Positions 1 to 64,000 of a stretch of DNA of 64,000 nucleotides are shown here, one piece after another. A model generated the notes under the pieces. That model saw only the letters and a list, made by a program, of their open reading frames with translations. It searched no databases and had not been told where the DNA came from. Origin of the DNA: Acidobacteriota bacterium (GTDB taxonomy: Bacteria > Acidobacteriota > Vicinamibacteria > Vicinamibacterales > UBA2999); NCBI GenBank assembly GCA_030697165.1, contig JAUYQQ010000022.1, forward strand, positions 186,001-250,000. The letters run 5' to 3'. Positions within the stretch are counted from its first letter, which is position 1; each line of letters starts with the position of its first letter. The translations under genes and the position numbers were made by a program.

Positions 1-869
1 TACGCGTTGGCCGCCACAAGTTCGTGAAAAACCCAGTTCTCGAAAGCTTTCCCGAAGAGTTCGCCCCCGGGCTGCATGACGCCGCGCCTGGCCAGGTGAT
101 TGACGACGCCGACGTCTGAAAAGTAGAACTTCGGGGCGGCGACGACGCGGCGCTTTGGCCGCTTGGTGAAGCCGGGCAGCCAGCGCCCGAGCAGCGTGTC
201 TTCAAGGATGCCGAAGTGCCCTTTCACCGTTGGGCCCGAAACGCCGCAGTCGCGCGCAATGTTCGCAAAGTTGACGAGGTCGCCATCCGACAGTGCGGCT
301 GCGCTGAGGAAGGTGGAGAAGACCGGAAGATTTCGAACCAATCCTTCGGCTGCCACTTCTTCCTTGAGATAGTCGCCCACATATGACGCAAGCGCGCGCT
401 CCGGACGGGCGGACCCAAAGAGGCTGGGCAGATAGCCGTGATTGAGCAGGCGCACGAGGTCGAAGTCCTTGCCCAGTTCGGCGGCGGTCAATCCATGCAG
501 CTCGTAGCGAACGGCCCGCCCGCCGAGCAGGTTGGCAGCACCTCGCCGGACCTTGCGCGCGCTCGACCCGCACAGGGCGAAGCGCACCTTGAGGTGTTCG
601 TGCATCCAGTGCACCTCGTCCAGGAGGGCCGGCACCCTTTGCACCTCGTCGATCACGACCTGTCCACCACGAGGCCGGCTCCGCAGCTCTTCGCGCAGGA
701 GCTCCGGACGCTCCAGGTAGCGCCGGTATTGGTCGGCCTTGAGGAGGTCGACCCAAACGGCATCGCCGTACGCCTGTTTCAGGAGGGTGGTCTTGCCGGT
801 CTGGCGGGGCCCCCACAGGAAGAAAGTCTCTTGGCCCGCCGGCGGCAGCTGCAGGCTCCTGGTAAACAT
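1..869 (-). CDS. AAA_14/DUF4143-type ATPase, truncated by the window edge
   Basis: The reverse strand is open from an ATG at 869 to base 1, giving 289 residues with the C-terminus missing. A Walker A motif GPRQTGKTT lies near residues 20-28 and a Walker B-like VVIDEVQ near residue 72, followed by the CGSSARK sensor-like segment typical of AAA_14 ATPases. The later part (KGHFGILEDTLLGRWLPGF, then FYFSDVGVVN) matches the DUF4143 C-terminal domain with its nuclease-like fold. Such proteins are common, poorly characterised and often travel in genomic islands; some lie beside antitoxin-like genes. No substrate is known. A perfect palindrome covers the start codon. The family call is firm and the biological role unknown. 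Confidence 0.85.
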   Translation of the reverse strand, partial: MFTRSLQLPPAGQETFFLWGPRQTGKTTLLKQAYGDAVWVDLLKADQYRRYLERPELLREELRSRPRGGQVVIDEVQRVPALLDEVHWMHEHLKVRFALCGSSARKVRRGAANLLGGRAVRYELHGLTAAELGKDFDLVRLLNHGYLPSLFGSARPERALASYVGDYLKEEVAAEGLVRNLPVFSTFLSAAALSDGDLVNFANIARDCGVSGPTVKGHFGILEDTLLGRWLPGFTKRPKRRVVAAPKFYFSDVGVVNHLARRGVMQPGGELFGKAFENWVFHELVAANA

Positions 870-878
870 GATGTTTAC
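862..878. promoter_or_regulatory. 17-bp perfect palindrome over the ATPase start codon
   Basis: GTAAACAT-G-ATGTTTAC is a perfect inverted repeat with 8-bp arms and a one-base centre. The left arm contains the start codon of the reverse-strand ATPase gene at 867-869. A protein dimer bound here would block transcription or translation initiation, so this is a candidate operator, possibly autoregulatory. A second short palindrome, TCATGA, follows at 883-888. No regulator can be assigned. Confidence 0.5.
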
Positions 879-998
879 TTTATCATGATTAAGCAAAGAC
901 GATATATGTCACAGCCGGGCCGAGTGAGCGAACCCGGCCAACACTCCGAACAGGACGATGGAGGCCATACGACCGCCTGTCACAGGGGTCACCTCCGG

Positions 999-1976
999 TC
1001 ACGAACTGGCGATGATGTCCGCGACCGCGCGACGGGGTGACGCGGGCAGAGCGTCGGCGGCGACACCCATTCTCAGCAGCAACTGCGCGAAACCGGGGCG
1101 ACCGGTGAGCTGCTGCAACGTCGGACGGAGGGCAGCAACCTGCACCGGCTGGTTCAAGTACGACGCCTGCAAGCCATGCCGAACGCCCTCTAGCAAGAGC
1201 CGCTGCAGGGCCTGTCCCGCAGCCACCCAGTGGCGTGGCTCGTCGCCAGTGGTCGACAACACCGCGAGCAGTGGCGATTCGTCAGCGAGCTGGCGGTCCT
1301 TGGCGGCGACGCCGTGCCCCATGTCGAAGGTCCGCACCACCAGTTGCGCCACGGGAACGGCGAGGGCCGGCAGCGTCAGGCCATCGCCCCGGCGGCGTGG
1401 ATGCATCCAGGCGGCCAGCTCCCGCCGCCAGCTCGGATTGGCCCATAGCGCCTGATCGCCCTCGGCGACGAGCGCGGCCGCACGCTGCCGCTGGTCGTCG
1501 GTCGCGAGCACGTGGAGCGCGGCTCCCTCGCGCGTCACCGCGTCCACGAGCACGGGCACCGTCTCCGGCGCGACCGCGGTCGCCGCGAACCTCCGGCGGT
1601 AGGTGCGGCGCTCGGTCAGCGCCGCCCACAGCGCGGTGTCAGCCTGGGCAACTGCCGTGGGCGCCAGTCGCACTCGTGCCAGGCAGTCGGACTCGGCCAC
1701 ATCCGGAAAGACGTCCACTGTCGCCTCGAGCCCCTGGGCCGCGGCCGCGACGCGGAGGTTGAACACGGCACAGCCGCAGCTGATGGTCAACTCGCGGTCG
1801 TCGGGGTCGTTGACCGGCAGGGCACGCGTGCGGTCGGCCAGAATGTCAACCACATGGTCGTGGAGCCGGAACAGCCAGGGCTGCGTGTTGTGGCTGGACG
1901 GCGCCAGGGCCGCCGCCTGTACCAGCGCTTCCAGATCCACAGAGTCGCTCACGTTGACGCGTGAAGATGTCGTCAT
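999..1976 (-). CDS. Acg-family FMN-binding nitroreductase-like protein
   Basis: This 325-residue protein carries the SSHNTQPW signature near residue 27 and the TERRTYRRRF segment in the middle, both typical of the Acg (Rv2032-like) branch of the nitroreductase superfamily. In mycobacteria Acg proteins bind FMN and are induced with dormancy and nitrosative stress, and they seem to sequester flavin rather than reduce nitro compounds. There is no signal peptide. The gene is divergent from an alpha/beta hydrolase gene at 2192, with 215 bp between them. The family call is good; whether it is an active reductase cannot be read from the sequence. Confidence 0.8.
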   Translation of the reverse strand: MTTSSRVNVSDSVDLEALVQAAALAPSSHNTQPWLFRLHDHVVDILADRTRALPVNDPDDRELTISCGCAVFNLRVAAAAQGLEATVDVFPDVAESDCLARVRLAPTAVAQADTALWAALTERRTYRRRFAATAVAPETVPVLVDAVTREGAALHVLATDDQRQRAAALVAEGDQALWANPSWRRELAAWMHPRRRGDGLTLPALAVPVAQLVVRTFDMGHGVAAKDRQLADESPLLAVLSTTGDEPRHWVAAGQALQRLLLEGVRHGLQASYLNQPVQVAALRPTLQQLTGRPGFAQLLLRMGVAADALPASPRRAVADIIASS

Positions 1977-2191
1977 CGCACACCGTTCTCACCTGGGGGC
2001 GGAGCAAGGTGTGTGCCGATTCGGGTCGCGGCGTCGCTCTGGCAACGGGGCGACCAGGCACGTTCGCCGCGGGGGCGCGGCGCGGCATTTTTCGCACCGC
2101 TCGGAGAATCACGCACTGTGCAGGTTCAGTCGCCCCCTACCGGCGCTGGCACAGGACGTGCTGCGGAGGCCAGCGTGGCGTGGTTTTCGCT

Positions 2192-3151
2192 ATGCAGGTC
2201 CTGAAGCGGGTGCTGCTTGGAACCGCCGTCGCTGGCGGGATTCTGCTGGCTGGTGCGTGGACCGCCTACCAGCGCGACATGCGCCGCGCTTACGATCGCA
2301 TCGAAGGGAAGAGCAGGGTCGTCTCGTCGCCCCTGGGCGACATCGAGTACACGGAGGGCGGCAGCGGCGGACCGGTGGTGCTCGTCGTGCACGGGAGCGG
2401 CGGCGGGTACGATCAGGGGGAGCTGCTTGCGCGGGCGGCGCTCGGCGACCGGGTCCACTGGATCGCGCCGTCCCGTTTCGGCTACTTGCGCTCGACCTTT
2501 CACCCTGGCGCGACCTTCGACGATCAGGCCCACGCCTACGCGTACCTGCTCGACCATCTGGGCGTCCGCCAAGCGTCGGTGCTGGCGCTCTCGCACGGTG
2601 GGCCGTCGGCTCTGCTGTTCGCGGTGCTTCACCCCGAGCGGGTGACCTCGCTGACCCTGATCTCGGCCGGCGTCAAGTCGGCCACTGACCCGGCGCAGGC
2701 CCAGGCGAACCGGCAGGGCGACGCGCTGACGGCGATCTTTCAACGCGACCATTGCTATTGGGCGTTCACGTCGGCGTTTCGCGGCTGGTTCCTCGGGCTC
2801 ATGGGGGTGACCACGGACGTGACTAGAGACTTGACCGTCGCACAGCGAGCGCTGGCCGACGAACTGATCGACGGCATGAATCCCGTGTCGCGGCGCGCGG
2901 CCGGCGTGACCTTCGACAACACGGCGGCGATGCCGAACGAACGCATCGCCGCGATCCGGGTGGCGACGCTGATCGTGCATGCCAGGGACGACACCCTGCA
3001 GCTCTATCGCAACGCCGAATTCGCGGCTGCCTCGATCCCCGGCGCGCGGCTGGTGAGCTTCGCCAGGGGCGGCCATCTCGTGCTGGCCGTCGAGCAACCC
3101 GCCATCCAGCGATTGATCGCGGATCACGTGGCGGCCCACGCGAGGCCGTGA
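2192..3151 (+). CDS. Membrane-anchored alpha/beta hydrolase
   Basis: The protein has 319 residues from the ATG at 2192 and begins with a signal-anchor helix (LLGTAVAGGILLAGAW). The alpha/beta hydrolase core follows: an oxyanion HGSGGGYD segment near residue 65, a nucleophile elbow ALSHGG with Ser near residue 132, an acid in HARDDT and the catalytic His in GGHLV near the C-terminus. The nucleophile motif starts with Ala in place of the usual Gly. The frame stays open upstream to 1961, but that extension has no domain and lies in the divergent promoter region, so I prefer 2192. The substrate is unknown; hydrolases of this shape include esterases, lipases and dehalogenase-like enzymes. Confidence 0.8.
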   Translation: MQVLKRVLLGTAVAGGILLAGAWTAYQRDMRRAYDRIEGKSRVVSSPLGDIEYTEGGSGGPVVLVVHGSGGGYDQGELLARAALGDRVHWIAPSRFGYLRSTFHPGATFDDQAHAYAYLLDHLGVRQASVLALSHGGPSALLFAVLHPERVTSLTLISAGVKSATDPAQAQANRQGDALTAIFQRDHCYWAFTSAFRGWFLGLMGVTTDVTRDLTVAQRALADELIDGMNPVSRRAAGVTFDNTAAMPNERIAAIRVATLIVHARDDTLQLYRNAEFAAASIPGARLVSFARGGHLVLAVEQPAIQRLIADHVAAHARP

Positions 3152-3233
3152 GCGCGCCAACGGGGCGCCATACGGATTCTACCGCCGTGAATTTTCGAAC
3201 AACGACGCTCCATGGATGGCAAGATGAGGAGCC

Positions 3234-3926
3234 GTGTCGAGTACCGTCGTCAGTCTCAAGGCGCAGCCGCTCTTTGCTGCCCTGGATCAGGCCGAGTTGT
3301 TGTCGTTGGCCGGCCGGGCACACCTCCGCCGCTACGCGCAAGGCGAGGTGCTGTTCGCCGAAGGCGAGGCCTGCCAGGGCCTTTACGTCCTCGTTTCCGG
3401 CAGGGTCAAGATCTTCAAGACCTCGGCGTCTGGTCGAGAGCAGGTGCTGGCCGTGGAGGAACCGGGGAGTTCCTTCGCCGAACTGCCGGTGTTCGACGGC
3501 GGTCCGTATCCAGCGTCGGCCTCGGCGATGTCCGACACCGAGGTGTTGTTCATCTCGCGCGCCGATGTGCGCGCGCTCTGCCTGGAACGGCCGGAGGTCG
3601 CGCTGAAGATCCTGCAGGTCGTGGCGGCTCGTCAGCGGCGGGTCGTGGCCGTGATCGAAGAGTTGTCCTTCACCACGGTGCGCCAGCGCCTCGTCTCCTG
3701 GCTGCTGCGACAGGCCACGGCCAACGGCCGGCCGTCCGGCCGCGGCACCATCATCACGCTTCCGTCCAGTCACCAGGAACTCGCCGCGCATGTCGGCACG
3801 GTGCGTGAGCTCGTGTCGCGAAACCTCACCCGGCTCCAGGCGCAGGGATTGATCGCTGTCGAAGCGAGAGAGCTCACCATCCTCGATCGTGAAGCCCTGG
3901 AAGCCGACCTCAACTCGTCCGAGTAG
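3234..3926 (+). CDS. Crp/Fnr-family transcriptional regulator
   Basis: The gene encodes 230 residues from a GTG at 3234, preceded by GAGGAG at about 3226-3230. Residues about 10-125 form a cyclic-nucleotide-binding-like beta-roll (GEVLFAEGEACQGLYVLVSG, then a PGSSFAELPVFDGG turn). Residues about 150-225 form the Crp-type winged helix, with recognition helix TVRELVSRNLTRL. There is no N-terminal Cys cluster, so it is not an oxygen-sensing Fnr, and the cAMP-contact residues are only partly recognisable. The gene lies 97 bp before an export operon whose promoter region has a Crp-like palindrome, making it the obvious candidate local regulator. The ligand is unknown. Confidence 0.88.
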   Translation: MSSTVVSLKAQPLFAALDQAELLSLAGRAHLRRYAQGEVLFAEGEACQGLYVLVSGRVKIFKTSASGREQVLAVEEPGSSFAELPVFDGGPYPASASAMSDTEVLFISRADVRALCLERPEVALKILQVVAARQRRVVAVIEELSFTTVRQRLVSWLLRQATANGRPSGRGTIITLPSSHQELAAHVGTVRELVSRNLTRLQAQGLIAVEARELTILDREALEADLNSSE

Positions 3927-3963
3927 ATCGGTCTCCCGTCACGCACCAGCCGGCTCGCTGTCG

Positions 3964-3979
3964 AGTGACATAAGTCACT
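3964..3979 (+). promoter_or_regulatory. Crp/Fnr-type palindrome before the cupin-export operon
   Basis: AGTGAC-ATAA-GTCACT is a perfect 6-bp-arm inverted repeat and contains GTGA-N6-TCAC, the core of the CRP-family consensus. A -10-like hexamer CATACT lies at 4000-4005. If it is real, the palindrome centre sits near -41, the class II activator position. The implied leader would be only about 12 nt, with GGAG at its 5' end, so the -10 assignment is tentative. The adjacent Crp/Fnr gene is the likely binder. Confidence 0.6.
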
Positions 3980-4023
3980 GCGTGGCGTGACCAGCGCGTC
4001 ATACTGAAAACGGAGATGGCAGC

Positions 4024-4476
4024 ATGTTCACTCGTTCGACGTTCATCAAAGGTGTCGCGGTTTTGGCCACGGTCACGGTCGTGGTCGGGACGGGCCTGGC
4101 GTCTGCCGGCGCGCAAGACGCCGCGAGCATCACCACCCAGGACACTGCCGCCAGGAAGGACGCCATGACCATCCTCGATTTGCAGACGGCGATCGAGCCT
4201 GGCACGGACAGGCAGGTGGTGCCGCTGTTCACCGGCCCGCGTCGCACACTGGTCCAGATCACGCTGCGCAACGGGGCCACGCTCGCGGCGCACAACGCGC
4301 CCGTGCCCATCACCATTCACTGCGTCGCGGGCAGCGGAACGCTCACGCTCCCCGGCCAGGGCCGAGCGGTGCCACTGAAGCCTGGCGTGCTGGTGACCAT
4401 CGAGCCCGGCGTCGTGCATGAGATCGTCGCTTCGCCGTCGGTCTCCATCCTGTTGACCCAGTTCACGGACCAATGA
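4024..4476 (+). CDS. Secreted small cupin-domain protein
   Basis: The protein has 150 residues and an N-terminal signal peptide (hydrophobic stretch about residues 9-27, then ASAGAQD). Residues about 65-145 form a single cupin beta-barrel: the first motif has G-x5-H (NGATLAAHNA) and the second has PGVLVTIEPGVVHEI. Metal-type His residues are present but fewer than in a canonical germin, so metal binding is uncertain. SD-like GGAG lies at 4012-4015. It is the first gene of a tight run: the stop at 4476 is 4 bp before the HlyD gene. This suggests an envelope role linked to the exporter, perhaps sensing or binding a small ligand. No enzymatic function can be given. Confidence 0.8.
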   Translation: MFTRSTFIKGVAVLATVTVVVGTGLASAGAQDAASITTQDTAARKDAMTILDLQTAIEPGTDRQVVPLFTGPRRTLVQITLRNGATLAAHNAPVPITIHCVAGSGTLTLPGQGRAVPLKPGVLVTIEPGVVHEIVASPSVSILLTQFTDQ

Positions 4477-4480
4477 CGTC

Positions 4481-5671
4481 ATGAAATGGGGCTTCAGAGT
4501 TCCGCGCCAGGTGTGGGTGGCGATGGTGGCCCTCGGGCTGCTCCTCGCACTCGGGTGGGTGGCCACGCAGAGTGGCCCGCTCGCGCCGATCCCGGTGACA
4601 GTGACGCCAGTCGTGCGGAATGATGTGGCCCCCACGCTCTTCGGCATTGGCACCGTCGAGGCCCGGCGCGCCTACCTGATCGGCCCGACCGCCGCCGGGC
4701 GCGTCAAGCGCGTGCTCGTCGACGTCGGCGACACCGTCACCGCCGGACAATTGCTGGCCGAGATGGAACCGGTGGATCTCGATACCCGAGTGGCGGCCAC
4801 TTCGGCAGCGGCCGATCGGGGCCGGAGCGCCGTCACCACGGCCGACGCGCAGGTCCGGGACGTCAGGAGCCGCCACACCTTTGCCGCGACCGAGGCGCGC
4901 CGGGCCGAAGCCCTGGGCGCTGCCGGCGTCACCAGTCAGAGCACCGTGGACGCGGCGCGACAGGCCGAGCAGTCCGCGGCCGCGCAACTGAGCGCCGCCG
5001 AGGCGACCCTGGCATCGGCACGCCGGGACGTCGCCCGCCTCGAGGCCGACACCGGAGGGGCGCAACAGCAGCGTAGCAACCTTCGCCTGCTCGCCCCGGT
5101 GGACGGCGTCGTCACGGCGCGTGACGCCGAACCCGGCTCCACCGTCGTCGCCGGTCAGGCCGTCCTCAGGCTGGAGGACCCTGGCAGCGTCTGGATCAGT
5201 GTGCGACTGGACCAGGCACGTTCCACGGGCTTGCGCGCCGGGTTGACCGCTCGCATCACGCGGCGCGCGGATCCTCTTAATCCGGTGAGTGGCACGGTGG
5301 TGCGCGTGGACCCCATCAGCGATGCGGTCACCGAGGAACGCATCGCGAAGGTGGCGTTCGATCGCCCGCCAGTGGGCGTGTCGAGCGGAGAGATGGCGGA
5401 GGTCACCCTCGCCCTGCCGGTCGTCAAAGACGCCGTCGTCGTGCCCAACGCCAGTCTCCGCCACCGCGGCACACAACAGGGCGTCTGGCGGTACGCAGAC
5501 GGTGAGCTCGGTTTCGCGCCCGTGACCACGGGGGCGGAGGGGCTCGACGGCACCGTGCAGATTCTCGAGGGGCTTCAGGTGGGTGACGCGGTGGTCGTCT
5601 ACAGCGAGCGCGACCTCGACACCGGCAGCCGCGTCACGGTCGTGCCGGCGTTGCGTGGAGCGACGCCGTGA
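4481..5671 (+). CDS. HlyD/DevB-type periplasmic adaptor of an ABC exporter
   Basis: This 396-residue protein has one N-terminal transmembrane segment (about residues 10-28) and then a split biotinyl-lipoyl domain (GRVKRVLVDVGDTVTAGQLLAEM near 70-90). An Ala/Glu-rich coiled-coil hairpin follows (about 100-185), then the second lipoyl half (LLAPVDGVVTARDAEPGSTV near 205), a beta-barrel and a membrane-proximal domain. This is the standard membrane-fusion-protein layout. It overlaps the permease start by 4 bp and is followed by the ATPase, as in DevBCA exporters. It should bridge the inner-membrane permease to an outer-membrane channel. No TolC-like gene is nearby, so a shared one is presumably used. 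The substrate is unknown. Confidence 0.88.
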   Translation: MKWGFRVPRQVWVAMVALGLLLALGWVATQSGPLAPIPVTVTPVVRNDVAPTLFGIGTVEARRAYLIGPTAAGRVKRVLVDVGDTVTAGQLLAEMEPVDLDTRVAATSAAADRGRSAVTTADAQVRDVRSRHTFAATEARRAEALGAAGVTSQSTVDAARQAEQSAAAQLSAAEATLASARRDVARLEADTGGAQQQRSNLRLLAPVDGVVTARDAEPGSTVVAGQAVLRLEDPGSVWISVRLDQARSTGLRAGLTARITRRADPLNPVSGTVVRVDPISDAVTEERIAKVAFDRPPVGVSSGEMAEVTLALPVVKDAVVVPNASLRHRGTQQGVWRYADGELGFAPVTTGAEGLDGTVQILEGLQVGDAVVVYSERDLDTGSRVTVVPALRGATP

Positions 5672-6861
5672 TCAGCCTGGCGGGCCGGGACATCCTGCAC
5701 TCGTGGAGCAAGTTCGTCCTCACCGGTCTTGGTCTCGGGCTGCTGATCGGTGTGACCTTCACCATGGCGGGCGTCTATCGCGGCATGGTGGACGATGCCA
5801 AGGTGCTGCTCAACAACAGTGGCGCCGACCTCTGGGTCGTGCAGAAAGACACGCTCGGCCCCTACGCCGAACCGTCCAGCGTGCACGACGATGTCTATCG
5901 CAGCCTGCTCGGGATCCCGGGCGTCGCGCAGGCCGCCAACGTGACCTACCTCACCATGCAGGTCCGCCGTGGCGAGACCGACGTCCGCGCCATGGTGGTC
6001 GGCTTCGTGCCGGGCGAGCCGGGTGAACCGCGCTACCTGATCGCCGGCCGGCGCGTGACGCGCAGCCACTACGAAGCGGTGGCCGATGTGAGCGCTGGCT
6101 TCGCGGTCGGCGACCGCATTCGCATCCGGCGCCACGACTACACCGTGGTGGGCCTGACGCGGCGGATGGTGTCGTCGGGCGGCGACCCGATGGTCTTCAT
6201 CCCGCTCAAGGACGCGCAGGAGGCGCAGTTCCTGAAGGACAACGACGCGATCGTGAACGAGCGTGCCCGCACGGCCGGCAATCCTTCGCTCAATCGCCCC
6301 GGTGTCCCCGGACTGCTCGACGCGATCGAGGCATCGCAGACCAGCGGCCGCACCGTCAATGCCGTGCTGGTGCGCGTGGCCATGGGCCACGACCCGGAAC
6401 GCGTGGCGGCGGAACTGCGCCGGTGGAAGCACGTCGAGGCCTACACGCGGGCCCAGATGGAGGACATCCTGATCGCCAAGTTGATCGCCACTGCCTCACG
6501 ACAGATCGGGATGTTCCTGGTGATCCTGACGATCGTCAGCGCCGCGATCGTGGCGTTCATCATTTACACGATGACCCTGGGGAAGATCCGGGAGATCGCG
6601 GTGCTGAAGCTGATCGGCACGCACAACTCGACCATCGCCAGCATGATCCTGCAGCAGGCGCTGTGGCTGGGCGTGATCGGGTTTGCCGTTGGCAAGATCT
6701 CGGCCACCATCTGGGGCCCGGCGTTCCCGCGCTACGTCTTGCTCGAACCCTTGGACGCGGTCATCGGCTTCGGCATTGTGATGCTCGTCTGCGTGCTCGC
6801 CAGCACGCTGGCAATTCGAGCGGCCCTGCGCGTGGACCCCGGCGCCGCGATTGGCGGCTGA
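5668..6861 (+). CDS. FtsX/DevC-like ABC exporter permease
   Basis: The 397-residue protein starts at a GTG that overlaps the stop of the adaptor gene (GTGA). It has one N-terminal helix (about 15-35), a large extracytoplasmic MacB-PCD-like domain (about 40-265), then three C-terminal helices (about 275-395) containing the FtsX-type coupling segment KIREIAVLKLIGTH. This 1+3 topology is that of type VII exporters (MacB, LolCE, DevC), which extract or push substrates from the periplasmic side and do not transport through the bilayer. With the neighbouring adaptor and ATPase it forms a complete DevBCA-like unit. Substrates of this subgroup range from glycolipids to peptides and cannot be chosen here. 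Confidence 0.88.
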   Translation: MISLAGRDILHSWSKFVLTGLGLGLLIGVTFTMAGVYRGMVDDAKVLLNNSGADLWVVQKDTLGPYAEPSSVHDDVYRSLLGIPGVAQAANVTYLTMQVRRGETDVRAMVVGFVPGEPGEPRYLIAGRRVTRSHYEAVADVSAGFAVGDRIRIRRHDYTVVGLTRRMVSSGGDPMVFIPLKDAQEAQFLKDNDAIVNERARTAGNPSLNRPGVPGLLDAIEASQTSGRTVNAVLVRVAMGHDPERVAAELRRWKHVEAYTRAQMEDILIAKLIATASRQIGMFLVILTIVSAAIVAFIIYTMTLGKIREIAVLKLIGTHNSTIASMILQQALWLGVIGFAVGKISATIWGPAFPRYVLLEPLDAVIGFGIVMLVCVLASTLAIRAALRVDPGAAIGG

Positions 6862-6862
6862 C

Positions 6863-7582
6863 ATGACGGGCCTGGGCATCCAGATCGAGGGACTGAGCAA
6901 GCGCTACGGCGACGGCCCGACCGCCGTCGATGCGCTCAAGGACGTCAACATGTCGGTGGCCCCCGGTGAGGTCGTCGGGCTGATCGGTCCGAGCGGGTCG
7001 GGAAAGACGACGCTGCTCAAGTGCCTGGGTGCCGTCATCGAACCGACCCGTGGCCGCATGACCCTTGGTGGCCAGGTGATCTACGACGGCGGTTGGGAGA
7101 TTGCCGATCTGCGCGTCCTGCGCCGCGACCGGATCGGCTTCATCTTCCAGGCGCCGTATCTCATCCCGTTTCTCGACGCCACCGACAACGTGGCGCTGTT
7201 GCCGATGCTGGCCGGTCAGTCCAACGCGGCTGCGAGAGCCCGTGCCCGAGAGCTGCTGGAGGCCCTCGACGTGGCCCATCGGGCCAAGGCCCTGCCCGCC
7301 GAGCTGTCTGGCGGCGAGCAGCAGCGGGTGTCGATTGCCCGGGCCCTCGCCAACCGGCCGCCGGTGATCCTGGCCGACGAGCCGACGGCGCCGCTCGACA
7401 GCGAGCGGGGCCTTGCCGTCATGCGCATCCTGCATCAACTGGCGAGCCAGTACGCCACCGCCATCATTGTCGTCACGCACGACGAGAAGATCATCCCGAC
7501 CTTCAAGCGCACCTACCACATTCGTGATGGGCGAACGGTCGAGGAAGCGGGCAACGGACGGGCACTGGTCGGTGAGAGCTGA
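6863..7582 (+). CDS. ABC exporter ATPase (DevA/LolD-like)
   Basis: Starting at the ATG at 6863, one base after the permease stop, it encodes 239 residues. Motifs are complete: Walker [10 protein letters not shown] (about 42-50), Q-loop FIFQAPYL, signature LSGGEQQR (about 150), Walker B VILADEPT and switch His in VVTHDEK. The D-loop reads APLDS instead of the common SALDS. A TTG at 6851 in the same frame would overlap the permease, but ATG is more natural. It powers the exporter formed with the two preceding genes. The overlapping arrangement indicates one transcript. Confidence 0.9.
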
Positions 7583-7586
7583 TGCC

Positions 7587-8177
7587 ATGGATGCCTTGAC
7601 CGGCCTCGCCGGTGCCACAGCCGCCGGCGTGGCGCGGACGGGTGGCCAGTGGCTTGTCACAACCGTGATCGCTGTCCTCATGGGAGCCGGCCCGGCCGCG
7701 GACTCCGCTCGAGTGGCGGTGGCGTCGGACGACCTGTCGGGCTCATGGACGCTGAAGGAGAGTACCGGCAATCTGCCGGAGCAGGCGGTCCGGGTCATTG
7801 ATGGACCCACAGCCACAGCTCCCGACACGATCAGAATCGAGCAGACCACCGCTTACGTGAGGGTGCGGCGCGTCAGCCAGGACGCGGCCCTGCTCCGCGT
7901 CATGTTCCTGGGGACAGGCGAGCCGGATGCCCCGACCGCGGAGGGCGCATTGCTGACCGGGCGTGCCGAATGGCGAGACCGCACGCTCGTTTCGCACGGC
8001 ACGCTGGCGGTCAAGCAGGGCTTCGTCAAACGCCGCGTCACCTTTGAGGAACAGTGGCGGCTCGGAGCCGAGGGAAACACCGTGACGGTGGTCATCAGCA
8101 TGAAGACACCGCTCGGTCTCAAGACCCGGACGCAGGTCTACGTCCGCGTGATCGAACAGAATGTGGCCCGGCAGTGA
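7587..8177 (+). CDS. Exported protein of unknown function in the ABC exporter operon
   Basis: The ATG at 7587 lies 4 bp after the ATPase stop and gives 196 residues. A hydrophobic segment (QWLVTTVIAVLMGAGPAA, about 23-40) looks like a signal peptide or anchor and is followed by a predicted beta-rich domain (GSWTLKE, VRVRRVSQ, FEEQWRLG, NTVTVVI, TQVYVRV). The repeated strands and the GSW start recall lipocalin-like small-ligand binding folds, but I do not recognise a family. Its place as last gene of the cupin-HlyD-permease-ATPase run suggests it handles or protects the exported substrate. The frame is open further upstream, inside the ATPase gene, which I reject as start. Confidence 0.65.
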   Translation: MDALTGLAGATAAGVARTGGQWLVTTVIAVLMGAGPAADSARVAVASDDLSGSWTLKESTGNLPEQAVRVIDGPTATAPDTIRIEQTTAYVRVRRVSQDAALLRVMFLGTGEPDAPTAEGALLTGRAEWRDRTLVSHGTLAVKQGFVKRRVTFEEQWRLGAEGNTVTVVISMKTPLGLKTRTQVYVRVIEQNVARQ

Positions 8178-8189
8178 ACGCGCGAGCCG

Positions 8190-8792
8190 CTACTGCTTCG
8201 GGCGCACCGGGCTGATCATGATGTGTGCGCCGGCGGTGCCACCATCCATCAGCCACGGCACACCCGGGAGGGCCTTGGTGCCAAGTCCGGTCGATTCGCC
8301 CGTGGCGTACGGGACGTAGATGACCCAGCGCGTGTAGCTGTCGGCGACCGTGCCGGTGGCGGCATCGAACGACTTGCCGGTGGTGATCGCCAGCATCCGG
8401 CCCTCGCGCGGCAACAACAGCTTCTTGTCGTCCACTTCCTTCCAGCGGATGCTGTCGCGCTGCTTGTCGTCGGTGATCCCCTGCGCGGTCAGCTCGCGCC
8501 CGCGCGCCATGAACGCATCGAGGTCCTTGTGGTAGCAGGCCACATTGAAGCCTGCGACCTTCGGGTTATCGGCCAGGCAGACCTGATCGTTGCTGCCCTC
8601 GCGCAGCGTCACGATCGTGCCGGCGGCGTCCCAGCCGAGCACCTTCGCGCCGGCCCGGCGATCCTCCGGCGCGGCCATCACGGCTCCGGCAATCTGCTCG
8701 GCCGGCGGTGGCGCTGGTTGAGCGTGGGCGGGCGAAACGAGGAACAGCAGTCCGGCAGTCAAACGGGCAATGATCACGGGTACAGACTCCAT
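8190..8792 (-). CDS. Exported protein of unknown function
   Basis: The gene reads 200 residues from the ATG at 8792; a GTG two codons upstream at 8798 is an alternative. Residues 1-25 are a signal peptide (LTAGLLFLVSPAHAQP). The mature part has three conserved-looking blocks: LREGSNDQVCLADNP, a CYHKDLDAFMARGREL segment, and a C-terminal VPWLMDGGTAGAHIMI. Two Cys residues about 18 apart could form a disulfide in the periplasm. It converges with the exporter operon, 12 bp away. I do not recognise a named family or activity. Confidence 0.65.
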   Translation of the reverse strand: MESVPVIIARLTAGLLFLVSPAHAQPAPPPAEQIAGAVMAAPEDRRAGAKVLGWDAAGTIVTLREGSNDQVCLADNPKVAGFNVACYHKDLDAFMARGRELTAQGITDDKQRDSIRWKEVDDKKLLLPREGRMLAITTGKSFDAATGTVADSYTRWVIYVPYATGESTGLGTKALPGVPWLMDGGTAGAHIMISPVRPKQ

Positions 8793-8830
8793 GGCCACAA
8801 GTATAACCAGTCGGTCCTTGGCCCTCGGAC

Positions 8831-9253
8831 CTACTTCCTGCGGCGCGGCGGGATAGTCCAGTTCTCGATCGAGAGGTCGCTCACCCGCTCGAACTCGGCG
8901 GTATTGTTCGTCACCAACGTGAGGTCCAGACCCCGCGCATGGGCAGCGATGAAGAGGTCATTGGCGCCGATCATCGCGCCCTTGCGCTTGAGCTCGGCCC
9001 GGATCTCCGCGTAGTGGAGCGCAGCGTCTTCGTCGAGTGCTACCGCATCGACGTAGGGCAGGAAGGCTGCCAGTGCTGCCGCGTCCTGTGCGCGCCGAGG
9101 GGAGACTTCAACCCCGTACATCAGCTCTGCCTTCGTGACCACGGACATGCAAACGTCGCTGACGGGCACCGATTGGAGTCGCTTGAGCACCACCGGGTGC
9201 GACCGCTTCATGACGTACGAGCAGATGTCGGTATCCAGCATGAAACGGGGCAT
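8831..9253 (-). CDS. vapC: VapC-type PIN-domain ribonuclease toxin
   Basis: A 140-residue PIN protein in which the acidic Mg2+-binding residues are visible: MLDTDICSYV at the N-terminus, an E in TKAELMYG near residue 43, D in GANDLFIAAHA near residue 97, and VTNNTAEF near the end. VapC toxins cut tRNA or rRNA when released from VapB. Its ATG at 9253 shares one base with the vapB stop (TGATG), so the pair is translationally coupled. A TTG one codon upstream is possible but unnecessary. The length matches the family. The target RNA is unknown. Confidence 0.92.
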   Translation of the reverse strand: MPRFMLDTDICSYVMKRSHPVVLKRLQSVPVSDVCMSVVTKAELMYGVEVSPRRAQDAAALAAFLPYVDAVALDEDAALHYAEIRAELKRKGAMIGANDLFIAAHARGLDLTLVTNNTAEFERVSDLSIENWTIPPRRRK

Positions 9254-9480
9254 CAACGTTCCCGTTCTTGGACCGGCAGGTGCTCGACATTCTCCATGAA
9301 GGTGTCAGACGCTGCCGGAGCAGTCTCTAGGTAGGATTGCCAGTCGCGCGGCCGGGGCGAGAGAATGACGTCGTCGCCGACCTTGCGGATCAGGACCTCA
9401 TCCGTGGCGAATTGAAAGTCCTTCGGCAGGCGCACCGCCTGGCTGCGGTTGGTCATGAAGACCTTCGCGGTTCGGGCCAT
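9253..9480 (-). CDS. vapB: VapB-type antitoxin with AbrB/SpoVT fold
   Basis: This 75-residue protein (ATG at 9480) has the swapped-hairpin start typical of VapB: AKVFMTNRSQAVRLPKDFQF, then a variable C-terminal tail that should wrap the toxin. GGGAG lies about 8 bases before the ATG. VapB-VapC complexes normally bind a palindrome in their own promoter, and such a palindrome lies 22-46 bp upstream. An ATG two codons earlier (9486) is an alternative start. The pairing with vapC makes the call secure. Confidence 0.9.
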   Translation of the reverse strand: MARTAKVFMTNRSQAVRLPKDFQFATDEVLIRKVGDDVILSPRPRDWQSYLETAPAASDTFMENVEHLPVQERER

Positions 9481-9501
9481 GATCAAACTCCCAGCGAATT
9501 A

Positions 9502-9526
9502 TGCCATATACGTATGGGATATGGCA
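9502..9526. promoter_or_regulatory. Candidate VapBC operator
   Basis: TGCCATAT-N9-ATATGGCA is a perfect 8-bp-arm inverted repeat 22 bp upstream of vapB. A third half-site (CGTATGG) lies in the spacer, making an overlapping CCATA/TATGG repeat at 9504-9517. This is the expected position for autorepression by the VapBC complex. Confidence 0.65.
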
Positions 9527-9532
9527 AACCTC

Positions 9533-9604
9533 CCAAGCCCCAAGCCCCAAGCCCCAAGCCCCAAGCCCCAAGCTTCAAGCTTCAAGCCCCAAGCCCCAAG
9601 CCTC
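9533..9604. repeat. Heptanucleotide tandem repeat (CCCAAGC/CAAGCCC)
   Basis: About ten tandem copies of a 7-bp unit, read as AAGCCCC, run from about 9533 to 9604. Most are exact; two adjacent units read AAGCTTC, creating AAGCTT sites, and the last reads AAGCCTC. The array fills the space between the stop codon of the FAH-family gene and the vapBC operator. The uniform unit and absence of spacers rule out CRISPR. Heptamer arrays of this sort resemble the short tandem repeats described in cyanobacteria and can expand by slippage. Confidence 0.9.
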
Positions 9605-10622
9605 AGGTGAGGCTGAACGCCAGCTCGCCGAGTTTCTCGACGCTGCAGGCCACCCGGTCGCCCGGCTTGAGCCACACCTGTTCGCCCTTGGGCTTGCCGA
9701 AGATCACGCCGTGCGGCGTGCCGGTGAACATGATGTCGCCGGGCTTGATGGTCATCATCCGCGACGCGAAGCTGATCAGCTGCCGGCAGTTGAAGATCAT
9801 GTCGTTGGTGTTCCAGTCCTGCCGCTGTTCGCCGTTGATCCGGCATTCGAGCCGCAGGTTATTGGGATCGCCCACCAGATCACTGGTTACCAGGTGCGGA
9901 CCAAGCGGCGCGAACCCGTCGAAGGTCTTGCCGATCATGAACTGCGACGTGAGGTACTGCAGGTCGCGCGCCGAGAAGTCGTTGCCGGTGCAGTAGCCGG
10001 CCACGTAGTTGAGCGCGTCGGCCTCCGACACGTTGCGGCACTCGCGCCCGAACACGATCACCAGCTCGATCTCGTGGTCGAACTGTTTCGCCGCCGCGGT
10101 GGGCAGCACGATCGTGCCGCCGTGATGGTTCAGCGTGTTGTTGAACTTGTTGAAGAGCGTCGGATTGGCCGGGATGGGCGTGCCGGTTTCGGCGGCATGC
10201 CGCCGGTAGTTGAAGCCCATCATGATGATCTTCTCGGGACGGGTGACGAGCGGCGCATGTTGCACGGCACTCTCCTGGAGATAACGACTGGCCGGACCAT
10301 CGGCCGCCGCCGCCACCAGCGTCGCCAGCATGCCGCCCTTGCCGTTCTGCAGCAGGTCGTCCGTGTCCACCGGCGCCGGCAGCTGGTACCGCGTAGCGGC
10401 CGCTGCCACATCGAGAATGCCCTTCGGCAGCTTCACGCCAAGCCTGGGCCCGGCGGCGGTGCGCAGGTTCAGCAGCGTCATGTTGCGCGGCATTTCAAAA
10501 GCACCCGTTCGCGCCGCTTCGGCCTGCGCTGTCATGGGCGCCGTCGACGCGAGCGTCGCGGTAGTGGCCGAGACCACCCCGGCGGCGGTGGACTTCAAGA
10601 ACGTGCGGCGGTCTGAATACAT
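9603..10622 (-). CDS. Tat-exported fumarylacetoacetate hydrolase-family protein
   Basis: The protein has 339 residues. The N-terminus DRRTFLKSTAAG is a twin-arginine signal, cleaved near TAQAEA, so the enzyme is likely periplasmic, which is unusual for the normally cytosolic FAH family. The catalytic domain (about 110-335) shows IIMMGFNYRRHAAE, the metal-binding E-x-E of DHEIELVIVFGRE near residue 190, NDFSARDLQ, and TGTPHGVIFGKP near the C-terminus, all typical of FAH-type acylpyruvases and related C-C hydrolases and isomerases. The specific substrate is not deducible. The gene stop abuts the heptamer array. Confidence 0.87.
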   Translation of the reverse strand: MYSDRRTFLKSTAAGVVSATTATLASTAPMTAQAEAARTGAFEMPRNMTLLNLRTAAGPRLGVKLPKGILDVAAAATRYQLPAPVDTDDLLQNGKGGMLATLVAAAADGPASRYLQESAVQHAPLVTRPEKIIMMGFNYRRHAAETGTPIPANPTLFNKFNNTLNHHGGTIVLPTAAAKQFDHEIELVIVFGRECRNVSEADALNYVAGYCTGNDFSARDLQYLTSQFMIGKTFDGFAPLGPHLVTSDLVGDPNNLRLECRINGEQRQDWNTNDMIFNCRQLISFASRMMTIKPGDIMFTGTPHGVIFGKPKGEQVWLKPGDRVACSVEKLGELAFSLT

Positions 10623-10699
10623 GTCGTCTCCCTGGGCCTGGCGCCATGGCGGCGGCAGCTGCCGATGGCGGCAATTCTAGTCGAGCGAACCAGGCTTCC

Positions 10700-10867
10700 G
10701 AAGGCTCTTGAGACGCGCCGCAGGTCCTCGAGGATGCGGCCGGTCGCGAGCAGGACCGTGATCCCTCGCCTGCGGGCCAGCGCGATCGCGTCACGCACGG
10801 CGGGATCGAGTCGATCGTCGTGCGCCAGGGTGCCGTCGTAATCGAGCGCCAGCGAGAAGAGCTTCAC
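10700..10867 (-). pseudogene. Truncated HAD-superfamily phosphatase
   Basis: A GTG at 10867 begins a convincing HAD N-terminus: LALDYDGTLAHDD (motif I with both Asp residues), then a helix and TVLLATGRILEDLRRV (motif II region). Similarity stops after about 53 residues. The reading frame continues to 10595 but no longer looks like a HAD protein, and it runs into the FAH-family gene start region. Motifs III and IV with the Lys and the second Asp pair are absent, so the product cannot be an active phosphatase. It lies 9 bp after the winged-helix gene, suggesting that the two once formed an operon. Confidence 0.65.
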
Positions 10868-10876
10868 GTCAAACCG

Positions 10877-11137
10877 TCAGGCGGTCGTTCGCCTGACATA
10901 GAGGCCACGCTCGGAGACCACCACCAACCCGGCGGCGACGAGATCGTGCAACACCCGGCGGCAGGTCGAACTGTCGAGGGCCCACAAGCGACATGCTTGA
11001 GCGAACGTGAGCCTTAGCCCGGGCATCTCCAGATACTCGCCCTGGATACGACGCACGAGACGAACGTACTGCTCCTCCGGTGGCGGAGTCGGGCGTGGGC
11101 GATGGCTGGCGACCTGTGGCGCGAGTGTGACGGGCAT
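10877..11137 (-). CDS. Small winged-helix DNA-binding protein
   Basis: The ATG at 11137 is preceded by an excellent ribosome-binding site, AAGGGGAG, and gives 86 residues. Residues about 25-80 form a helix-turn-helix/wing (YVRLVRRIQGEYLEMPG, LTFAQACRLWALDSSTCRRVLHDLVAAGLV, then a RGLYVR hairpin). There is no ligand domain. Such stand-alone winged helices are often local repressors. It is divergent from the P2 ATPase gene, with an 8-bp direct repeat in the shared 235-bp intergenic region. The frame is open upstream to 11443 but without a ribosome site or homologous sequence. Confidence 0.65.
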   Translation of the reverse strand: MPVTLAPQVASHRPRPTPPPEEQYVRLVRRIQGEYLEMPGLRLTFAQACRLWALDSSTCRRVLHDLVAAGLVVVSERGLYVRRTTA

Positions 11138-11316
11138 TGGTACTCCCCTTGAACACGACGAGACCGAACACCGCAACCGGCTTTCGGAGGTGGCTGAAAA
11201 CTGCATTCCGACGCACAATAGTGGTGCTGGCGCATCCGGTCCCACCAGCCGATAATCTCGCCGGAACCCGTAGAGCTGCTCGACGGGTCGTCGTGCATGT
11301 ACACGTGATCGTTGTT

Positions 11317-11332
11317 CGGAATATCGGAATAT
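11317..11332. promoter_or_regulatory. 8-bp direct repeat before the cation ATPase gene
   Basis: CGGAATAT occurs twice back to back (11317-11324 and 11325-11332), followed immediately by TTGACC, 40 bp upstream of the ATPase start. The repeat also contains the inverted repeat AATAT-N4-ATATT. It could be a regulator site or part of the promoter. The neighbouring small winged-helix protein is a candidate binder. Confidence 0.4.
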
Positions 11333-11372
11333 TGACCAAGGGTGGGGCACCTGTAGGGACTCGCGAATCACC

Positions 11373-13853
<2,481 letters not shown>

Positions 13854-13932
13854 GACAAGGTGTCTTCCGTCGAATCAATCGCCCATGGGCCACCGTGTAA
13901 CGTAGAGCCAACCGACGTATAGTGGCCAGACC

Positions 13933-14835
13933 ATGGAGTGGCTGAACTACCACCACCTGTACTACTTCTGGGTGGTGGGACGAACCGGTAGCGTCGCCGC
14001 CGCGAGTCGCGAGTTGCGCTTGACGCACCCGACCATCAGCGCTCAGATCCACCAGCTCGAAGACATCATTGGGGAGAAGCTGTTCCGGCGCGCCGGTCGA
14101 GGACTGGCCCTGACCGAGGTCGGGCAGGTCGCGTTTCGCTATGCCAACGACATCTTCGGACTGGGACGGGAGTTCATGGACGTCGTCAAGCGGCGATCGA
14201 CCCCGCAGGTCATGCGGCTCGCGATTGGCGTCACCGACTTCCTGCCGAAGTCGATGGTGCAGCGGCTCCTGGAGCCCGCACTTCGGATGGACGGACCGCT
14301 GCGATTGATCTGTCGTGAGGACCGTTCGCTGACCGACTTCCTCGACGAGTTGTCGATGCATGCGCTCGATCTGGTGCTGGCCGATGCGCCGGCCGGCGTC
14401 GGTTCTCCGTTGAAGCTCTTCAATCACCTCCTCGGCGACTGTGGCACGACGATCTATGGCTCGCCGCGGCTCGCCGCGTCCCTGAAGCGGAGGTTCCCCC
14501 GCTCCTTGGACGGGGCACGGTTCCTGGTGCCCGGCGTCAACGCGGCCCTGCGGCGCGGGATCGAGCAGTGGTTCGATGCCCAGGGGATCCGGCCACAGGT
14601 GGTCGCGGAGATCGACGACAGCAGTCTGCTGCAGGTGCTGGCCGCCGGCGGTCACGGCGTGTTCGCCGGCCCCAGCGTGATGGAAGCCGACGTGCGCGCC
14701 AACTACGGGCTGCGGCCGGTGGGCGCCATCCCCTCGCTGCGCCAGCGCTTCTACGCCATCTCGGTCGAGCAGCGCTTGCGGCACCCGGGTGCGGTCGCCA
14801 TCTGCCAGAATGCGCGTGACGAGTACTTCGTCTGA
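13933..14835 (+). CDS. nhaR: NhaR-like LysR-family regulator
   Basis: The protein has 300 residues. The N-terminus EWLNYHHLYYFWVVGRTGS and HTH helix THPTISAQIHQLED are characteristic of the NhaR branch of LysR regulators, and the C-terminal effector domain is of normal length. In enterobacteria NhaR activates nhaA in response to Na+. Here nhaA lies about 22 kb away, so a direct operon link is absent. The nearest possible target is the P2 ATPase gene 79 bp upstream on the same strand. The family call is strong; the Na+-sensing role is carried over from the family. Confidence 0.82.
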   Translation: MEWLNYHHLYYFWVVGRTGSVAAASRELRLTHPTISAQIHQLEDIIGEKLFRRAGRGLALTEVGQVAFRYANDIFGLGREFMDVVKRRSTPQVMRLAIGVTDFLPKSMVQRLLEPALRMDGPLRLICREDRSLTDFLDELSMHALDLVLADAPAGVGSPLKLFNHLLGDCGTTIYGSPRLAASLKRRFPRSLDGARFLVPGVNAALRRGIEQWFDAQGIRPQVVAEIDDSSLLQVLAAGGHGVFAGPSVMEADVRANYGLRPVGAIPSLRQRFYAISVEQRLRHPGAVAICQNARDEYFV

Positions 14836-14920
14836 CTACTTCACTTGATACCGCGCGAGCCAGCGGCTGGTGCCCGTGCAACTCTCGTGGCTATCAACCC
14901 GTGCTCCGAGGAGGGCGCCC

Positions 14921-16387
14921 ATGAACCCACGTAGACTGCATCGTCCGGCCGTCGCGCCGAACATTCGAATCGCCGCCCTGGCGGCGCTGATGCTGGCGTC
15001 GGCCGTGCTGCTGCGCGGCCAGGGCGTCGCGCCGTTCCAGGACGACTTTCCCGCCGGCGAGTTCGTCGCCCGGCGCAACCAGGTCTTCGACGCCATCGGC
15101 CCGCAGGCCATTGCCCTCATCCAGGGCGCGCCCGGGGTGGACGGCTTCAAGGTCTTTCGGCAGTCCAACGAGTTCTACTACCTGAGCGGACTCGAGAGCC
15201 CGCATGCGTATCTCGTGCTCGACGGCCGGACGCGCCGCGCGATCCTCTACCTGTCGCATCGCAACGAGGCTCTCGAACGCAGCACCGGCACCGTCTGGTC
15301 GGCCGAGGACCACGCCGAGGTCAAGCGGCTCACCGGCGTGGACGATGTGGCGCCCGTGGAGTTGCTGTCGCGCCAGACCTTCAACACCATGCTGCGCGGA
15401 CCGCGGCCGGTGCTGTATGTGCCTTTCAGCCCCGCCGAAGGCGAGGCGCAAAGCCGCGACGAAATGCTCGGCCACCAGGCCGGGGTCGCCGCTGACCCGT
15501 GGGACGGGCGTCCGTCGCGCGAGGCGCACTTCCTGCGCCTGCTCGACGAGCGGTATCCCTCGCTCGAGCGCCGCAACCTGACGCCGATTCTCGACGGGCT
15601 GAGAATGATCAAGAGCCCGCGCGAGATCGCGCTCATCCGGCAGGCCTCGGTGCTGGCTGGACTGGGACTGCTGGAGGCCATGAAGAGCACGCGTCCGGGC
15701 GTGTTCGAGTATCAAGTGGCCGCCGCCGCGCGGTTCACCTTCCTGGCCAACGGGTCGCGCTTCGAGGGCTACAACCCGATCGCCGGTGGTGGCACCAACG
15801 CCTGGATGGGCCATTATTCGCGCAACCTCGATCCGCTGAAGGCCGGCGACATGGTGCTGATGGATTACGCGCCCGACCTGCGGTACTACACGAGCGACGT
15901 CACCCGCATGTGGCCGGTGAGCGGCACCCATACCGAGGCGCAGCGCACGCTGGCCGACTTCATTCTCGAATACCGGACCGCGTTCTTCCGCCACATCAAA
16001 CCAGGGGTGACGCCGGAGGAGGTGCTGGTGCTGGCGCGCCGCGACATGGAGCCGGTGCTGGCCCGGACCCAGTTCGCGAAAGCCACTCACCGCAAGGCGG
16101 CCGAAGAGATGCTGACGTTTCGCGGCCACCTGCAGCATCCCGTGGGCATGACGGTGCACGATCCAGGCGTGATCTGGGGGCAGCCGTTTCGCGAGGGCAT
16201 GGTCTTCACCATCGACCCGATGATGTGGATCCCCGACGAGAAGCTCTACGTCAGGATGGAAGACACCATCGTCATCACGAAGGACGGCATGGAAAACTTC
16301 ACGGCGTCGCTCGCGAGCACGCCGCAGGAGATCGAGGCGGTGATGCAACAGGACGGGCTGCTGGCGCGAGTTCCGCGACTGCGGTAG
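14921..16387 (+). CDS. Exported M24-family Xaa-Pro aminopeptidase-like protein
   Basis: GAGGAGGG precedes the ATG at 14921, giving 488 residues with a signal peptide (about 18-38, ALMLASAVLLRGQG). An N-terminal creatinase-like domain (SNEFYYLSGLESPHAYLVL) is followed by the pita-bread domain. Metal ligands are visible as D in LMDYAPD, D in YTSDVTRMW, H in LQHPVGMTVHD, and E in VRMEDTIVI. The fourth carboxylate, normally Glu in TIEPG, is Asp here (FTIDPMMW). Asp could still bind metal but may shift activity. The protein should trim proline-containing peptides in the periplasm and lies 48 bp before an M28 peptidase. Confidence 0.82.
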   Translation: MNPRRLHRPAVAPNIRIAALAALMLASAVLLRGQGVAPFQDDFPAGEFVARRNQVFDAIGPQAIALIQGAPGVDGFKVFRQSNEFYYLSGLESPHAYLVLDGRTRRAILYLSHRNEALERSTGTVWSAEDHAEVKRLTGVDDVAPVELLSRQTFNTMLRGPRPVLYVPFSPAEGEAQSRDEMLGHQAGVAADPWDGRPSREAHFLRLLDERYPSLERRNLTPILDGLRMIKSPREIALIRQASVLAGLGLLEAMKSTRPGVFEYQVAAAARFTFLANGSRFEGYNPIAGGGTNAWMGHYSRNLDPLKAGDMVLMDYAPDLRYYTSDVTRMWPVSGTHTEAQRTLADFILEYRTAFFRHIKPGVTPEEVLVLARRDMEPVLARTQFAKATHRKAAEEMLTFRGHLQHPVGMTVHDPGVIWGQPFREGMVFTIDPMMWIPDEKLYVRMEDTIVITKDGMENFTASLASTPQEIEAVMQQDGLLARVPRLR

Positions 16388-16435
16388 GCCGGCGGAGGCG
16401 TGACAGTGGTTCAACGATTCAGAGAGGACGACAGC

Positions 16436-18148
16436 ATGCGCGCGTGTCTCAGTTTGCAGATTGTTCTTGGCCTCGCCGTGTTGGCGCTGGTCAGTGGCTG
16501 CCAAGGTGCGGATTCAGTCGCCAGGCAACCCCAGGAAGGGGTTGCCTCCACCAACCTTGACGACCCGGGTGTCCGCTCCGCGCTCGACGCGATCAAGGGC
16601 GACCTCATCAAGCAGCACATGAGCACGCTGGCCGACGATGCGCTCGAGGGGCGGGGGTTGGGGACGGCGGGGTACGACAAGGCGCTCGACTACGTCGAGA
16701 CCACGCTGAAGTCCTACGGCGTCGAGCCCGCGGGCGAGAACGGCGGATTCCGGCAGCGCGTGCCGCTCCGGAACAGCTCGGTGGTTGAGGGCGCGAGCTT
16801 CCTGAAGGTGACCTCGAAGGCCGGCACCAAAACGCTCGCCTACGGCGTCGACTACATGCTCGCGCCCGATCACTTGCGCGAGAAGGTCACGATTGATGAC
16901 GCGCCGGTCGCGTTTGTCGGCTACGGCGTCAGCGCGCCGGCGCTTGGCTACGACGACTACGCGGGCGCCGGTACCCTGGCCGGCAAGGTGGTGGTGTACC
17001 TCAGCGGCGCGCCGGCCAGCTTGCCGAGCAACGAACGCGCCTACTACTCGTCGGGAGCGGTGAAGGATGCCGAGGCCGTGAAGCGCGGGGCCATTGGCAC
17101 CATCAGCTTCACCTCGCCCGACGATCCGCGTTTCCGCTGGGATGTCAGCGTCGCCACCAGCAAGCAGGGCAGCTTCGCCTGGGTCAATGCGCAGGGCCAG
17201 CCCAGCCGCGGCGATGCGGCGTTACGCGGGTCGGCATCCCTGAACCATTCGGGCGCGGCGGCCCTGTTTACCGGTGCGCCTACGCCTCTGGCGGAGATCT
17301 TCAAGACCGCAGCCGCGAGCAAGCCGCAGGCGTTCGACCTGGCCACCCGCGTCTCCATCGCCACCAGCAGCACCCGCAAGGACATCGACAGCGCGAACCT
17401 GGTCGGACGCGTCAAGGGCAGCGATCCCCAACTGCAGGCCGAGCACGTGGTCTATATCGCCCACGTCGATCACTTCGGTCGCGGCGTCGCGATGAACGGC
17501 GACGACATCTACAACGGCGCGCACGACAACGCGTCCGGTGTGGCGGTGGTGCTGGAGATCGCTCATGCCGCGGCGACGCTGCCGACCAGGAGCCGGCGCT
17601 CGGCGCTGTTCCTGTTCGTGACCGCCGAGGAGCGGGGCCTGCTGGGCTCCGACTACTTCGCGCGCCACCCGACGGTGCCGCGCGAATCGATCGTGGCCGA
17701 CATGACGCTCGACATGCCGTTCCTGTTCCACCCGCTGCTCGACATCGTGCCCTACGGCGCGCAGCACTCGTCGCTGATGGCGCCGGTCACGAAGGCGGCG
17801 CAGCACCTGGGAATTGCCCTGGCGGAGGACCCGATTCCCGAGCAGGTGCTGTTCATCCGCAGCGACCACTTCAGCTTCGTGCGGCAGGGCGTTCCGTCGC
17901 TGTTCATCAAGAGCGGATTCACGACCGGCGACCCGGCGCGGGATGGCGGGCAGATCAACGCGGCGTATCGCCGCGACGTGTATCACAAGCCCAATGACGA
18001 CATGAACCAGGCCTTCGACTTCGAGGCCGGTGCGGCGCACGCGCGGCTCAACTTCCTGACCGGCTGGCTGGTGGCGCAGGAGACGGCGCGGCCGACGTGG
18101 AACCCGGGCGATTTCTTCGGCCAGTTGTTTAGCGCGGCGGCGCGCTAG
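16436..18148 (+). CDS. M28-family metallopeptidase lipoprotein
   Basis: The ATG at 16436 (GAGAGGAC upstream) gives 570 residues beginning with a lipoprotein signal ending in LVSGC. A PA-like insert lies around residues 130-270. The peptidase core shows the zinc motifs YIAHVDHFG (about 342), HDNASGVAVVLE (about 363), EERGLLGSD (about 400) and a late RSDHFSFVRQGVPSLFIKSG (about 477). These fit an M28 aminopeptidase on the periplasmic or outer face. An M24 peptidase gene lies just upstream on the same strand, so the two may be a peptide-scavenging pair. The hairpin terminator at 18158 ends the unit. Confidence 0.88.
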   Translation: MRACLSLQIVLGLAVLALVSGCQGADSVARQPQEGVASTNLDDPGVRSALDAIKGDLIKQHMSTLADDALEGRGLGTAGYDKALDYVETTLKSYGVEPAGENGGFRQRVPLRNSSVVEGASFLKVTSKAGTKTLAYGVDYMLAPDHLREKVTIDDAPVAFVGYGVSAPALGYDDYAGAGTLAGKVVVYLSGAPASLPSNERAYYSSGAVKDAEAVKRGAIGTISFTSPDDPRFRWDVSVATSKQGSFAWVNAQGQPSRGDAALRGSASLNHSGAAALFTGAPTPLAEIFKTAAASKPQAFDLATRVSIATSSTRKDIDSANLVGRVKGSDPQLQAEHVVYIAHVDHFGRGVAMNGDDIYNGAHDNASGVAVVLEIAHAAATLPTRSRRSALFLFVTAEERGLLGSDYFARHPTVPRESIVADMTLDMPFLFHPLLDIVPYGAQHSSLMAPVTKAAQHLGIALAEDPIPEQVLFIRSDHFSFVRQGVPSLFIKSGFTTGDPARDGGQINAAYRRDVYHKPNDDMNQAFDFEAGAAHARLNFLTGWLVAQETARPTWNPGDFFGQLFSAAAR

Positions 18149-18157
18149 AAGACCGGA

Positions 18158-18190
18158 CGAGACGTGCCTCGAGCCTCGAGGCACGTCTCG
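18158..18190. terminator. Bidirectional hairpin between M28 peptidase and katG
   Basis: CGAGACGTGCCTCGA-GCC-TCGAGGCACGTCTCG is a perfect 15-bp stem with a 3-nt loop in the 51-bp gap between two convergent genes. It lacks a clear U-run on either side, so it may act as a strong 3'-end structure or a Rho-assisted terminator. Confidence 0.75.
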
Positions 18191-18199
18191 CGTCACCAC

Positions 18200-20479
<2,280 letters not shown>

Positions 20480-20504
20480 CTAAGGCTTTGATACGATTGC
20501 TGCC

Positions 20505-20519
20505 ATAGGCTCGGCCTAT
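20505..20519. promoter_or_regulatory. OxyR-type binding site in the katG-oxyR intergenic region
   Basis: ATAG-GCTCGGC-CTAT matches the OxyR half-site pair ATAG-N7-CTAT exactly and is a 15-bp palindrome (ATAGGC-TCG-GCCTAT). An imperfect third element (CGAT at 20494-20497) is in the expected 11-bp phase upstream, and a further ATAG lies at 20474-20477, out of phase. The site is 26 bp upstream of oxyR and about 92 bp from katG, which suits oxyR autorepression and katG activation. Confidence 0.72.
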
Positions 20520-20545
20520 TCCTTATCCGGAGAGGTTTCAGACCG

Positions 20546-21421
20546 ATGGAGATGCACCAGCTGCGCTACTTCGCCAAGGTGGCCGAGCTCGGCAACGTGA
20601 CCCGCGCGGCCGAGGCCTGCCACGTCTCGCAGCCGTCGCTCAGCCAGCAGATTGCCAAGCTCGAGCGCGAACTCGGCCAGCCGCTGCTCGAGCGCCTGGG
20701 CCGCGGGGTGCGGCTGACCGAGGCCGGCCGGCTCTTCAGGCGCTACGCCGACCAGATCCTCAGCCTGACCGAGGACGCCCGCACCCGCGTGGCCGACACC
20801 CCGGACTCCGGCCGCATCGTCCTGGCCGCAATCCCCACGATCGCGCCGTACTTCCTGCCCGCGTTGCTGACCCGCTTCGCGAAGGAATGCCCGCAGGCGC
20901 AAGTTGAAATCGTCGAAGACACCACCAGCAACATCCTGCGACTGCTCGCCGAAGGCGATGCCGACCTGGCGATCGTGGCGTTGCCGATCCAAGCCGAACA
21001 CGTGCACACGAAGACGCTGTTCACCGAAGAACTGCTGGCCGTGCTGCCGAGCCGGCATCCGCTCGCGAAGAAGCCGAAGCTGGGCTTGAAGGACCTGGCG
21101 TCCGAACCGTTCGTGGTCCTGAACGAGGCGCACTGCCTCACCCGGAACACGATGAGCTTCTGCGAGCGGCATGCGGTATCGACCTTGATTACCGCGAAGA
21201 GCCACCAACTGCTGACCGTGCTGGAGCTGGTGCGGCTGGGACTGGGCGTGTCGTTGATCCCGGCGATGGCGGTACCCAAGGGGCGCGATCGCGGCCGCGT
21301 CTACCGGTCGCTCGGTGGTGACAAGCCATCGCGGACCGTCGCGCTTGCCTGGAACCGGATGCACTACCAGACCCAACTGTTCAAGCGGTTCGTGCAGTTT
21401 CTCTCGGAGCCTTCGGGCTGA
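20546..21421 (+). CDS. oxyR: Hydrogen-peroxide-sensing LysR regulator OxyR
   Basis: The 291-residue protein has an N-terminal LysR winged helix (residues about 3-60, QPSLSQQIAKLERELG) and an effector domain carrying both redox cysteines: Cys197 in AHCL and Cys206 in MSFC. They are nine residues apart, as in E. coli OxyR (Cys199/Cys208). Oxidation to a disulfide activates the family. Its position divergent from katG and the OxyR-like site in front of both genes support the assignment. GGAGAGG lies about 11 bases before the ATG. The start MHQLRYF two codons later is an alternative. Confidence 0.9.
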   Translation: MEMHQLRYFAKVAELGNVTRAAEACHVSQPSLSQQIAKLERELGQPLLERLGRGVRLTEAGRLFRRYADQILSLTEDARTRVADTPDSGRIVLAAIPTIAPYFLPALLTRFAKECPQAQVEIVEDTTSNILRLLAEGDADLAIVALPIQAEHVHTKTLFTEELLAVLPSRHPLAKKPKLGLKDLASEPFVVLNEAHCLTRNTMSFCERHAVSTLITAKSHQLLTVLELVRLGLGVSLIPAMAVPKGRDRGRVYRSLGGDKPSRTVALAWNRMHYQTQLFKRFVQFLSEPSG

Positions 21422-21449
21422 ACAGGTAAGCTCTTCCTGTGAGGACGAT

Positions 21450-22331
21450 ATGGCCCGGCCCAAAGAATTCCACGTTCTAGTTGCCTCTGATGGTTCCTTG
21501 TCGGCGACGGCGGCGGTGGTGAGCGCGCGGCGCTTCCCCTGGCCCGAGGCGACGCGGGCCTTCGTCGCCATTGCACGAGGGCGCGATGACCACCAGGCCC
21601 GCCCATCGGTGCGCGCCAGCCTGGATCGAGCGGCCGAGATCGTGGCCGAGAGCACGGTCGAAGCGCTGCGCGGGCGCTGGCCGGACGTTCGGGCCAAGGT
21701 CATCCCAGGACTGCCGGTCGATGCGATTGTCACGCGCGCGAAGGCGGTAGGCGCCGATGTGATCGTGCTCGGGTGGCGCGGGCACGGCGCGGTCCGGCGC
21801 TTGATGGCCGGCAGCGTTTCTCGTGGTGTCGTTCGCAGCGCACCGTGCTCGGTGCTGGTCGTGAGGCGCGCGGTGTCGCAGATCCAGAACGTCGTGATTG
21901 GGTTTGACGGCTCAGCACCGGCGAGGCGCGCCGTCGACCTGGTGGCCCGCCTGCAAGTGCCCACGGGCGGCCGCGTCACGCTGGTTACCGCTGCCGACAC
22001 CATGCGGGCGACGTCGAACAGCCTGCTGCCCGCGGATGTCCGCGGTGAGGTCGCGGCCGAAGTGGCGCGCATCAACCGGCGCCGGCTCGCCACCGCGCGC
22101 GCGCAACTGGCCACCGCCGGCAACACGCTTCGGGCGGCCGGCTGGAAGACGCAGGCGCGGATCACCACGCTCGACCCGTTGAAGAGCCTGCTGGCGGCGG
22201 TGTCTGACACGGATGCGACCCTGCTGGTGGTGGGTGCCAGAGGCGTGACGGGCCTCAAGCGACTGTTGCTGGGCAGCGTCGCCGAGGGCGCACTGGACCG
22301 CAGTCCGGCGCCGGTCTTGATCGTGCGGTGA
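21450..22331 (+). CDS. Tandem-domain universal stress protein
   Basis: The ATG at 21450 (GAGGA upstream) gives 293 residues with two Usp domains. The second carries the ATP-binding G-2x-G-9x-G(S/T) signature in [20 protein letters not shown]; the first has a variant [19 protein letters not shown] that also fits. Usp proteins bind ATP and help survival under starvation, oxidative and respiratory stress. It follows oxyR by 28 bp in the same direction and could be co-transcribed. The frame is open upstream inside oxyR, which is not a plausible start. Confidence 0.85.
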
Positions 22332-22374
22332 CGGACCGCACTTCTGTACGGAGTTGAAGGCAGGGAGGGATGCG

Positions 22375-23121
22375 ATGACCAACAAAGTGGCAATCGTCAC
22401 CGGCGGTGGCTCTGGACTCGGTGAAGCGATCGGCAAGATGCTTGGTGCGCGCGGGGTCAAGGTCGTGCTCACGGACATCAACCTGAAGGGCGCCGAGCGG
22501 GTCGCGGGCGAGATCCAGTCGGCTGGCGGCACCGCCAGCGCCGTCCAGCACGACACGGCCCGACCCGAAGACTCCGAGCGGATCGTGAACTACGCGCTCG
22601 ACGCCTACGGCGCGCTTCACTATGCCGTCAACAATGCCGGCATCGGCGGCGCACAGGCGCCGGCCGGTGAAGTGGATCTGGCGGATTGGCAGCGCGTGAT
22701 CAACATCAACCTGAACGGTGTGCTCTACGGCATGCGCTACCAGATTCCGGCCATGCTCACGACCGGTGCGGCCGAGTGCGCCATCGTCAACATGGCATCC
22801 ATTCATGGCACCGTGGCGGCCATCGGCAATGGCGCGTACACCGCCGCGAAGCACGGGGTGGTCGGGCTCACGAAGAACGCCGCCGCCGAGTACGGCCCCA
22901 AGGGACTGCGCGTGAACTGCGTCGGCCCCGCGTACATCGAGACGCCGCTGCTCGCGGGCCTGCCCGCTGAGATGAAGGCCGGACTGGTCGCCAGGCATCC
23001 GCTCGGGCGGCTGGGACGGCCGGATGAAGTCGCGCCGCTCGTGTGTTTCCTGCTCTCGAGCGAGGCCTCCTTCATTACTGGCGGGTACTACCTCGTCGAC
23101 GGGGGATACACGGCGGTCTGA
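22375..23121 (+). CDS. Short-chain dehydrogenase/reductase
   Basis: AGGGAGG precedes the ATG at 22375, giving 248 residues, normal for a classical SDR. Visible motifs are the cofactor loop TGGGSGLG (about 10-17), NNAG near residue 89, catalytic Ser in VNMASIHG, and the YTAAK pair near 156-160. After the second beta strand the loop begins with Asp (TDINLKG), which favours NAD+ over NADP+. The substrate is not inferable. It sits among stress genes with no pathway partners. Confidence 0.88.
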
Positions 23122-23145
23122 ACCCTGTCATAGTGGACAGCCCAC

Positions 23146-23832
23146 GTGCCCACCCCCTTGATCGACTCCGAAGACCTGTTTCGCCTGGTCCAGTTCTTCG
23201 ACATCCTCGCGGCGGTGGTGTTTGCCGTCTCCGGCTCGCTCGTCGCGTCGCGCAAGGGCATGGACGTGATGGGGTTCATGTGGTTCGCCGTCATCACCGG
23301 TGTCGGCGGCGGCACCGTCCGGGACCTGATCCTGGACGTGCCGGTGTTCTGGGTCCAGAACCCGGTCCACGTCACGGCCTGTCTCGTCACCGCGGTCGTG
23401 ATGCACTTCGTGGCGCCGCGGGTCGAGTCACGCTACCGGACCTACCTCTGGTTCGATGCCTTCGGCCTGGCGCTCGTCACCATCGCCGGAACCGTCAAGG
23501 CGGCGGATGTCGGCGCGCCGGCGCTGGTGGCGATCGCGATGGGCGCGGTTACCGGCTCGGTCGGTGGCATCATTCGCGACACCATCGGTCACGTCCCGTC
23601 GATCCTGCTGGGCCACGAGATCTACATCACCGCCTCGGTGCTGGGTGCCTGTACCTACGTCGCGCTGAATGGAGCGGGCGTGGATCGCCTGGCCGCCATG
23701 ATCGCCGGCTTCGCGGCGGTCTTCACCGTGCGAGGCCTGGCGATCTGGTACGGGTGGACGTTGCCGGTATTCCGGGAATCGACCAAGCGGGAGCGTTGGA
23801 AGAGCCCCTCGCAGGAGGCCCGGGGAGACTAG
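23146..23832 (+). CDS. TRIC-type trimeric cation channel family protein
   Basis: The 228-residue protein starts at a GTG and has seven predicted membrane helices arranged as two similar halves. Each half contains a Gly-rich kink: VGGGTVRDLIL and VGGIIRDTIG. This is the bacterial TRIC (YadS/UPF0126) pattern, where trimers conduct K+ or Na+ and the kinked helices gate the pore. It follows the SDR gene by 24 bp. Given the number of cation systems in this window, a role in membrane potential or ion balance is reasonable but unproven. Confidence 0.87.
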   Translation: MPTPLIDSEDLFRLVQFFDILAAVVFAVSGSLVASRKGMDVMGFMWFAVITGVGGGTVRDLILDVPVFWVQNPVHVTACLVTAVVMHFVAPRVESRYRTYLWFDAFGLALVTIAGTVKAADVGAPALVAIAMGAVTGSVGGIIRDTIGHVPSILLGHEIYITASVLGACTYVALNGAGVDRLAAMIAGFAAVFTVRGLAIWYGWTLPVFRESTKRERWKSPSQEARGD

Positions 23833-23838
23833 CGGCGA

Positions 23839-24756
23839 TCAGGCCGCGGCCGCGAGCCGGGCCCCGTCGCGGACGGGCCCCCCGGCTCCGTTGGCGCGTG
23901 GCGGAACTGCGAGCACTGGACGTCCAGCGGTCCGCATCACGCGGGCGGTCGTCGATCCGAAGACCAGCCGTCCGATGGCGCTACGGTCCGTGACGGCCAT
24001 CAGGATCAGATCGGCATTGGTTTCGTTCGCCACGCGCGAAATCGCCGCGGCCGTGTGGCCGGTCACCACGCGGGCATGAACACGACCTGAGGTCGAGGCA
24101 TTCGCCGGGATGATCGCCGGGATTCGGCGCCACGCGTCGCGGGCGAGTTGCCGTTGATACTCCGGCTCCATCAAGTGATACGCATAGCGCGAAACGCTCT
24201 CGGGTGGCACACTGGGCAGCACGTGCACCACGGTGACCCGGCTGGTCCCCTTCGCCATGGCGAGTGCTCGTTCGACGGCCTCGCTCGAGCCCTTGCCGAA
24301 GTCAACCGCCACCAGGATGTTCTTGAACGGCGCCGTCGCGTCGGTCACCTGGTCGGACGCCGCCGGCACGACCAGGACGGGTTGGGTCGCTGCGAAGGCT
24401 ACCGTCTCGGCCACCGATCCGAACCGGAACCGGTCGAATGCCGATCGCGCGCTCGTCCCCAACACGATCAGATCGGGCCGCCGCGCGCTCGCGTGGAGCA
24501 GGATCACGCCGGCCGGATCGCCGTGCTGCACGCTGACCTTGAAGCGCACCCCGGCCGCTTGCGCGGCGGCGCGCAACGAGGCGACGAGCGCGGTGCGCTC
24601 GCGCGCCTCCCATCCGAATCCCCGGTCGGTCGGCACGGCGTGGACGGCCGTGAGTTCGGCGTCATGCACGCGGCTGAGCGCGACGGCGTGATCGAAGGCC
24701 GCCCGCGCGGGCTTCGAGAAATCGACGGCGGTCATTACACGATGAAGCGTGGTCAC
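23839..24756 (-). CDS. Tandem-domain universal stress protein
   Basis: I choose the GTG at 24756 because AAAGGAG lies 8 bases upstream; a GTG at 24801 would add 15 unlikely residues. The 305-residue product has two Usp domains, each with an ATP-loop signature: LGTSARSAFDRFRFGSVAE and MAVTDRSAIGRLVFGSTTA. The second has Val-Thr in place of the usual first Gly, a possible loss of nucleotide binding. It converges with the TRIC gene (7 bp) and follows a small CxxxCPH protein gene on the same strand. Confidence 0.85.
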   Translation of the reverse strand: MTTLHRVMTAVDFSKPARAAFDHAVALSRVHDAELTAVHAVPTDRGFGWEARERTALVASLRAAAQAAGVRFKVSVQHGDPAGVILLHASARRPDLIVLGTSARSAFDRFRFGSVAETVAFAATQPVLVVPAASDQVTDATAPFKNILVAVDFGKGSSEAVERALAMAKGTSRVTVVHVLPSVPPESVSRYAYHLMEPEYQRQLARDAWRRIPAIIPANASTSGRVHARVVTGHTAAAISRVANETNADLILMAVTDRSAIGRLVFGSTTARVMRTAGRPVLAVPPRANGAGGPVRDGARLAAAA

Positions 24757-24804
24757 GATCGGGCTCCTTTCGGACGACTGGGTTTCCTTGATGCCGTTCA
24801 CGGC

Positions 24805-25080
24805 CTAGCCCTCCCGGTTCGGCGACGTCCCGGCGCCGAGGGCGCGCGTTCGCAGAAACGTCAACTCGCTCGCCTTGTCGCCGAGCGTCGCCGCGGCTTC
24901 CCGCCACAGCGTGGCCGCTTCGACGTGCGGGCACTCGTCGTTACAGAGGTCGGCGGTCGGATTCAAGCGCAGGCGGCGCTCGTGGTTCACCATCGCGTCG
25001 TGCCACGCCACCAGGCGGGCGCGCAACGAGTCGGCGTCGGTGGTGTCATTTCCCAAACCGGCAATGGCATACGGACTCAT
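24805..25080 (-). CDS. Small protein of unknown function with a CxxxCPH motif
   Basis: GAGGTGA precedes the ATG at 25080. The 91-residue product is largely helical, with a central DLCNDECPHVEAATLW segment whose two Cys and His could bind a metal or form a redox pair. There is no signal peptide or membrane helix. It lies 48 bp upstream of the Usp start on the same strand and is probably co-transcribed, so a stress-associated accessory role is likely. I do not recognise a named family. Confidence 0.55.
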   Translation of the reverse strand: MSPYAIAGLGNDTTDADSLRARLVAWHDAMVNHERRLRLNPTADLCNDECPHVEAATLWREAAATLGDKASELTFLRTRALGAGTSPNREG

Positions 25081-25248
25081 CTCTAATCACCTCGTGCGGC
25101 ACCGCGTGCCGCTGGCTGAAACGTTCGAACCGCGTTAGTCAGAGTGGTCCGCGCAGCTGTACGCTTGCCCACCTCCGCGTATACCGCGGCAGGTGGGCGA
25201 GTCAGGTTGGACCGGGTGCTGTTGCCGTTAGGTACGGCGGGTGGAACA

Positions 25249-25272
25249 GGCGGTGTCGCTGCCGACACCGCC
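25249..25272. terminator. Strong hairpin, terminator or leader element
   Basis: GGCGGTGTCG-CTGC-CGACACCGCC is a perfect 10-bp stem with a 4-nt loop. It lies 130 bp after the glutamate-synthase-like gene and 169 bp before the small-protein start on the reverse strand. There is no U-run on either strand. Confidence 0.5.
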
Positions 25273-25360
25273 CCCGCAAAGGCTGGTGTCGGGCATTCTC
25301 GTGATGGGCAGCGACATGATTGATGCTCTGCCACATACACAGCAAGTTGCGGGCCAGCCT

Positions 25361-25385
25361 GAATCAGGCTGAATCAGGCTGATTC
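25361..25385. repeat. 10-bp tandem repeat GAATCAGGCT
   Basis: Two exact units of GAATCAGGCT and a partial third (GATTC) follow a CCT, so each unit boundary makes the palindrome CCTGA-A-TCAGG. It lies 17 bp beyond the stop of the reverse-strand glutamate-synthase-like gene and may form alternative small hairpins in its 3' end. Confidence 0.7.
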
Positions 25386-25401
25386 CCGGTCGAGGAGGCT
25401 T

Positions 25402-26949
25402 TCACTTTGAAACGAGCGTTTCCATTTGCAATGTCCGGCCCAGAGCCACAGGCTGGTCTGGCGCGTTTCGCCAGGCCGTCCTGGCCGGCTGCGAACGGGT
25501 CGTCGGGTACGGGAACAGATCGGCGAGCGACTTTCTGACGCCCGGCGAGATGTTCATGACGACGTGGCCGCGATGAAGTTGACCGGGATGGGTCAACCCG
25601 CACGCGTGCGTGATCATCTGCAGGTCGCGCTCGAGCGCCAGCGCGTAGTTGCCGACCCTGACGCCCTTGTCCGCCGGATCCAGTCCCGATTGCAGCCACT
25701 GGTTTTGCGTGGTGACACCTGCCGGGCAGGTGTTGGTGTGGCAGCGCAGCGCCTGGATGCAGCCAATCGAGAACAGGAACCCGCGACCGATGTGAACGAG
25801 ATCCGCGCCGAGCGCGAGATGCGTGGCGACGTCGCCGCCGGTCGCGATCTTGCCCGAGGCGATCAGGGCAATGTCGTGGCGTAATCCTTCGCGACGAAGC
25901 GCGTTGTCGACGGCAATGAGCGCGTCGACCAGGGGCAGGCCGACGTAGTCGGCCAACGCCAGCGGCGCAGAGCCGGAGCCGCCCTCGTTGCCGTCGACGG
26001 CGATGAAGTCGGGGCCATCGCCGCGCTGGCGAATCTCGCGGCACAGCTCGTCGACTTCAGCGGCGGCGCCCACCACCATCTTGAGTCCGACGGGTTTTCC
26101 CGTCAGCCGCCGAACCCGCTCGATGAAGTCCAGCAGCGACGCGGCATCGTCAAATTCTTCGAAGCGGTTCGGTGACTGGCAGTCGATACCCATGGGGATG
26201 CCGCGAATCTCGGCGATCTCCCTGGTGATCTTCTCCTTCGGCAGCATCCCGCCTTTCCCGGGCTTGGCGCCCTGGGCCAGCTTGATCTCCACCATCTTCA
26301 CCTGCGGCAGCGCCAGGATCGCGGCGGCCTTGGCGTCGTCGAATCGGCCGTCGGGTGTGCGGCAGCCGAACTTCGCCGGCCCAATCTGGTACAGGATGTC
26401 GGCGCCGCCCTCCACGTGATAGGGCGAGAGCGAGCCCTCGCCGGTGCTCATGTAGGCCTCCGCCATCCGGGCGCCCCTCGAGAGCGCGCGGACCGCGTTG
26501 GGCGAGAGGGCGCCGTAGCTCATGCCCGAGATGTTGGCGAATCGCCGGGGCTGGTAGGGCTGCGCCCGCTTCGCGCCGATCAGTCTCGGACGCGGCAAAT
26601 CGGCCCCGGTCGCATCGGCGGACTTGAGGGTTGGGTACAGCGACGGCACGATGTGCATCCGCCCCGGTTCGTTGTGATCAACCTGGGAGCCGAATCCAAT
26701 CAGGTTGTTTTGCCCCTTGGCAGACGCGTAGACCCACGACCGCGTGACACGGTTGTACGGCCGCTCTTCGCGGTCACCCGCAAAGAAATATTGCCGCAGC
26801 GGCGGCCCCATCTCCTCGAGGAAGTAGCGGAGGTGACCGATCACCGGGAAGTTTCGCGTCACCGCGTGGCGGCGCTGCGTCAGATCGCGAACCGCGATCG
26901 CGGCCACACCGAAAACAAGAACGCCGAGCGCCACCCACATCATGTTCAC
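25402..26949 (-). CDS. FMN-binding glutamate synthase-family membrane protein
   Basis: The 515-residue protein has an N-terminal membrane helix (MWVALGVLVFGVAAIAV) and then a GltB-like FMN domain: ANISGMSYGALSPNAV, STGEGSLSPYH, VEIKLAQGAKPGKGG, AVDGNEGGSGSAP, and ALGADLVHIGRGFLF. The iron-sulfur motif CIQALRCHTNTCPAGV retains three cysteines. The glutaminase and hinge domains of true glutamate synthase are absent, so it is a stand-alone FMN/Fe-S oxidoreductase of unknown substrate attached to the membrane. It is divergent from the sigma-54 activator gene with 159 bp between the starts, and so is a possible target of that activator. Confidence 0.87.
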   Translation of the reverse strand: MNMMWVALGVLVFGVAAIAVRDLTQRRHAVTRNFPVIGHLRYFLEEMGPPLRQYFFAGDREERPYNRVTRSWVYASAKGQNNLIGFGSQVDHNEPGRMHIVPSLYPTLKSADATGADLPRPRLIGAKRAQPYQPRRFANISGMSYGALSPNAVRALSRGARMAEAYMSTGEGSLSPYHVEGGADILYQIGPAKFGCRTPDGRFDDAKAAAILALPQVKMVEIKLAQGAKPGKGGMLPKEKITREIAEIRGIPMGIDCQSPNRFEEFDDAASLLDFIERVRRLTGKPVGLKMVVGAAAEVDELCREIRQRGDGPDFIAVDGNEGGSGSAPLALADYVGLPLVDALIAVDNALRREGLRHDIALIASGKIATGGDVATHLALGADLVHIGRGFLFSIGCIQALRCHTNTCPAGVTTQNQWLQSGLDPADKGVRVGNYALALERDLQMITHACGLTHPGQLHRGHVVMNISPGVRKSLADLFPYPTTRSQPARTAWRNAPDQPVALGRTLQMETLVSK

Positions 26950-27042
26950 GACCCATCACAAAGCAACATTTGTTCCATCAAGTTCTGTGATGAATGTGGG
27001 GTTGCGCGGTAGTCGGCGGGCGCTTTCAAGACGAATCGCGGC

Positions 27043-27057
27043 ATTTCAAGTTGAAAT
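27043..27057. promoter_or_regulatory. Palindrome ATTTCAA-G-TTGAAAT in a divergent promoter region
   Basis: A perfect 7-bp-arm inverted repeat lies 52 bp upstream of the sigma-54 activator start and about 94 bp from the divergent glutamate-synthase-like start. A lone half-site TTTCAAG occurs at about 27024. A second inverted repeat, ACAAA-N6-TTTGT, lies at 26958-26973. The first could be the activator's own upstream binding site. Confidence 0.45.
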
Positions 27058-27108
27058 CTCAGACGCCACCGGCGCCGTTCCCGGCGATATGATTGGCCTG
27101 GGCCTGAT

Positions 27109-28797
<1,689 letters not shown>

Positions 28798-28801
28798 CCC
28801 C

Positions 28802-31501
28802 TTGATCACGGTCCTGATCCTTTCGCCATTTGCCGTCGCGCTGATCGCGGGATGGCTCGTCAGCCGCTATCCCCGCACCGCGCCCTTCACGGCGGCCTGG
28901 CCGGCTCTTCTCGCCGTGGCCCTGGCGGCCGAATTTGGCGCAGTCATGGAGACCGCCAGCCGTGTGGTCGAGCTGGCGTGGGCGCCGTCGCTCGGGCTGT
29001 CGCTGTCGTTCCACCTCGACGGTTTGGGGCTGCTGTTCGCGCTGCTGATCACCAGCATCGGGACCCTGGTCATCCTCTACGCCAGCGAGTACCTCGACGG
29101 CCACCCTCAGGCGGGTCGCTTCTATGCGTCGCTGTTCGCCTTCATGGGCGCGATGCTTGGCGTCGCGCTGAGCGACAACATCATCACGTTGTTCGTCTTC
29201 TGGGAGTTGACCGGGTTCACCTCCTTCATGCTCATCGGCTTCGAGCACGAACGGGCCGAGGCGCGATCGGCGGCGTTGCAAGCGTTGATCGTGACGGGCG
29301 CCGGCGGCCTGGCGCTGCTTGGCGCCGGCGTGCTGCTGACGGGGGTGACCGGGACCAGCAGTCTCGCGGCGATGGCCGCGAGCGAGCTGTCCGTCGCGGC
29401 CCATCCGCTCTATGCCGTGATCGCGACGCTGGTGTTGCTTGCCGCCTTCACCAAGTCGGCGCAGGTGCCGTTTCATTTCTGGCTGCCGAACGCGATGGCG
29501 GCGCCGACGCCGGTCAGCGCCTATCTGCACTCGGCCACCATGGTGAAGGCTGGTGTCTACCTGATCGCGCGGATGACGCCGATCCTTGGCGCGACGGCGT
29601 TGTGGACGACGACGGTCACGGCCGTGGGCGCGGCGACCATGCTGCTTGGCGCCTATCGGTCGGTACCGGAGACCGACCTGAAACGCATCCTTGCCTACTC
29701 GACGGTCAGCGCGCTCGGCGTGCTGACCATGCTCCTCGGTGTGGGCACCCGCGAGGCGATCGCGGCCGCGCTCGTCTACCTGGTCGCACATGCCTGCTAC
29801 AAGGGCGCGCTGTTCCTGGTGGCAGGCGCGATCGACCACGAAACCGGTACGCGTGACATCACGGTGTTGGCGGGATTGCGAAAATCGATGCCGCTGACCG
29901 CTATGGCGGGCGGCGCCGCCGCGCTCTCGATGGCCGGTGTGCCGCTGATGCTTGGCTTCGTGGCCAAGGATGGGGCCTACGAAGCGTTGCTTCATGGCGG
30001 GGGCGGGTCGGTGTGGTTGCTGGCACTGACCGTGGCTGCCAGTATTGGCCTTGGCCTGGCCGGACTCGTGGCCGGCGTGCTGCCGTTTCGCGGTGCCGCG
30101 TCGGGCGAGACGGGGCATGAACCGCCGTGGCGGCTGTGGCTGCCGCCGTTCATCCTGGCGCTCGGCGGCGTGATCGCCGGCCTCGCGCCGGGGATCCTGA
30201 ACGCGCCGCTCTCCGCCGCGGCGGGGGCGACCCTGGGGGCGCCGTTCGAACTGTCGCTGGCGGTATGGCACGGCTGGTCGCCGGTCGTGTGGCTCGGTGG
30301 GCTGACGTTGCTCGGCGTGGCTGCCGCCTACGCCTGGCGCGATGGCATTCGTCGCGTCGCGCGGCGGCCGGCCGTCGGCACCGAGGCGCTCTACACCGGG
30401 GCCCTCTCGACCCTGGATGCGGTCAGCCGGGTGATCGGCCCGCTCCTGCATAGCGCCTCGCTGCGATCGTACGTGATGGTGATTGTGGCCACGACCATGG
30501 TCGTCGGGGGGACGGCGCTCGTCGGCGGACCCGGTCTCCACCTGCCGACGGCTCCAACCAGCATCCGCTGGCACGAACTCATCGTGATCGTGGTGATCAT
30601 GACGGGCGCGATCGCGGCCGCGGTCGCGACCTCCACCATGGCGGCGGTCCTCTCACTGGGCGTCGTCGGTTACGGCGTGGCCCTGACGTTCCTGATCTAT
30701 GGCGCTCCCGACCTGGCCATGACGCAGTTCTCGGTCGAGACGCTCACGGTGCTGATCTTCGTGCTGGTGTTCAGGCATTTCAGGAACCTGGATGCGCTGT
30801 CGTCCACGCTGGTCCGCTCCCGCGACGCCGCGATCGCCGCCGGCATCGGCACCTTCGTGGGCGCGATGGTGTTGCTGGTGTCGACGACCGAGACCGCGCC
30901 TGGGCTGCGAGAGTACTTTGTCAGGTTCGCGCCGACGCTCGGCCATGGCCGGAACATCGTGAACGTCATCCTGGTTGACTTCCGTGGGTTCGACACGCTG
31001 GCCGAGATCACGGTGCTGGCCACCGCCGCCATCGGCGTTCGCGCGCTGATGCGGATGTCGGCCGCCGGGCCGGCCGAACCCGAATCGCGTCCGATTCAGT
31101 TTGATACCTCGCCGATCTTCCGCACCGCCGCCCGCCTGCTCATGCCGCTGCTCCTGCTGTTTGCCGTGTTCCTGCTGCTGCGCGGCCACAACGAACCCGG
31201 CGGCGGGTTCGTCGGCGGGTTGGTCGCGGCGGCGGCGTTCGCGCTGTACTTGATCGCCCACGGCGTGGCGCGGGCCCGTCGCGCGCTGCTGGTGCAGCCC
31301 ATGACCCTGCTCGGCGCCGGCTTGCTGATCGCGGCCGTCAGCGGCGTCCCGGCGGCGTTTCGCGGGCAACCCTTCCTGACGGCGCAGTGGCTGCAGGGGC
31401 CCGTGGCGCTTGGCACCCCGGTGATGTTCGACATCGGGGTGTTCCTGGTGGTCGCGGGCGTGGTGTTGATGATGATCTTCGGCCTGGCGGAGGAGTCCTA
31501 G
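28802..31501 (+). CDS. mrpA: Mrp Na+/H+ antiporter subunit A fused to subunit B
   Basis: This 899-residue protein starts at TTG (28802). Residues about 1-740 are the NuoL-like MrpA with many helices, including the conserved [15 protein letters not shown] and [36 protein letters not shown] region, whose Lys and His residues line the proton path. Then come a DUF4040-like segment ([14 protein letters not shown]) and, from about residue 760, an MnhB domain ([12 protein letters not shown]). The A-B fusion defines group-2 Mrp operons. The complex exchanges external H+ for internal Na+ and supports alkaline and salt tolerance. The sigma-54 activator gene ends 4 bp upstream. Confidence 0.93.
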
Positions 31502-31502
31502 G

Positions 31503-31847
31503 TTGGAAGCGCTGCTGGCCATTGCCTCTGGTGTTCTGTATGCCGCCGGCATCTACCTGATGCTGCGCCGCCGCCTGGCGCAGCTGATCATCGGGCTGGG
31601 TTTGCTGTCGAACGGGACCAACCTGCTGATCTTTTCCGCCGGCAGCCTCACGCGGTCCCGGCCGCCCGTCATTCCGGCCGGCGCGGTGGCACTGGCAGAG
31701 CCCTACGCCGATCCCGTTCCGCAAGCACTGGTCCTCACCGCGATTGTGATCGGTTTCGGTTTGCTCGCCTTCCTGCTGGTGCTGGCGCACCGGGTGCATG
31801 CCACCGCGGGGACCGATGACGTGGACGAGGTCGGCCGGACGCCATGA
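31503..31847 (+). CDS. mrpC: Mrp antiporter subunit C
   Basis: A 114-residue NuoK-like protein with three helices, read from a TTG at 31503 one base after the mrpA stop. The conserved segments YLMLRRRLAQLIIGLGLLSNGTNLLIF and PVPQALVLTAIVIGFG are those of MnhC/MrpC. It couples the MrpA and MrpD modules in the membrane complex. Its stop overlaps the mrpD start by 4 bp (ATGA). Confidence 0.92.
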   Translation: MEALLAIASGVLYAAGIYLMLRRRLAQLIIGLGLLSNGTNLLIFSAGSLTRSRPPVIPAGAVALAEPYADPVPQALVLTAIVIGFGLLAFLLVLAHRVHATAGTDDVDEVGRTP

Positions 31848-33325
31848 GGTCGTTGGTCCTCCCAATCGTGGTGCCGTTGGCGACGGCGATTGTCCTGTTG
31901 CTGGCGCCGTCGCGGCCATTGCTGCAGCGATGGCTTGGACTCGCCGGCTCACTCCTGCTGCTCGGCAGCGCGATCGTGCTGTTCCGGCAGGTCGAATCGA
32001 GCGGCATCCAGGTGTTGCAGGTGGGCGGATGGCCGGCGCCGTTCGGCATCACGCTGGTCGCCGATCTGCTGGCGGCCATGCTGGTGGTGGCCGCGGGCAT
32101 CGTGGCCGTCGCGGTCGCCGCCGCGGCCTTCGCCGGCATCGACCCGAGGCGCGAGGCTTTCGGCTATTACCCGCTGGTCCAGGTCCTCCTGATGGGGGTG
32201 TGCGGCGCGTTCCTGACCGGCGACTTCTTCAACTTGTACGTGTGGTTCGAGGTGATGCTGGTCGCGTCGTTCGTGCTGATGTCGCTGCACCGCACCAGCC
32301 CGCAGGTGGAGGCCGCGTTCAAGTACGTCGCGATGAACCTGCTCGCTTCGTCAATCTTCCTCACCGCCCTGGGCCTGCTGTACGGCGCGGCCGGCACGCT
32401 CAACATGGCGGACCTCGCCAGGGTCTGGCCGAGCCTGCGCTCAACGGGAATGGACACGGTACTGGCCGTGCTGTTCGTGATGGCGTTCAGCATCAAGGCC
32501 GGCTTGTTTCCGCTGTTCTTCTGGCTGCCGGCGTCGTATCACGCGCCGCCGGCGGTGGTCGGCGCGTTGTTTGCCGGCCTGCTGACCAAGGTCGGCGTCT
32601 ACGCGCTGATGCGGATCTTCACGCTGTTGTTCCAGGACGGCCCCGAGGGGCTGTTCACGCTGTTGCTGATGATGTCGCTTGCGACCATGGTGATCGGCCT
32701 GGTGGCGGCGCAGCGCGAGCGCGACTTCCGCCGCATTCTCTCGTTCAACCTGGTCGGGCACATCGCGTACACCACCGCCAGCCTTACCGTGCTGACGCCG
32801 GCGGCGCTGGCCGGCGCCATCCTCTACGTGATCCACCACATCGTCGTCATCACCAACCTGTTCCTCGTCGGGGGCGTGATGCTGCGCCTGCGGCGCACCA
32901 CCGAGATGGCGTCGCTCGGCGGGCTGTATCGCGAACATCCGGTGCTGACCGCGTTGGCGTTGGTGCCCATCTTCTCGCTGGCGGGTGTGCCACCCCTGTC
33001 TGGCTTCCTCGGCAAGCTCGCGATCGTGCAAGGCACGTTCGCGGCCGGGGCGTACTGGGTCGGAGGCATGGTGCTGGCGGTCGGACTGCTGACCCTGATC
33101 TCGATGGGACGCGTGTGGGCCGAGGGTTTCTGGGCGCCGGGGCCTGGCACGGCCGACACCACCACGCCGGGCACGCCGCTGCTGTTCGTCATCGGCGGCC
33201 TGAGCGTCGTGACCCTGGCGATGACCTTCTGGGCGGGGCCGTTGTTCGACGTCGCGTTACGGGCGGCGCACCAACTGCTGCAGCGCGATCAGTACATCCG
33301 GGCAGTGCTCGGAGGTGGGGGTTAA
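31844..33325 (+). CDS. mrpD: Mrp antiporter subunit D
   Basis: A 493-residue NuoN/NuoM-like subunit with about 14 helices. Landmarks are LYVWFEVMLVASFVLM with the conserved Glu, FSIKAGLFPLFFWLPASYHAPP with the essential Lys, and a later LLTKVGVYALMRIF segment. MrpD is one of two proton-pumping-type subunits of the complex. It overlaps mrpC by 4 bp and its stop is one base before the chosen mrpE ATG. The length fits the family. Confidence 0.93.
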   Translation: MRSLVLPIVVPLATAIVLLLAPSRPLLQRWLGLAGSLLLLGSAIVLFRQVESSGIQVLQVGGWPAPFGITLVADLLAAMLVVAAGIVAVAVAAAAFAGIDPRREAFGYYPLVQVLLMGVCGAFLTGDFFNLYVWFEVMLVASFVLMSLHRTSPQVEAAFKYVAMNLLASSIFLTALGLLYGAAGTLNMADLARVWPSLRSTGMDTVLAVLFVMAFSIKAGLFPLFFWLPASYHAPPAVVGALFAGLLTKVGVYALMRIFTLLFQDGPEGLFTLLLMMSLATMVIGLVAAQRERDFRRILSFNLVGHIAYTTASLTVLTPAALAGAILYVIHHIVVITNLFLVGGVMLRLRRTTEMASLGGLYREHPVLTALALVPIFSLAGVPPLSGFLGKLAIVQGTFAAGAYWVGGMVLAVGLLTLISMGRVWAEGFWAPGPGTADTTTPGTPLLFVIGGLSVVTLAMTFWAGPLFDVALRAAHQLLQRDQYIRAVLGGGG

Positions 33326-33326
33326 C

Positions 33327-33815
33327 ATGCTGCTCGGCTGCATTCTCCTGGCACTGGCCTGGGCGGCGCTGCAAGGGGAGATCACCCTCGGGAACCTGAT
33401 CACGGGCTACCTCCTGGGCTACGCCATCCTTGCCCTGCTGGCCAAAGGGCGGGTGCTGCCGCCAACCCTGGCGGCGCGGACGAGGCACGCCGCCGGGCTC
33501 GCGGTGTTCTTTGTCCGCGAGCTGGTGGTGGCCAACGTGAAGGTGGCCATCGACGTCCTGCGGCCACACACGGCGATCCGGCCGGCCGTGATCGGGGTCC
33601 CGCTGGATGTGACGAGCGACAACGAGATCCTGCTGCTGTCGATGTTGATCAACATCACGCCGGGCAGCGTCACGATCGATCTGTCAGAGGACCGGCGCAC
33701 GCTGTACGTGCACGTCATGCACATGACCAGCGTCGAGGCCAGCCGGCACGAGATCAAGAGCGGCTTCGAACGGCGCGTCAAGCTGCTGTTCGAACGATCG
33801 CCGGAGGACCCATGA
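33327..33815 (+). CDS. mrpE: Mrp antiporter subunit E
   Basis: The ATG at 33327 comes right after the mrpD stop (GGAGG lies at about 33311) and gives 162 residues. Two or three N-terminal helices precede a soluble tail containing the MnhE hallmarks NEILLLSMLINITPGSVTIDLSED and LYVHVMHM. The subunit is needed for assembly of the Mrp complex. Its 3' end overlaps the mrpF start by 4 bp. Confidence 0.92.
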   Translation: MLLGCILLALAWAALQGEITLGNLITGYLLGYAILALLAKGRVLPPTLAARTRHAAGLAVFFVRELVVANVKVAIDVLRPHTAIRPAVIGVPLDVTSDNEILLLSMLINITPGSVTIDLSEDRRTLYVHVMHMTSVEASRHEIKSGFERRVKLLFERSPEDP

Positions 33816-34078
33816 TTGAGACGGTTGCGCCGCTGGTGCTCACGGCCCTCGGCCTTGCCATCCTGATGACGGTGGCGCGGCTGATCAAGGGGCCATCGCT
33901 CCCCGATCGCGTCGTCGCGATGGACCTGCTGGGAATACTCGTCGTCGGTGTGATCGTGGTCCTCGCCGGTTCGACCGGCGTGCGCGCCACCCTCGATGCG
34001 GCGATCGTCATCGCGCTGATTGGGTTCGTGGCGACCGTGGCCTATGCGACGTACGTGGAGCGAGGGCACCCGGAATGA
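33812..34078 (+). CDS. mrpF: Mrp antiporter subunit F
   Basis: An 88-residue protein with three helices. The conserved cytoplasmic segment RLIKGPSLPDRVVAMDLLG, whose Asp and Arg are characteristic of MnhF/MrpF, lies between helices 1 and 2. The start overlaps mrpE by 4 bp and the stop overlaps mrpG by 4 bp. Confidence 0.92.
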   Translation: MIETVAPLVLTALGLAILMTVARLIKGPSLPDRVVAMDLLGILVVGVIVVLAGSTGVRATLDAAIVIALIGFVATVAYATYVERGHPE

Positions 34079-34467
34079 TCGATCTGCTGACCGCGGCGAT
34101 GTGGCTGCTGGGTGCGTTGTTCGGCCTGCTCGCGGCCCTGGGCCTGTTGCGCATGCCCGACGTGTTCACGCGGATGCAGGCGTCCACGAAAGCGTCAACG
34201 CTCGGCCTGGGCTGCCTGCTGATTGGCGCGGCGCTGCAGTTGGGCGACCTGGCGTCGCTGATCCGCGCCGCCAGCATTGGCGCGTTCATCTTCCTCACCA
34301 ATTCCGTGTCGGCGCATGTGATCGCTCGCGCGTCGTACCTCGCCGAGGTGCCGCTGTGGGAAGGCACCGTGCTCGACGAGCGCCGGGCCGCTGACCAGGC
34401 GGCACACGGCGAGGGGATTACGACCGCACCGGGCGAACCGGCTTCTCAGAACCGGCCATCACGCTAG
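34075..34467 (+). CDS. mrpG: Mrp antiporter subunit G
   Basis: A 130-residue protein with three helices and the PhaG/MnhG signature LGLLRMPDVFTRMQASTKASTLG, followed by a variable hydrophilic C-terminal tail. It completes the six-gene group-2 set (AB fusion, C, D, E, F, G). Its TAG stop overlaps the stop of the convergent hydrolase gene (shared CTAG at 34464-34467), so no terminator separates the two. Confidence 0.92.
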   Translation: MIDLLTAAMWLLGALFGLLAALGLLRMPDVFTRMQASTKASTLGLGCLLIGAALQLGDLASLIRAASIGAFIFLTNSVSAHVIARASYLAEVPLWEGTVLDERRAADQAAHGEGITTAPGEPASQNRPSR

Positions 34468-36188
34468 CGGGCCGTGTCGAGGTCGCGGCTACTCAACAGG
34501 TCATTCAGGCGCTCGATGTCTGGCGGGCTCCAGCCCGCCGGCTCCATCAGGGCGAGCCAGGCGCTCGCGTAGTGCACCCCGGCAAAGTTGTGGCCGAAGC
34601 CGGCCGGCGCGGTATTCGCGACGGCCATGTCGGCCGCCAGCTGCAGCGTCGTCACCACCGGGTACCATCGCAGCGCGGACGACACATCCCGGGCCCTTGG
34701 CTCCGCCAACCACGCCGGGCGGCGGTACAGGGTCGAGGTGCTGAAGAACGTCATGGGGTCACTGGCGTATTGCAGCACCGCGATGCGGAACGGTCCCCAC
34801 TCGGCGTCACCCCGCTCGAGGCCGCCGTCCTGGTTCATGAATCGGATCACCGATCCCTCCCGATAGCGTGGCAGCCACGCGGGAGAACCGGGGGTGCGGC
34901 CATCGACGATGGTCTGCCAGAGCGCGCTTCGGAACGGAAGGCCCGTCAGCAGAGCCCCCTGAAAAGGGTCGGCGACGATGTCGTAGGCATCGAACGACCG
35001 CTCGGCGTTGAGCGCGCCCAGGCTGACGCCGTAGAGATACAGCTTGGGTCGTGTTTCCCTGGGCAGCTGCGTCCAGTGTCCGTAGACCGCTCGAAACAGC
35101 GCGCGCGCGCTTTCGGCGCCGTATGCGCCGTCGGTCGGCAGGGCCAGCACACTCGGCAAGTACGAGTACTGCATCGCGACACTCGCGATGTTACCCCGGT
35201 GGAGATACTCGACCGGCGTCAGCGCCGCCGGGTCTACCCACCCGGTGCCGGTCGGTGTGACCAGGAGCAGGACCGATCGCTTGAAGCCTCCGACACGCTG
35301 GAGTTCGCGGAGGGCCAGTTGCGCGCGCGCCTCCGGCGTGTCGGCCGCATTCAGGCCCACGTACACCCGCAGCGGCGTGAGCGTCGGTTCTCCGAAGAAC
35401 GCGTGCAGCTGGTCCGCCGTTGGTCCCGACGATACGAACGCTCGACCCTGGTGTCCCAGGTCTTCCCAGGCAATGAGGGACGCGGTGCTGCCAGTGCGTG
35501 CCGCCTCCGCGGGCGGCGCCGCCTCAGGCGGAATCGCCCCGTCCACCTGCTGCGAGATGCTGTCGGCCAGTCCGAGCGCGGTCCTGAAGAACACGCCCTC
35601 GGCCACGACCCAGAAGACGGCCACGGCGGCGACTGCGCCCAGCACGTTCGCGACGCGCCTGGGGAACACGTGCCGCAGCCGGACCGAGAGATACGTGAAG
35701 GTGCGTTTGAAAGCCCACGCGACGCCGGCGAGCGCGCCGAACACGAGACCCACGATCGCCGCGACGCTCAACGGCCGAACACCGTCCTCGTCGGGAAGCA
35801 ACATCAGGCGACGGACGGAGTTCTGCCACTCGGATGCCTGCCAGAGGAACACGATCGCGATGGTCACGCTGACTGCGGTCGCGGCTTGCGTCAACCGGCG
35901 ATGGCGTCGCGGATCCAGCAGGGGCAGCTCGAGATACGACCAGAGCCCAACCCCGCACACGCCGAGTGCGTAACCGGCCGCGAGCGACAGGCCCGAGACC
36001 ACGCCCTGGAACACCACAGGCCTGGGGAGCAGGCTCGGCGTCAACGAGTACGCGAGGAACAAGGTGCCGAGCGACAGGCCGACGACCGACATCGACTGCC
36101 ACACGGCCTGCAACCAGGGTGTTGTCCGTGCCAGGAACACGCCTGAAATCATAACTGGGGCAGCCTCTGCGCCGATGACGGTGTGCAC
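34464..36188 (-). CDS. Integral-membrane alpha/beta hydrolase (Abhydrolase_9 family)
   Basis: The 574-residue protein is read from a GTG at 36188; ATG at 36152 (MISGVFL) is an alternative with a comparable ribosome site. Four helices in the first about 215 residues fit the Abhydrolase_9 N-terminal domain. The catalytic domain has the nucleophile elbow YGVSLGALN near residue 385. A segment before it, NAADTPEARAQLAL, is typical of the family in mycobacteria and actinobacteria. It is probably an esterase or lipase at the cytoplasmic membrane. Its 3' end meets mrpG tail to tail, so it is unlikely to be part of the Mrp system. Confidence 0.82.
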   Translation of the reverse strand: MHTVIGAEAAPVMISGVFLARTTPWLQAVWQSMSVVGLSLGTLFLAYSLTPSLLPRPVVFQGVVSGLSLAAGYALGVCGVGLWSYLELPLLDPRRHRRLTQAATAVSVTIAIVFLWQASEWQNSVRRLMLLPDEDGVRPLSVAAIVGLVFGALAGVAWAFKRTFTYLSVRLRHVFPRRVANVLGAVAAVAVFWVVAEGVFFRTALGLADSISQQVDGAIPPEAAPPAEAARTGSTASLIAWEDLGHQGRAFVSSGPTADQLHAFFGEPTLTPLRVYVGLNAADTPEARAQLALRELQRVGGFKRSVLLLVTPTGTGWVDPAALTPVEYLHRGNIASVAMQYSYLPSVLALPTDGAYGAESARALFRAVYGHWTQLPRETRPKLYLYGVSLGALNAERSFDAYDIVADPFQGALLTGLPFRSALWQTIVDGRTPGSPAWLPRYREGSVIRFMNQDGGLERGDAEWGPFRIAVLQYASDPMTFFSTSTLYRRPAWLAEPRARDVSSALRWYPVVTTLQLAADMAVANTAPAGFGHNFAGVHYASAWLALMEPAGWSPPDIERLNDLLSSRDLDTAR

Positions 36189-36235
36189 CGGCTTGGTCGC
36201 TCCTGCTTTATACTAAACGCCACATTCACCGGGGT

Positions 36236-36301
36236 GCGGCGTCGTTCGCCGCAGGACATGGATGGTCGGGCCGCCATCCTCATGGTCGCGAGACCAGGAG
36301 G
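36236..36301 (+). ncRNA. Structured nhaA leader, candidate nhaA-class riboswitch
   Basis: Three helices follow one another directly before the nhaA ribosome site: GCGGCG-TCGTT-CGCCGC (36236-36252); CATGGATGG-N8-CCATC-CT-CATG (36257-36284); and GGTC-GCGA-GACC (36284-36295), closed by a GNRA tetraloop. AGGAGG begins at 36296, touching the last stem, so refolding could hide or free it. Two RNA classes, nhaA-I and nhaA-II, are known upstream of nhaA genes and have been reported as Li+-responsive. I cannot match the consensus from memory, so the class is inferred from gene context and structure only. Confidence 0.5.
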
Positions 36302-36307
36302 ATCGCT

Positions 36308-37654
36308 CTGAACGCTTCGCCATCGGACCCATCGCTCTCCCTTCCTGAGGCCTCCGTCGATCGCTGGCTGGCGCCGCTCACGCGGTTCATGCACATTCAG
36401 TCGGCGAGCGGCATCGTGCTGCTGCTCTGTACCGCCGTGGCCCTCACGCTGGCCAACTCCCCGCTGGCGGGGTGGTTTGCCGGCCTGTGGAAGACACCGG
36501 TGTCGCTGGGGCTCGGATCGTTCACGGTGTCCGGGGACGTCGGGCACCTGATCGTCAACGACGGCCTGATGACCCTGTTCTTCTTCGTCGTCGGGCTGGA
36601 GTTGAAACGCGAACTGGTGCACGGAGAACTGCGTGATCCCCGCAAGGCGCTGCTGCCGGTCTTTGCCGCCCTGGGCGGCGTCATGCTGCCGGCCGGCATC
36701 TACCTCGCGCTGCAGTGGGGTGAACCGGGGCAGCGGGGATGGGCGATCCCGATGGCCACCGACATCGCGTTCGTCGTCGGCTTTCTCGCGCTGTTCGGAC
36801 AGCGGGTGCCGCTCGGCTTGAAGATCCTGTTGTTGTCGCTGGCCATCGTCGATGACCTGGTGGCCGTGCTGATCATCGCCTTCGTGTTTACCGAGACGAT
36901 CGCCTGGAGCTGGCTTGGCGCGGCGGCACTCGCGTTTGCCATCATCGTGGCGTTCCAGCGCATCGGCGTCCGCGCGGTGGGTGTCTACGTGGCAGTCGGC
37001 GCGTTCATCTGGCTCGCGTTCCTGCAGTCGGGCGTTCACCCCACGGTCGCGGGGGTGCTGCTCGGCCTGCTGACACCGTCAACAGCCTGGATCGGTGCGC
37101 AGACGCTTGCGGACGTCTTGCAGGCGAGCTGGCAACGCGCAACCGGAAGCGGGGAAGCGCCACACGCGGATCCCGCGGTCGCCGGAACGGCGCGGTTCGC
37201 GGCGCACGAGTCGGTCTCGCCCCTGCACCGTCTCGAACACGGCCTGCATCCCTGGGTGGCGTTTGTGATCATGCCGGTGTTTGCCCTCGCGAACGCCGGC
37301 GTCACGCTCACCCCGTCGAGCCTGGGTGAGCCGGTCGCGGTCGCGGTCGCCGTCGCGCTGGCTGTCGGGAAACCGGTCGGCATTCTCCTGCTCTGCGCGG
37401 TCGCGATTCGCCTGCGCGTGACCGACCTGCCCGAGGGGGTGACCTGGGGCATGCTGGCGGGCGGCGCTTGCCTCGCGGGCATTGGCTTCACCATGGCCCT
37501 GTTCCTCAATACGCTCTCGTTTCCGGTCGGCGAGTTCGCCGCGCTGGAGTCGGCCGGCAAGGTCGGCACTCTCGCCGGGTCGGTGGCCAGCGCGATCATG
37601 GGTGCGGCTATCTTGGCGATCGTCCTGGCCCGACCCGGAAGACCACGCACGTGA
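36308..37654 (+). CDS. nhaA: Na+/H+ antiporter NhaA, apparent CTG start
   Basis: From CTG at 36308 the protein is 448 residues. The first in-frame ATG (36389) would remove the conserved amphipathic helix seen in the family (here VDRWLAPLTRFMHIQS), and no in-frame ATG, GTG or TTG exists upstream. AGGAGG (36296-36301) sits 6 bases before the CTG. Key residues are in place: Asp in MATDIAF and the Asp pair in AIVDDLV, 30 and 31 residues later as in E. coli (Asp133, Asp163, Asp164), and the Lys in VGKPVGI. NhaA exports Na+ or Li+ for two H+. The leader looks regulatory. Confidence 0.92.
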   Translation: MNASPSDPSLSLPEASVDRWLAPLTRFMHIQSASGIVLLLCTAVALTLANSPLAGWFAGLWKTPVSLGLGSFTVSGDVGHLIVNDGLMTLFFFVVGLELKRELVHGELRDPRKALLPVFAALGGVMLPAGIYLALQWGEPGQRGWAIPMATDIAFVVGFLALFGQRVPLGLKILLLSLAIVDDLVAVLIIAFVFTETIAWSWLGAAALAFAIIVAFQRIGVRAVGVYVAVGAFIWLAFLQSGVHPTVAGVLLGLLTPSTAWIGAQTLADVLQASWQRATGSGEAPHADPAVAGTARFAAHESVSPLHRLEHGLHPWVAFVIMPVFALANAGVTLTPSSLGEPVAVAVAVALAVGKPVGILLLCAVAIRLRVTDLPEGVTWGMLAGGACLAGIGFTMALFLNTLSFPVGEFAALESAGKVGTLAGSVASAIMGAAILAIVLARPGRPRT

Positions 37655-37684
37655 CGGCCCCGTCGACACGTCAAGGAGGATGGC

Positions 37685-37876
37685 ATGCCTGAGAACCGAT
37701 CGATGTACCTGGGTATTGTGCTGATCGTTGCGGCCGCGTCCCTCTGGCTGGGTGCCGAACTGACTCGGCGGATCGAATGGACGGTGCCCTATATCGGCGG
37801 CGCCGGGATTGTGCTCGTGGTGCTGGGGGTCGTTCTCGAGTTCTGGAAGGCGAAGAATTCGAACCCTAAAGTGTAG
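37685..37876 (+). CDS. Small two-helix membrane protein
   Basis: A perfect AGGAGG lies 5-6 bases before the ATG. The 63-residue product has two hydrophobic helices (YLGIVLIVAAASLWLGAEL and YIGGAGIVLVVLGVVLEFW) joined by a short loop with TRRIEW, and a basic tail. It follows nhaA by 30 bp on the same strand and is probably in its transcript, perhaps as an accessory or unrelated small membrane protein. I recognise no family. Confidence 0.65.
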   Translation: MPENRSMYLGIVLIVAAASLWLGAELTRRIEWTVPYIGGAGIVLVVLGVVLEFWKAKNSNPKV

Positions 37877-38092
37877 TCACGCCGCCATCCGACGGCACCA
37901 AGCGCGTAGATGTCGGTCCGCGCATCCACCGCGTCGGGCGCGGTCGAGCCAGAGCGACAGCAGGAAGGTGAGGACGACGAAGCCCAGGCTCACCAGGGCC
38001 ACGACCAGGCCGAAACGGGAGAGACGGAACTGCTTGAAGGCGTGGTCGTTGGCGCTATCGATCACGTGCCTGAAGCCGTAATCACGCTTCAT
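37877..38092 (-). CDS. Small membrane protein overlapping the MFS transporter gene end
   Basis: The ATG at 38092 lies inside the last codons of the DHA2 transporter gene (11-bp overlap), suggesting translational coupling. The 71-residue product has a soluble, charged N-terminus (FRHVIDSANDHAFKQFRLSRFG) and one strong helix (LVVALVSLGFVVLTFLLSLWL). Its stop abuts the end of the convergent 37685 gene. It could be an accessory subunit or a fortuitous frame; the clean helix and coupling favour a gene. Confidence 0.45.
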   Translation of the reverse strand: MKRDYGFRHVIDSANDHAFKQFRLSRFGLVVALVSLGFVVLTFLLSLWLDRARRGGCADRHLRAWCRRMAA

Positions 38093-39485
38093 AAGCCGCA
38101 ACGAGGGCGACACCGATGACGGCCGCGGCAATCGCGAAGGTGACCCGCATCGCCGCCGCGACAGCCGCGGGTGCCGCCGTCATCGGGTCATTCGCGGCAA
38201 GGTTGGCCGCAAACACGGCGCCCATGACGGCAGCGCCGGTAATCAATCCGAGATTGCGCGACAGGCTGAGCAAGCCCGCGACCACCCCGCGATGATCGCC
38301 GGCCATGCCGGACATGATGGCGGTGTTGTTGGCGGCCTGAAAGGTGGCGTAACTGGAGGTCATCAGCGCGATCGGGCCCAGGTAGCCGACGAGGCCGAGC
38401 GTTGAGGGCAGCGTGACCAGGCCGATCGCGCCCACGGCAATCCCGATCAGGCCGAGCACCGCCATGTGGTGCGCGCCGAACCGGTCCACCAGCCGGCCCG
38501 CCGGCACGCCCGTCAGGGCCGAGACGACCGGCCCGGCTGAAAGCGCGAAGCCGGCCGTCAGCGGATCCAGGCCGAAGACACGGGACAGGTAGAAGGGGCC
38601 GACGACGAGCGTGGTCATCATCACCGTCGAGACGAGCGCGGTCATCACCAGGCCGCTCCTGACAACCCGGTTGCGGAGGGTCGAGAGTCGAATCAGGGGG
38701 GAGTCCGTTCGCGCTTCGACGACGTAGAAGGCGCCCCCTGCCAGCAGCGACATCAGCAGCAGGGCCGTGGTGAGGCCGCCGACCATGGTCGAAGCCAGCG
38801 TGGCCGACAGCGCATAGGCGCCGAGCGTGATAGCGAGCAGCACCGTCCCGGCGAGATCGAAGCGCTGGCCGCGGGCCGGCCGGCTCTGCCCGTCGCCGGC
38901 CACCTGCCGGCGCACCAGCTCAAAGGCGATGATGCCGGCGGGCAGGTTGACCAGGAAGATCGACCGCCATCCGAACGTGGCGATCAGGATGCCGCCGAGA
39001 GACGGCCCCAGGCCAGTGCCGATCGCCGACATCGATCCCAGCAGTCCCATCGCCCGGCCCGTGTTCGCGGCGGGAACGGCGTCGCCCACCAGCGCGATGG
39101 CCATGGCCATCATGGCGGCCGCGGCAATGCCCTGGGTCGCCCGGGCGGCGAGCAGCATCCACAGCGAGGTCGCCAGGCCGCACAGCAGCGAGGCCAGCGT
39201 GAACCCCACGATGGCGGCGAGCAACAGCGAGCGGCGGCCAATCATGTCGCCCAGCCGTCCGGCGGAGACAATCACCGTCGTGATCGCCAGCAAGTAAGAG
39301 AGCACGATCCATTGCGCTTGCTGGAATGACGCGCCGAGCGCCTGCGCCAGCGCCGGCAGGCCGGCGTTGGCGATGCTGGTATCGAGCGACGGCATCAACA
39401 TCACCAGGGACAGCGCCGCGAGAGGCCAACTGGTGGTTCGTTGGCTGGCAGCGGCCGGGTGACCGAAGGCAAAGGGCAGCGACAT
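38082..39485 (-). CDS. DHA2-type major facilitator multidrug transporter
   Basis: The ATG at 39485 gives 467 residues with about 14 predicted helices. Landmarks are LMPSLDTSIANAGLPALAQALG in helix 1 (the DHA2 D-x3-N-A-L motif), SAGRLGDMIGRRSLLL between helices 2 and 3 (motif A), and SMSAIGTGLGPSLGG in helix 5 (antiporter motif C). The family exports drugs or small organic molecules using the proton gradient. The frame remains open upstream over the divergent promoter and the LysR gene, which I reject. A divergent LysR gene with an operator-like palindrome indicates classical local control. Confidence 0.87.
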   Translation of the reverse strand: MSLPFAFGHPAAASQRTTSWPLAALSLVMLMPSLDTSIANAGLPALAQALGASFQQAQWIVLSYLLAITTVIVSAGRLGDMIGRRSLLLAAIVGFTLASLLCGLATSLWMLLAARATQGIAAAAMMAMAIALVGDAVPAANTGRAMGLLGSMSAIGTGLGPSLGGILIATFGWRSIFLVNLPAGIIAFELVRRQVAGDGQSRPARGQRFDLAGTVLLAITLGAYALSATLASTMVGGLTTALLLMSLLAGGAFYVVEARTDSPLIRLSTLRNRVVRSGLVMTALVSTVMMTTLVVGPFYLSRVFGLDPLTAGFALSAGPVVSALTGVPAGRLVDRFGAHHMAVLGLIGIAVGAIGLVTLPSTLGLVGYLGPIALMTSSYATFQAANNTAIMSGMAGDHRGVVAGLLSLSRNLGLITGAAVMGAVFAANLAANDPMTAAPAAVAAAMRVTFAIAAAVIGVALVAAYEA

Positions 39486-39556
39486 GCCGTCACAGTAGCC
39501 GCCGTTGGTCCATGGCGGAAGACGCAGCATTTGCATTGTATTCGTGCGTTTGACGC

Positions 39557-39576
39557 CATGACAGAGCCGTGTCATG
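39557..39576. promoter_or_regulatory. LysR/MFS intergenic palindrome
   Basis: CATGACA-GAGCCG-TGTCATG is a perfect 7-bp-arm inverted repeat 8 bp before the LysR start and 71 bp from the divergent transporter start. Its position suggests an autoregulatory operator that also influences the transporter promoter. Confidence 0.55.
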
Positions 39577-39584
39577 GTTCCCGG

Positions 39585-40496
39585 ATGTCCACGCCCGACC
39601 TCAACTTGCTGGTGATCCTGAACGTGGTCCTGAGCGAAGGCAGCGTCGTCCGCGCCGCCGAGCGCCTGCAGCTGAGTCCGTCGGCGATGAGCCGCGCGCT
39701 GGCGCGCGTCCGAGAGGCGACCGGCGATCCGTTGCTGGTCAGGGCGGGTCGTGGGCTGGTGCCGACGCCGCGGGCCATGGAACTGAAGGCACGCACCGCG
39801 GCGGTCGTCCAGGAGGCCGAAGGGCTGCTGCGACCGGCCGCGGCGCCGGACCTCAAGATCGTCGCGCGGACCTTCACGATCCGGTCGCGGGAGGGGTTTG
39901 TCGAGAATTTCGGGGCGCGCCTGCTGGCGGGGCTCGCCCGGGAGGCGCCCGGTGTCCAGCTCCAGTTCGTGGCGAAACTGACGCGAGACAGCGCGGCGCT
40001 TCGTGAGGGGACGGTCGACCTCGAGACCGCCGTCGTTGATCAAGACACCAGCCCGGAACTCCGCGAATCCCCGCTATTCCGCGATCGCTATGTCGGGGTC
40101 GTGCGCAAGGGTCATGCCCTGTCGAAGGGCAAGGTCACGGCCTCGCGGTATGCGGCCGGTGAACACATCCTGATCGCGCGCAGCGGCTTTGGTCAGACCC
40201 GGGTTGACGAGGTCCTGGAGCCGCTGGGCATTGAACGGCGGATCGCCACCACGGTCAGCGGGTTCGGGACCGCCCTGGCGCTCGCGCGCGACACCGATCT
40301 GATCGCGACCGTCCCCGAGCGGCACACCGGCAACCTGCGCTCGGGCATGTGGACGTTCGCCCTGCCGTTCGCCATGCCGCCGTTCACGGTTTCGCTGCTA
40401 TGGCATCCGCGCATGCAGGCTGACCCGGTGCATCAATGGCTTCGCGCACGCTGTCATGAAGTCTGTGCCGAGGGGCTGCCGAAGCGCCGGGCTTAA
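39585..40496 (+). CDS. LysR-family regulator, probable control of the divergent MFS gene
   Basis: The ATG at 39585 gives 303 residues. The N-terminus STPDLNLLVILNVVLSEGSVVRAAERLQLSPSAMSRALARVREATGDPLLVR is the winged helix of the NodD/LinR-like subgroup (described here as one stretch of about residues 2-50). The effector-binding domain is of usual size. It is divergent from a DHA2 exporter gene with 99 bp between, the standard layout for an inducible exporter. The inducer is probably a substrate of the pump. Confidence 0.85.
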   Translation: MSTPDLNLLVILNVVLSEGSVVRAAERLQLSPSAMSRALARVREATGDPLLVRAGRGLVPTPRAMELKARTAAVVQEAEGLLRPAAAPDLKIVARTFTIRSREGFVENFGARLLAGLAREAPGVQLQFVAKLTRDSAALREGTVDLETAVVDQDTSPELRESPLFRDRYVGVVRKGHALSKGKVTASRYAAGEHILIARSGFGQTRVDEVLEPLGIERRIATTVSGFGTALALARDTDLIATVPERHTGNLRSGMWTFALPFAMPPFTVSLLWHPRMQADPVHQWLRARCHEVCAEGLPKRRA

Positions 40497-40501
40497 GGCA
40501 G

Positions 40502-41335
40502 TCAGCTATTCTCAGGGATTTCGAAGGGCGGGGCGATCTCGAAGAACCGGCCGCGCATCAGCAGCGACGGCGCCAGGCCGACCATCTGATAAAAGGTCCG
40601 CGTAAGGTGGGCCGCGTCCGAGAAGTCCGCCTCGTGGGCGGCGGTGGAGATGGTCTGTCCGCGGCCAATGACCAGCATGGCGCGGGTCAACTTGCGCCAC
40701 AGCATGTAGCGCCTGAACGGCAAACCCACCTGCTGCTTGAACAGGTGCGCGAAGCGGCTGGGCGAGAGAAACGCCATGGCCGCGGCCTCCTCGATCGAGA
40801 TCCGCAGCTCGTCTGAGCCGCGGATGGATGCCAGCACCCGGGTGACCCGCTCATCCAGCCGGCGGCTCGGCGGCACACCCGGACAAAGCGCCTGCACGCA
40901 GTGCCTGATCAGCTCGGGAATGCCCAGGCTCTCGAACGGCTGGTCGAGATGCCGCTTGAGTTCCCGGACGCAGACCACGCGACGCGCCTCGGGCACCGGC
41001 GTAATGTCGTCTCGCAACGAACTACTGAGCCACGCGCCCTCGGCTGACTCCGGATCGACAAAGATCATTGCGCCGAGCGCTCCGCACGGCTTGTACGAGT
41101 GAACGGCGTCGGCCCGGACGATGAACCCGCTCCCGCGGCGCCACTCGCCGCGCTCGCCCTGGAGCTCCACCTCGCCGTCAATGGCGATGCCGACCTGGAT
41201 GGCATGGTGGGCGTGCGGCGGAACCACGCCCTCGCCGCGGCCGACCAGGAGGTAGCCGCCATCCCACAGGTACCAGTGCGGCGTCTCCGCCCACCGGGTC
41301 TCGCGATCAGTCCCGCCGGCAGCAGGTTTATTCAA
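40502..41335 (-). CDS. AraC-family regulator with cupin sensor domain
   Basis: The frame begins at TTG (41335), with AGGAGA 8 bases upstream and no ATG before the domain. Of 277 residues, about 30-110 form a cupin (PPHAHHAIQVGIAIDGEVEL, with three His) and about 180-275 the double HTH: ISIEEAAAMAFLSPSRFAHLFKQQVG and the second half ISTAAHEADFSDAAHLTRTFYQMVG. Cupin AraC proteins bind sugars, aromatic compounds or metal-linked ligands. It converges with the LysR gene 5 bp away; no target is obvious. Confidence 0.87.
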   Translation of the reverse strand: MNKPAAGGTDRETRWAETPHWYLWDGGYLLVGRGEGVVPPHAHHAIQVGIAIDGEVELQGERGEWRRGSGFIVRADAVHSYKPCGALGAMIFVDPESAEGAWLSSSLRDDITPVPEARRVVCVRELKRHLDQPFESLGIPELIRHCVQALCPGVPPSRRLDERVTRVLASIRGSDELRISIEEAAAMAFLSPSRFAHLFKQQVGLPFRRYMLWRKLTRAMLVIGRGQTISTAAHEADFSDAAHLTRTFYQMVGLAPSLLMRGRFFEIAPPFEIPENS

Positions 41336-41435
41336 GAACTTCGGTCTCCTGGTTCAATCGGTCAACGGGTCGTGGTCGCTATCTTCAGGACCGTTGCCGG
41401 CGATACCCGCCAGCCACGCACAACTGGAGCCTCTG

Positions 41436-41966
41436 ATGACGACCCTACAGCTTAGTTCGGACAACCCGCAGCTGACGCACCTGATGAAGACCCTGCGGCG
41501 TGACGACCGGTCTCGCGCACGGCGAATCACCTCAGTCGTGGTGATTATGGCCGCCCTGGTCAGTCTCACGGCGTGCGGATCGGCCATGAGGCTGCTCCAC
41601 GGGACGGGGGCCAAGCGTCCCGCCGCGACCGAGTTCGGCCTTGGACCGCGCGCCTCGGCCAACCGCCTCTACATCGCCACACTCGAGACCGAGACCCAGC
41701 TGCGCACGCGCCGGCTGCAGACCGTTCGCGTCGGCATCGTGGACGCCGACGGCCGGGCCGTGGACGGCGCCACCCTGGCCATTGACGGCGGCATGCCCGA
41801 GCACGGCCATGGCCTGCCGACGCGGCCGCGCATGACCCGCGTCCTCGGCGAGGGCGCCTACGAGGTCGAGGGCGTGCGCTTCAACATGGGCGGCTGGTGG
41901 GAGTTCAAGGTCACCATCACCTCCGAGCGCGGCGCTGACACCGTCACGTTCAACTTGAGCCTGTGA
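41436..41966 (+). CDS. YtkA/FixH-like lipoprotein
   Basis: The ATG at 41436 (TGGAG upstream) gives 176 residues; ATG at 41484 is an alternative. A hydrophobic helix ends in VSLTACGS, a lipoprotein box, so the protein should be anchored outside the cytoplasmic membrane. The C-terminal about 85 residues form a YtkA-like Ig-fold: VGIVDADGRAVDGATLAIDG, PEHGHGLPT with two His and nearby Met, and a MGGWWEFKV strand. Related domains occur near copper and cytochrome-assembly genes. It overlaps the MauG-type peroxidase start by one base and should work with it. Confidence 0.75.
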   Translation: MTTLQLSSDNPQLTHLMKTLRRDDRSRARRITSVVVIMAALVSLTACGSAMRLLHGTGAKRPAATEFGLGPRASANRLYIATLETETQLRTRRLQTVRVGIVDADGRAVDGATLAIDGGMPEHGHGLPTRPRMTRVLGEGAYEVEGVRFNMGGWWEFKVTITSERGADTVTFNLSL

Positions 41967-43150
41967 TGGGGAACGCTGCCAATCGCTTCATCGTGCTGAG
42001 CGCGCTCATGCTGCTCGGCGTCACGGTGGCCGCCACCTCGTCGGGTGCTGACGGGTGGGCCCCGGCGCAGCTCGACGAGCTGCGCTCCCTCTCGCTCGGC
42101 GCGCTCGAGCCGGTCCCGGCCGATCCGACCAACCGGGTCGCGGACGACCCGCGCGCGGCCCGGCTCGGCGAGCGCCTGTTCTTCGACACGCGCCTCAGCG
42201 CCGACGGCAAGGTGGCGTGTGGCACCTGCCATCAACCACATCGCGACTTCCAGGATGGTATTGCCCTGGCGCGAGGCGTTGGCGTGACCGACCGGCGGAC
42301 GATGCCGATCGCCGCGACCTCGCGTGCGCCGTTCCTGTTCTGGGATGGACGCAAGGACAGCCTGTGGGCGCAAGCCCTTGGGCCACTCGAGAGCCCGGTC
42401 GAACACGGCGGCACGCGCGCCCAGTACGCGCGCGTGGTCGCCGAGCACTACCGCGCTGAGTACGAAGACCTGTTCGGCCCGCTGCCAGACTTTGCTTCAG
42501 GGCCAGACGCCGTCACCGGGGTGTTCGTCAACATCGGCAAGGCCATCGCGGCGTATGAACGGCGAATCGAGTTCGGGCCCTCGCGGTTCGATCGCTATGT
42601 CGAAGCGATCGGGAATCGCCTGCCGGCGGACGGCATCCTGACGGACGACGAGGTCGCCGGACTCAAGCTGTTCATGGGCAAGGGAAACTGCACCCAGTGC
42701 CATAACGGACCGCTGCTGACGAACAACGAGTTCCACAACACCGGCGTCCCCCGGCGCGCCGGCGTGCCGGCGGACGCCGGCCGCTTCGCCGGCGCCACCG
42801 CGGTGCTGAACGACGAGTTCAACTGCCGCAGCCGCTGGAGCGATGCGAAGGAGAGCTGTGTGGAACTCGACGTCCTGATCACCAACGATCATGGTCAGCA
42901 GCGCGCGTACAAGGTACCGTCGCTGCGCAACGTCGCCGGGCGTGCGCCCTACATGAACGCGGGCCAGTTCGCGACGCTCGAGCAGGTGCTCGACCACTAC
43001 AATCGCGCGCCGGCGGCACCGGCGGGGCACTCCGAGCTTCAGCCACTGCGCCTGAAGGCCCGGGAACTCAAGCAACTGGAGGCGTTTCTTCACGCACTGA
43101 CCGGGCCGACCATCGTGAATGGCGTCACCCTGGCAGGCCCGGCGCGATGA
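41966..43150 (+). CDS. Dihaem cytochrome c peroxidase / MauG-family protein
   Basis: The ATG at 41966 overlaps the previous stop; a GTG one codon earlier is equivalent. The 394-residue protein has a signal peptide and two haem-binding CxxCH motifs: CGTCH near residues 85-89 and CTQCH near residue 240. Further landmarks are GERLFFDTRLSADG and FLFWDGRKDSLWAQALGPLESP, both typical of the CCP/MauG family, and the late RNVAGRAPYMNAGQFATLEQVL. It acts in the periplasm, reducing H2O2 or performing oxidative modification of a partner. It overlaps the next gene by 4 bp. Confidence 0.9.
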   Translation: MGNAANRFIVLSALMLLGVTVAATSSGADGWAPAQLDELRSLSLGALEPVPADPTNRVADDPRAARLGERLFFDTRLSADGKVACGTCHQPHRDFQDGIALARGVGVTDRRTMPIAATSRAPFLFWDGRKDSLWAQALGPLESPVEHGGTRAQYARVVAEHYRAEYEDLFGPLPDFASGPDAVTGVFVNIGKAIAAYERRIEFGPSRFDRYVEAIGNRLPADGILTDDEVAGLKLFMGKGNCTQCHNGPLLTNNEFHNTGVPRRAGVPADAGRFAGATAVLNDEFNCRSRWSDAKESCVELDVLITNDHGQQRAYKVPSLRNVAGRAPYMNAGQFATLEQVLDHYNRAPAAPAGHSELQPLRLKARELKQLEAFLHALTGPTIVNGVTLAGPAR

Positions 43151-43464
43151 CGCGGTCGGTGGACATCGTCATCGTCGGCGGGAACGCGGCGGCCATGGCC
43201 GCGACGCTCGATGCGATCCGCCGAGGCCTGCGGGTGCTGGTGGTGATTCGACTAGAACGGCTGGGGCTCGCGCGGCGGCTTCGCCAGGCGATCCGCCGCG
43301 CGGGAATGGTGGCCCCGCGCCAGCTCACGGTTCTCACCGGCGCCGAGGTGGTGTGTGTGGACGGCGTGCACTCCATCGAGGCGGTGGTGGTCCGTCATGT
43401 GCGGACGGGCCGTTTGATGGCCTTCAACGCGTCGGCGGTCGCAGGTGCTCCTGGGCGCGCTTGA
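43147..43464 (+). CDS. Short Rossmann-fold (FAD/NAD-binding-like) protein, possibly truncated
   Basis: The ATG overlaps the peroxidase stop (ATGA). The 105-residue product opens with VDIVIVGGNAAAMAATLDAI, a dinucleotide-binding beta-alpha-beta unit in which the third Gly is replaced (GGNAAAMAA). It then has VLVVIRLERLG, a second strand TVLTGAEVVCVDG and a C-terminal VVVRHVRTGRLMAFNASAV strand. A full flavoprotein would be 300 or more residues, so this is either a truncated reductase or a small stand-alone domain. The tight coupling suggests it is expressed. Its 3' end overlaps the convergent PRC-barrel gene by 41 bp. Confidence 0.55.
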   Translation: MTRSVDIVIVGGNAAAMAATLDAIRRGLRVLVVIRLERLGLARRLRQAIRRAGMVAPRQLTVLTGAEVVCVDGVHSIEAVVVRHVRTGRLMAFNASAVAGAPGRA

Positions 43465-44206
43465 TCCTGCGCACCTGGTTCGGCGTCAGCCAGTACCCGG
43501 GCCGCCCCAGCCGTTCGTAGTAGGCCGCTTCCCACTGCCGGTCGGTATGCCTGGCGCGATCGTACGGCGGGGAGTCCTTGACCGCCTCGCGCGTCAGGTC
43601 CACCGCAACATGGCGCTCGGGCCAGTTGATGTCCGAGATCCATTCGGGCGCCATCAGCACGTGCCGGCCAAACCACCAGTTGCTGGTATCGACGACGAGA
43701 TAGCGAACTGCCCAGCTCACGTCCTCGAGCAGCAGGTCATCGACATGGCCGAGCTCGCCGTCAGTGGCGCGGATCGCATACCCAAACACTTCGGCGGCGC
43801 TGCGCAGGTGCGGGTCATCGGGCGTCCCGGCGTTGTTCGGGGTTGCGTCCGGGAGGGTGACCGGCGCCCACACCTCCGGACTGACCCAGTAGTGGGGGTA
43901 GCCGTAGTAGTTCAGGTGGTCCACCTCATGCTGGCGCGACACCGGCTTGTGGGTGTCAACATGGGGACTGTGCTGGACCTGGTCGCGTGAGATCGCCAGC
44001 ACCAGCCGCTGCGCGTCCCACTCGGTCTGCACGACCGAGTTCGGCGAGATCAGCACGCGGCGACCAGGCAGCCAGCTGCCGGTATCAACGACGAGGTAGC
44101 GGACGACCCATCGGTCATCGTCGAAGAGAACGTCGGCGACCGAGCCGATGGGGCCGTCGGTGGCGGCGATCTCGAGCTTCTGCAGATTCCTGACACTGCG
44201 AACCAT
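43424..44206 (-). CDS. Double PRC-barrel domain protein
   Basis: The ATG at 44206 follows AAAAGGAG, giving 260 residues. Two PRC-barrel domains are evident: DGPIGSVADVLFDDDRWVVRYLVVDTG (about 17-43) and DGELGHVDDLLLEDVSWAVRYLVVDTS (about 148-174). Both are followed by a WxPGRRVLI/WFGRHVLM strand. The family occurs in photosystem H subunits and in soluble or membrane-associated proteins of varied function, often stress-induced. A linker rich in His, Tyr and Pro separates the domains. No signal peptide is seen. The upstream gene encodes a Pro-rich small protein. Confidence 0.85.
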   Translation of the reverse strand: MVRSVRNLQKLEIAATDGPIGSVADVLFDDDRWVVRYLVVDTGSWLPGRRVLISPNSVVQTEWDAQRLVLAISRDQVQHSPHVDTHKPVSRQHEVDHLNYYGYPHYWVSPEVWAPVTLPDATPNNAGTPDDPHLRSAAEVFGYAIRATDGELGHVDDLLLEDVSWAVRYLVVDTSNWWFGRHVLMAPEWISDINWPERHVAVDLTREAVKDSPPYDRARHTDRQWEAAYYERLGRPGYWLTPNQVRRIKRAQEHLRPPTR

Positions 44207-44250
44207 GGCTACTCCTTTTGGGAATTTCTCATCCTGATCCGGATCAGCGG

Positions 44251-44442
44251 TCACACCACATACGGCCCCGGTGGCTGTGTGTCGGGACGCGGATCCTCGA
44301 TCGGCACAGGCTCCGGCTCAGTCGGGGGCGTCGCCGGTACCTCGTCGGTGTCCGGTGTTCGCTCGCCCGGATCGGGCGTGGGCAGGTCATTCGGTTGATC
44401 GGGGACTTGCGCGAGCAACCCGGTCGGTTGTGGATTCGGCAT
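44251..44442 (-). CDS. Proline-rich small protein
   Basis: A 63-residue frame rich in Pro, Asp and Glu (about 20 Pro), with repeated DxP and TPxxEPEPVP patterns. It lies 45 bp upstream of the PRC-barrel gene on the same strand, so the two may be co-transcribed. No ribosome-binding site is clear. Composition and lack of structure suggest an intrinsically disordered protein; a fortuitous open frame is also possible. Confidence 0.4.
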   Translation of the reverse strand: MPNPQPTGLLAQVPDQPNDLPTPDPGERTPDTDEVPATPPTEPEPVPIEDPRPDTQPPGPYVV

Positions 44443-44487
44443 GATGATGCCGATGCAAGAGCCGTGCTGGCTTTGCGTCCGCCTGAG

Positions 44488-45242
44488 CTATTGCCGCTGG
44501 ATTGATTCCACGTAGCGGGCGAGGGCCTCGATGTTCGCCGTGGTCATGACGGCGGGCCATCCCGCCTTGCGAAAGGCGCTGTCCCACGCCGGCATGCCGC
44601 CCTCGTGGCGGCCGCGCGCGATCCACTCGTAGAGCCGGCCGACGTCGAGGTTGCCGCCGTGGCGCGACGCCACCGTCGTGAGATCGGGTAGAGGGCTGGG
44701 CGGGGCCGAGCCGGGCGCTGACACGCCGCGACCATCTGGACCGTGGCAGCCGGCGCAGTACGTGGCGAACAACGGCGCCCCGGCGCGCGCCCGCGCTGCG
44801 ACCGAGATTCCCGCGTCCACGCCGTATGGCTCGCGCTGGATCGTCTCGAGGTACGCCAACAGTGCGTCCAGTTCGGTCACGCGGCCACCAACCGTCGGGC
44901 CGTCGAGCGAACCCCGCCAGTGCGGCATCTCGTCGTTCCCCTGTGTCGGCTTCAGGCGAAGGGAGCCGGTGATGACGGCACGAACACTGTCGCGACGGAA
45001 GGGGCGGGTTCGATCCGACAGCCCGGAAGGTCCGTTGGCCGCTGCCGCAGTGTGGTCGCCGCCGGCCCGTAGCCCGTGGCGGCCGCGCCGTGGCACGAGG
45101 CGCAGGTCCGCAGGTAAACCTCGCGGCCCGCCTCGACCACCTCGCCTTGATCAGCGCCGGCCGGTGAGACCGCACCGGCCAACGGTGCGGGCAGGAGGAG
45201 GAGGCCAACCCCAAGCAGGCAGCGCCACATGACGTATCCCAT
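44488..45242 (-). pseudogene. Dihaem cytochrome c broken by a frameshift
   Basis: The first frame (45242 down to about 45025) encodes a signal peptide (LLGVGLLLLPAPLAGAVS) and a haem site CASCHGAAATGYGPAA, then LRQRPTDL. The second frame (from about 45030 to 44488) continues with GLSDRTRPFRRDSVRAVITG, then a second haem site CAGCHGPDGRGVSAPG and a C-terminal WPAVMTTANIEALARYVESI. The join fits one lost base near 45020-45035 (minus-strand sequence CTTCCGGGCTG). Restoring it would give a 250-residue dihaem cytochrome, probably an electron carrier. It may be a real mutation or an assembly error. Confidence 0.75.
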
Positions 45243-45329
45243 TTTAGTCCGCGACTGACTCTACCTCATGCGTGGTGACCGCTGGCCGTCTGCGGGTCGA
45301 GGAAGCGCCGCGCATACAATTGAGGTTGC

Positions 45330-45346
45330 CTCGTCCAATTGACGAG
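45330..45346. promoter_or_regulatory. Palindrome upstream of the PDZ-antiporter-trehalose operon
   Basis: CTCGTC-CAATT-GACGAG is a 6-bp-arm inverted repeat ending 14 bp before the first ATG of the operon. A second CAATTG lies at about 45317. A regulator bound here could block the promoter or ribosome access; none is identified. Confidence 0.4.
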
Positions 45347-45359
45347 ATAGCGCCACAAC

Positions 45360-46628
45360 ATGCAGCCAGCACGTCCGTATCGGCCCAAGGTATCGCGCGA
45401 GACCCGATTACTGCTGACGGCAGCCGCGGTCGCGATCGCCGTGCTGTGGTTGCTGGCGCGGGTCAGGTTCCAGGGCCTGCCCGACGCGCCAAATCCGATC
45501 CCGGCGGTGTTCAGTCAATTGGCGAGCCCGCCGCGCTACGACGATCTCGCCGGGCAGCTCGCGCAGATCCAGTCGCGGGTGCAGCCGTCGCTGCTCGTCC
45601 TCGACGCGCCGGTCCCGGCGCCGCGAAGCGTCGCGATCAAGCTCCGAGACGACTTCGTCGTGTCGCACCTGGCGCCGGCCGCCCCAGCGGGGCCGCGCAA
45701 GGACGCGACCGTGATGGCGCACGATTCCGCGTCGGGCCTGGCCATCGCCAGCTCGATGGCCGCGGCGAGCATGTCGCTGCCGTTGCCGTGGACGCCGCGA
45801 CGTCTTCCGCAGCCGCGCTATTTCTTTGCCACTCGCACGAACGCCGCCGGCGTCTCGCTGTACCCGGTGTTCGTCGGGTCCCTAACCACGATCGAGACGC
45901 CGCTCTGGGCGGAGCCGTTGTGGACGGCGCCGACGGGCACTCCACTCGTGCCGGGCTCGTGGTTGTTTACCACCGACGCGGAACTGGCAGGCCTGGTCGT
46001 GGCCCTCGACGGCGAGGCGATGATCGTGCCGATCGCGCTGGTACTCGCCGAGGCGGAGCGGTTGCTCTCGGCGCCGCCTGGCGCCGGCGGGATTGTCGGT
46101 GTCGAGGTGCAGGCGCTGACGCCACCGATTGCCGCGTTGACCAAGGCAAGCGGCGGCGTCGTGGTGACGGCGGTTGACGCCGCCGGCCCGGGCGAAGGCC
46201 AACTGCGCGTCGGCGACGTGATCGAGTCGGTCGGCGGCGTCCCGTTGCCGACCCTTCGGCATTGGCGCGTGCGGGTGGCCCGCCTGTCGGCGGGCGAGAC
46301 GCTCGGTCTTCGCGTCCGGCGTGGTGGCGAACTGCAGGAGGTCGCGCTGGTCGCAGCGGCGCCCTCGCCAACGCCGGTGAGTCCTCTCCTCGGCCTCGCG
46401 CTTCGGGCGTCGCCCAGGGGCGGCGCGGAAGTGGTGCGAGTCGATCGCGGGTCGGTGGCCGACCGCGCCGGGCTGGCGGTGGGCGACGTGATCACCCTGA
46501 TCGCCAACGTCCAGGCCCCATCGCCCGCCGCGGTGGTGCGCGCCTTCAACCTCACCACCGAAGGCCAGCGCGTGCTGATTGCCGTGACGCGCGGCGACGC
46601 GCATTTCGTGGCGGCCCTCGCGCGATGA
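45360..46628 (+). CDS. Membrane protein with degenerate trypsin-like domain and two PDZ domains
   Basis: The 422-residue protein has one N-terminal helix (LLLTAAAVAIAVLWLLARV, about 17-35). Residues about 60-230 resemble an HtrA-type protease: VQPSLLVLDAP, KDATVMAHDSASGLAI and LVPGSWLFTTDAELAGLVV, the last taking the place of the active-site GNSGGP strand. The nucleophile motif is lost, so it is probably inactive. Two PDZ domains follow: about 245-325 (GEGQLRVGDVIESVGGVPL) and about 335-420 (GSVADRAGLAVGDVITLI). The overlapping antiporter genes downstream suggest a periplasmic sensing or scaffolding role for envelope stress. Confidence 0.75.
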   Translation: MQPARPYRPKVSRETRLLLTAAAVAIAVLWLLARVRFQGLPDAPNPIPAVFSQLASPPRYDDLAGQLAQIQSRVQPSLLVLDAPVPAPRSVAIKLRDDFVVSHLAPAAPAGPRKDATVMAHDSASGLAIASSMAAASMSLPLPWTPRRLPQPRYFFATRTNAAGVSLYPVFVGSLTTIETPLWAEPLWTAPTGTPLVPGSWLFTTDAELAGLVVALDGEAMIVPIALVLAEAERLLSAPPGAGGIVGVEVQALTPPIAALTKASGGVVVTAVDAAGPGEGQLRVGDVIESVGGVPLPTLRHWRVRVARLSAGETLGLRVRRGGELQEVALVAAAPSPTPVSPLLGLALRASPRGGAEVVRVDRGSVADRAGLAVGDVITLIANVQAPSPAAVVRAFNLTTEGQRVLIAVTRGDAHFVAALAR

Positions 46629-47794
46629 GCTACCGATCCGGCGGCGATTCGTTCGACTTGCTCGGCCTCCGCGACTATCCCGAGGACGACCAGCCGGACC
46701 TGCACGAAGAGCCCGGCAGCCCGCCGCCGCAAGGCTGGCGCCAGATCCTGGGGTGGTCGGGCAAGTCCGCGCCGGTCGCGGTCCTGCTGCTGCTCGGCAT
46801 CGGGCTTGGTCCCCGCGGGATCAGCATGCTGTCGCCGTCCATGCCGCTGCTCGATCCGGTGGTGCCGGTCGCGCTTGCGGCGCTCGGCGTCCTGGTTGGC
46901 CTCGGCCTGGGCGACCATCGCCCCGGCGAACGCCGGCTGCTGGCCGCGGCAGGGCTGCATTCGCTGGTCACCATGCTGCTCGTGTCGGGCGGGATCGCCG
47001 CGCTCTCGCTGCTGGCGTGGCCGCTCGAGCCGCGCGCGTTCTGGACCATCGTGGTGGTGGCGGGCATTTGCGCGGCGACGTCGTTGACGCTGCCCTCGGG
47101 CGATCCGCTGGAGCCGCGCCCGCCGGCCGCCCGCATCCAGGAATTCGGCGTGCTGCTCCCGATCGCGATCGGCGGGGTGGCCCTCGCCTGGATCCGCGTG
47201 GGCACCACTCCCGAAACCCTCTTGCTGGTTACGCTGTCGTCGGGCGTCACCGTGATGCTGGCCGCCGCTGCGTGGCTGCTGCTGAGCAAGGCATCGACCG
47301 AGACCGAGGAGCGCGTGTTCGCGGTGTCGGCGCTGCTGCTGGTGGGCGGCGTCGCTGACGCGTTGTCGTTGTCGGCGCTGTTTGGCGGCCTCGTCGCCGG
47401 CGTGTTCTGGCGCATGGCCGGCCGGCAACCGCGCGAGACCATTCGCCGCGATGTACTGTTTGTGCAGCATCCGCTGCTGGTGCTGGTGCTGCTGCTTGCC
47501 GGCGCGCGCGCCGAGCTGTCGCCGGGCGCCTGGGTCCTTGGCGCCGGCTACCTGCTGATCCGGGTCATCGCACAACTGGCCGGCAGCGCGCTGGCCCGGC
47601 GGGTCGCCGGCGCCAACGCGCCCGCCGATCTCGGTGTGCAACTGCTGCCGCCGGGCGTGTTCGGCGTGGCCTTCGCGTTGAACGCGGTCAGCGTGATTGG
47701 CGCCGATGCCTCGGTGGCGCTGGCGGCGGTGGTCGTGGGCACCATCGGCTCGGAACTGGTGGCTGTGGCCATGCGCACGCGGGGGCGCGCGTGA
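46625..47794 (+). CDS. CPA2-like cation/proton antiporter
   Basis: The ATG at 46625 overlaps the stop of the PDZ gene (ATGA), giving 389 residues. A hydrophilic N-terminus of about 45 residues is followed by about 11 helices (for example LGIGLGPRGISMLSPSMP and LFGGLVAGVFWRMAG). It lacks the C-terminal KTN/RCK domain of Kef proteins and the canonical double-Asp pair is not evident, so transport competence is uncertain. It could be the sensing partner of the next antiporter or a heterodimer subunit. The frame remains open upstream inside the PDZ gene, but the ATG with overlap is the natural start. Confidence 0.8.
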   Translation: MSYRSGGDSFDLLGLRDYPEDDQPDLHEEPGSPPPQGWRQILGWSGKSAPVAVLLLLGIGLGPRGISMLSPSMPLLDPVVPVALAALGVLVGLGLGDHRPGERRLLAAAGLHSLVTMLLVSGGIAALSLLAWPLEPRAFWTIVVVAGICAATSLTLPSGDPLEPRPPAARIQEFGVLLPIAIGGVALAWIRVGTTPETLLLVTLSSGVTVMLAAAAWLLLSKASTETEERVFAVSALLLVGGVADALSLSALFGGLVAGVFWRMAGRQPRETIRRDVLFVQHPLLVLVLLLAGARAELSPGAWVLGAGYLLIRVIAQLAGSALARRVAGANAPADLGVQLLPPGVFGVAFALNAVSVIGADASVALAAVVVGTIGSELVAVAMRTRGRA

Positions 47795-50550
47795 AGCCGC
47801 TCTTGGCGCTGGCGCTGGCGATCGCGGCGATGGTCGCGGTGCGCGAACTGGGCGGCGAGCGCACGTCTGTGGCCGCGGCGACCCCGCTGGCCCTTGGCTT
47901 TGCCCTGATGGGCGCGCTCATCACCGGCGAGGCGTTGCGCCGGTTCCAGCTGCCCCGGCTGACCGGCTACCTGCTGTTCGGCGTGATCGTCGGGCCCTAC
48001 GTCAGCAACCTGATCACGGCGCCGATGGCCGCGCAACTGCAGGTGTTCACGGGCATCGCCACGACGTTGATCGCGCTCATTGCCGGCCTGACGTTGAGCG
48101 TCGAGCGGCTCGGCTCGCGCATTGGCGCGATCGTGCGAATGACGCTGACGACGCTGGCCGTGGCCATGGCCGGCCTGGCGGTGGTCGGCTGGCTGGTGTG
48201 GCGGTGGCTGCCGGTCGCGCCCTATGCCTCGGGCGTCGAGCTGCTGGCCATGCTCGCCCTGATGACCGTGATCGTGGTGTCGTTCTCGCCGACGATGACG
48301 GCCGCGGTCGTGGCCGATTCGGGCGCGCGCGGCCGCCTCAGCGACACGGTGCTGGCCATGGTCGTGCTCGCCGACCTGGTGCTGCTGGTCGTGTTCGCCG
48401 TCTCCATGCAGGTGGCGCGCGTCGTCTTTGACGGCGGCGGCTGGCAAGGGGCCGAGATGCTGGCGCGGCTCGCCTGGGAGATTGGCGGTGCGGTCGCATT
48501 CGGTGTCCTGGTCGGCGTCATGTTTGCGCTGTACCTGCGCTACATCGGCCGCGAGATCACGCTGGTGCTGCTGGCGGTCTGCGCCCTGCTCAGCCAGGTG
48601 GGCACGACCCAGCAACTGCAGCCGCTGCTGGCGGCGGTGGCCGCCGGCATCGTGATCGAGAACCTGGCGGTGGCGCAGGGCGACACGTTGCGCGCGGCAG
48701 TGCGCCGCGGCGCGCCGCCGGTGCTGGTGGTGTTCTTTGTCGCGGTCGGCGCCTCGCTGCGCCTCGACGCGCTCTCGGCGATCGGCCTGGCGGCGGTCGC
48801 GCTGTCGGTGGTGCGAATCGGCTTTATCCGCATCGGCGCCAACGTCGGCGCGAAGGTCTCGGGTTTGCCAGACCCCATCCGCAAGTACGCCTGGACCGGG
48901 TTGGTGTCGCAGGCGGGCATCACGCTGGGCTTCGCGGCGGTGATTGCCGCCGAGTTCCCGGGCTGGGGCCATCAACTGCAGTTGCTGCTGGTCGGTTCGA
49001 TCGCCATCCACGAGCTGATCGGGCCGCTGCTGTTCCGGCGCGGCCTGACCAAGGCCGGCGAACTCGACGCCCACTCGCCGCGGCCCCTGGTGGTGGTCTC
49101 GAATCGCGAGCCGTACATCCACAACCAGGCGGCCGACGGCAGCGTGACGGTCAGCGCCGCGACCGGCGGCGTGGCGGTGGCCCTTGACGCGTTGATGCGC
49201 GAGCGCGGCGGCGTGTGGATTGCCCATGGCGGGGGCTCGGCCGATCGGCAGGTCGTGGACGCGTCCGACAAGGTCGCGGTCCCGCCGGAGAATCCCTCGT
49301 ACACGCTGCGCCGCTTGTGGCTCGAGGAGCCGACGTTCTCGCAGTATTACGGCGGGTTCGCGAACGAAGGCCTGTGGCCGCTCTGCCACGTCGTGGACGT
49401 GCGGCCGAAGTTCCGCAGCGAGGACTGGGAGGCCTACCAGGACATCAACACGCGGTTTGCCAAGGCGATCGATTCGGAACTCGGGGCCACGGAATCGCCG
49501 GTGTTCATCCAGGACTATCACCTGGCACTGGTCGCGCCGGCGTTGCGGCAGTTGCGGCCCGAGACCCGGACGGCGCTGTTCTGGCACATCCCGTGGCCGT
49601 ATCCGGATCGGCTGCGGATTTGCCCCTGGCGGCGCGAGCTGGTGGCGGGGCTGCTGGCCAACGATCTGCTGGCGTTCCAGGTCGAGCGCGACCGCCGCAA
49701 TTTCCTGCTGGCTGCCGAGGAAGAGCTCGACGCCGAAGTGGAGCTCGAATCGTCGCGCGTGCGGCTGAACGGGCGCACCACGACGGTGGTGTCGGTGCCG
49801 ATCGGCGTGGACTACGACCGCATCCAGGGCTTCGCGGCCGACGCTGCGCTGGCGAAAGAGCAGGAGCGACTGATCGAACTACTCGGCTTGCGCGCCGAGA
49901 TCATCGGCCTTGGCGTGGACCGGCTCGACTACACGAAGGGCATTCCCGAGCGGTTGAGCGCGATCGACGCGTTGATGGCCCAGCGGCCCGACTTGCGCGG
50001 CCGCGTCACGTTCGTGCAGATCGGCGTGCCGTCACGCTCGGATCTCGACAGCTACGCGGCGATCGAAACCGAGATCGGCGAGCGGATCGCCGAGCTCAAT
50101 GCCCGGTATGCCATGCCCGGCCGCCCGCCGGTGGTGACGTACTACACCACGCCGCTCGGCGCCTTCAGCCTGGTGGCGCTCTACCGCCTCGCGCACTTCT
50201 GCATCGTCAGCTCGCTGCACGACGGCATGAACCTGGTCGCGAAGGAATTCGTCGCGGCGCGAGACGACGAGCAGGGCGTGCTGGTATTGAGCGCGCTGGC
50301 GGGCGCGGCGCAGGAACTCGAAGACGCGGTGATCATCAATCCGTACGACGTCACCGCGTTCGCCGCCGCGCTGCAACAGGCCATCGAGATGGCGCCCGAC
50401 GAACAGGCGCGCCGCATGCACACCATGCGCAAGATCGTCGCCGGCCGCAACGTCTTCAACTGGGCCTCCGACATTCTCGAAGGCCTGGAAAGCATCTGGA
50501 CCAAGCCGCTGCTGTACTCAGTGCGCGGGTGGGAAGACACGTCGGTGTAG
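47791..50550 (+). CDS. Fusion of a CPA2-like antiporter and trehalose-6-phosphate synthase
   Basis: A single 919-residue frame from GTG (47791, overlapping the previous stop) joins two complete domains. Residues about 1-420 form a 12-13-helix antiporter with SFSPTMTAAVVAD and a core Asp near 195 (VLADLVLL). Residues about 431-919 are an OtsA-type glycosyltransferase (489 residues; E. coli OtsA has 474) with all expected sites: SNRE, YYGGFANEGLWP, IQDYHL, WHIPWPYP, GVDRLDYTKGIPERL and the DGMNLVAKE block. It should couple cytoplasmic trehalose-6-phosphate synthesis from UDP-glucose and glucose-6-phosphate to ion flux or osmotic state. No trehalose phosphatase gene is in view. Confidence 0.93.
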   Translation: MKPLLALALAIAAMVAVRELGGERTSVAAATPLALGFALMGALITGEALRRFQLPRLTGYLLFGVIVGPYVSNLITAPMAAQLQVFTGIATTLIALIAGLTLSVERLGSRIGAIVRMTLTTLAVAMAGLAVVGWLVWRWLPVAPYASGVELLAMLALMTVIVVSFSPTMTAAVVADSGARGRLSDTVLAMVVLADLVLLVVFAVSMQVARVVFDGGGWQGAEMLARLAWEIGGAVAFGVLVGVMFALYLRYIGREITLVLLAVCALLSQVGTTQQLQPLLAAVAAGIVIENLAVAQGDTLRAAVRRGAPPVLVVFFVAVGASLRLDALSAIGLAAVALSVVRIGFIRIGANVGAKVSGLPDPIRKYAWTGLVSQAGITLGFAAVIAAEFPGWGHQLQLLLVGSIAIHELIGPLLFRRGLTKAGELDAHSPRPLVVVSNREPYIHNQAADGSVTVSAATGGVAVALDALMRERGGVWIAHGGGSADRQVVDASDKVAVPPENPSYTLRRLWLEEPTFSQYYGGFANEGLWPLCHVVDVRPKFRSEDWEAYQDINTRFAKAIDSELGATESPVFIQDYHLALVAPALRQLRPETRTALFWHIPWPYPDRLRICPWRRELVAGLLANDLLAFQVERDRRNFLLAAEEELDAEVELESSRVRLNGRTTTVVSVPIGVDYDRIQGFAADAALAKEQERLIELLGLRAEIIGLGVDRLDYTKGIPERLSAIDALMAQRPDLRGRVTFVQIGVPSRSDLDSYAAIETEIGERIAELNARYAMPGRPPVVTYYTTPLGAFSLVALYRLAHFCIVSSLHDGMNLVAKEFVAARDDEQGVLVLSALAGAAQELEDAVIINPYDVTAFAAALQQAIEMAPDEQARRMHTMRKIVAGRNVFNWASDILEGLESIWTKPLLYSVRGWEDTSV

Positions 50551-50946
50551 CGGACAGATTGCGCACGATTCGCTCGCGGCGGGTGCCAACGGATGACCCA
50601 ACGCGTCGACGTCGATCACGGTGCCCCGCGCTGTTCCCGGATGACCACCGCAGCCGACGTCTTCAAGGTCACGCGCTGTCGGCCATGGATTCTGGCCAGT
50701 ATCTCGGCGCGCGTTGGCCGAACCGCCAGACGTTCGAGTTTCCGAATCTGGACCCTTCGCGACATGCGAATAGCGTGTGCGCCTGCGACTCACATGTCAA
50801 TCGACACATCGGTTTAGCGAGTGTGGTCCGACATGAAGTGCTGATGTCGGAGAATGCGTCCTTGACAGAAGGACACAGTGCTCGAGGAGATGGTCGCTGA
50901 GGCCGTCAGACGCGGACTGACGGCACCGGTGAGCGGTGGGCGTGAC
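50551..50946. other. Intergenic region downstream of the fusion gene
   Basis: 396 bases between the fusion-gene stop and the reverse-strand ADOP permease stop. I see no gene. It contains one good hairpin (50902-50924) and a shorter inverted repeat, GACAT-N8-ATGTC, around 50830-50848. It is the natural termination zone for the two convergent units. Confidence 0.6.
50902..50924. terminator. Hairpin beyond the ADOP permease gene
   Basis: GCCGTCAG-ACGCGGA-CTGACGGC is a perfect 8-bp stem with a 7-nt loop, 23 bp past the stop of the reverse-strand permease gene. There is no U-run, so termination is likely but not certain. Confidence 0.5.
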
Positions 50947-53328
50947 CTACTCCTCGCGCACCAGCACGACCGGATCGGTGCGAATCGCCTGGCGCGCCGG
51001 CCGCCATCCAGCGGCGACAGCTGTCAGCACGAGGATTGTGACGACCAGTGCCAGGCTGACGGGATCGGTCGCCGCCATGCCGTACTGTAGCGACGATAAG
51101 GCACGCCCAAGGGCTACCGAGCCGATGCCTCCGATCGAGATGCCGGCAAATGTAATCAGCAAGCCCTCGCGCAGCACCACCTGTCCGAGCTGCCGCGGGG
51201 ATGCGCCGATGGCCGCCCGAATCCCAAACTCCCGCCGCCGCCGTCCGACGGCATAGCTCAAGACGCTGAACAGGCCGCCCGCAGCGGCGATGACGGCGAT
51301 CGCGGCGAAGGCGAAAGCGAGCACCGCCGCCGCGCGCGGCCGGGTCAGGTGTTCGGCGAAAGCGCTGTCGAGCGTGCGCACGTCGTTGACCCGAATGGCC
51401 GGGTGGGACGTGCTGAGCCGTTGGCGCACGACCGCACTGTCAGGGCACGACAGATCACAGCCGATGCTCATCATGGCGTAGCCGCCGATGTTCCCGAACG
51501 GCAAATAGAACTCCGGGCGATCGAGCCGGGCCTCGAGCGTCGGCAACGTCTGTTCCCGCGCGACGCCAATCACCTCGTACACCGTTGGGGGCGGCGCAGT
51601 GGGGGAGTTCACATTCCGGGCGTACGTAAAGGTGCGGCCCACAGGGTTGCCTGCGCCCCAGAGCGCGCGGGCGAATCGCTCGCCGGCGATGACCTGGTTC
51701 GCCTGGTCAGACGGCTGGAAGCCGCGACCCATGATGATGGGGATCCCGTAGATCGGGAAGAAATCGGCCGTGACGTTGTAGGTGTTCACCGTCATGGTCA
51801 CGCCGGGTGAGCCGCCCTGGTCCGCCAGCCACTCCCGCGTCGCGAAGCCTCCGCCCGATGGCGGCAATCCGAAGGACCACGCCACCTGGCGCACGCCAGG
51901 CAAGTCGCGCATCCGCTGATCGAGTGACGCGGCGATGGCGGCGCGCGAGGCTGTTTCTGGAAACGCGCTGGGGGGCAGCGTCATCGTCGCGGTGACGACG
52001 CGGCTGCTGTCCACCCCCCGCTCGACGCCGGACAGGTTTGCGAATGACCGGACCAGCAGCGTTGCGGCGGTGAGCAGGGTGCAGGCGAGCGCGATTTCGC
52101 TGACCAGCAATGCCCGGGTGATGCCACGCGACGCGCGGCTGTCGGTGCCGCTGCGCCCGACGCCGCGCAGCGAGTCGCCACTGTCAACGCGGGTGCCAAT
52201 CCAGGCAGGGATCAGGCCCGACGCCAACGTCGCGCTGATTCCCGCGACCGATGCAGCAAGCAGCGCGCGCCGATCGAGGTCGAGTGGATTGAGCGTCTGC
52301 AGGACGAACGATTCCGGGAGGTAGGTGCGAGCGAGCGCCACCGCGGCCCATGCGATGCCCGCACCAACGATCGCTCCCGATGTTCCGAGCACCGCCGACT
52401 CGACCAGGGCGTGGCGAATCAACGTCGCCCGCGAGGCGCCGAGCGCCGCCCGGATGCTGAACTCCCGTCCGGCATCGGTCAGGCGCGACAGTAGCAGGCT
52501 GCAGACGTTCGCGCACAGCACGAGGAAGACCAGGGCGACCGCACCGGCCAACAGCGGCACGGCTCGCCGCGAATAGTCATCGAGCCGAAGTCCGGCCATC
52601 GGCGACACCCGCGGGACGAGCTTGGCCGTGGTGGCGTCGGCGTCGTGAGCCGCGGCGGTGGCCAGGCGGATGGCCTCGTCGCGCGGAAGTGCCGGCGCGA
52701 AGCGGACATAGGCCGTCGGTCGATCCGCTTCCCGGCCGGCCGGCGGTGCGTCATAGTCGATCGGGCGCCAGATCACCGTCTCGGAATTGGGGAAGCGGAA
52801 GTCAGACGGCAGGACGCCGACGACCAAGAGAGATTCGTTGTCGATGGTGACGCGCTGGTTGATGATGCCGGGGTCGGCCCCATAAAGCGAACGCCAGAGG
52901 TCCTCCGACAGCATGACGCGATCGTCGCTGCCGGCGCGACCGTCACTGGGTTCGAACAACCGGCCCCGGATTGGTCGCACGTTGCCCAAGAGGCCGAACA
53001 GACCGGTCGTGACGCGCGCGCTGCCGCGTGTCGCCACCGTGCCGCCGGTCTCGACCACAGCGGTGTCGGCATTAGCCCCCTCGGCGCCGGCAAAGGCGGG
53101 GCTGTCGCGCCACGCACGCAGAACGGCGGGCGCCACCGTTGTACGCCCGCCGTTTTCATTGCCCATGTAGACGAAGGCGAGCTCCTGCGGCGCGTGAAAC
53201 GGCACCGGCCTCAGCAACAGGGCATCGACGATGGTGAACATCGCCGTGGTTATGCCGATGCCGAGCGCGAGCATCCCCACCGCCGCCAAGGCGAAGCCGG
53301 GCCGCGCCAGCAGGCTGCGAAGCCTCAT
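50947..53328 (-). CDS. ADOP-type duplicated ABC permease (MacB-like)
   Basis: From the ATG at 53328 the protein has 793 residues; ATG 53346 is equally possible. Two repeats of the MacB/FtsX module are visible: helix 1 (FALAAVGMLALGIGITTAMFTIVDALLLRPVPF), a periplasmic MacB-PCD domain, three helices, then a second PCD domain and three helices. The first FtsX coupling segment reads EFSIRAALGASRATLI and the second EFGIRAAIGASPRQLG. This duplicated architecture without an attached ATPase is the acidobacterial ADOP family, and the ATPase is presumably encoded elsewhere. Function is unknown; export or mechanotransmission of an envelope substrate is the usual guess. Confidence 0.87.
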   Translation of the reverse strand: MRLRSLLARPGFALAAVGMLALGIGITTAMFTIVDALLLRPVPFHAPQELAFVYMGNENGGRTTVAPAVLRAWRDSPAFAGAEGANADTAVVETGGTVATRGSARVTTGLFGLLGNVRPIRGRLFEPSDGRAGSDDRVMLSEDLWRSLYGADPGIINQRVTIDNESLLVVGVLPSDFRFPNSETVIWRPIDYDAPPAGREADRPTAYVRFAPALPRDEAIRLATAAAHDADATTAKLVPRVSPMAGLRLDDYSRRAVPLLAGAVALVFLVLCANVCSLLLSRLTDAGREFSIRAALGASRATLIRHALVESAVLGTSGAIVGAGIAWAAVALARTYLPESFVLQTLNPLDLDRRALLAASVAGISATLASGLIPAWIGTRVDSGDSLRGVGRSGTDSRASRGITRALLVSEIALACTLLTAATLLVRSFANLSGVERGVDSSRVVTATMTLPPSAFPETASRAAIAASLDQRMRDLPGVRQVAWSFGLPPSGGGFATREWLADQGGSPGVTMTVNTYNVTADFFPIYGIPIIMGRGFQPSDQANQVIAGERFARALWGAGNPVGRTFTYARNVNSPTAPPPTVYEVIGVAREQTLPTLEARLDRPEFYLPFGNIGGYAMMSIGCDLSCPDSAVVRQRLSTSHPAIRVNDVRTLDSAFAEHLTRPRAAAVLAFAFAAIAVIAAAGGLFSVLSYAVGRRRREFGIRAAIGASPRQLGQVVLREGLLITFAGISIGGIGSVALGRALSSLQYGMAATDPVSLALVVTILVLTAVAAGWRPARQAIRTDPVVLVREE

Positions 53329-53389
53329 CCGTGGAAGATACCGCATTTGCCGGGCCGACGAAGCGCGCGGCCCGTGACATGCTGGAGCC

Positions 53390-53710
53390 ATGAGCACCTT
53401 CGAAGAGACGCATGAGTTTGATGCCCTGGCGCAGGACTACAACGCCCTGCCGTTCACCGCCAAGGTGGCCAGGCTCGGCTACCAGCGGGTCGGGTTCACC
53501 AATGATGATGATGGGCAGTCGTACACGCTGCACCTGGCCGATGGCCGGGTGGCCAAGGTGGTGAAAGGGCTGGACTCGCCGGACTTCACGGCCTCGGGGT
53601 CGATGTCCCGCATCCAGCAGATCGCGCTGTCGAAGAACTACAGCGAGCTGCTGTCGGCGGTCAAAGTCCCCATGGCCGTCAAAATGAAGGCCTTCACGTT
53701 GCTGATGTGA
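53390..53710 (+). CDS. Small protein of unknown function
   Basis: A 106-residue soluble protein divergent from the ADOP gene (61 bp between starts). It has a conserved-looking core GYQRVGFTNDDDGQSYTLHLADGRVAKVVKGLDSPDFT (described, about residues 29-66) and ends with KVPMAVKMKAFTLLM. The acidic and Gly-containing hairpin might bind a ligand. The closing residues recall SCP2-like sterol-binding proteins, but the similarity is too weak to name. No signal peptide. Confidence 0.55.
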   Translation: MSTFEETHEFDALAQDYNALPFTAKVARLGYQRVGFTNDDDGQSYTLHLADGRVAKVVKGLDSPDFTASGSMSRIQQIALSKNYSELLSAVKVPMAVKMKAFTLLM

Positions 53711-53731
53711 AGGCCCTCATCGTACACCGCA

Positions 53732-54889
53732 CTACTTCACGGAATACTTGGTGAATGCGCCGCCGGCCTGGCGGATCGAGTTGGGCCCTTCCGCGGCGTA
53801 GATGTTGCCGTCGGCGTCCACCGCGACGCCCTCACCGGCCGTGCCCTGATAGACCCGGTCTTCGCGCTCGAAGGGGCCGACGAAAGCGGTAATACGATCC
53901 TCGTCCAGCGGCCCAATGCGCACGCCGTTACGCCAGCCCGGGTGGTTCATCGGGCTCGACTCCGAGTCGATCGCGTACACGGTGTTGTTCCTGATGAACA
54001 GGCCGCTGATGCGCCCGTAGGCGTAGCGCGACTCGAGATACTTGCCGTCGGCGTCGAAGATCTCGAGGCGGTGGTTGCCGCGATCGGCCACCCACAGTCG
54101 GCCCTTTGCGTCGAACACCATCGCGTGCGGCGTGCGGAACTCGCCGTGGCGCACCCCCAGCCCTCCCCACGACTTGATGAACTTGCCGTCGGGCGAGAAC
54201 TTGCTGATGCGGGCGGTGGCGCCGCGTTTCAGGCCCTCGGCGAGCGCCGCGGGTGTGGTCATCCCCTGGCCGTCGTGGCCGTCCGACACGTAGATGCTGC
54301 CATCGGGGCCGATCACCACGTCGTTCGGCTGGTTGAACTGGCCGTCGGCGTTGCCGGGCTTGCCGGCAATGCCCAGGCTCATCAGTTTCTCGCCCTTGGG
54401 GGTGAACTTGTGGACCTGGTGGCCCTTGGTCCCTTCCTTGTTGCCGGCGAAGTCGGCGACCCACACGTTGCCGTCCCGGTCGAGGCCAATGCCGTGCGGC
54501 GTCACCATCACGCCCTTGCCGATGTTGGCGAGCACCTTGCCGGTGTGGCGATCGAACTTGAAGACCGGGTCCACCGGGTTGTTGTCGCAGTCCACCGGGC
54601 CGCCGCCGGCCGTGCCCGCGCCACAGCGCTCGTAGGCCCACACGTGGCCGTCTTTCGGGTCGATGTCGATGCCGGCCGACGTTCCCCACACCCGGCCAGC
54701 CGGCAGCTCGCCCCAGTTTTGCGTGACCTTCGGCGTCGGATTGGGCAGCCCTTCACCAGTGATGAAGTTGGCCACCTTGGCCTGGGCCTGCGCCGTGGTG
54801 CCGGTGTCCGCCGTCGCCAGAAAGAGGGCGGCGCCGGCGGCGAGGACAAACCCGAGAACTCGTGACAGTGTTGCCTTGTCTACTGACAT
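53732..54889 (-). CDS. Exported NHL-repeat beta-propeller protein
   Basis: AGGAG precedes the ATG at 54889, giving 385 residues with a signal peptide (about 8-30, VLGFVLAAGAALFLATA). At least five NHL-type blades are visible, each with a G-x-N/G-x-V/I-Y-V-A/S-D core: DRDGNVWVADFAGN, GPDGSIYVSDGHDG, DAKGRLWVADRGNH, NTVYAIDSESS and DADGNIYAAEGPN. The layout matches peptidyl-alpha-hydroxyglycine alpha-amidating lyase-like proteins, but bacterial members are mostly uncharacterised. It may bind or cleave a small substrate in the periplasm. Confidence 0.82.
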   Translation of the reverse strand: MSVDKATLSRVLGFVLAAGAALFLATADTGTTAQAQAKVANFITGEGLPNPTPKVTQNWGELPAGRVWGTSAGIDIDPKDGHVWAYERCGAGTAGGGPVDCDNNPVDPVFKFDRHTGKVLANIGKGVMVTPHGIGLDRDGNVWVADFAGNKEGTKGHQVHKFTPKGEKLMSLGIAGKPGNADGQFNQPNDVVIGPDGSIYVSDGHDGQGMTTPAALAEGLKRGATARISKFSPDGKFIKSWGGLGVRHGEFRTPHAMVFDAKGRLWVADRGNHRLEIFDADGKYLESRYAYGRISGLFIRNNTVYAIDSESSPMNHPGWRNGVRIGPLDEDRITAFVGPFEREDRVYQGTAGEGVAVDADGNIYAAEGPNSIRQAGGAFTKYSVK

Positions 54890-54988
54890 CTGCAGCTCCT
54901 TTGTTCGGAACCGGTAGTAGAGCCGACACCGGCGGTCCGCCGCAAGAGGGAACTGCCCGCCACCTCGAGCATGGAGATTGAACATCTG

Positions 54989-56608
54989 CTACCGATGGAT
55001 GCCGTCGACGGCGATGGTGCGGGCGTCCCCCGGGTTCATGACCGCGTCGGCCTCGGCCGCGCCCGGGTGTTCGCGCCACCAGGCGAGCGCGGCCGCGCGG
55101 TCCCAGGGCTCGATGCGGCACGCCTCGATCTGGCGGCGCAGGTCCGCCGCGGTCTGCGGACGGCCGTTGGGATCCTTGTCGAGGCACGACATCACGACCG
55201 CCTCGAGCTTGCCCGGCACCGAGAGGCCGCGTCTCGCCGACAGCGGCTCTGGTTTCTGCGAGAGATGCTGGCTCAAGACCTCGACCACCGACTTGCCATT
55301 GAACACGTCGGTGCCTGCCAACAGGTAGTACGCGACCGCCCCCAGGGCGTAGATGTCCGAACGGGCATCGGCCGTATCCGGATTCATGATCGATTCGGGC
55401 GCCATGTACTGCGGTGTGCCCATGACGGTGTTGTCGCCGGTCAGCTCGACATCGCCGCCGAGCCGGAACTGCTTGACCAGGCCGAAGTCGAGCAGCTTCA
55501 CCACGTCGCGCTCGCCGCCCTGCGTGCACAGCATGATGTTGGCCGGCTTGATGTCGCGATGAATCAGCCCGATGCCGTGCGCCTCGTCGAGCGCGCCGCA
55601 CAACATCGACATGATTCGCACGACTCGCGCCGGCGGCTGCGCGCCGTCGACCGTGACCACGCGTTGCAGCGTCGCGCCGTCGAGCAGCTCCATGGCGTAG
55701 TAGAAGACGCCGTCGTGGGTGCGGCCGTAGTCGAAGATGGTGATGGTATTGGGGTGGGTGAGCCGCGCCGTCTGCTGCACCTCGCGCTCGAAGCGGGCGA
55801 GATTGGCCTCGCCGGCCTGATCGGCGCGCAGCAGCTTGATGGCCGAGGGCCGCCGCATCATGCCGTGGCGCGCGCGGTAGACCTCGCCCATGCCGCCGGC
55901 GCCAATCTTGCGTTCGATCACGTACTGCCCGAGGCGGCGCGCCTCCAGCACCTCGGCGCGCAGGCCATAGATCACCTGGGAAATGACCGCGCACATGATG
56001 ATGCCGAAGCCCCAGATGATCACCATGGTCGCCGGCAACCACGGGAACACACCGGACTCGGGCGTGCGCCACGCCATGACGCCGTCTACGACGGGTTCGA
56101 GTGCCACGGTCACCAGCATCATCGGCACGGCGAACATGGCGGTGATCACCATCGTCCGGCGCGGCGACGACGGGATGAGGGCGGCGCGAATGGCCATCAT
56201 CATCGCCATGCCGCTCAGTTGCAGCATCGTGATGTAGCCATCGGCGACGTTGATGGCCTGGGCGCTCGCCAAGGACTGATCGGTGGCAAAACCGGTCAAC
56301 AGGTAGCGTCCCATGAGGGCGCTGGCGGTCGAGTTGAGCAGCAGGCCGCCGGCGTCGAGCCACCGGGAGAACTGGATCGACCGCTCGCCGCGGCTGGCCA
56401 GCCACCAGAACAAGCCGGCGTTGGCCGTCGAGAGCATGGTAAGGGCCAGGTCGCCACCTGGCCGGGCGACGGCGCCGACCATTCCCAGGCCGCTGCCCAG
56501 CAGGATGATGAAGAAGATGACCTTCCAGAAGAGCGCGACCCTGGCTTGCAGGAAGGCGCGTCCTTCCTCGCTGTGATCGGTCAACGGCGACGGACGATGA
56601 TGGAGCAA
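54989..56608 (-). CDS. Ser/Thr protein kinase with N-terminal membrane sensor domain
   Basis: The frame begins at TTG (56608). Residues about 1-215 contain six helices, which would act as a membrane sensor. The kinase domain (about 230-490) has GAGGMGEVYRA, a VAIK-like AIKLL Lys, HRDIKPAN catalytic loop, DFGLVKQF and GTPQYMAPES, all intact. Most bacterial Hanks kinases put the kinase first and the extracellular sensor last; here the order is reversed. The C-terminus ends shortly after the kinase fold. Substrates are unknown. It is 100 bp from the NHL-repeat gene on the same strand. Confidence 0.9.
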   Translation of the reverse strand: MLHHRPSPLTDHSEEGRAFLQARVALFWKVIFFIILLGSGLGMVGAVARPGGDLALTMLSTANAGLFWWLASRGERSIQFSRWLDAGGLLLNSTASALMGRYLLTGFATDQSLASAQAINVADGYITMLQLSGMAMMMAIRAALIPSSPRRTMVITAMFAVPMMLVTVALEPVVDGVMAWRTPESGVFPWLPATMVIIWGFGIIMCAVISQVIYGLRAEVLEARRLGQYVIERKIGAGGMGEVYRARHGMMRRPSAIKLLRADQAGEANLARFEREVQQTARLTHPNTITIFDYGRTHDGVFYYAMELLDGATLQRVVTVDGAQPPARVVRIMSMLCGALDEAHGIGLIHRDIKPANIMLCTQGGERDVVKLLDFGLVKQFRLGGDVELTGDNTVMGTPQYMAPESIMNPDTADARSDIYALGAVAYYLLAGTDVFNGKSVVEVLSQHLSQKPEPLSARRGLSVPGKLEAVVMSCLDKDPNGRPQTAADLRRQIEACRIEPWDRAAALAWWREHPGAAEADAVMNPGDARTIAVDGIHR

Positions 56609-56733
56609 CCACCAGAGCCTATCACCACCGCCGAGCTAGCGGCCCTGTAGCTCCTCACCAGTGTTGGAATGAGGGAAACTGCCGTCTGCCCGGCCTTGCG
56701 GATTCCTCGCGATAGGTCACGGTCTTGTCCTGG

Positions 56734-57984
56734 TTAACGGCACGGCACGACGGGGCTGAGCCATAGCCATGAGGGCACCGGCCTTAGCATGGCGTCGCAC
56801 CATTGTCGCGCGTACTCGAGCCTGCCGTCTTGTCTGTAGACCCCGGCGAGCAGCCGCCACGCGACTTCCGAGCTGGGCCTGAGGCGGAGGGCTTCGACCA
56901 AGTAATACTCGAGATCGGCCGTCGCGGAGGATAGCAACGCCATGTACAGAGCGGTCGTGTACCCGGCAGAGCCGGTGTTGATTGCCCGCCCAAACCACCC
57001 GCGCGCTTCCGCGTGCTGCTTGATCAAGAATGAAGACACGCCCATCACTTCGAGCGCGAGGGTCTCTGTGGGTTTCAAGGTCAAGGCTCGCTTGGCTAAT
57101 GGCAACGCGGCCGTTGGCCGATCGCTCCACTGGAGCAGGTGGGCGCGCTCTGCAAACATGCTTGCCTCCGAGAGTACCGAGACCGTGCTTGGCTCGCGCG
57201 TTGCGGCCTGCCATGGCATGGATACTTCGTGTAACTGACCGCCCTCTACGTACTGCTTGACCGCCGACTCAAATTGCGGCGGCAACGTGGTGATGGACGG
57301 CATGAACAGCAGTGGGCCGCCGGCGTCCTGCCCAAGCAGCAGGTAGTGCACCATCGCCCATGACTGTGCGTAAAACTGCGATACCTGCTTCGGGTCCGAC
57401 TGCAATGCCCCTCGCGACTGCTTCAAGACCGCATCGAGAGGCAGCCATTTGCGCTTACGCAGCGCGTCGAGATGCCTCGGCACCGAGCGCCCAACAATCA
57501 GCCGATCGCCCTCGACGACGATTGAGCCCCAGAATTCCGCCAGGCCTTCATGCAGCCACGCGGGCGCGTCGGGTGATTGAGTGGCCGTCAGGATATGCAC
57601 ATATTCGTGCCGAAGCGTCTGAATGGGATTTGGCAGATTCGTTCGGAACGCCATGAATGACGCCAGTGGCCCGGTATGCGCGAATCCCAACGCGACGACG
57701 CCGCGGCGTTTCAACCCTGAGGGAGCAATCTCGGTGAACGCCTTCGTGTCGTTGATGGCAAAGACAGTAATCGGCACCGTCGGCCGTACCGATGCCGCTT
57801 GCTCGATCATCGATTGGATCTCGACGATTCGATCGAGCGCAGCGGCGGCCGCGTCTGGGGTTTCGGCGATGGCACGCATCGACCCTGTGTCGACGACCGA
57901 CCATGCTTTGTTTCTCGCGCCCACTGTGGCGGTCAATGCCGATGCCACAAGCAATGCGGTAACGCGTGCGGTTCGGAGGGCCAT
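56734..57984 (-). CDS. Exported peptidase-MA-like metalloprotease with tetratricopeptide repeats
   Basis: A 416-residue protein with a signal peptide. It has HEYVHIL (HExxH zinc motif, about residue 125) and, about 20 residues later, WLHEGLAEFWG, whose Glu is the expected third ligand in gluzincins of the peptidase-MA type. The C-terminal third (about 265-395) consists of TPR-like helical repeats (RAHLLQWSDRPTAALPLAKRAL, ARGWFGRAIN, RLRPSSEVAWRLLAGVYRQDG). It lies on the same strand 125 bp upstream of the kinase gene. It could act on envelope proteins. Confidence 0.75.
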   Translation of the reverse strand: MALRTARVTALLVASALTATVGARNKAWSVVDTGSMRAIAETPDAAAAALDRIVEIQSMIEQAASVRPTVPITVFAINDTKAFTEIAPSGLKRRGVVALGFAHTGPLASFMAFRTNLPNPIQTLRHEYVHILTATQSPDAPAWLHEGLAEFWGSIVVEGDRLIVGRSVPRHLDALRKRKWLPLDAVLKQSRGALQSDPKQVSQFYAQSWAMVHYLLLGQDAGGPLLFMPSITTLPPQFESAVKQYVEGGQLHEVSMPWQAATREPSTVSVLSEASMFAERAHLLQWSDRPTAALPLAKRALTLKPTETLALEVMGVSSFLIKQHAEARGWFGRAINTGSAGYTTALYMALLSSATADLEYYLVEALRLRPSSEVAWRLLAGVYRQDGRLEYARQWCDAMLRPVPSWLWLSPVVPCR

Positions 57985-58115
57985 TACGCAGTCTCCCGTG
58001 CACTGGAACCGGACGTCATGGGTTCATTAATGGACGAAGTATTTCGGCGGGACCAAGGCGAGCTCGACCCGGAAGGTGGTGCCGCATCGCCGCTCCGCAC
58101 GCCCAGCGCTCCTGG

Positions 58116-58577
58116 TCACTCACCACCCGCAGAAGTGCGTCCGGCCCGCCCGCGCAGCCAGGCATCGATGGGGTCCCCGGTTACAGTGAGATCGCGGCGC
58201 GGACGTTTGGCGGCAACGCGGTGCCAGGCCATGGCATCCGCCACGGCTTCAGTTACCAGAAGCACCTTGAATGGCTTGACGAGATAGCCCAGGATCCCGC
58301 TCTGCATGCTGATGCGTGGCGGCACGGCGGCATCCGCCGTCGCCAGGATGATGGCGACGTTTGGGAACCGGTCCTTGATCTGTTCCACCAGCCAGAGGCC
58401 GTCACGCCCGGGCATGGACCGGTCGCACAGCACGACACCCACGGTCTGGCTGGCGAGAACGGCCAACGCCGACTCGGCATCCGGCGCCTCGACCACGGAA
58501 TGGCCCGCCGACGAGAGCCACCGCGACAGCAGCTCCCGAATCGCCGCCTCATCGTCGACAATCAAGACTGTGCTCAT
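58116..58577 (-). CDS. Single-domain response regulator
   Basis: A 153-residue receiver domain: acidic pair VLIVDDEAAIRE, phosphoacceptor Asp in VVLCDRSMPG near residue 53, Thr/Ser switch in IILATADAA, and Lys in YLVKPFK. There is no output domain, though the C-terminal tail is basic. It is the last of three receiver genes in one overlapping operon (3 bp between stops and starts), so it may serve as a phosphate sink or diffusible signal for a kinase encoded elsewhere. Confidence 0.85.
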   Translation of the reverse strand: MSTVLIVDDEAAIRELLSRWLSSAGHSVVEAPDAESALAVLASQTVGVVLCDRSMPGRDGLWLVEQIKDRFPNVAIILATADAAVPPRISMQSGILGYLVKPFKVLLVTEAVADAMAWHRVAAKRPRRDLTVTGDPIDAWLRGRAGRTSAGGE

Positions 58578-58579
58578 CG

Positions 58580-59032
58580 TTACCTCGTTCCCTTCCCAAA
58601 CAGCCCCACTCGTGGTTGTAGCACATCTGGTAGACGCAACGGCGGCGACAAGCGGTCGTACAGCAAGAGCGACACGCCCTCGAGCAGACCTCTGGGCGTG
58701 AACGGTTTGTCCACAAAGGCCTCACCATCGCCGAGGGATATTCGGGAGTTGAGCAGGCGGTCGAAGGAGGCACTGACATACAGAACTTTCAGTCCCGGAC
58801 GCGCCTCGCGGATCCGCGGCACCATCTGTTCGCCCGGCATCTCGGGCAAGTCGAGATCGGCAATCAACAGGTCGGGCACGAGCCCATCGGCGAACAGCGC
58901 GAATGCTTCGGCGGCACCCGAGGCCTCGAGCACGCGGTACGAGCCGCGTTCGAGAATGCGCCGTTCCAGTTCGCGAATGCCAGGCTCGTCATCAACGATC
59001 AGCACCAATGGGGACGTCGCAGTGGCCGTCAT
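58580..59032 (-). CDS. Single-domain response regulator
   Basis: A 150-residue receiver: VLIVDDEPGIRE at the start, phosphoacceptor in LLIADLDLPEMPG, switch Ser in LYVSASFD and Lys in AFVDKPFT. The tail (about 125-150) is a basic, Pro/Leu-rich stretch ending LQPRVGLFGKGTR. It overlaps the HD-GYP gene upstream by 4 bp and is followed by the third receiver gene. Confidence 0.85.
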   Translation of the reverse strand: MTATATSPLVLIVDDEPGIRELERRILERGSYRVLEASGAAEAFALFADGLVPDLLIADLDLPEMPGEQMVPRIREARPGLKVLYVSASFDRLLNSRISLGDGEAFVDKPFTPRGLLEGVSLLLYDRLSPPLRLPDVLQPRVGLFGKGTR

Positions 59033-60072
59033 GCGTCCCCCTTTGGGCTGATCGCGCCGATGCCACCACTAACCTTGGTCCACGCGTCAACGAGATCCTG
59101 CCGGCGCCAACCTTTGGCCACCTCCTGGTGCAGTTCATCGTGCGCGCGTTCGATTGTCAGCGCCGGACGGTACGGGCGTGAAGTGGTGACCGCGTCATGC
59201 AGGTCGACGATGCCGGTGATCTGGGCCAGCAGCGGGATGGCATCACCCCGAAGGCCGTCGGGATAGCCGCTGCCGTCGAGGCGTTCATGGTGGTGTCGCA
59301 CGATCGACCGAACCTTCCGGAGCGATCGCAGCTCGCTGCAGACGTGATCGCCGATGACGGTGTGTTCCTGCACGTGCGCGTACTCGAGCGGGGTCAGCCG
59401 CGCGGGCTTCAACAGCACGGCGTCGGCGATTCCGACCTTGCCAATGTCGTGCAGGTACGCCCCGCGGCCGAGCACCATCTGGTCGTCGTCGGAGAGCCCC
59501 ACGGCCTGGCCCAGCAGCGCGGAGTATTTGGCCAGCCGTTGGCAATGTCCGTTGGTGTACGGGTCGCGGGCTTCGATCGCCAGAGCCAGGCTGACAAAGG
59601 CGGCCTCGGCGCTGTCGAGATCATCCGTGTATCGCTTGAGCCGCACCAACGAGCGCACCCGGGCGTACAGTTCCAGCAGGTTGAACGGCTTGGTCAGGAA
59701 GTCGTCGGCACCGGCATGGATGCCCCGGACCCTGCTGTCGGTGTCGTGCAGTCCCGTGAGCAGGACCACAGGTACGAGGCGCGTCGCGGCATGGGCCTTC
59801 AGGGTGCGGCACGCCGCAAAGCCATCGACCTCCGGCATCATCACGTCCATCAGGACCAGGTCCGGCGCTTTCTCCCGGACCTGATTGAGGATGTCGCGGC
59901 CATCCTCGATACAGTCGACGCGGTAATTGGCGCGTTCGAGCACGGTCGCCAGGAGGTTGCGGTTGGCCTCCATGTCGTCAACGATGAGGACATATCCCTG
60001 GTGCGGTTCCGGGTCGAAGGGGGGCGGACGATACCGGGCTGCTGTCCATGGCATATCTCCCTCAATTTTCAT
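59029..60072 (-). CDS. HD-GYP response regulator, probable c-di-GMP phosphodiesterase
   Basis: From the ATG at 60072 (GAGG 6 bases upstream) the protein has 347 residues. Residues about 22-145 form a receiver domain with the acceptor Asp in LVLMDVMMPEVDG and Lys in FLTKPFN. Residues about 165-335 form an HD-GYP domain with HDIGKVG, HHHERLDGSGYP and the GYP loop intact, predicting hydrolysis of cyclic-di-GMP. The frame is open upstream to a TTG at 60216; that extension contains FLQAKVGLF, resembling FLQARVALF in the Ser/Thr kinase N-terminus. Phosphorylation would tie c-di-GMP level to an unseen kinase. Confidence 0.88.
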   Translation of the reverse strand: MKIEGDMPWTAARYRPPPFDPEPHQGYVLIVDDMEANRNLLATVLERANYRVDCIEDGRDILNQVREKAPDLVLMDVMMPEVDGFAACRTLKAHAATRLVPVVLLTGLHDTDSRVRGIHAGADDFLTKPFNLLELYARVRSLVRLKRYTDDLDSAEAAFVSLALAIEARDPYTNGHCQRLAKYSALLGQAVGLSDDDQMVLGRGAYLHDIGKVGIADAVLLKPARLTPLEYAHVQEHTVIGDHVCSELRSLRKVRSIVRHHHERLDGSGYPDGLRGDAIPLLAQITGIVDLHDAVTTSRPYRPALTIERAHDELHQEVAKGWRRQDLVDAWTKVSGGIGAISPKGDA

Positions 60073-60187
60073 ATCGCGCCTCGCCGGGGCGATCTGTTCA
60101 AAAGTGAACATCCGCTTGCCGAAGAGCCCGACCTTGGCTTGGAGGAAGACGGCGGGAGCTGTCTGATAGAGCAGTTCGAAGGACGGT

Positions 60188-60727
60188 TCAGGGGCGGGAC
60201 TGGTCGGCCCGGTCAAGGCAGCTTTGCATCACGACGAGCAGCGAGATCATCTCCACCTTCACGAGCGTGATCTTCATGTCGACCTTGCTGTCCCGCTGTC
60301 CTGCTGGGATCCCGGCCAGACCCGGTTCAGTAAAGACACTGCCGGTCGGGAGTTCGATGCCGACGCGGGTACCGCCCTGCGAGTTGTACTGAGGGTTGCG
60401 TTCAATCTCCGATTCGCGAAGGTCTACGATCTTGCCGGTGACCTGGATGGTTCGGCCGACGTGTTCCGGCAGGTGCTTCGCGGCATCCGCGAGCCAGAAG
60501 TGCCGCGGGCCGTACCGGCCCTTTGGAGTCGTCGCTACGGGCCACGCCGTCACGCTGCTGAAGACATAATTGCCCGACCGCTCAGCATCGACCACGCAGC
60601 CCTGCAGTTGAATTTCGTCCCCTACTTCAAAGTTCGAGGTAGGCATGGGCTGGGCGCTCATGCTCGTAGCGGCAATCCCGAGAATCAGAAGAACAAAGCC
60701 TGCGAATTTCGTCCTGTTTGTCGGCAC
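60188..60727 (-). CDS. Exported small protein with OB-fold-like domain
   Basis: A 179-residue protein with a signal peptide (FAGFVLLILGIAATSMSAQ). A beta-rich central part (about 35-120: EIQLQGCVVDAERSGNYVF, HFWLADAAKHLPEHVGRTIQVTGKIVDLRE) looks like an OB-fold, the pattern of DUF5818-like small periplasmic proteins in acidobacteria. The C-terminal part (about 145-170) is a helix carrying VEMISLLVVMQSC. No enzymatic motif is visible. It precedes the HD-GYP gene on the same strand by 115 bp. Confidence 0.6.
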   Translation of the reverse strand: MPTNRTKFAGFVLLILGIAATSMSAQPMPTSNFEVGDEIQLQGCVVDAERSGNYVFSSVTAWPVATTPKGRYGPRHFWLADAAKHLPEHVGRTIQVTGKIVDLRESEIERNPQYNSQGGTRVGIELPTGSVFTEPGLAGIPAGQRDSKVDMKITLVKVEMISLLVVMQSCLDRADQSRP

Positions 60728-60822
60728 TCTAGATGACTATGCAGGACTTGTGCCCACCGGCAGAGGTGGTGGGCTGGGCAGAATAGGTCCCGCAGCGCCT
60801 CTTTTGTCCCTGTACCTGCGCT

Positions 60823-60849
60823 GACGGCGGCCCTCATCGGGCCGCCGTC
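60823..60849. terminator. Hairpin downstream of the PEP-CTERM gene
   Basis: GACGGCGGCCC-TCATC-GGGCCGCCGTC is a perfect 11-bp stem with a 5-nt loop, 7 bp past the PEP-CTERM stop on the reverse strand. It separates this gene from the one at 60727. Confidence 0.75.
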
Positions 60850-60855
60850 ATCACC

Positions 60856-61500
60856 TTAAGCGATCTGGTTGTTGCGCATACGTCGACGTCGCGCGGCGAT
60901 CGCCGCGAGACCGCCGCCGAGAAGCAGCATGGAAGCCGGCTCCGGCACCGGCGTGGGATTCAACGATCCCGTCGCGACGTCGCTATTGCGGCCGTTCGGG
61001 CCGACCCGCTGAAAGCGGACGAACAGCGCCGCCGCGATCTGCGCATCGGTCAGCCCGCCGAATGGACCCGTCACCATGAAGCCCAGCGTCTCGCCCGGCG
61101 CGATGCCGTCGTTGGCGGAGCCACCGTTGAAATTGTTTCCGGTCAGGAAGCCAAAATCGAGCACGGTGCCGTTGTAGCCAGGGATGTTGCCCACGTTGCC
61201 ATCGGTGAAGTCGAAGTCGAGCACCGACGTCCCTGAGAAACCGTCAATGCCGTCATTGCCCAGGCCGGTGTCGCCGGCCACCAGGTCAAGACCGAACCCG
61301 GTGATCGCAGCCGAGTACGGCGAGGTGTTGGTCAGTGACAAGTTGAGCGTGTTACCCGTGAGCGTGTAGTCGGCAGTGGCGGTGGCATCACTGGCATTCG
61401 TTGTGCCGAAGAGCACGATGGTTGCGGCGTGCGCCTGCGCTGGCGCAAAGAGAAACGTGAGGAGCAGTAGGGGGCTGATTGAAAGTAGACGTCGCATCAT
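60856..61500 (-). CDS. PEP-CTERM surface protein
   Basis: From ATG at 61500 (AAGGAGG upstream) it has 214 residues; ATG at 61497 is equivalent. A signal peptide (about 1-26) is followed by a Gly/Asn/Thr-rich beta domain (about 30-180). The C-terminus has the sorting tripartite signal PVPEPASMLLLGGGLAAIAARRRRM: a PEP motif, hydrophobic helix and basic tail. Exosortase cleaves between Pro and the helix, attaching the protein to the outer envelope or releasing it into the matrix. No exosortase gene is in the window. PEP-CTERM proteins accompany polysaccharide secretion. Confidence 0.9.
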   Translation of the reverse strand: MMRRLLSISPLLLLTFLFAPAQAHAATIVLFGTTNASDATATADYTLTGNTLNLSLTNTSPYSAAITGFGLDLVAGDTGLGNDGIDGFSGTSVLDFDFTDGNVGNIPGYNGTVLDFGFLTGNNFNGGSANDGIAPGETLGFMVTGPFGGLTDAQIAAALFVRFQRVGPNGRNSDVATGSLNPTPVPEPASMLLLGGGLAAIAARRRRMRNNQIA

Positions 61501-61705
61501 GATTGGGTGAATTCCCTCCTTGGGATTTGTGTTGACCGACCCACTGCAACCTTCGCGCCGTCCGTGTCCTCTCTCGTCCCGGTGGAGCGCGTTAGTGGTC
61601 GTGGTCGTTAATCTCCCCCTCGCCAACCTTTACAAGCGAAGTCTCGCTGAGGGATGACATGTGTCCGCTCGGGTTGGGGGTGTCAATGGGGACAGGACTG
61701 CCAGT

Positions 61706-62353
61706 CTAGGCGTCGCGCAGCCAGCCGTGCCGCGAAGCGTACCGGATCAGCTCGCTGCGGTCACGTAGCTCGAGCTTCTTCATCGCATTGGACTTGTGCA
61801 CTTCGACGGTCTTGACCGCAATCCCGAAGGCCTTGCCAATCTCCTTGTTCGGGTGTCCCAACGAGGCCCGTCGCAGCACTTCGAGCTCGCGCGTGCTGAC
61901 CACGGAGGTCAGAGCCTCCGCCAACCCTGTCTCCACGTGTTGAAGCCCGGCATCGATATGCTGTCCGCCGCGTGCCACCATCTCGACCGCGCGCCTCAGC
62001 TCTTCGAACGGACTCTGCTTGAGCACGTAGCCTGAGGCGCCCGCGGCGAAGGCCTCGCGGGCGTACGCGGGCTCCTGGTGGCGCGTCAGGACGATGACCT
62101 TTGTCTGCCGCCTGGCCTCCTGGATCCGCCGGATGACCGTCAAGTGGTCCGTGGGCCGCATCGCCAGGTCGATCACCACGATGTCGGGTGCCAGCGCGCG
62201 GACTGCTTCGAGGGCGGCGTCACCGCCGGCGACGTCATGCACGACGTCAACGCCGGGCACCGACTGGAACAGTGCTCGTATCCCTTGTCGAACGCTCGCG
62301 TGGTCGTCCGCGAGCAGGACCCTCAGTCGGCGTGGGGGTGGCATTGGGTGCAT
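61706..62353 (-). CDS. NarL/LuxR-type response regulator
   Basis: The ATG at 62353 gives 215 residues; ATG at 62344 is an alternative. The receiver domain has VLLADDHASVRQG, acceptor Asp in IVVIDLAMRPTDH, switch Thr in VIVLTRHQ and Lys in YVLKQSPF. The C-terminal winged LuxR HTH contains STRELEVLRRASLGHPNKEIGKAFGIAVKTVEVHKSNAMKKLEL (described, about 150-193). The frame continues upstream over the divergent ferritin-like gene, but that is antisense. The gene is divergent from the ferritin-like gene with 288 bp between. Its partner kinase is not in the window. Confidence 0.87.
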   Translation of the reverse strand: MHPMPPPRRLRVLLADDHASVRQGIRALFQSVPGVDVVHDVAGGDAALEAVRALAPDIVVIDLAMRPTDHLTVIRRIQEARRQTKVIVLTRHQEPAYAREAFAAGASGYVLKQSPFEELRRAVEMVARGGQHIDAGLQHVETGLAEALTSVVSTRELEVLRRASLGHPNKEIGKAFGIAVKTVEVHKSNAMKKLELRDRSELIRYASRHGWLRDA

Positions 62354-62552
62354 GTCAGGACGCTTGGCTCGACTTGCAGGGTTCGTGCCCGGCACAAGTG
62401 GAAAGCCACTGGTCAAGATGAGCAGCGAAAATCCAGGCGCGATTGTCCCGAGCGACAGCGCTACCGCAGCTTCGCCCACGAACCGCAGGGAGCAAACGGC
62501 GCCGGTACGGGAAAACCCTGCGTGGAATGCGCACTGCATCCTCGCCATGGAG

Positions 62553-62575
62553 CATTCCGACCGGGAAGCGGAATG
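62553..62575. promoter_or_regulatory. Palindrome upstream of the ferritin-like gene
   Basis: CATTCCG-N9-CGGAATG is a 7-bp-arm inverted repeat 67 bp upstream of the ferritin-like start and 200 bp from the divergent LuxR-type gene. Another GGAATGC half-site is at about 62524. It is a plausible operator for the adjacent regulator. Confidence 0.45.
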
Positions 62576-62641
62576 TTCGGCAAACCGATGAGCCACATGC
62601 GATCCGGCGCTACCAGAGCGCGGCATCGAGGGAGACAGACG

Positions 62642-63469
62642 ATGAGCTACGACAAGAAAGAGGCGATTGGTGAACTGATCGCCAATCCGGTAAACCGCCG
62701 CGACTTCGCCAAGCGGACGATGGCAGCGGGCCTGTGGGCCGCGGCCGGTGCCAGTGTGATCGGTTCCGGCGCCACGGTGCAGGCGCAGGGGATTACCGAC
62801 GTTGACATCCTGAACTTCGCGTTGAATCTCGAGTACCTGGAGGCGGAGTTCTACACGGTCGCCACCACCGGGCGTCGGATCCAGGACCTCGACATCGGTG
62901 TGACCGGCACGGGCACGCTCGGCGGCACCGTCGGTGGCAGTGTCGTGTCCATGGACAACCGCGTGATGCAGGTGGCCCGCGACATCGCCAACGAAGAGCA
63001 GATGCATGTGAAACTGCTGCGCACCGCCCTTGGATCAGCCGCGGTCGCCAAGCCGGCCATTAACCTGGCCGCGCTCGGCATTGGCTTCGCCAACGCCACC
63101 GAGTTCCTGACGCTGGCGCGGGCGTTTGAAGACGTCGGCGTGACCGCGTACCTCGGCGCGGCGCCGCTCATCTCGAGCCGGGCGATTCTGGCGGCGGCGG
63201 CCGGCATTGCGTTGACCGAAGGGCAGCACGCCGGCGTGCTCCGCTACCTCGTCTACGACCGGGGCATTGCCCAGCCTCAGCTCGATAGCGCCGACGTCCC
63301 GCCACTCGGTTCGCCCAATGGCCGGCTCTTCAACGTGACGAATGAGGGACTGAGCCCAGCTCGTACGCCCAGCCAGGTGCTGGCCGTTGTGTACGCCAAT
63401 AAGACCGCGGGCGCCACGAGCGGTGGCTTTTTCCCGGGCGGCTTCAACGGCACCATTCGGACGGTTTAG
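62642..63469 (+). CDS. Tat-exported ferritin-like domain protein
   Basis: GAGGGAG precedes the ATG at 62642. The 275-residue protein has a twin-arginine signal (NRRDFAKRTMAAGLW) ending at VQAQG. The remaining part is a four-helix ferritin-like domain with candidate iron ligands Glu in NLEYLEAEFY, ANEEQMHVKLL, RAFEDVGVTAY and LTEGQHAGVL. This is the desiccation-related/Ferritin_2 group found in periplasm of several bacteria. A hairpin at 63479 ends the transcript. Confidence 0.88.
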   Translation: MSYDKKEAIGELIANPVNRRDFAKRTMAAGLWAAAGASVIGSGATVQAQGITDVDILNFALNLEYLEAEFYTVATTGRRIQDLDIGVTGTGTLGGTVGGSVVSMDNRVMQVARDIANEEQMHVKLLRTALGSAAVAKPAINLAALGIGFANATEFLTLARAFEDVGVTAYLGAAPLISSRAILAAAAGIALTEGQHAGVLRYLVYDRGIAQPQLDSADVPPLGSPNGRLFNVTNEGLSPARTPSQVLAVVYANKTAGATSGGFFPGGFNGTIRTV

Positions 63470-63478
63470 CGGCGCGGT

Positions 63479-63507
63479 GGGGCAGCGGCCACGTGCGCCG
63501 CTGCCCC
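63479..63507. terminator. Bidirectional hairpin between ferritin-like and amine oxidase genes
   Basis: GGGGCAGCGGC-N7-GCCGCTGCCCC is a perfect 11-bp stem with a 7-nt loop, 10 bp past the ferritin-like stop and 10 bp past the convergent oxidase stop. There is no U-run. Confidence 0.72.
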
Positions 63508-63517
63508 CGCTTGGAGC

Positions 63518-64000
63518 CTACCCGCGCATAGCGCGCTCGTGGACCAGCTTGAGCGCCTGCCAGCCGGCCGACACGGCGCCCTCCTGCCAGTCGGGTTCTG
63601 AGTGCGGGGTGACCGCTGCTGAGCCGAGCAGGATTCGGTTATCAACTTTCGACAGAATCTGCCGGCGCGCTTCGTTGCGGCCGCTGGCGTAGCCACCCAT
63701 GTTGTAGGGAACCTTCTTCCACCACACGGCGTAAGCGCTTTCGAACTCGGTGCGGACCTGCGGGTGCACCTTGCTGACGTTGCTCAACACGTGCTCGATG
63801 CGCGCGGCGACCGGCTGGTCGAGCAGGGTGCCGATGGGGCCGTTGGTGTACAACCCGAGCAGCACGCCCTTCTTCGCCATGAGGTCGGCCGACGGGTACG
63901 ACAACTGGCCGAGCGGCAGGTTCGAGTAGAGGTGGCCGCCGAAGATGCCGTCATCCTCTTCCCAGAAGCGGCGCTTCATGGCCAGGCCGACCTTGGCGCT
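63518..64000 (-). CDS. Flavin-containing amine oxidase, C-terminal part
   Basis: The reverse frame is open past the window edge; 161 residues are visible. Landmarks are KRRFWEEDDGIFGGHLYSNLPLGQLSYPS and near the C-terminus the FAD-contact strand RILLGSAAVTPHSEPDWQEGAVSAGWQAL (described), which corresponds to the fingerprint before the last helix in monoamine oxidases. The Trp-Glu pair in the last part is the usual substrate-side region. Substrate and cofactor half lie beyond the window. The gene converges with the ferritin-like gene. Confidence 0.82.
   Translation of the reverse strand, partial: SAKVGLAMKRRFWEEDDGIFGGHLYSNLPLGQLSYPSADLMAKKGVLLGLYTNGPIGTLLDQPVAARIEHVLSNVSKVHPQVRTEFESAYAVWWKKVPYNMGGYASGRNEARRQILSKVDNRILLGSAAVTPHSEPDWQEGAVSAGWQALKLVHERAMRG

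Follow-up and report, generated by a model that had tools for sequence, protein, structure and literature searches.

Why would OtsA, the enzyme that starts the synthesis of trehalose, a sugar protecting cells from salt and drying, be joined in one chain to an ion exchanger? The question is raised by a single open frame of 919 codons with a GTG start, lying at 47791-50550 on the plus strand of the window, the 64,000-nucleotide stretch of DNA analysed here. The initial annotation had read this frame as an antiporter followed by an 11-residue linker and a full OtsA domain, and this description was borne out. Both Pfam domains exceeded their curated cut-offs: Na_H_Exchanger (PF00999) matched residues 43-414 (E 5e-25, 88.6 bits against 26.2) and Glyco_transf_20 (PF00982) residues 433-900 (E 5e-110, 368.8 bits against 32.5). 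In the AlphaFold model of the fusion, the membrane helices end at residue 421 and the OtsA strands start at 433. Pfam, the model helices and structural matches delimit the CPA antiporter half to residues 1-421 (47791..49053, plus strand); the link between the last membrane helix and the first OtsA strand covers residues 422-432 (49054..49086, plus strand); and Pfam, the closest solved OtsA and the active-site residues define the OtsA-like GT20 domain at residues 433-900 (49087..50490, plus strand). The length of the link differed by at most one residue across 22 aligned fusions. The overall pTM of the fusion model was 0.61, and the model therefore does not give the mutual orientation of the two halves.

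The initial annotation had dismissed a stop-codon error on the grounds that each half is complete and in frame. This argument is insufficient alone; the error is excluded because the same junction recurs in other genomes. An uninterrupted, near-full-length fusion frame was present in 23 of 99 genomes, the window's genome included. In a sample of the class, the same domain order was found in 28 of 193 genomes, among them those 23; 27 of the fusions are complete and one (G159) ends at a contig end. These counts omit G026, where only the C-terminal part is present at a contig end, and G091, which holds a decayed remnant. The 28 fused genomes span 24 genera and six families. Every fusion found belongs to the window's order, judged from named records to be Vicinamibacterales; a sample of the phylum contained the fusion in 9 of 297 genomes, and none of the 297 carried it outside that order. 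With an identical junction in 28 genomes and in named records, the chance that an assembly or sequencing error erased a stop codon is negligible. According to the initial annotation, homologues encoded as separate genes would speak against the fusion. Some relatives do carry such genes, with OtsA alone at ∼60-67% identity and the antiporter alone at 45-52%; these represent the unfused state of the same families and not an assembly error.

A contig search that looked beyond Acidobacteriota gave 18 fusions and one remnant (L077) among the best 80 of 457 related stretches. Among the matches listed, L090-L101 are Acidobacteria- or Vicinamibacteria-titled records carrying standalone OtsA, and from L102 onward no antiporter match occurred among the best 80 of 457 stretches, L139 being without a GT20 gene call. 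Two candidates for crossing the junction, L108 and L129, were rejected as GT20 proteins with a different N-terminal part, in L129 also by Pfam. Both halves are under purifying selection, with dN/dS of 0.11-0.16 for the antiporter half and 0.08-0.11 for the OtsA half in six pairs. The antiporter-OtsA fusion is thus confirmed as real and conserved. Literature searches found no published description of it, just as the initial annotation knew of no example with demonstrated function.

One chain might simply fix a 1:1 ratio of two uncoupled activities, the chain being cut or OtsA being also started internally. Of the 27 members, 24 do have an in-frame GTG, ATG or TTG close to the junction, but a Shine-Dalgarno-like motif precedes such a codon in only 4/27, and 3/27 have no start codon near the junction. 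An internal translation start for OtsA is not conserved and was rejected, and we regard co-expression without coupling as very improbable.

Described OtsA proteins are, as far as is known, soluble. The closest solved relative of the OtsA half was Mycobacterium thermoresistibile OtsA (5jij, E 2.6e-81), and the structural match reached Z 43.8. In the alignment with this enzyme, read by eye, Arg18, Tyr90, Asp144, Arg286, Arg324 and Asp385 correspond to R439, Y520, D575, R711, R749 and D811 of the fusion. These acceptor and donor residues, whose roles are described in PMC6879718, were invariant across the 22 fusions. Gln146 corresponds to H577, and E. coli OtsA also has His there. Every motif named in the initial annotation for this half was found in the 919-aa protein. 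The cut-off of the OtsA equivalog TIGR02400 was missed in NCBIfam (412.4 against 564.85 bits), so that the active-site residues and the neighbouring genes are the basis for assigning the substrate; the fusion of L048 and the standalone GT20 proteins of L061 and L070 likewise scored under this cut-off. We rejected a glucosylglycerol-phosphate synthase identity, since that model scored lower (281.4 bits, cut-off 569) and a trehalose-type phosphatase adjoins the gene in some loci. These data support the GT20 half as a probable trehalose-6-phosphate synthase domain whose active-site residues are intact.

It resembles OtsA (5jij; E. coli 1gz5) in fold, active-site residues and, in some loci, an OtsB neighbour. 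Described OtsA proteins are dimers or tetramers according to PMC6879718, whereas the OtsA of the fusion has no free N-terminus and lies under the NCBIfam cut-off. Its best NCBIfam match was NF011071, the bifunctional OtsA-OtsB family, again under the cut-off of that family. Bifunctional OtsA-OtsB (TPS/TPP) proteins also join GT20 to another domain; unlike these, the fusion has an ion antiporter as partner, placed N-terminal to GT20.

In the window's genome the fusion is the only GT20 gene, accompanied by one Trehalose_PPase (PF02358) gene. At least nine of the 28 fused genomes (G001, G038, G040, G054, G058, G078, G137, G156 and G157) have further GT20 genes, and the fusion is therefore not the sole enzyme source there. 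Of the 25 fusions whose downstream side is sequenced, 7 have a trehalose-phosphatase gene as the adjacent gene in the same orientation (of these, one is truncated and one lies 690 bases off; five were Pfam-checked), and 18 do not.

The antiporter half contains 14 membrane helices, counted from the model. Structural comparison confirmed a CPA fold, the closest solved folds among the matches listed being NHA2/SLC9B2 (Z 33.7, 390 aligned, rmsd 4.0) and NapA (Z 31.4, 371 aligned, rmsd 3.9). These proteins share only 15-18% sequence identity with the membrane half and have no enzyme domain. The likeness to NHA2 extends to an Asp-Arg pair and, by model count, an extra helix; for the human protein, PMC12072577 gives 14 helices and a pairing of Asp278 with Arg432. 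In a MAFFT alignment the putative ion-binding Asp195 (codon 48373-48375, plus strand) aligned with the ion-binding Asp156 of KefC, and Arg342 (codon 48814-48816, plus strand) fell at the basic position occupied by KefC Lys307. Profile alignment to KefC covered only 79 columns, and the Asp195/Asp156 match therefore rests on the MAFFT alignment and the fold. The window protein had no match to the CPA2 model TIGR00932 up to E 0.001 in NCBIfam, and its relatives in L048 and L062 scored 42.1 and 61.6 bits, below the cut-off of 238.3. Neither the antiporter half nor the upstream membrane protein UP389 gave a match when searched by sequence against the PDB. We infer that the membrane half is a cation/proton antiporter, which would transport Na+ or K+. 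The ion-binding Asp was present in 15/15 unfused and 23/27 fused antiporters; all four losses were in family f10 (4/5 f10 cases), and transport by the fused half is therefore not needed everywhere.

The fusion gene is the last of a conserved trio on the plus strand, preceded by a gene for an HtrA-like protein with two PDZ domains (45360..46628; Pfam PDZ_2 and PDZ_6) and by the gene for UP389, a second CPA-fold membrane protein (46625..47794), which overlaps the fusion gene by 4 bases. UP389 was directly upstream in all 26 fusions with sequence there, with the 4-base overlap in 24, and the PDZ protein was the next gene upstream in 20/24 of those sequenced that far. Pfam recognised no protease domain in the PDZ protein, and NCBIfam gave partial DegP/HtrA matches far under cut-off. 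The UP389 model (AlphaFold pLDDT 80.7) matched NapA 4bwz in Foldseek (E 1.5e-6), the UP389 and antiporter profiles matched in hhalign (E 9e-7, probability 91), and a UP389 orthologue outside the order barely exceeded the Pfam Na_H_Exchanger cut-off. The trio without OtsA is also present and is distributed more widely than the fused trio. In L046 the genes for TreY and TreZ are found past UP389, and two similar genes were seen by eye in L047.

NHA2/NapA-type Na+/H+ exchangers are homodimers according to PMC12072577, whereas a second CPA gene always adjoins the fusion where sequence exists. The fused antiporter and UP389 most likely work as a heteromer, with the PDZ protein too. To our knowledge, no system of three genes encoding two distinct antiporter-fold proteins has been described. 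In unfused trios both CPA proteins had the ion-binding aspartate (14/14). In fused trios it was gone from one partner in 17/24 and from both in 0/24, a pattern that amounts to about three changes on the tree, too few for a statistical test; L159 (gap at the site) and L160 and L161 (no UP389 row) are left out of this count. The window's UP389 has Gly-Val in place of the aspartate pair. Among 14 UP389 proteins scored as lacking the second Asp, five still have Asp at the first position, one of them with Glu at the second.

These losses bear on whether the antiporter is a membrane tether only, anchoring OtsA close to, say, OtsB or an exporter of trehalose, while the activities stay independent. 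OtsA works in most bacteria without an ion partner, and in family f10 Asp195 is lost in four of five cases while the OtsA residues are invariant, so that an anchor alone might suffice there. On the other hand, a 14-helix antiporter is more than an anchor requires, the link is constant within one residue in 22 fusions, and 23/27 fused antiporters retain the ion-binding Asp; in the three f10 loci without Asp195 that have both genes, UP389 keeps its aspartate pair. We consider a mere tether unlikely. About as unlikely, and offered tentatively, is a two-subunit CPA antiporter made of the fused subunit and UP389, in which OtsA capture would have made one ion site dispensable; this site would have been kept in the fused subunit in one lineage and in the partner in the other. 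The silenced membrane subunit might then be a sensor turning ion movement into control of trehalose synthesis, making the complex an ion-gated osmolyte synthase.

The antiporter and OtsA trees both set the f10 fusions apart from the main fusion clade, and of 200 bootstrap replicates, 0% and 10% in the two analyses recovered all fusions as a single clade. Forcing all fusions together was compatible with the data in the AU test (antiporter p 0.129, OtsA p 0.37), and the trees accommodate either one or two origins of the fusion. The sets comprise 27 fusions, all but that of G063, and 15 of the 20 genomes with the unfused antiporter of 45-52% identity (without G029, G056, G066, G084 and G110); one of these 15 loci, L067, ends before UP389. 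They omit the decayed remnant L069 and short rows, up to 350 aa for the antiporter or OtsA and up to 300 aa for UP389, hence the partial UP389 of L160. A second OtsA tree was built without two distant GT20 rows, one each from L045 and L059. L043 has a run of N close to its end.

KefC is among the closest known proteins and shares the overall plan, in which a cytosolic C-terminal domain of Rossmann-type fold comes after a CPA antiporter. It differs in having 13 helices, against 14 counted in the fusion model, and Gln before its Asp, where the fusion has Ala. Its RCK domain is a non-catalytic AMP/GSH-binding regulator, whereas the fusion carries a complete GT20 enzyme; PMC11150392 reports that this C-terminal domain inhibits transport directly. 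Loop charges and the known KefC topology hint that the OtsA domain lies on the cytosolic side of the membrane. OtsA would then occupy the place of the RCK domain, and because of this position we propose, with a probability of about one half, that a single complex couples cation/proton exchange to trehalose synthesis. A cytosol-facing trehalose-6-phosphate synthase would be built on the C-terminus of a CPA-type cation/proton antiporter. Across the short link of fixed length, OtsA activity would be set by the antiporter's conformation or ionic state, or transport by the ligand state of OtsA. Under osmotic or salt stress such a protein could act as a swap device, matching cation export through the membrane part to trehalose synthesis. 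The initial annotation had suggested that OtsA is tethered to the membrane site of the antiporter and controlled by ionic state; the tethering agrees with a genuine, conserved fusion whose OtsA is predicted to be cytosolic, but control by ionic state is only one of two possible directions.

In a rival reading, OtsA would be a ligand sensor like the RCK domain of KefC, with glucose-6-phosphate, UDP- or ADP-glucose or trehalose-6-phosphate gating the antiporter and catalysis a second function. KefC is a precedent for a C-terminal cytosolic regulator (PMC11150392), OtsA closes upon substrate binding (PMC6879718), and the extra GT20 genes in at least 9/28 fused genomes would free the fused one for another role. 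However, the full conservation of active-site residues in 22 fusions and the sole GT20 gene of the window's genome argue that enzyme activity is selected, and we judge a ligand sensor improbable.

Coupling of exchange and synthesis would fit a known sequence of events, in which ions taken up under salt stress are later replaced by compatible solutes. Dinnbier (1988) reportedly found that potassium glutamate is later replaced by trehalose in E. coli. In a cyanobacterium, PMC4390839 describes K+ being exported and replaced by the compatible solute glucosylglycerol; ions activate the sugar-phosphate synthase involved, GgpS, which responds to their free concentration. The finding also brings into view a system of three genes, two of which encode distinct antiporter-fold proteins. 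It raises the question of whether an ion gradient alters sugar synthesis only a few nanometres off, and whether the reverse also holds. With an ion-exchanger fold and the first trehalose enzyme in a single conserved protein, a direct link between ions and solute becomes testable with purified material. If the two activities are coupled, one molecule may control ion balance and protectant synthesis together.

The initial annotation had described one protein joining an ion antiporter to OtsA, and this was borne out by an open frame of 919 residues at 47791-50550 (+), in which Pfam places Na_H_Exchanger at residues 43-414 and Glyco_transf_20 at 433-900. The frame starts with GTG, in a 4-base overlap with the stop of the gene upstream. 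Structure prediction, proposed there as a check, was run with AlphaFold (47 sequences, mean pLDDT 82.9, pTM 0.61); the membrane helices reach to residue 421, and OtsA begins with a strand at 433. Because pTM is low, the model does not fix the mutual orientation of the two halves. By our own count on the model, the antiporter half has 14 membrane helices, and its best structural matches included NHA2 (Z 33.7) and NapA (Z 31.4). Loops 1-10 carry 1 to 3 positive residues where predicted inside versus 0 to 2 outside, later loops being less clear; this fits, though not strongly, a cytosolic C-terminus.

The OtsA half matched solved OtsA chains with Z up to 43.8 and shares 31% identity with E. coli OtsA over 477 alignment columns. 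The counterparts of acceptor and donor residues described for M. thermoresistibile OtsA (Arg18, Tyr90, Asp144, Arg286, Arg324 and Asp385; PMC6879718) are invariant across 22 fusions. The NCBIfam OtsA equivalog gave 412.4 bits, below its cut-off of 564.85 yet well above glucosylglycerol-phosphate synthase (281.4), which makes trehalose-6-phosphate synthase the most likely, if unproven, activity. The fusion is the sole GT20 gene of its own genome, where one trehalose-phosphatase gene is located elsewhere; additional GT20 genes occur in at least 9 of 28 fused genomes.

The annotation had also suggested searching related genomes for the same domain order, and it recurs. The whole fusion was found in one stop-free frame in 23/99 genomes, its own included (47-100% identity), and in 28/193 genomes of a class sample (27 complete; that of G159 ends at a contig end). 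These 28 represent 24 genera and six families, all Vicinamibacterales, and no fusion outside this order was among the matches listed. Junction-spanning matches in an even sample of the phylum (9/297 genomes) likewise all belonged to the order. Scanning of named genomes yielded at least 18 fusions. Their MAGs carry the titles Acidobacteria, Vicinamibacteria, Vicinamibacterales or Vicinamibacteraceae and, in one case, Acidimicrobiia (L083, its contig equal in length to that of sampled genome G021); many of these 18 probably come from genomes already in the samples. Distribution is patchy, with the fusion present in 2/9 genomes of the window's own genus. The link between the last membrane helix and the first OtsA strand varies by at most one residue across 22 aligned fusions. 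Six pairs, with dS reaching about 1, gave dN/dS values of 0.11-0.16 (antiporter half) and 0.08-0.11 (OtsA half). Loci L069 (G091) and L077 hold a decayed copy, whose remaining stretches match residues 303-534 and 850-919 at 74% identity. Searches of an open-access library for this architecture gave no paper that mentions it in its title or abstract opening. Both Pfam names occur in a fungal secretome paper (PMC9505667), the architecture being absent from its title and abstract opening.

Directly upstream lies UP389 (46625-47794, +), a second membrane protein of CPA fold, preceded by a PDZ protein (45360-46628). UP389 had no Pfam match; its predicted model matched NapA and other CPA structures, and its profile aligned with that of the antiporter over 323 columns (E 9e-7, probability 91). 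Among orthologues, one whose family is not part of the order scored narrowly above the Pfam cut-off (27.1 vs 26.2), and the MGR_bin29 orthologue, run under both L091 and L154, gave no Pfam match. UP389 directly precedes all 26 fusions with sequence there, with a 4-base overlap in 24, and a PDZ gene comes next in 20/24. In the f10 family, the PDZ protein of fusions L048-L051 is short (254-276 aa); aligned with the window's PDZ protein, in which the PDZ domains begin at 247, it matches no further than residue 224 and seems to lack the PDZ repeats. A trehalose-phosphatase gene follows next on the same strand in 7/25 fusions (one truncated, one 690 bases away; 5 of the 7 checked by Pfam). Beyond UP389, L046 carries TreY and TreZ, above TIGR cut-offs; judged by eye, L047 has a comparable pair. 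Cation/proton antiporters are plentiful in this region: the fusion is preceded, at a distance of 10-19 kb, by an Mrp-type Na+/H+ antiporter operon (28802-34467) and an NhaA gene (36389-37654) (Pfam for three Mrp genes and NhaA; small subunits by eye). Elsewhere in the window, a 90-aa frame at 10595-10867 (-), whose match to the HAD hydrolase_3 family is confined to family positions 1-53, is perhaps a truncated gene.

Unfused antiporters (45-52% identity) were found in 20 genomes; 15 loci were fetched, one ending at a contig end, and all 14 uncut loci, two of them belonging to a family not in the order, hold the trio of PDZ protein, UP389 and antiporter without OtsA. G047 and G059 each carry a fused and an unfused copy. 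By eye, iron-sulphur assembly genes often adjoin the closest standalone OtsA (about 60-67% identity), and they adjoin 7/14 unfused trios as well. Such neighbours, resembling cysteine desulfurase, IscA-type and Rrf2-type genes, were seen beside standalone OtsA in L052-L054 and L056-L061 (IscA-type gene of L060 confirmed by Pfam), unfused trios L062-L064, L066, L154, L164 and L165, and f10 fusions L048-L051. In MGR_bin29 (L091 and L154 apparently being one genome) trio and standalone OtsA are divergent neighbours, and in L055 OtsA diverges from a partial PDZ gene lying where the contig ends. From this arrangement, loss of one stop codon could not yield the fusion; OtsA would have needed to relocate to the far side of the antiporter gene. 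In the trees, whether of the antiporter or of the OtsA half, f10 fusions stand apart from the main clade; a single fusion origin was not rejected (p 0.129, antiporter; 0.37, OtsA). A separate set of GT20 proteins (L102-L150), from Burkholderiales, Geobacter and others, are often about 750 aa long, their GT20 domain being preceded by some 260 or more N-terminal residues; in L129:5383-7632, the one tested, this extra part had no Pfam match.

Asp195 of the fusion aligns with KefC Asp156, described as the counterpart of NapA's primary ion-binding acid (PMC11150392). It is kept in 15/15 unfused and 23/27 fused antiporters, Gln or Glu replacing it in 4/5 f10 fusions. By hhalign, the same position in UP389 is the second residue of an aspartate pair. 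Antiporter and UP389 both have this Asp in 14/14 unfused trios with both genes. Among 24 fused loci scored (omitting L159, with a gap at the site, and L160 and L161, without a UP389 row), UP389 lacks it in 14, the antiporter in 3, both retain it in 7 and none has lost both; 5 of the 14 keep the first Asp, one of them with Glu second. This is a pattern, not proof, because roughly three changes on the tree suffice and only two pairs entered the independent-pair test. Since f10 fusions have mostly lost the Asp and UP389 there keeps its pair, this lineage suggests that the fused half itself need not transport. Possibly the antiporter is a pure tether, merely holding OtsA at the membrane.

The C-terminal domain of KefC is described as binding AMP and GSH and as inhibiting transport (PMC11150392). 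In the fusion, control between the halves could run either way. The simplest functional reading is coupling, by which one complex would link cation-for-proton exchange with trehalose synthesis.
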